Of a DNA stretch of 12,751 bases, positions 1 through 12,751 are shown piece after piece. This DNA is from Methanocorpusculum sp. (lineage in GTDB: Archaea > Halobacteriota > Methanomicrobia > Methanomicrobiales > Methanocorpusculaceae): positions 1 through 12,751 of the forward strand of contig JAFZFW010000013.1 of assembly GCA_017555685.1 (NCBI GenBank). The letters run 5' to 3'. Under the pieces are notes generated by a model. It had not been told where the DNA came from. It did not search any database and worked only from the letters and a program-made list of their open reading frames with translations. A program made the translations under genes and the position numbers. The first letter of the stretch is position 1, and each line of letters opens with the position of its first letter.

Positions 1-35
1 ATCATTAAGAATGCTTTGTCAGAACTCGAAAAGCG

Positions 36-70
36 GGAAAAAGAAAACTAACTTTTTCCAGCACTTTTTT
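36..70 (+). terminator. possible terminator of a gene upstream of the window
   Basis: An AT-rich inverted repeat has 8-bp perfect arms, GGAAAAAG (36-43) and CTTTTTCC (52-59), around an 8-nt loop, and is followed by a run of six T at 65-70. Archaeal transcription commonly ends at T-tracts. No coding sequence is visible upstream within the window, so which gene it would serve is unknown. Confidence 0.35.
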
Positions 71-300
71 CGTTTGCGGCAAGTATTCCAAACCGCATCT
101 TTGTCACACTGCAAAGCAGTCATTCTCTTCTCATTTGTCAAACAAAATATATTGAAAATTTTTCAAAATATCTGTAAATTTACAAAAATATCTCGACCGA
201 AAAAGTATCCCGATTCGTACATATTTATATGCAGAAATCCTATGATGTATTTGCAGGACTAACAAACCTGTAAAGAAAAAAGAATCATCCAGGGAACAAA
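71..300 (+). promoter_or_regulatory. AT-rich leader and promoter of the bile salt hydrolase gene
   Basis: I see no convincing gene here. A TATA box, ATATTTATAT, lies at 221-230, which predicts a transcription start near 250 and a 5' leader of about 50 nt. The leader ends with a weak Shine-Dalgarno-like AGGGA nine or so bases before the ATG at 301. Upstream of the TATA box are two perfect palindromes, TTGAAAA-T-TTTTCAA (152-166) and TGTAAATTTACA (173-184). AAAATAT recurs at 144, 165 and 185, about two helical turns apart. These could be regulator sites or intrinsically curved DNA; chance in AT-rich DNA is also possible. Confidence 0.5.
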
Positions 301-1275
301 ATGTGTACCGCCGCTGATTACCAAACTGCCGATCACTACTTCGGACGCAACCTCGACCTTGAGTACTCGTACCACGAAACCATCACGGTCACCCCGAGAA
401 ACTACCCGTTTCACTTCCGCAAAACAGCCGACATAACCTCCCACTATGCCATTGTCGGTGTTGCCTATGTCGTTGAAGACTACCCGCTCTACTATGACGC
501 GGTAAATGAAAAGGGTCTGGGGATTGCCGGCCTGAACTTTCCGGAAAACGCCGACTACAAACCGGAAATGCCGGGCAAAGATAATATCACCCCGTTTGAG
601 CTTATCCCATGGATTCTTGCACAGTGCGCAAGTGTGTCCGAAGCGGAAAACCTCCTTTCCCGCATAAATATCATCAATATCAACTTCAGTGAAACCCTCC
701 CTCTCTCCCCCCTCCACTGGATGATTGCCGACAAAGACCGCGCCATTGCCGTAGAAGCGGTCAGCGAAGGCGTAAAAATCTACAAAAATCCCGTCCATGT
801 ATTAACCAACAACCCGGCGTTTGACATGCAGCTCTTCGCTTTGAACAACTTCATGTCATGCTCGCCGAAACCACCGCAGAATTCTTTCTCTACACACCTC
901 AATCTCGAAACCTACAGTCGCGGAATGGGGGGAATCGGTCTTCCCGGAGACCTCTCCTCCCAGTCCCGGTTTATCAAAGCTGCCTTCACCCGTGCAAACT
1001 CCGTTTCGGGCACCACTGAATCGGAAAGCATCAGTCAGTTCTTCCATATCTTAGAGTCCGCAGCACAGCAGCGCGGATGTGTTGATCTGGGAGACAACAA
1101 ATATGAATATACAATCTACTCCTCATGCTGTAACACGGACAAAGGAATCTTCTACTACAAAACCTATGAAAACAGTCAGATCTCAGCTGTTGACATGCAC
1201 AAAGAAGACCTTGACTCCGCAGCACTGGTCAGCTATCCGATGATACACGGCCAGCAGATAAAAATGCAGAACTGA
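301..1275 (+). CDS. bsh: choloylglycine hydrolase / bile salt hydrolase
   Basis: This 324-residue protein belongs to the Ntn-hydrolase choloylglycine hydrolase family, which cleaves the amide bond joining glycine or taurine to bile acids. Removal of Met1 exposes the nucleophile Cys2 (MCTA), which fixes the start. The other conserved active-site residues are present: Arg16 and Asp19 in GRNLD, Asn79 in GLNFPE, Asn170 in VLTNNP, and Arg223 in SQSRF. Length and motif order match clostridial enzymes closely from end to end, including LHWMI, GLPGD and the YYKTYEN C-terminal block. There is no signal peptide, so it should be cytoplasmic. It is monocistronic, with its own TATA box upstream and a hairpin behind. 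Bile salt hydrolases are known from gut methanogens such as Methanobrevibacter smithii. Penicillin V acylase is the alternative activity, but the overall likeness favours bile salts. Codon use does not stand out from the neighbours, so any transfer is not recent. Confidence 0.9.
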   Translation: MCTAADYQTADHYFGRNLDLEYSYHETITVTPRNYPFHFRKTADITSHYAIVGVAYVVEDYPLYYDAVNEKGLGIAGLNFPENADYKPEMPGKDNITPFELIPWILAQCASVSEAENLLSRINIININFSETLPLSPLHWMIADKDRAIAVEAVSEGVKIYKNPVHVLTNNPAFDMQLFALNNFMSCSPKPPQNSFSTHLNLETYSRGMGGIGLPGDLSSQSRFIKAAFTRANSVSGTTESESISQFFHILESAAQQRGCVDLGDNKYEYTIYSSCCNTDKGIFYYKTYENSQISAVDMHKEDLDSAALVSYPMIHGQQIKMQN

Positions 1276-1303
1276 GAAAAGGGACCCTGCCTCCCCCTTT
1301 TCT
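1275..1303. terminator. hairpin between convergent genes
   Basis: The perfect 9-bp arms AGAAAAGGG (1275-1283) and CCCTTTTCT (1295-1303) flank an 11-nt loop, directly after the bsh stop codon. A T-rich run at 1320-1325 follows on the plus strand and just precedes the end of the convergent minus-strand gene. It probably ends bsh transcription and could work in both directions. Confidence 0.55.
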
Positions 1304-1323
1304 GTTCCTGTACGAACTCTTTT

Positions 1324-2073
1324 TTATTCCCGGACAATTACGTTGTCTGCTTCCGCAAACGGACTCTTCCGTAAGGAAAGCGAGAAGAGATACGGATAGT
1401 TTTCCTGCAGGTACTCCATATGCGAAAGCCACACGCGGGCAAGTGAACAGTACACTCTGCTGATATCTCCTGTCAGATGTCCGATGTCTGACTTCGGCAG
1501 GTCAGCAAATCCGTTTCTGCCGGCAAGCTCCTCGCTTAAGTGGAAGAGTGCCTGCATCAGTTCGGTGATTCTTCCATGTTCCAGAAACACCGGGTTTTCT
1601 ACTAACCGCAGCAGGAACTCATGATGCTCATCAAGGAGATTTCGCATCTCCAGGAAATCATCTTCTGCCGGCTGCAGACGGCTGCAGTGGTTTTCCAGAA
1701 TCCGGTGTGCTTCTGCGTACTCTGTTTTCGTCCAGCTTTTCTTTACATCCAGCAGTGACCGGAGGCTCGTCGATGAGGTATCGCATCGGACAAAAATCCG
1801 CAGGAGTGCCGAGCCGAACTCGGAGAAGAACAGACCGACAATCATCTTCATCTTCTCCTGCTGTTCCTTTTTCGCCCGTATGGAGAGCAGCTTGTTTAAA
1901 ATCAGCGTTACCAGAAGCACATTAATCGGCAGGAAACCGAGTGCGTTGAAGATGTAGGTTGCGGTATTGCTTGTGCCGTCGTCTCCGATGATGAGAAACT
2001 TCAGCGCATAGATGACAATACATGCCGCAATCAGAAAGAGGGAGAGTTTCAGTTCCCACGAGAACTTCTTCAA
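1324..2073 (-). CDS. two-helix membrane protein of unknown function
   Basis: I do not recognise this protein beyond its layout. Two hydrophobic helices sit at about residues 9-29 and 40-63, followed by a charged, helix-rich cytoplasmic region (RAKKEQQEKMK, then FFSEFGSALLRIF) running to the C-terminus. That gives a short membrane anchor with a soluble domain of about 180 residues. The reading frame is open up to 2127, but I place the start at the TTG at 2073, giving 249 residues. A clear GGAGG lies 7 nt before it, and this TTG overlaps the TGA of the upstream TIM-barrel gene. The upstream frame extension would lie entirely inside that gene. The pair is therefore probably one transcript with coupled translation. 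No catalytic motif is visible. Confidence 0.75.
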   Translation of the reverse strand: MKKFSWELKLSLFLIAACIVIYALKFLIIGDDGTSNTATYIFNALGFLPINVLLVTLILNKLLSIRAKKEQQEKMKMIVGLFFSEFGSALLRIFVRCDTSSTSLRSLLDVKKSWTKTEYAEAHRILENHCSRLQPAEDDFLEMRNLLDEHHEFLLRLVENPVFLEHGRITELMQALFHLSEELAGRNGFADLPKSDIGHLTGDISRVYCSLARVWLSHMEYLQENYPYLFSLSLRKSPFAEADNVIVRE

Positions 2074-2792
2074 AGAAGTGCCTCCAGTGTCTTCATGGAG
2101 GAAAGGGAAGCATCCAGAGTCTCGCACTCGAGAACCGGGCAGGAAACTCCGAACCGTTTGATGGCGGATGCGACAGCCTTCACATCAATCGTCCCTTCCC
2201 CTAAAGCTGCATGTGCATCCTTTGTTCCGTCGTTGTCATGCACATGAATGTGGACAAACGGGACGTCTAAAAATGCATCAAGCGTTCCACACTCGTTTGC
2301 GTGCCCGATGTCAAGGCAGAACGGTGTCCCGTCAATCAGACTGACATCTCCGGTGTCTTTTAAGAAAAAGTATCCCCAGTTGCCCATGTTCTCCACACAT
2401 GCGGTAACGCCTGCATCTTCCGCGTAGGCGTTGATTGCCGCAAGCGACTCCTGCAGACCGGAAACTGCCTTCTCATACTCCTCGGTGAACGCATAGTATC
2501 CCGGGTGGAACACCACGGTCTTTGCATCTGCTGCGACTGCAAGCTCGATGCTGTCGCAGATAATCTCCACTGCCGCACGGCGCATCGGCCCGAGAACGGA
2601 TGCGATGTTCACGCTTCGTGCCGGAGCATGGATGCTGTAGGTGAAGTCATGGGAGAGCAGGACTTCGGCATCTTCGATATAGTGCCTGCCGTCATTCATT
2701 ACCTCGACAAAGCGGGTATGCGGAGCAAGTGTCTCCAGTACCTCCGATAACGGGAGGCGGGAGAGACAGTGTGTGGAGAGGGAAAAGGGCAT
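2070..2792 (-). CDS. endonuclease IV / sugar phosphate isomerase-type TIM barrel protein
   Basis: This 240-residue protein has the AP endonuclease 2 (xylose isomerase-like) TIM barrel fold. Every metal-ligand position of endonuclease IV appears to have a counterpart in order: His55 (SIHAP), His96 (FHPGYY), Glu134 (VENMG), Asp161 and His164 (CLDIGHA), His181/183 (HIHVHD), Asp192 and His194 (KDAHAALGEG), and Glu222/224 (LECE). A trinuclear-type metal site is thus plausible. The family includes both DNA-repair nucleases and sugar isomerases/epimerases, and sequence alone does not separate them. It is a little shorter than typical endonuclease IV. I chose the ATG at 2792 over a TTG at 2804: a TATA-like TTTTTTAA about 30 bp upstream of the ATG suggests a leaderless message, and no Shine-Dalgarno sequence is present. 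It is followed by the coupled membrane-protein gene. Confidence 0.85.
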   Translation of the reverse strand: MPFSLSTHCLSRLPLSEVLETLAPHTRFVEVMNDGRHYIEDAEVLLSHDFTYSIHAPARSVNIASVLGPMRRAAVEIICDSIELAVAADAKTVVFHPGYYAFTEEYEKAVSGLQESLAAINAYAEDAGVTACVENMGNWGYFFLKDTGDVSLIDGTPFCLDIGHANECGTLDAFLDVPFVHIHVHDNDGTKDAHAALGEGTIDVKAVASAIKRFGVSCPVLECETLDASLSSMKTLEALL

Positions 2793-2860
2793 GATACTAT
2801 ACAATAGGGCGGGCGGGGTTAAAAAATAATCACCCGCGGACCGGTATTTCAGAAACCAGA

Positions 2861-2870
2861 TATATTTATA
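2861..2870 (+). promoter_or_regulatory. TATA box of the COG2426 gene pair
   Basis: TATATTTATA, preceded by a purine-rich BRE-like AGAAACCAGA, lies about 30 bp before the ATG at 2896. The predicted transcription start falls at or just before the ATG, and no Shine-Dalgarno sequence is visible, so the message is probably leaderless. Confidence 0.7.
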
Positions 2871-2895
2871 CTGAGAAATTCAACGTATTTAAGTT

Positions 2896-3687
2896 ATGTT
2901 GGAAGAATTACGAAAGACCCATGAGATGGCATGGCGTGCCGGTCTGCGTCTCCTGATGCTCCTTGGTCCGCTTGCGGCTTACGGGCTTCTTCTCGTATTC
3001 TTCTGGTTCGTCTATCCTCCGCAGGATGGAGCCATTTTCTCATTCAGCCCGCAGTATCTGGTCTTAATCGGCCTGCTGATTGTCTATTTAATCCCGCCGT
3101 TTGGAAAGGAAACGGTTATTCCGCTGGCATTAATCGGCGGCGAAGGGCTCATTAATCTGATTGCTGCTGCAACAGGAATCGTTCTTGATCCGGCATCCAT
3201 TACCGGTTTTCCGTTATGGGTAATTGTGCTCGGCATTGTCGGTATGGATATTGCGGTATCTGCCTTTGTCACCTTAAACTTCAACCTGCTCTTGAAAATC
3301 CCGTTTGTCGGCAACGGACTTCGCTGGATTATGCAGGGGGCAGACAATATTATCAACTCCAAACCATGGATTAAGAGCCTGTCCAGTACCGGGCTTCTGC
3401 TGTTCATGTACATCCCGTTCCAGGGTTCGGGTGCGCTTACCTGTTCGGTAATTGCCCGGCTCTTAAACTATCCGCCGGTCTTTGCAATTGGTCTGGTTAC
3501 CATCGGCAGTCTGATGTCGACGCTGAGTATCGGTCTTGGACTCTCCTCGATTCTGACACTCTGGCAGGTTCACCCGGTCTATGGTCTCCTGCTGGCTGCC
3601 GGCCTGCTGGGAATAATTGTGCTGTTAGCGCTTTCCTGGGGAAAGATTGTCTCAAAGCTCCAGCAGAAGATGAAAGTTCATGAGTGA
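2896..3687 (+). CDS. COG2426 small multidrug export family membrane protein, copy 1
   Basis: This 263-residue, strongly hydrophobic integral membrane protein belongs to the Sm_multidrug_ex (COG2426) family, judged from the motifs FGKETVIP (69-76), NFNLLLKIP (128-136) and TGLLLFMYIPFQGSGA (165-180). About six to seven membrane segments are apparent, with a first helix at about 17-39 and a last at about 231-248, then a basic C-terminal tail. The family name implies drug export, but the substrate is not established and I infer only a transporter-like role. Its stop codon lies inside the start of a paralogous gene (8-nt overlap), which carries the same three motifs in the same order. The two products probably work together. 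The leaderless promoter upstream serves both. Confidence 0.85.
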   Translation: MLEELRKTHEMAWRAGLRLLMLLGPLAAYGLLLVFFWFVYPPQDGAIFSFSPQYLVLIGLLIVYLIPPFGKETVIPLALIGGEGLINLIAAATGIVLDPASITGFPLWVIVLGIVGMDIAVSAFVTLNFNLLLKIPFVGNGLRWIMQGADNIINSKPWIKSLSSTGLLLFMYIPFQGSGALTCSVIARLLNYPPVFAIGLVTIGSLMSTLSIGLGLSSILTLWQVHPVYGLLLAAGLLGIIVLLALSWGKIVSKLQQKMKVHE

Positions 3688-4363
3688 AGGACAGCATCTG
3701 TATCACCCGGGAATCAAAATCCGTCTTCTTTTTTCGCTTGGTATTTTAGGAGTTCTCGCACTCTGGATTGCTGTGATGTATGCTGTCTTCGGCGGAGAGA
3801 AGTTCGGGATTTTTATGGGAATCTTTGCCGTATACTTTGCACCGGGATTTGGAAAGGAAAGCCTGATTCCGATTATGACTGCAGCAGGGTGCCCGCTTGC
3901 AGCTATTGTATCCGGAATTGTCATCCTGGATATGACGCTGGCAATCATTATTTCCTTCAACTTTGATCTGCTCCTGAAAATTCCTGTGATTGGGTATGCT
4001 TTGCGGTATGCAACCGATAAATCCGCAACGGCTCTGCATGACCATCCCTGGGTGAAAGGTCTGGCAGGTACGGGACTGTTTCTTTTTATGTACATCCCGT
4101 TTATGGGTTCAAGTGCGATAATTACCACGATTATCGGACGGCTTCTGTCTGTCCATCCGCGGGTCCTGCTTCCGGTTATTTTTACCGGAAGTCTCTGTGC
4201 AACGGTAACGGTTGCTGTAGGCGTTCAGGCAGTTATTGCACTCTGGTTTGCCAATCCCTGGTATGCGGTACTTGCTGTTATCGGTGTTGTGATTGCCGGA
4301 ATTCTTCTCTGGAAGCTCTGGCAGAAGTACATTACCCCGCGGTTCGCAAAGGATAGAAAATAA
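3680..4363 (+). CDS. COG2426 small multidrug export family membrane protein, copy 2
   Basis: This 227-residue paralogue of the preceding protein shares FGKESLIP (57-64), NFDLLLKIP (94-102) and TGLFLFMYIPFMGSSA (131-146). It is shorter, mainly because the stretch between the first two motifs is compressed. The ATG overlaps the upstream stop by 8 nt, and no strong Shine-Dalgarno sequence precedes it, so it probably depends on translational coupling. Copies have diverged well outside the motifs, pointing to an old duplication and possibly to a hetero-oligomer. No clear T-tract follows the stop, so some read-through into the regulator gene downstream is possible. Confidence 0.85.
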   Translation: MSEGQHLYHPGIKIRLLFSLGILGVLALWIAVMYAVFGGEKFGIFMGIFAVYFAPGFGKESLIPIMTAAGCPLAAIVSGIVILDMTLAIIISFNFDLLLKIPVIGYALRYATDKSATALHDHPWVKGLAGTGLFLFMYIPFMGSSAIITTIIGRLLSVHPRVLLPVIFTGSLCATVTVAVGVQAVIALWFANPWYAVLAVIGVVIAGILLWKLWQKYITPRFAKDRK

Positions 4364-4370
4364 AAGAAAG

Positions 4371-4380
4371 ATTATATTAT
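4371..4380 (+). promoter_or_regulatory. TATA box of the regulator-DUF371 operon
   Basis: ATTATATTAT, preceded by a purine-rich AAGAAAG that fits a BRE, predicts a transcription start near 4400. The palindromic operator at 4389-4403 therefore covers the space between the TATA box and the start site, where a bound repressor would block polymerase. Confidence 0.65.
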
Positions 4381-4388
4381 TTGAAACA

Positions 4389-4403
4389 CTTACATTATGT
4401 AAG
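4389..4403. promoter_or_regulatory. palindromic operator, CTTAC-N5-GTAAG (site 1)
   Basis: CTTACATTATGTAAG is a perfect palindrome (7-bp arms, one central base) 13 bp before the ATG of the ArsR-type regulator. A 13/15 match lies in the hsp20 promoter at 7256-7270. The form and half-site spacing match the CTAAC-N5-GTTAG site I recall for A. fulgidus HSR1. Autoregulation is inferred. Confidence 0.75.
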
Positions 4404-4416
4404 CAGGTAATGGAAC

Positions 4417-5061
4417 ATGTTTGAACAGGAACATATTGCTCAGCTCCTTGATATTCTGGGGAACCGGAACCGAAGACGCATTATTGAACTTCTCCGGTAT
4501 AAGCCATGTTTTGTTACTGAAATTTCCGACCGTCTTTTATTGAATCCGAAAGCGGTTATCGAGCACCTGGCACTGATGCAGAAGGAGGATGTGGTCTCCT
4601 TCTATCAGGATGAGAAACGGAGAAAATACTATTATCTGATTCAGGATTTCCGTCTCTCTGTTGAGATGCAGCCGAAGGATGAACAAAAAGCAGCCCCTGC
4701 TCCGGTCGAGACTGAGGAAGAACCTGCTCTTCCGCTTACCGATAAAATCATGCAGATCCGCTCTCTTCTTTCCGCCCGCGAGAAGCTTATCGAGCACCTG
4801 GAAGCAGTGGAAAAGGACATCGACAGCAAGATGGAGGAGATTATGGCAGGCGGCAGGAACGTTTTGAATAACAATATTGAAGCAGAGATTCTGCTTGCCT
4901 TAATCTACGCTCCGCTGACGCCAATCGAAATCGCTGATTCCATCGGCCGCAGTATTCCGGATGTGACGGCATCCCTTCGCTCGCTGGTGTCCAAAGGATA
5001 TCTGGAAGCATCATCCGGACGCTATTCTCTTGTTGAGCCGAAGAAGCAGGCCGCAAAGTGA
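4417..5061 (+). CDS. HSR1-like two-winged-helix ArsR-type transcriptional regulator
   Basis: This 214-residue DNA-binding protein has an N-terminal ArsR-like winged helix (about 5-75; LLDILGNRNRRRIIELL, recognition region EISDRLLLNPKAVIEHL). Next come an acidic Pro/Ala linker (85-108), a predicted coiled coil (109-143) that probably dimerises, and a second winged helix (155-207; TPIEIADSIG..PDVTASLRSLVSKGYLE). No cysteine pair or metal site of the ArsR metal sensors is evident. An AGGT 8 nt before the ATG supports the start. The palindrome in its own promoter recurs at hsp20. That arrangement, with the domain plan, suggests an orthologue of the A. fulgidus heat-shock regulator HSR1, probably an autorepressor. 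The DUF371 gene follows with a one-base overlap. Regulator class is secure; the heat-shock role is inferred. Confidence 0.85.
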   Translation: MFEQEHIAQLLDILGNRNRRRIIELLRYKPCFVTEISDRLLLNPKAVIEHLALMQKEDVVSFYQDEKRRKYYYLIQDFRLSVEMQPKDEQKAAPAPVETEEEPALPLTDKIMQIRSLLSAREKLIEHLEAVEKDIDSKMEEIMAGGRNVLNNNIEAEILLALIYAPLTPIEIADSIGRSIPDVTASLRSLVSKGYLEASSGRYSLVEPKKQAAK

Positions 5062-5486
5062 TGGAAGCAGTCGAGGTCATCCGGTGTCGCGGGCATGAGA
5101 ATGTTCGCGGAATGCATAAGAGTACGTTTGAGATTACCAAAGAAGCCGAGCTTTCCCCGCAGGGAGACTGTATTGTAGGCGTTGCCGCAGATAAGGGAGC
5201 AGCCGATTTATCGCCTAAGTTCCGGGAGCTGATGGCAAAAGAGGGCGCAAAGCTTACTGCAGTATTTTCTGCAGGCGGCATTGAGGCGGTTGTTACTGCT
5301 GACGGCGGGGCAGGAATTTCCTTAACGCATCCGACTGATCTTGTCTGGCGGCGAAGCTCGTTTGTCTGCCCGCGGACAATCGGTATCTATTCTGATACAA
5401 CCGCAGCCCTTCTTCCGCGGGAGTTAATTGAAATATTAAAAACCGGCGCTGAGATGACGGTGACGCTTACCGTCACGGTTGAATAA
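5061..5486 (+). CDS. DUF371 family protein
   Basis: This 141-residue protein matches the archaeal DUF371 (COG2090) family, recognised by RGHENV..MHKSTFEITKE near the N-terminus and GDCIVGVAADKGAADL at about 36-51. The function of the family is not known to me. It looks soluble and small, with no membrane segment and a beta-rich C-terminus (EMTVTLTVTVE). I chose the ATG at 5061, which shares a base with the upstream TGA (TGATG); a GTG immediately before it is the alternative. Such an overlap implies translation coupled to the stress-type regulator upstream, so it should share that gene's operator. A link to proteostasis follows only from this context. Confidence 0.8.
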   Translation: MEAVEVIRCRGHENVRGMHKSTFEITKEAELSPQGDCIVGVAADKGAADLSPKFRELMAKEGAKLTAVFSAGGIEAVVTADGGAGISLTHPTDLVWRRSSFVCPRTIGIYSDTTAALLPRELIEILKTGAEMTVTLTVTVE

Positions 5487-5495
5487 CTTTTTTTT
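5460..5495 (+). terminator. terminator of the regulator-DUF371 operon
   Basis: A 6-bp hairpin, GTGACG-CTTAC-CGTCAC (5460-5476), lies in the last codons of the DUF371 gene. Eight T follow at 5488-5495, just past the stop. On the other strand the A-run at 5499-5504 gives a T-tract beyond the end of the convergent deoxyhypusine synthase gene, so the 27-bp gap can serve both genes. Confidence 0.6.
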
Positions 5496-5513
5496 CTGAA
5501 AAAATTGGGGTAT

Positions 5514-6476
5514 TTATGCCCGCTTTACACCGGATGCAAGCAGGGCCGAGGTTACAATCGGCAGGGCGATGGTGATGTCGCAGAAACACTGCAGTTTTCT
5601 GGATTCCGGTTTTTCCTTACCCCAGCTGATGCCCTCCTCAAACGTACAGCCGGAAAGTCCTCCCCAGTGCGGGGCATCGGTTGTGTACTGCAGGGCAAAC
5701 TCGTGTCCGCCTAAGTAGTGGTCATGATACTTCGGGAAGATAACTTCCGTCTGCTGGATGAAGTTCTTCGGAGTTCCGCCGCCTAAGTAGATGACTCCGC
5801 TCAGTTCTCCCAGTTCTACAAACTCGGAGAGCTCATCGGCATCTGCCACCTGGTCAATAACAAGCTCTGCGCCGGCGCGTCTTGCGGCAACAAGCCCGAT
5901 GCCGATTGAGGAATCAGAGAGTGCCGGGACATGAATCGGGACACCCATCTTTGCACAGGTGCCAAGAATACTTCTGCCGTCTGGATACTCCTCATTCATC
6001 CGCTCGCCGACCAGTTTTAAGAACGCGCGGGAAGACATCGTCTGTTTGCCAAGCGCAGTGCCGAATGCCGCAACCCAATTCTCCATGGTGCAGATCTCCT
6101 TGTCGGATGCAAAGACATCATAGATTCTGTTGACTCCCTTGTTGAACAGCACTGCATCATCTGCCAGATGCGTTCCTTTATAGTGCTTAATGCCGGCATG
6201 TTCGCAGAGATCATGGAACATATTTGCGCCGGTGGATACAATTGCATCAACAAACCGGTTTTCCACTAACTGAATAATGCACTCCTGCATACCGGCAGGA
6301 ACAATAGCGCCGGAAAGACCGATGATAATCCGGATTCCCGGGGTCTCAATCATCTCCTTCCAGATCTGAAAACTCTCGCCGAGCTTTCTTCCCTGGAAGC
6401 CGGAACCGCTCATATTTTTCAGTAACTCATCCACAGAAGCTGTTGGCTTCATAGGATTTGTCGGAGTATCAAACAT
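5514..6476 (-). CDS. dys: deoxyhypusine synthase family protein
   Basis: Deoxyhypusine synthase moves the aminobutyl group of spermidine onto a lysine of translation factor aIF5A, using NAD; it acts in the cytoplasm. The 320-residue protein shows the expected order: GFQGRKLGE (27-35), a STGANMFHDL block (81-90), SDSSIG (188-193), the glycine loop GGGTPKNF (232-239), and SWGK with the presumed catalytic Lys287. Compared with the human enzyme, STGAN and SDSSIG replace TTAGG and TDGSLG, so this is a divergent branch and a related DHS-like aminobutyl transferase cannot be excluded. I chose the ATG at 6476 because a TATA-like TATTTAGT lies about 26 bp upstream, fitting a leaderless message. The frame stays open to a TTG at 6524, and an ATG at 6452 is also possible. 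Confidence 0.85.
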   Translation of the reverse strand: MFDTPTNPMKPTASVDELLKNMSGSGFQGRKLGESFQIWKEMIETPGIRIIIGLSGAIVPAGMQECIIQLVENRFVDAIVSTGANMFHDLCEHAGIKHYKGTHLADDAVLFNKGVNRIYDVFASDKEICTMENWVAAFGTALGKQTMSSRAFLKLVGERMNEEYPDGRSILGTCAKMGVPIHVPALSDSSIGIGLVAARRAGAELVIDQVADADELSEFVELGELSGVIYLGGGTPKNFIQQTEVIFPKYHDHYLGGHEFALQYTTDAPHWGGLSGCTFEEGISWGKEKPESRKLQCFCDITIALPIVTSALLASGVKRA

Positions 6477-6522
6477 GATAATAGATTTGCCGAACAGTAC
6501 TAAATAGCTGTTCGTTTGAATC

Positions 6523-6530
6523 AAAAAAAA
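6523..6530 (-). terminator. T8 terminator after the FKBP-like gene
   Basis: Eight consecutive T on the minus strand lie 9 nt beyond the stop of the FKBP-like gene. No hairpin precedes them. The tract sits about 20 bp upstream of the TATA-like element of the deoxyhypusine synthase gene, so the two genes are probably transcribed separately. Confidence 0.55.
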
Positions 6531-6538
6531 GTATTGGA

Positions 6539-7171
6539 TTAGGAAATCTGCAGGTAACCTGCAAACTTCATCTCAATCTTGTCAGTGCCGTACTGAAGGG
6601 TGAGTTCTTTGTCGTTGATTTCAGTGATGACACCGGTACGGACTGCGTATGCAAGTTCTCCGAGTTCATCAATGTACGGGAAGTCTAACTGAAGCATTCC
6701 GCCTTTCTCGAGTTTTGCAAACTCAAGACCCATCTCTTCGACATCTTCCTTGGAGTAGGTGTATTTTAATGCAGCACCGTCGAGGGTGATGGTTTTGGTT
6801 TCGCCGATGTTCATGCCGATTACTTCGGTAGAGATTGCATTCTGCTCGTTGGCATAGACCATATACGGCTTCTCAGAGTTGTCAATCGGGATGTATGCGC
6901 TCTCGTTGGTTTCGTATCCTGCGATAAATCCGCCGACAGAGGAGAAGACTGCCTTTCCTCCGACAGACATTATGTATTCAACAGCAACAGGGTTTCCTGC
7001 TTCAACTGCTCCTGCCGTGCCGTTTCCTCCAAAGAAGTTCTGGAAGTTTGCAAACGACAGAACGCACATAACAACCATAAGGACACAGAATGCGATAACA
7101 CCAATCTGCATCCAGTTGGTCTTTTTCTCCTCCGGTTTGTCACCGGCGCTTGACTTTTTCTGTACAGCCAT
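6539..7171 (-). CDS. membrane-anchored FKBP-like protein (divergent peptidyl-prolyl isomerase homologue)
   Basis: This 210-residue protein has a lysine-rich cytoplasmic N-terminus, one membrane helix (about 22-40), and an outside domain with the pattern of archaeal FKBP/SlyD-type isomerases. These carry a 'GDxVxVxY' strand (here GNPVAVEY, 59-66), a VIGMNIGETKTITL strand-turn (117-130), and a closing VRTGVITEINDKELTL segment (177-192). Typical FKBP aromatic pocket residues are hard to identify, so isomerase activity is uncertain and a chaperone-only role is possible. The ATG at 7171 fits a leaderless message from TTTATGAT (about 7196-7203). A second TATA-like ATTATATAC at 7176-7183 would start transcription inside the frame, which leaves Met21 as a less likely alternative. 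It is divergent from hsp20. Confidence 0.65.
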   Translation of the reverse strand: MAVQKKSSAGDKPEEKKTNWMQIGVIAFCVLMVVMCVLSFANFQNFFGGNGTAGAVEAGNPVAVEYIMSVGGKAVFSSVGGFIAGYETNESAYIPIDNSEKPYMVYANEQNAISTEVIGMNIGETKTITLDGAALKYTYSKEDVEEMGLEFAKLEKGGMLQLDFPYIDELGELAYAVRTGVITEINDKELTLQYGTDKIEMKFAGYLQIS

Positions 7172-7255
7172 GTGTGTATATAATTTCTCTTTCTTATCAT
7201 AAACACCTTCCCTTCTGTCTTTTACTGTGTTCAGAAAACATTTATACTTGTCACA
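7172..7255. promoter_or_regulatory. divergent promoter region, FKBP-like gene and hsp20
   Basis: On the plus strand, TTTATACT at 7241-7248 with a preceding CAGAAAACA is the probable TATA box and BRE of hsp20, placing its transcription start near 7268. On the minus strand, TATA-like elements lie at about 7196-7203 and 7176-7183 for the FKBP-like gene. Confidence 0.6.
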
Positions 7256-7270
7256 CTTACTATATGTAAG
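7256..7270. promoter_or_regulatory. palindromic operator, CTTAC-N5-GTAAG (site 2, hsp20)
   Basis: CTTACTATATGTAAG has the same 5-bp arms and N5 spacer as site 1 at 4389-4403, matching 13 of 15 bases. It starts 15 bp downstream of the start of its TATA box (18 bp at site 1), again covering the likely transcription start. It is probably bound by the regulator encoded at 4417-5061. Confidence 0.75.
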
Positions 7271-7306
7271 TCTAACAGGACAAATACCAGAATGGAGAAT
7301 ACCAAA

Positions 7307-7777
7307 ATGTCAGATATCCCATACTCATTCAGCTTCGAAACGCTTGGAAACAGCCTTGACTCTTTCCTCTCCGATGTCAGCTCCCGTGCAGTTTCTGCGA
7401 TGCCGCGCCCGGAATATGTAAAGACCACGGTCAGAAATGCCGTCCCGCGTATCTCCGGAAACTTCAATGTGGATTTAACCGAAACGGATGATGCGTTAAT
7501 CATCACCTGCGACCTTCCCGGATTTACCAAAGAGGATGTATCGGTCAAACTGATTGACGGACGGACGGTTGTCATCCATACTGCCGTCTGTACTGAATCA
7601 CTTTCTGCCGGCGTCTATCACTTACGCGAGAGACGCTCTGCTTCCGGAAAGCGTATTATCCGTCTCCCTGAAGAGGTCACTGCAGAAGGAGCAAAAGCAG
7701 TCTTCAGACACGGAGTCTTAGAGCTTGTCCTGCTTAAAGTACAGCCGGACGAAGGAGAAAGTATTCCGGTTGAATAA
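7307..7777 (+). CDS. hsp20: Hsp20 / alpha-crystallin small heat-shock protein
   Basis: Small heat-shock proteins form cytoplasmic oligomers that hold unfolding proteins for refolding without using ATP. This one has 156 residues: a variable N-terminal arm (1-50), an alpha-crystallin domain (about 52-144) with the signature DLPGFTKEDVSVKL and the conserved GVL at 136-138, and a C-terminal I-x-I/V motif, IPV, at 153-155 that normally docks on a neighbouring domain. I chose the ATG at 7307 because GGAG lies 9 nt before it. An in-frame ATG at 7292 would add MENTK but has a poorer Shine-Dalgarno sequence. The promoter carries the same operator as the ArsR-type regulator gene, so heat-inducible derepression is likely. 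A T-rich terminator follows. Confidence 0.93.
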   Translation: MSDIPYSFSFETLGNSLDSFLSDVSSRAVSAMPRPEYVKTTVRNAVPRISGNFNVDLTETDDALIITCDLPGFTKEDVSVKLIDGRTVVIHTAVCTESLSAGVYHLRERRSASGKRIIRLPEEVTAEGAKAVFRHGVLELVLLKVQPDEGESIPVE

Positions 7778-7797
7778 ACCCTCTCCCCGCCCCCCTC

Positions 7798-7812
7798 TTT
7801 TTTTCATTTTTT
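7798..7812 (+). terminator. T-tract terminator after hsp20
   Basis: Runs of seven T (7798-7804) and six T (7807-7812), split by CA, begin 20 bp after the hsp20 stop codon and follow a C-rich stretch. No stem is visible, as is common for archaeal T-tract termination. Confidence 0.6.
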
Positions 7813-7840
7813 CCGATATTTACCGCAGAGTATGAAGAAG

Positions 7841-7850
7841 ACATATATGT
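7841..7850 (+). promoter_or_regulatory. TATA box of the flippase-methyltransferase operon
   Basis: ACATATATGT, itself palindromic and preceded by the purine-rich GAAGAAG, lies about 30 bp before the ATG at 7876. The predicted transcription start is within a few bases of the ATG and there is no Shine-Dalgarno sequence, suggesting a leaderless message. Confidence 0.6.
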
Positions 7851-7875
7851 CGACAGATACCATAATTGAGATACT

Positions 7876-8910
7876 ATGGATAAAGGACAGAAAAAGCTGC
7901 TGGTGATATCACTGGGTATCAGTCTTGCTGTTCTTTTTGCTGTTCTTATCTTCACTATTGATGCAGAGACGCTTACTGCGCTGAAAAGCTGTATGCCGGC
8001 ATTTCTGATTCTTTCCCTTGCGATGCATGTTGTCTCTCTGCTCTTCTGGGCGCTGCGGATTAAGCTGATGTGCCGTTCGCTTGGATACAAAATCCGGTTT
8101 TTCCACTGTCTCAATCTGGTCTGTTCCAACACGTTTATCGCTTCGATTACTCCGTCCCAGATAGGAGGCGAGCCGGTCCGCGTGTATGAGCTCACGAAAG
8201 CCGGCATGCAGGGCGGGGACGCAACAGCGGTTGTTATCATGGAGAGGGTCTTTGACGGAATTATTCTGGCGGTCGGGACGATTCTTTGTGTGTTTGCGCT
8301 TGGTGTTTTCTTCCAGGATCTGGCACTGCCGGATATCTGCATGATTTCCGCTTACACTGCCGCTGTCGTCTTCTCCGGTCTGGTTCTGCTGTTCTTTGTC
8401 TTTGCCCGCAACCCGAAGTGGGGCTATGCGCTGATGGGCAGAATCTCGAACCTCCTTTCCCGAAGAGACAGCATGGAGAAAACGCAGGCACGATTCCGCC
8501 AGTTTGAGGGATATGTTGCACAGTTCTATACCACTGTTGCCCAGTTCGGCGGAAAAGCACGAAGCGGTATCTTCTTCGGTCTGCTTTTCACGGCTCTCTA
8601 CTGGACAAACGAGTTTATCATTGCGTACTTTATCTGCACCGGATTAGGAGTCGAGCCTACCGCAGCACTCTTCCTGCTTTCGCTTATCTTCCAGATCTTA
8701 ATCACGGTCATCTTAATGATCCCGATTACGCCGGGCGGAGTCGGTATCGCCGAGCTTTCCCTGGGCGGATTTTATGCATTAATCATCCCGACTGCAATCG
8801 TCGGCATCTTTGTGCTGATTTACCGGTTCATCTTCTACTACTTCAACCTCATCGTGGGGTTCATTGCGAGCATGCTGATTGTACGCCGCGAAGCACATAC
8901 GGAGACATAA
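7876..8910 (+). CDS. AglD/LPG synthase-type flippase-like membrane protein, copy 1
   Basis: This 344-residue polytopic membrane protein belongs to the lysylphosphatidylglycerol synthase transmembrane (UPF0104, PF03706) family. The two family signatures are TPSQIGGEPVRVYEL (92-106) and TPGGVGIAEL (285-294). About eight hydrophobic helices are visible, with a basic cytoplasmic loop (about 178-230) in the middle. No MprF-type aminoacyl-transferase domain is attached. Family members are linked to flipping or modifying lipid-linked substrates and include the membrane part of the archaeal glycosylation protein AglD; the substrate here is unknown. It is the first gene of a three-gene operon with a paralogue and an FkbM methyltransferase, so a role in surface glycolipid or glycan assembly is inferred. 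Confidence 0.85.
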   Translation: MDKGQKKLLVISLGISLAVLFAVLIFTIDAETLTALKSCMPAFLILSLAMHVVSLLFWALRIKLMCRSLGYKIRFFHCLNLVCSNTFIASITPSQIGGEPVRVYELTKAGMQGGDATAVVIMERVFDGIILAVGTILCVFALGVFFQDLALPDICMISAYTAAVVFSGLVLLFFVFARNPKWGYALMGRISNLLSRRDSMEKTQARFRQFEGYVAQFYTTVAQFGGKARSGIFFGLLFTALYWTNEFIIAYFICTGLGVEPTAALFLLSLIFQILITVILMIPITPGGVGIAELSLGGFYALIIPTAIVGIFVLIYRFIFYYFNLIVGFIASMLIVRREAHTET

Positions 8911-9960
8911 ATGGACGCGAAATACAAAAAACTCCTCTGGATATCAATCGGCCTCTCACTTGGCATCATGCTGCTGGTTATCCTTCTCACGTTTGATGAG
9001 GAGACACTGGTTGCGCTGAAGAACTTTGACTACCGGTTCCTGCTGATTGCTTTTGGTTTACACCTGCTTGCCATCGTCTTCTGGGGTATGCGGATTGTCG
9101 CACTCAGCCGTTCGCTTGGCTACAAAGTGCCGCTTCGCCACTGCGTTAATATGGCAGCAGCCGGCCAGCTTCTGGCAGCGATTACTCCGTCGAACATCGG
9201 CGGAGAGCCGATTCGCGTTCATGAGCTCTACAAGGCAAAGGTTCCGCTTGCGGATGCAACCGCTATTGTCCTGGTCGAGCGTCTGTTAGAGGCGTTCCTG
9301 CTGGTGCTTGGCGTCATCGGCGGTATGACAGCGTTTTCCCTGGTGTATCAGAACGGCGAGATTCCCTCAGCTCTGATTACCGCGGCATGGATCGGGACGG
9401 CGTTTTTTGTCGCTATCCTGCTGGTGCTGCTGCTGATTATGCGAAAACCTGCTTCGGTTAAGAAGTGGGGTTCGGCGATTCTCAACTTCTTCGGACGGAA
9501 GATGCGGGCGGAACGCCGCGAAAAACTCCTGAATGACATGACCGGCGGTATCGACCAGTTTTACGGAACGTTCCGTCACTTCGCCGGAAAGGACGGCAGA
9601 ATCGGTCTGATTCTGGGTCTTTTGCTTTCGCTTGCCTTCTGGACCTGCGAGTATGCGATTGCTTCGGTTATCATGATGGGCTTAGGTTATGAGCCGCACA
9701 TTCTGCTCTCGATTATCTTCCAGATGATTATCGCCGTCATTCTGATGGTGCCGCTTACGCCGGGCAGTACGGGTGTTGCCGAGCTGTGCTATGCGGGATT
9801 CTACTCGCTGATTCTGCCGACGGCAGTTATCGGGCTCTTTGTGGTTCTGCTTCGGGCTATCCTGTACTACTCGAATCTGATTATCGGCTTTATTGCGTCA
9901 TTTATCATCGTCAAGCGTGAAGCGAAGAACCAGACGGTACTGACCGGCGATGAGAACTAA
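8911..9960 (+). CDS. AglD/LPG synthase-type flippase-like membrane protein, copy 2
   Basis: This 349-residue paralogue of the preceding protein aligns with it from end to end. Its first signature, TPSNIGGEPIRVHEL, falls at exactly the same residues (92-106), and TPGSTGVAEL lies at 283-292. The ATG follows the upstream stop with no gap, and GGAG lies 6 nt before it inside the last codons of copy 1, so the start is well supported. Divergence is moderate throughout: the membrane signatures are kept while the mid-protein loop (about 180-230) has changed, which suggests separate substrates or a heteromeric partner. The last 11 nt overlap the FkbM-type methyltransferase gene. Confidence 0.85.
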   Translation: MDAKYKKLLWISIGLSLGIMLLVILLTFDEETLVALKNFDYRFLLIAFGLHLLAIVFWGMRIVALSRSLGYKVPLRHCVNMAAAGQLLAAITPSNIGGEPIRVHELYKAKVPLADATAIVLVERLLEAFLLVLGVIGGMTAFSLVYQNGEIPSALITAAWIGTAFFVAILLVLLLIMRKPASVKKWGSAILNFFGRKMRAERREKLLNDMTGGIDQFYGTFRHFAGKDGRIGLILGLLLSLAFWTCEYAIASVIMMGLGYEPHILLSIIFQMIIAVILMVPLTPGSTGVAELCYAGFYSLILPTAVIGLFVVLLRAILYYSNLIIGFIASFIIVKREAKNQTVLTGDEN

Positions 9961-10774
9961 TCCTTCGTTTTTTGATACTCTGCGCTACCGGCTGACCGTT
10001 GCCGGCAGGACAGAGGACTTTTACCGTGTGCAGTACGAGCGTATGTTTCGCCGGCATCATGTCAGAAAGGATGACTGTCTGAAAGTCGGCCCCCTTCGTC
10101 TGCCGCGTTTGTCGCATGCGGATTTTCCGACCCGCGAGGAGGCGTACTATGCGATGGAGATTGGCGACATTCTCTATCCGGCGCTTCTCGGCTCCTTCCG
10201 CTATGTGGATGAAGGTCCGTATGAGTGGGGCGATGTCAGAATCGAAGCAGGCGATGTGGTGTTTGACTGCGGAGCGAACTTAGGGCTTTTCTCGATTCTT
10301 GCGGCATACCGCGGGGCCGAGGTCTATGCGTTCGAGCCGATTTCTGCGGCACGCACCGAGCTTCGCCGGACGCTTGATATGAATCCGGAACTCAAAGACC
10401 TGGTGCATGTGGTGCCTGCCGCGCTTTCGGATAGCGAGGGAACTGCGGAGTTTACGGTACTTGACGGGACGCTGGTTGGATCGTCGATGGTTCTGCAGCA
10501 GCAGGGAAGAAAGGAGACTGCACGGCTGACAACTGTTGATGCGTTCTGTGCGGCAGAGGGAATCTCTCCGGACTTCATTAAGGCAGACATCGAAGGCGCC
10601 GAGCGGCAGATGATGGCAGGAGCAGTTGAGACGCTTGCTTCTTCTGCGCCGAAGATTGCTATCTGTACGTATCATTTCAAAGATGACGCAGAGGTTCTGC
10701 GGGGAATTATCAAAAAGGCAAACCCGGAGTACCGGATTTCTGAAAAGTGGAAGAAGCTCTACGCAAAGCGGTAA
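9950..10774 (+). CDS. FkbM family SAM-dependent methyltransferase
   Basis: This 274-residue, probably cytoplasmic protein is a class I SAM-dependent methyltransferase of the FkbM family. The SAM-binding motif I is VVFDCGANLGLFS (103-115), the acidic end of the second strand is AFEP (127-130), and the FkbM-specific block is FIKADIEGAERQMMAGA (209-225). A roughly 100-residue N-terminal extension with no recognised motif precedes the Rossmann core. FkbM enzymes methylate hydroxyl groups of sugars, polyketides or glycans; the acceptor is not evident here. Linkage to two flippase-like genes (11-nt overlap with the second) suggests a lipid-linked or surface glycan substrate. No convincing Shine-Dalgarno sequence precedes the ATG, so coupling to the upstream gene is likely. 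The next in-frame Met is residue 32. Confidence 0.85.
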   Translation: MRTNPSFFDTLRYRLTVAGRTEDFYRVQYERMFRRHHVRKDDCLKVGPLRLPRLSHADFPTREEAYYAMEIGDILYPALLGSFRYVDEGPYEWGDVRIEAGDVVFDCGANLGLFSILAAYRGAEVYAFEPISAARTELRRTLDMNPELKDLVHVVPAALSDSEGTAEFTVLDGTLVGSSMVLQQQGRKETARLTTVDAFCAAEGISPDFIKADIEGAERQMMAGAVETLASSAPKIAICTYHFKDDAEVLRGIIKKANPEYRISEKWKKLYAKR

Positions 10775-10781
10775 AAAAAGA

Positions 10782-11321
10782 TTAAAGATTTCCTGCCTCT
10801 GCAAGAACAGATTTGAGGCAGGAAATCTTTTCGCCTGGAGTATTGCAGGCATTGAGTGCGTTTACGATGCCGATTCCCTGCATAACACCACTGCTGTTAT
10901 CTGCTGCTGATTTGATGGGGATTTCCTTGCAGTATGCCGAGCGGATACTTACACAGTACTGTGACCAGCCATCTCCGCTGATAGTTGACTCTTTCATCTG
11001 GAAGCAGTATACGGCTGCTGCGGCATTTCCTGCGCAGTCCACGCCGAGTGCCCAGATGGTATAGAGGTCTTCTCCGCGAAGCAGTGCAGTGTAGGTGTTC
11101 TCCGCTGCCTGTGCGAATGCAGCGTTGGATGCCCATTTCACCTCAACATCCGGATTGAAGTTTTCCGGGACTGCCGTTACTTTTACAAAGACACTGTCGT
11201 CGAGTTCTTCATAGCTTAGTTTGACTGCCGGAATCTCTTCTGCTGCTGCGGGGACAGCGGCACAGCAGAGAAGCAAAAGAACGGTAAATACGGCAGCGGT
11301 AAGCTTTCTTATACTGCTCAT
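10782..11321 (-). CDS. small secreted cysteine-rich protein of unknown function
   Basis: I do not recognise this protein. From the ATG at 11321 it has 179 residues with a clear signal peptide: MSSIRK, then a hydrophobic core (about 8-25), and probable cleavage after AAA near residue 27. The exported part carries six cysteines (96, 106, 123, 131, 159, 168), an even number that would allow three disulfides. The first half (EELDDSVFVKVTAVPENFNPDVEVKW) looks like a beta-sandwich-type strand pattern, but I cannot name a domain. The frame is open upstream to 11468, but that extension is arginine/serine-rich, lies within the NOB1 gene, and would bury the signal peptide. A TATA-like AGTATTAAG about 29 bp upstream may give it its own promoter, in addition to read-through from prs and nob1. 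Confidence 0.75.
   Translation of the reverse strand: MSSIRKLTAAVFTVLLLLCCAAVPAAAEEIPAVKLSYEELDDSVFVKVTAVPENFNPDVEVKWASNAAFAQAAENTYTALLRGEDLYTIWALGVDCAGNAAAAVYCFQMKESTISGDGWSQYCVSIRSAYCKEIPIKSAADNSSGVMQGIGIVNALNACNTPGEKISCLKSVLAEAGNL
10784..10830. terminator. bidirectional intrinsic-type terminator, 16-bp stem
   Basis: Perfect 16-bp arms lie at 10784-10799 (AAAGATTTCCTGCCTC) and 10815-10830, around a 15-nt loop. On the plus strand the stem follows the methyltransferase stop and ends in TTTT. On the minus strand it is followed by a T7 tract at 10773-10779. It lies inside the last codons of the convergent secreted-protein gene. Confidence 0.75.
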
Positions 11322-11347
11322 GTACTCTCTGTTGTCCTGCAGAACGC

Positions 11348-11842
11348 TTAATACTTCTGCCGTTTCGGTTTTGCCGCTGCTTTTTCTGTTCCCCGCTTCT
11401 TTGGTGGAGCGCCGCAGATCGGACAGTCTGCTTCGCCTGCCGGAATCTCTGCCCCGCATCCGGAGCATATGAGCTTCCAGACCTTTTTCTTTGCGGTTTT
11501 GGAAAGCAGGCTTTTTACCGGGATTTTCAGGTGTCGGCAGACATTCTGTACCGCAAAGTCTCCGGAGACCACGGTACCTCCCGAGGCAAGAGCGAAGGCG
11601 ATGACTGAGATGTCGGTGTCTGATAACACCCGCAGGTCTCCGGACTTTTCGGCCGCGGATTTTACTGCGGCAGTTTCAGCCGGTCCTGCCCCGCCGATTT
11701 TCAGCCCCTCAGCGCTTAGTACTTCAAAGCGCATCTTTGAGACATGGTCACGGATTTCGTCAGCAACTTCAGCCGTTGTCCAGAGGTCTCCCTCCAAGCG
11801 GTTTTCGGCGAAAAAAAAGGAAGCATCCAGAATATACTGCAT
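11348..11842 (-). CDS. nob1: NOB1-type rRNA maturation endonuclease (PIN domain plus zinc ribbon)
   Basis: Archaeal NOB1 cuts the precursor of 16S rRNA at its 3' end during small-subunit assembly. This 164-residue protein has the full layout: an N-terminal PIN nuclease with acidic metal-binding residues Asp6 (ILDAS), Glu29 (VADEI), Asp75/Asp77 (LSDTDISVIAFA) and Asp95 (SGDFAVQN), then a rubredoxin-like zinc ribbon, Cys126-x2-Cys129 and Cys140-x2-Cys143, and a basic tail (PKKRGTEKAAAKPKRQKY) suited to RNA binding. The ATG is 2 nt after the PRPP synthase stop, so the two genes should be cotranscribed and coupled. A toxin-type VapC is unlikely because of the zinc ribbon and the absence of an antitoxin gene. 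Confidence 0.9.
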   Translation of the reverse strand: MQYILDASFFFAENRLEGDLWTTAEVADEIRDHVSKMRFEVLSAEGLKIGGAGPAETAAVKSAAEKSGDLRVLSDTDISVIAFALASGGTVVSGDFAVQNVCRHLKIPVKSLLSKTAKKKVWKLICSGCGAEIPAGEADCPICGAPPKKRGTEKAAAKPKRQKY

Positions 11843-11844
11843 GC

Positions 11845-12690
11845 TTATTTTCTGATTGCGTCAGCGATGATTCCGGATGCAGAGAACTTGGAGGATGCAC
11901 GCTCGATGGTGTCGGAGTTTGCAACGTCTGCAAGTCCGCCCTGCATGAGCTTGATGTATCCGCCGGAGGCAAATACTCCGTGAACACCTGCTGCACGAAC
12001 GGATTTTGCTCCCTGCTCCATTAACATGCTGGCAGCAAGAGCCATAGATCCGCCGGTTGCGATAATGTCGTCGACGATAACACAGTCTCTTCCTGCTGCA
12101 TCAAGGTGCTTTGGTGCCATCCTGACTTCGGAGCCGGAAAGGCGGGTCTTGTCTAAGTGGTCGCAGTCCCATCCGAACGGTGCGGAGACACTCTTTGCAA
12201 ACTCCCATGCGCCAATGTCCGGGGATAAGATGAGCGGGTTTTCGATTGGCTGAGTCTGGATGTATGCGCCGATTTCCGGTGCGACGTTGAGGTTTTCTGC
12301 CGGGCAGCGGAAGTGGTTTAAGACGGACGGGTCGTGGATGTTTACGGTAAAGACGCGGGATGCACCTTCGGATAATGCGCGGGCAAGTGCGCGTGCGGAG
12401 ATCGGCTCTCCTTCATTGAAGCGCTTGTCCTGTCTTGCGTATCCCATGTACGGAAGTACCAGGGTTACATCTTTTCCTTCGCAGGCGTCCATTAAGAGCA
12501 TGACCTGAAGGGCGGTTGTGGTATCAACAGTACTTGCAACAACGACCATTTCGTCATCAAGCTCTTCTACGCGCACATAGAGTTCTCCGTCCGGGAAGGT
12601 GGTATACTTGACGTTGGAGAGTCCGCATCCGAGTTTCTGGGCTGTACGTGCCGCAAGCAGCTGACTTTTTTCTGTATAGATGACCTTCAT
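11845..12690 (-). CDS. prs: ribose-phosphate pyrophosphokinase (PRPP synthase)
   Basis: PRPP synthase transfers pyrophosphate from ATP to ribose 5-phosphate, giving the precursor for nucleotides, histidine and, in methanogens, cofactor and pterin synthesis. The 281-residue protein is typical of the short archaeal form. It has FPDGELYVR (32-40), the flexible-loop-region motif YMGYARQDKRFNEGEPISA (81-99), the metal-site region VNIHDPS (116-122; bacterial enzymes have DLHA here), and the PRPP-binding loop CVIVDDIIATGGS (203-215). The start at 12690 gives the expected N-terminus, MKVIYTEKSQ. There is no clear Shine-Dalgarno sequence. It leads the operon with nob1 and the small secreted protein. 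Confidence 0.95.
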   Translation of the reverse strand: MKVIYTEKSQLLAARTAQKLGCGLSNVKYTTFPDGELYVRVEELDDEMVVVASTVDTTTALQVMLLMDACEGKDVTLVLPYMGYARQDKRFNEGEPISARALARALSEGASRVFTVNIHDPSVLNHFRCPAENLNVAPEIGAYIQTQPIENPLILSPDIGAWEFAKSVSAPFGWDCDHLDKTRLSGSEVRMAPKHLDAAGRDCVIVDDIIATGGSMALAASMLMEQGAKSVRAAGVHGVFASGGYIKLMQGGLADVANSDTIERASSKFSASGIIADAIRK

Positions 12691-12699
12691 ATTTCTGCA

Positions 12700-12745
12700 G
12701 ATACTATCTTAATACTGAAAGTACTTAAATTATAATCAAGTACAA
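12700..12745 (-). promoter_or_regulatory. probable promoter of the prs-nob1 operon with inverted repeat
   Basis: On the minus strand, TTATAATTTA (about 12725-12734) is the best TATA box and would give a start near 12705. A second candidate, AGTATTAAG (about 12708-12716), would give a leaderless message. GTACTT (12721-12726) and AAGTAC (12738-12743) form an inverted repeat that frames the first TATA box. Confidence 0.45.
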
Positions 12746-12751
12746 ATAATA

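Follow-up and report, generated by a model that had tools for sequence, protein, structure and literature searches.

A 214-aa ArsR-type regulator of Methanocorpusculum sp. is, judging from sequence comparison, very probably the repressor of the HSR1/Phr group in this genus, acting on its own gene and on hsp20 through the palindrome CTTAC-N5-GTAAG and released by heat. The sites occupy a promoter position at both genes, are conserved in the genus although these genes mostly are not neighbors, and differ between sister genera in a matched way at the regulator and hsp20 promoters. The operator circuit represents a variant of the established HSR1/Phr heat-shock repressor circuit that is specific to this lineage; new in it are the symmetric operator CTTAC/GTAAG, the possible targeting of a DUF7123 gene, and a structured intergenic RNA located behind the operator. 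No paper on a CTTAC-N5-GTAAG operator in Methanomicrobiales was found among the matches listed in the open-licence literature.

Operators and Genes in the Window

The window, that is, the whole analyzed stretch of 12,751 nt, contains the following features.

4371..4378, forward strand: TATA-like box of the regulator gene (ATTATATT), starting 18 bases before operator 1
4389..4403, forward strand: operator 1, CTTACATTATGTAAG, with the regulator ATG 13 bases behind it
4417..5061, forward strand: two-domain ArsR-type regulator, 214 aa, Phr/HSR1-like, with profile matches in both domains
5058..5486, forward strand: DUF371 protein, directly behind the regulator
7241..7248, forward strand: TATA-like box of hsp20 (TTTATACT), starting 15 bases before operator 2
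7256..7270, forward strand: operator 2, CTTACTATATGTAAG, with the hsp20 ATG 21 bases behind it
7292..7777, forward strand: small heat-shock protein of the Hsp20 family, 161 aa (PF00011, E 2.4e-10)

The preliminary description had reported two CTTAC-N5-GTAAG palindromes, each behind a TATA box, one preceding the regulator gene and the other hsp20, and no further copy in the window. The coordinates and the promoter arrangement are correct, the half-sites are perfect in both 15-mers (the 2 of 15 bases that differ are both within the spacer), and a third exact copy is indeed absent. With up to two mismatches allowed, the window has six matches and shuffles have 3.2 ± 1.9; matches of this loose kind therefore carry no evidential weight. 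The source assembly (1.10 Mb, approximately 69% complete) contains two exact copies, both in the regulator and hsp20 promoters, and 17 one-mismatch copies, one in a DUF7123 promoter (C8:3351) and 16 within mechanically listed open frames.

The regulator N-terminus matches HTH_5 (residues 18–61, E 2.8e-11), and the C-terminus has a TrmB/MarR-like match, a second wing-helix (residues 154–209); of the 232 genomes of the order, 212 have a match to the regulator. The DUF371 gene is perhaps cotranscribed with it. In the source assembly, cdc48 is represented by no more than a cdc48-like fragment at the end of a contig, which leaves hsp20 as the sole testable target there.

Operator Sites Across the Genus

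Sites were counted in 110-base promoters of 25 Methanocorpusculum genomes if they retained at least 9 of the 10 half-site bases. Of the 25 regulator promoters, 23 have such a site, as do all 21 hsp20 promoters read (the hsp20 match itself is found in 22 of the 25 genomes) and 16 of 22 cdc48 promoters, the latter usually with one mismatch and the other six without a site; these promoters share descent, so the counts are not independent. Dinucleotide shuffles yield a site in 0.1–0.4% of promoters (class means). The regulator promoters of G021 and G038 have degenerate sites only (CTTAA-N5-A[T/C]AA[T/C]). The concentration at heat-shock genes expected from a genome-wide scan is observed for the regulator, hsp20, and cdc48, but not for the thermosome (none of the 28 promoters read from 47 listed rows), which we reject as a target in this genus. 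Partial hsp20 matches (L077, L078), cdc48 rows from contig ends or fragments (L120, L121, L123), a second Cdc48-like gene (L124–L128 plus six rows without a locus), and the 3 of 33 DUF7123-like rows without a locus were left out; the start of L089, which lies at the edge of a contig, was placed manually, and in L149–L157 the match began inside the gene, making the distance to the start codon meaningless there.

A genome-wide excess of the motif was rejected: the genus genomes contain 68 exact sites, compared to 57 for the reversed pattern, and in the source assembly the reversed pattern has one exact copy and 38 copies with at most one mismatch, against 19 for the motif. Since the motif is about as frequent as its reversal, it is placement alone that is special. 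By our assignment, based on coordinates and contexts, 57 of the 68 exact sites belong to six promoter classes: regulator (15), hsp20 (12), cdc48 (2), two DUF7123 genes (12 and 6), and intergenic RNA (10); two of the remaining sites were unread and four fell into no clear class.

The sharing of the site is not explained by neighborhood, as hsp20 is mostly distant from the regulator: it lies within approximately 3.7 kb in four genomes (G000, G026, G031, G033), at 7–8 kb in G032 and G038, and farther away or on a different contig elsewhere, with the site kept. In 20 of the 25 regulator promoters and 18 of the 21 hsp20 promoters, the TATA-like box precedes the site by 11–21 bases; in the rest the distance is 8 or 32–34 bases, the automatic TATA pick being noisy.

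Change of the Operator Between Genera

In the sister genus of Methanocorpusculum, the half-sites are identical to those of HSR1: CTAAC-N5-GTTAG precedes the regulator in G012, G013, G015, G017, G018, and G019, and hsp20 in G014, G015, G017, G018, and G019, with PF00011 in each of the latter. This motif has no match in the 25 Methanocorpusculum assemblies. If A or T is permitted at the middle half-site base, the site is found in 45 of 53 regulator promoters of other genera. The Methanocorpusculum operator is symmetric (CTTAC/GTAAG), while 30 of the 53 regulator promoters read outside the genus have an asymmetric site (left CTAAC, right GTAA). The earlier suggestion of one base changed per half-site relative to A. 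fulgidus, with the spacing kept, stands for the 5-base spacer, which is the same, but is too simple as a contrast of half-sites.

One residue of the recognition helix, at position 43, is Asn in all 24 genus members read and Ser in all 53 others, and the appearance of Asn may be a single event. The Ser-to-Asn change as the sole cause of the half-site change is not established, as G216 and G081 combine a CTTAC left half with Ser.

Relation to HSR1 and Phr

The nearest solved relative of the regulator is 2p4w (E 1.3e-10, alignable over residues 5–90, the N-terminal wing-helix), which we take to be Phr of Pyrococcus furiosus. The best NCBIfam model is Phr_regulator, whose score of 56.8 bits is far under the curated cut-off of 320, and hence the regulator is not Phr in the strict sense. 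No AF1298 label was found among the best 120 of 1676 protein relatives. The original paper on HSR1 is reportedly that of Rohlin from 2005. According to PMC9133787, HSR1 of A. fulgidus binds CTAAC-N5-GTTAG ahead of its own gene, which forms an operon with hsp20, in agreement with what the preliminary description had stated, whereas Phr blocks polymerase at the start site, has hsp20 among its targets, and recognizes a 29-bp element (TTTA, TGGTAA, AAAA). The same text presents HSR1 and Phr as the only described archaeal heat-shock regulators (PMC9133787, 2022). PMC5852551 assigns both to a single orthologous group, with hsp20 and cdc48 as targets, and reports AMET1_0853 (arCOG01684) of Methanonatronarchaeum, an HSR1-family gene upregulated at high temperature together with Cdc48.

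The Methanocorpusculum regulator combines a Phr/HSR1-like wing-helix, a site in its own promoter, and the same site at hsp20 and cdc48. It shares with HSR1 (AF1298) the autoregulatory-type palindrome before the regulator, the 5-base spacer, and the hsp20 link, but its half-sites, CTTAC/GTAAG, are not strictly those of HSR1, there are extra candidate targets, and hsp20 and cdc48 each form a unit of their own with its own site, unlike the operon with hsp20 outlined in PMC9133787. As in Phr, there is an N-terminal wing-helix, hsp20 is a candidate target, and the operator would overlap the predicted start site; in contrast to Phr, the C-terminal part is unmatched by sequence and ends in the TrmB/MarR-type wing-helix match. 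Like AMET1_0853, it is an HSR1-family regulator in a methanogen, but the passages of PMC5852551 on AMET1_0853 describe no operator. The proposal of a diverged HSR1 circuit in a methanogen is supported by conservation of the site in the genus promoters and by the HSR1 motif at the same genes of the sister genus.

ArsR proteins commonly sense metals. The shared operator could thus be real and the protein respond to metal, redox, or other stress, with hsp20 as a general stress gene; we consider this unlikely. The metal-sensing ArsR model NF033788 does match the N-terminal domain with 49.6 bits (cut-off 55), but it is outscored by Phr_regulator. Moreover, the targets, hsp20, cdc48, and the regulator itself, are the set reported for HSR1/Phr in PMC9133787 and PMC5852551, and no metal-handling gene was assigned among the 68 exact genus sites (two unread, four unclassed).

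DUF7123 Genes

Near-identical sites are present in all 23 DUF7123 promoters of the genus, and DUF7123 has a weak match to a helix-turn-helix model. Both features would suit a scheme in which the sites belong to another factor, e.g., the DUF7123 protein, with the ArsR-type protein as one target, but it is quite improbable. The site follows the ArsR-type gene across six families, and in the Methanoculleus family seven of eight regulator promoters have it at 9 or more of the 10 half-site bases, compared to none of 30 DUF7123 promoters read (of 37 rows), so that DUF7123 as an ancestral target is unsupported. The spacing also differs: in 20 of 23 DUF7123 promoters the TATA-like box precedes the site by 23 bases, versus 17–18 in each of the 16 site-bearing cdc48 promoters.

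In the DUF7123 promoters, the right half of the site overlaps a probable Shine-Dalgarno sequence (GAGGTAAG, by our reading). Either DUF7123 is a recent recruit in the genus, or the right half-site is partly a Shine-Dalgarno sequence.

Finally, a chance coincidence of two palindromes in an AT-rich promoter stretch, for which the near-background frequency of the exact motif (68 vs 57 in 25 genomes) might speak, has a negligible probability given the assignment of 57 of 68 exact sites to six promoter classes, the 0.1–0.4% yield of each class of shuffled promoters, the presence of the HSR1 motif at both genes in the sister genus, and conservation of the site at hsp20 even where that gene lies far from the regulator.

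Intergenic RNA

In 12 of the 25 genus genomes, a TATA-like box and an operator (10 exact, two with one mismatch) lie ahead of an intergenic RNA, and no conserved frame is recognized in the approximately 150–330 bases behind the operator. This RNA folds better than shuffles, with compensatory changes in two 3′ hairpins in one group of six, the sole group tested; it has no clear homolog in the source assembly at its approximately 69% completeness. That a small structured RNA is likewise under the control of the heat-shock repressor in Methanocorpusculum seems to us about as likely as not. Among the matches listed in the open-licence literature, no paper on a heat-shock RNA in this genus was found.

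Two matches to RNA families (E up to 1, both to a microRNA family) were far under the gathering score and off the RNA, and none was accepted. Anti-Shine-Dalgarno words, picked after looking, occur 40 times, compared to 7.3 in shuffles; in a fairer test, permuted cores scored as high in 178 of 3000 cases (all 13 sequences) and 245 of 3000 (11 representatives), so composition may account for the count, and an anti-Shine-Dalgarno function was dropped.

Proposed Circuit and Its Meaning

We infer binding of CTTAC-N5-GTAAG by the 214-aa protein, repression, and heat as the signal. A dimer of the regulator would bind at its own promoter, resulting in putative autoregulation through operator 1, and at hsp20; in most relatives it would also bind before cdc48, usually at a site with one mismatch. 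In the window, the distance from the start of the TATA-like box to the start of the site is 18 bases at the regulator and 15 at hsp20, which places both sites in the expected transcription start region; once bound there, the repressor would block RNA polymerase. Its release from DNA, triggered by heat or unfolded protein, would yield Hsp20 and more repressor, that is, a negative feedback loop.

A gut methanogen thus appears to switch hsp20 and its own repressor via one 15-base palindrome, a lineage-specific form of a heat-shock switch already described in a hot-spring relative. In related species, the circuit seems to have gained additional genes and perhaps a small RNA. The comparison yields a testable regulon in mesophilic methanogens. 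From one sister genus to the other, the operator differs in parallel at two separate promoters, and a Ser-to-Asn difference in the recognition helix is a possible part of this change. It also indicates a candidate archaeal heat-inducible RNA: if this is true, heat would induce a regulatory RNA besides Hsp20 and Cdc48, possibly acting on translation via exposed C-rich stretches.

Two exact operators ahead of the regulator and hsp20

The two CTTAC-N5-GTAAG palindromes proposed in the preliminary description, operator 1 (4389–4403) ahead of the regulator gene and operator 2 (7256–7270) ahead of hsp20, are both exact, differ from each other only in the spacer, and are the sole exact copies in the assembly containing the window (1,104,072 bases, 168 contigs). 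All 17 one-mismatch copies in this assembly were inspected; 16 are within open frames, and the remaining one lies 5 bases 5' of a gene for a DUF7123 protein. The genes around the operators are:

2896–3687, small multi-drug export-like membrane protein 1 (PF06695)
3680–4363, small multi-drug export-like membrane protein 2 (PF06695, below the model cut-off)
4417–5061, + strand, ArsR-type regulator
5058–5486, + strand, DUF371 protein
5514–6524, strand opposite to the regulator, deoxyhypusine synthase
6539–7171, strand opposite to the regulator, protein without a Pfam match
7292–7777, + strand, hsp20

Membrane protein 2, adjoining membrane protein 1, ends 25 bases ahead of operator 1.

Residues 18–61 of the regulator match the ArsR wing-helix, and residues 154–209 a TrmB/MarR-like one. 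The best NCBIfam model is Phr_regulator, with a score far below the cut-off, and the best solved relative is 2p4w, which we take to be Phr of Pyrococcus. The window's genome is Methanocorpusculum-like: of five named records, four, all Methanocorpusculum isolates and most with titles naming herbivore gut, encode homologues with 84–88% identity over the whole protein; the fifth matches 25 residues only, at a contig edge.

Distribution of the operator in the genus

By count alone the motif is not above chance (68 exact sites across the genus, 25 genomes, vs 57 for the reversed pattern), but by placement it is. Its distribution is not random, as 57 of the 68 exact sites were assigned, by coordinates and sequence contexts, to six promoter classes: regulator (15), hsp20 (12), DUF7123 (12), a second DUF7123 (6, one of them, in genome G035, from sequence and spacing alone, as the contig ends there), cdc48 (2) and a candidate intergenic RNA (10). 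Nine of the 11 leftover sites, all but G034:C215 and G037:C221, were inspected: five are within open frames of 109–891 residues (loci L048, L085, L090, L092, L095), and four fit no class clearly. The four comprise intergenic sites at L033/L097 and L043, a site within a short frame at L044, and one 69 bases 5' of a long frame (L034/L096). No gene has been assigned to L043 (G031:C19:679), L044 (G032:C17:11290) or L033 (G020:C8:84154); the last has a TATA-like stretch ahead and may be another RNA locus.

In 110-base promoters, allowing at most one mismatch, the site is found at 23 of 25 regulator, 21 of 21 hsp20, 16 of 22 cdc48, 23 of 23 DUF7123 and six of seven second DUF7123 genes, as compared with 0.1–0.4% of dinucleotide-shuffled promoters, the counts being from promoters related by descent and hence not independent trials. 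Clustering at chaperone, thermosome and Cdc48 genes, suggested earlier as a check, holds for hsp20 and cdc48, but not for the thermosome, with the site in none of 28 promoters under the same settings. The distance between hsp20 and the regulator is about 3.7 kb or less in just four genomes (the window's own, G026, G031 and G033) and 7–8 kb in two (G032, G038); in the remaining genomes hsp20 is more distant or sits on a separate contig, and it retains the site.

The small protein DUF7123, which weakly matches a helix-turn-helix model (PF23438), is a weaker candidate target, because its site is 4–5 bases 5' of the ATG in those genes with an assigned start, shares its right half with a probable Shine-Dalgarno sequence, and is 23 bases from the TATA-like box in 20 of 23 promoters. 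In the window's assembly (G000:C8:3100–3365; L135, L160) the site is TTTACTAGAGGTAAG, 5 bases before the ATG. None of 30 Methanoculleus-family DUF7123 promoters inspected has the site.

Operators and regulators across the order

Of the 232 genomes of the order, 212 contain a match to the regulator. Outside the genus, 53 regulator promoters from six families were inspected, and 45 contain CTWAC-N5-GTWAG at nine or more of ten bases. The left half CTAAC is present in 47 and the right half GTAA in 35, with the asymmetric combination of both in 30. The exact HSR1 motif, CTAAC-N5-GTTAG as given in the excerpt of PMC9133787, occurs in eight (sister genus, 5/6; Methanoculleus family, 3/8), and, beyond these 53, ahead of the regulator in G012 and G001. 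It also precedes hsp20 in five sister-genus genomes (G014, G015, G017, G018, G019) and one of family f2 (G010), all six proteins matching PF00011. The 25 assemblies of the window's genus, several incomplete ones among them, contain no match to this motif. Hence, from one sister genus to the other, the motif differs in parallel at the regulator and hsp20 promoters, which are mostly non-adjacent in the genus; this would be expected of two sites read by one protein. The analysis bears out the observation of the preliminary description and supports the core of its interpretation, an HSR1-type circuit diverged in a methanogen.

CTAAC-N5-GTTAG is also seen inside a longer palindrome, about 15–21 bases 5' of a membrane protein of 124–131 aa, at 16 of 19 Methanoculleus-family loci (L200–L204, L206–L215, L217–L220); this is perhaps the site of another regulator.

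The recognition-helix stretch, placed by inference from the ArsR fold, reads NPK[A/T]V in all 24 genus members inspected vs SPK[A/V][V/L] in all 53 others. Two outsiders, G216 and G081, have Ser yet a CTTAC left half-site, and so the Asn/Ser residue alone need not set the half-site preference.

A candidate structured RNA behind the operator

At 13 intergenic loci of genus relatives (L079–L082, L086–L088, L091, L093, L255–L258) a TATA-like box and, mostly, CTTACTAWTAGTAAG are followed by roughly 150–330 bases in which no frame was recognized by reading as conserved; frames of up to 79 codons exist in single genomes (G025). Ten genomes have the operator in exact form, G022 and G028 each carry it with a single mismatch, and in G031 it is decayed. 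All 13 sequences, with limits set by eye, fold better than 60 shuffles of each (z from –2.7 to –5.8). The RNAalifold consensus of six related sequences contains two 3' hairpins; scored on the alignment from which they derive, these have 98% of cells paired and both-side changes in seven of 17 pairs, a number reached by none of 500 shuffles (mean 2.1). The 13 sequences form groups that align poorly with one another, with G037 in none, and so a common descent of all is tentative; by eye, the downstream neighbor in G022 and G028 resembles that of the six. These features point to a candidate intergenic structured RNA behind an HSR1-type operator.

The search of the window's assembly yielded a single weak 60-base match, lacking the operator, and no match to the gene flanking the RNA in close relatives; G026 has this gene and no operator in the stretch inspected. 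The RNA candidate has C-rich stretches; an anti-Shine-Dalgarno role failed a fairer test with permuted cores.

Proposed mechanism

Among the literature matches listed, none was found for the symmetric CTTAC/GTAAG operator, its in-step difference from the sister genus, or the RNA candidate; the circuit is already known in kind. Judging by the action reported for HSR1 and Phr in the excerpts of PMC9133787 and PMC10746257, the most likely mode, fitting the operator geometry, is dimer repression lifted by heat. A regulator dimer on the palindrome, covering the expected transcription start, would keep the polymerase out; heat would release the dimer, allowing hsp20, cdc48 and the repressor itself to be made, and the new repressor would then shut the whole set off again.
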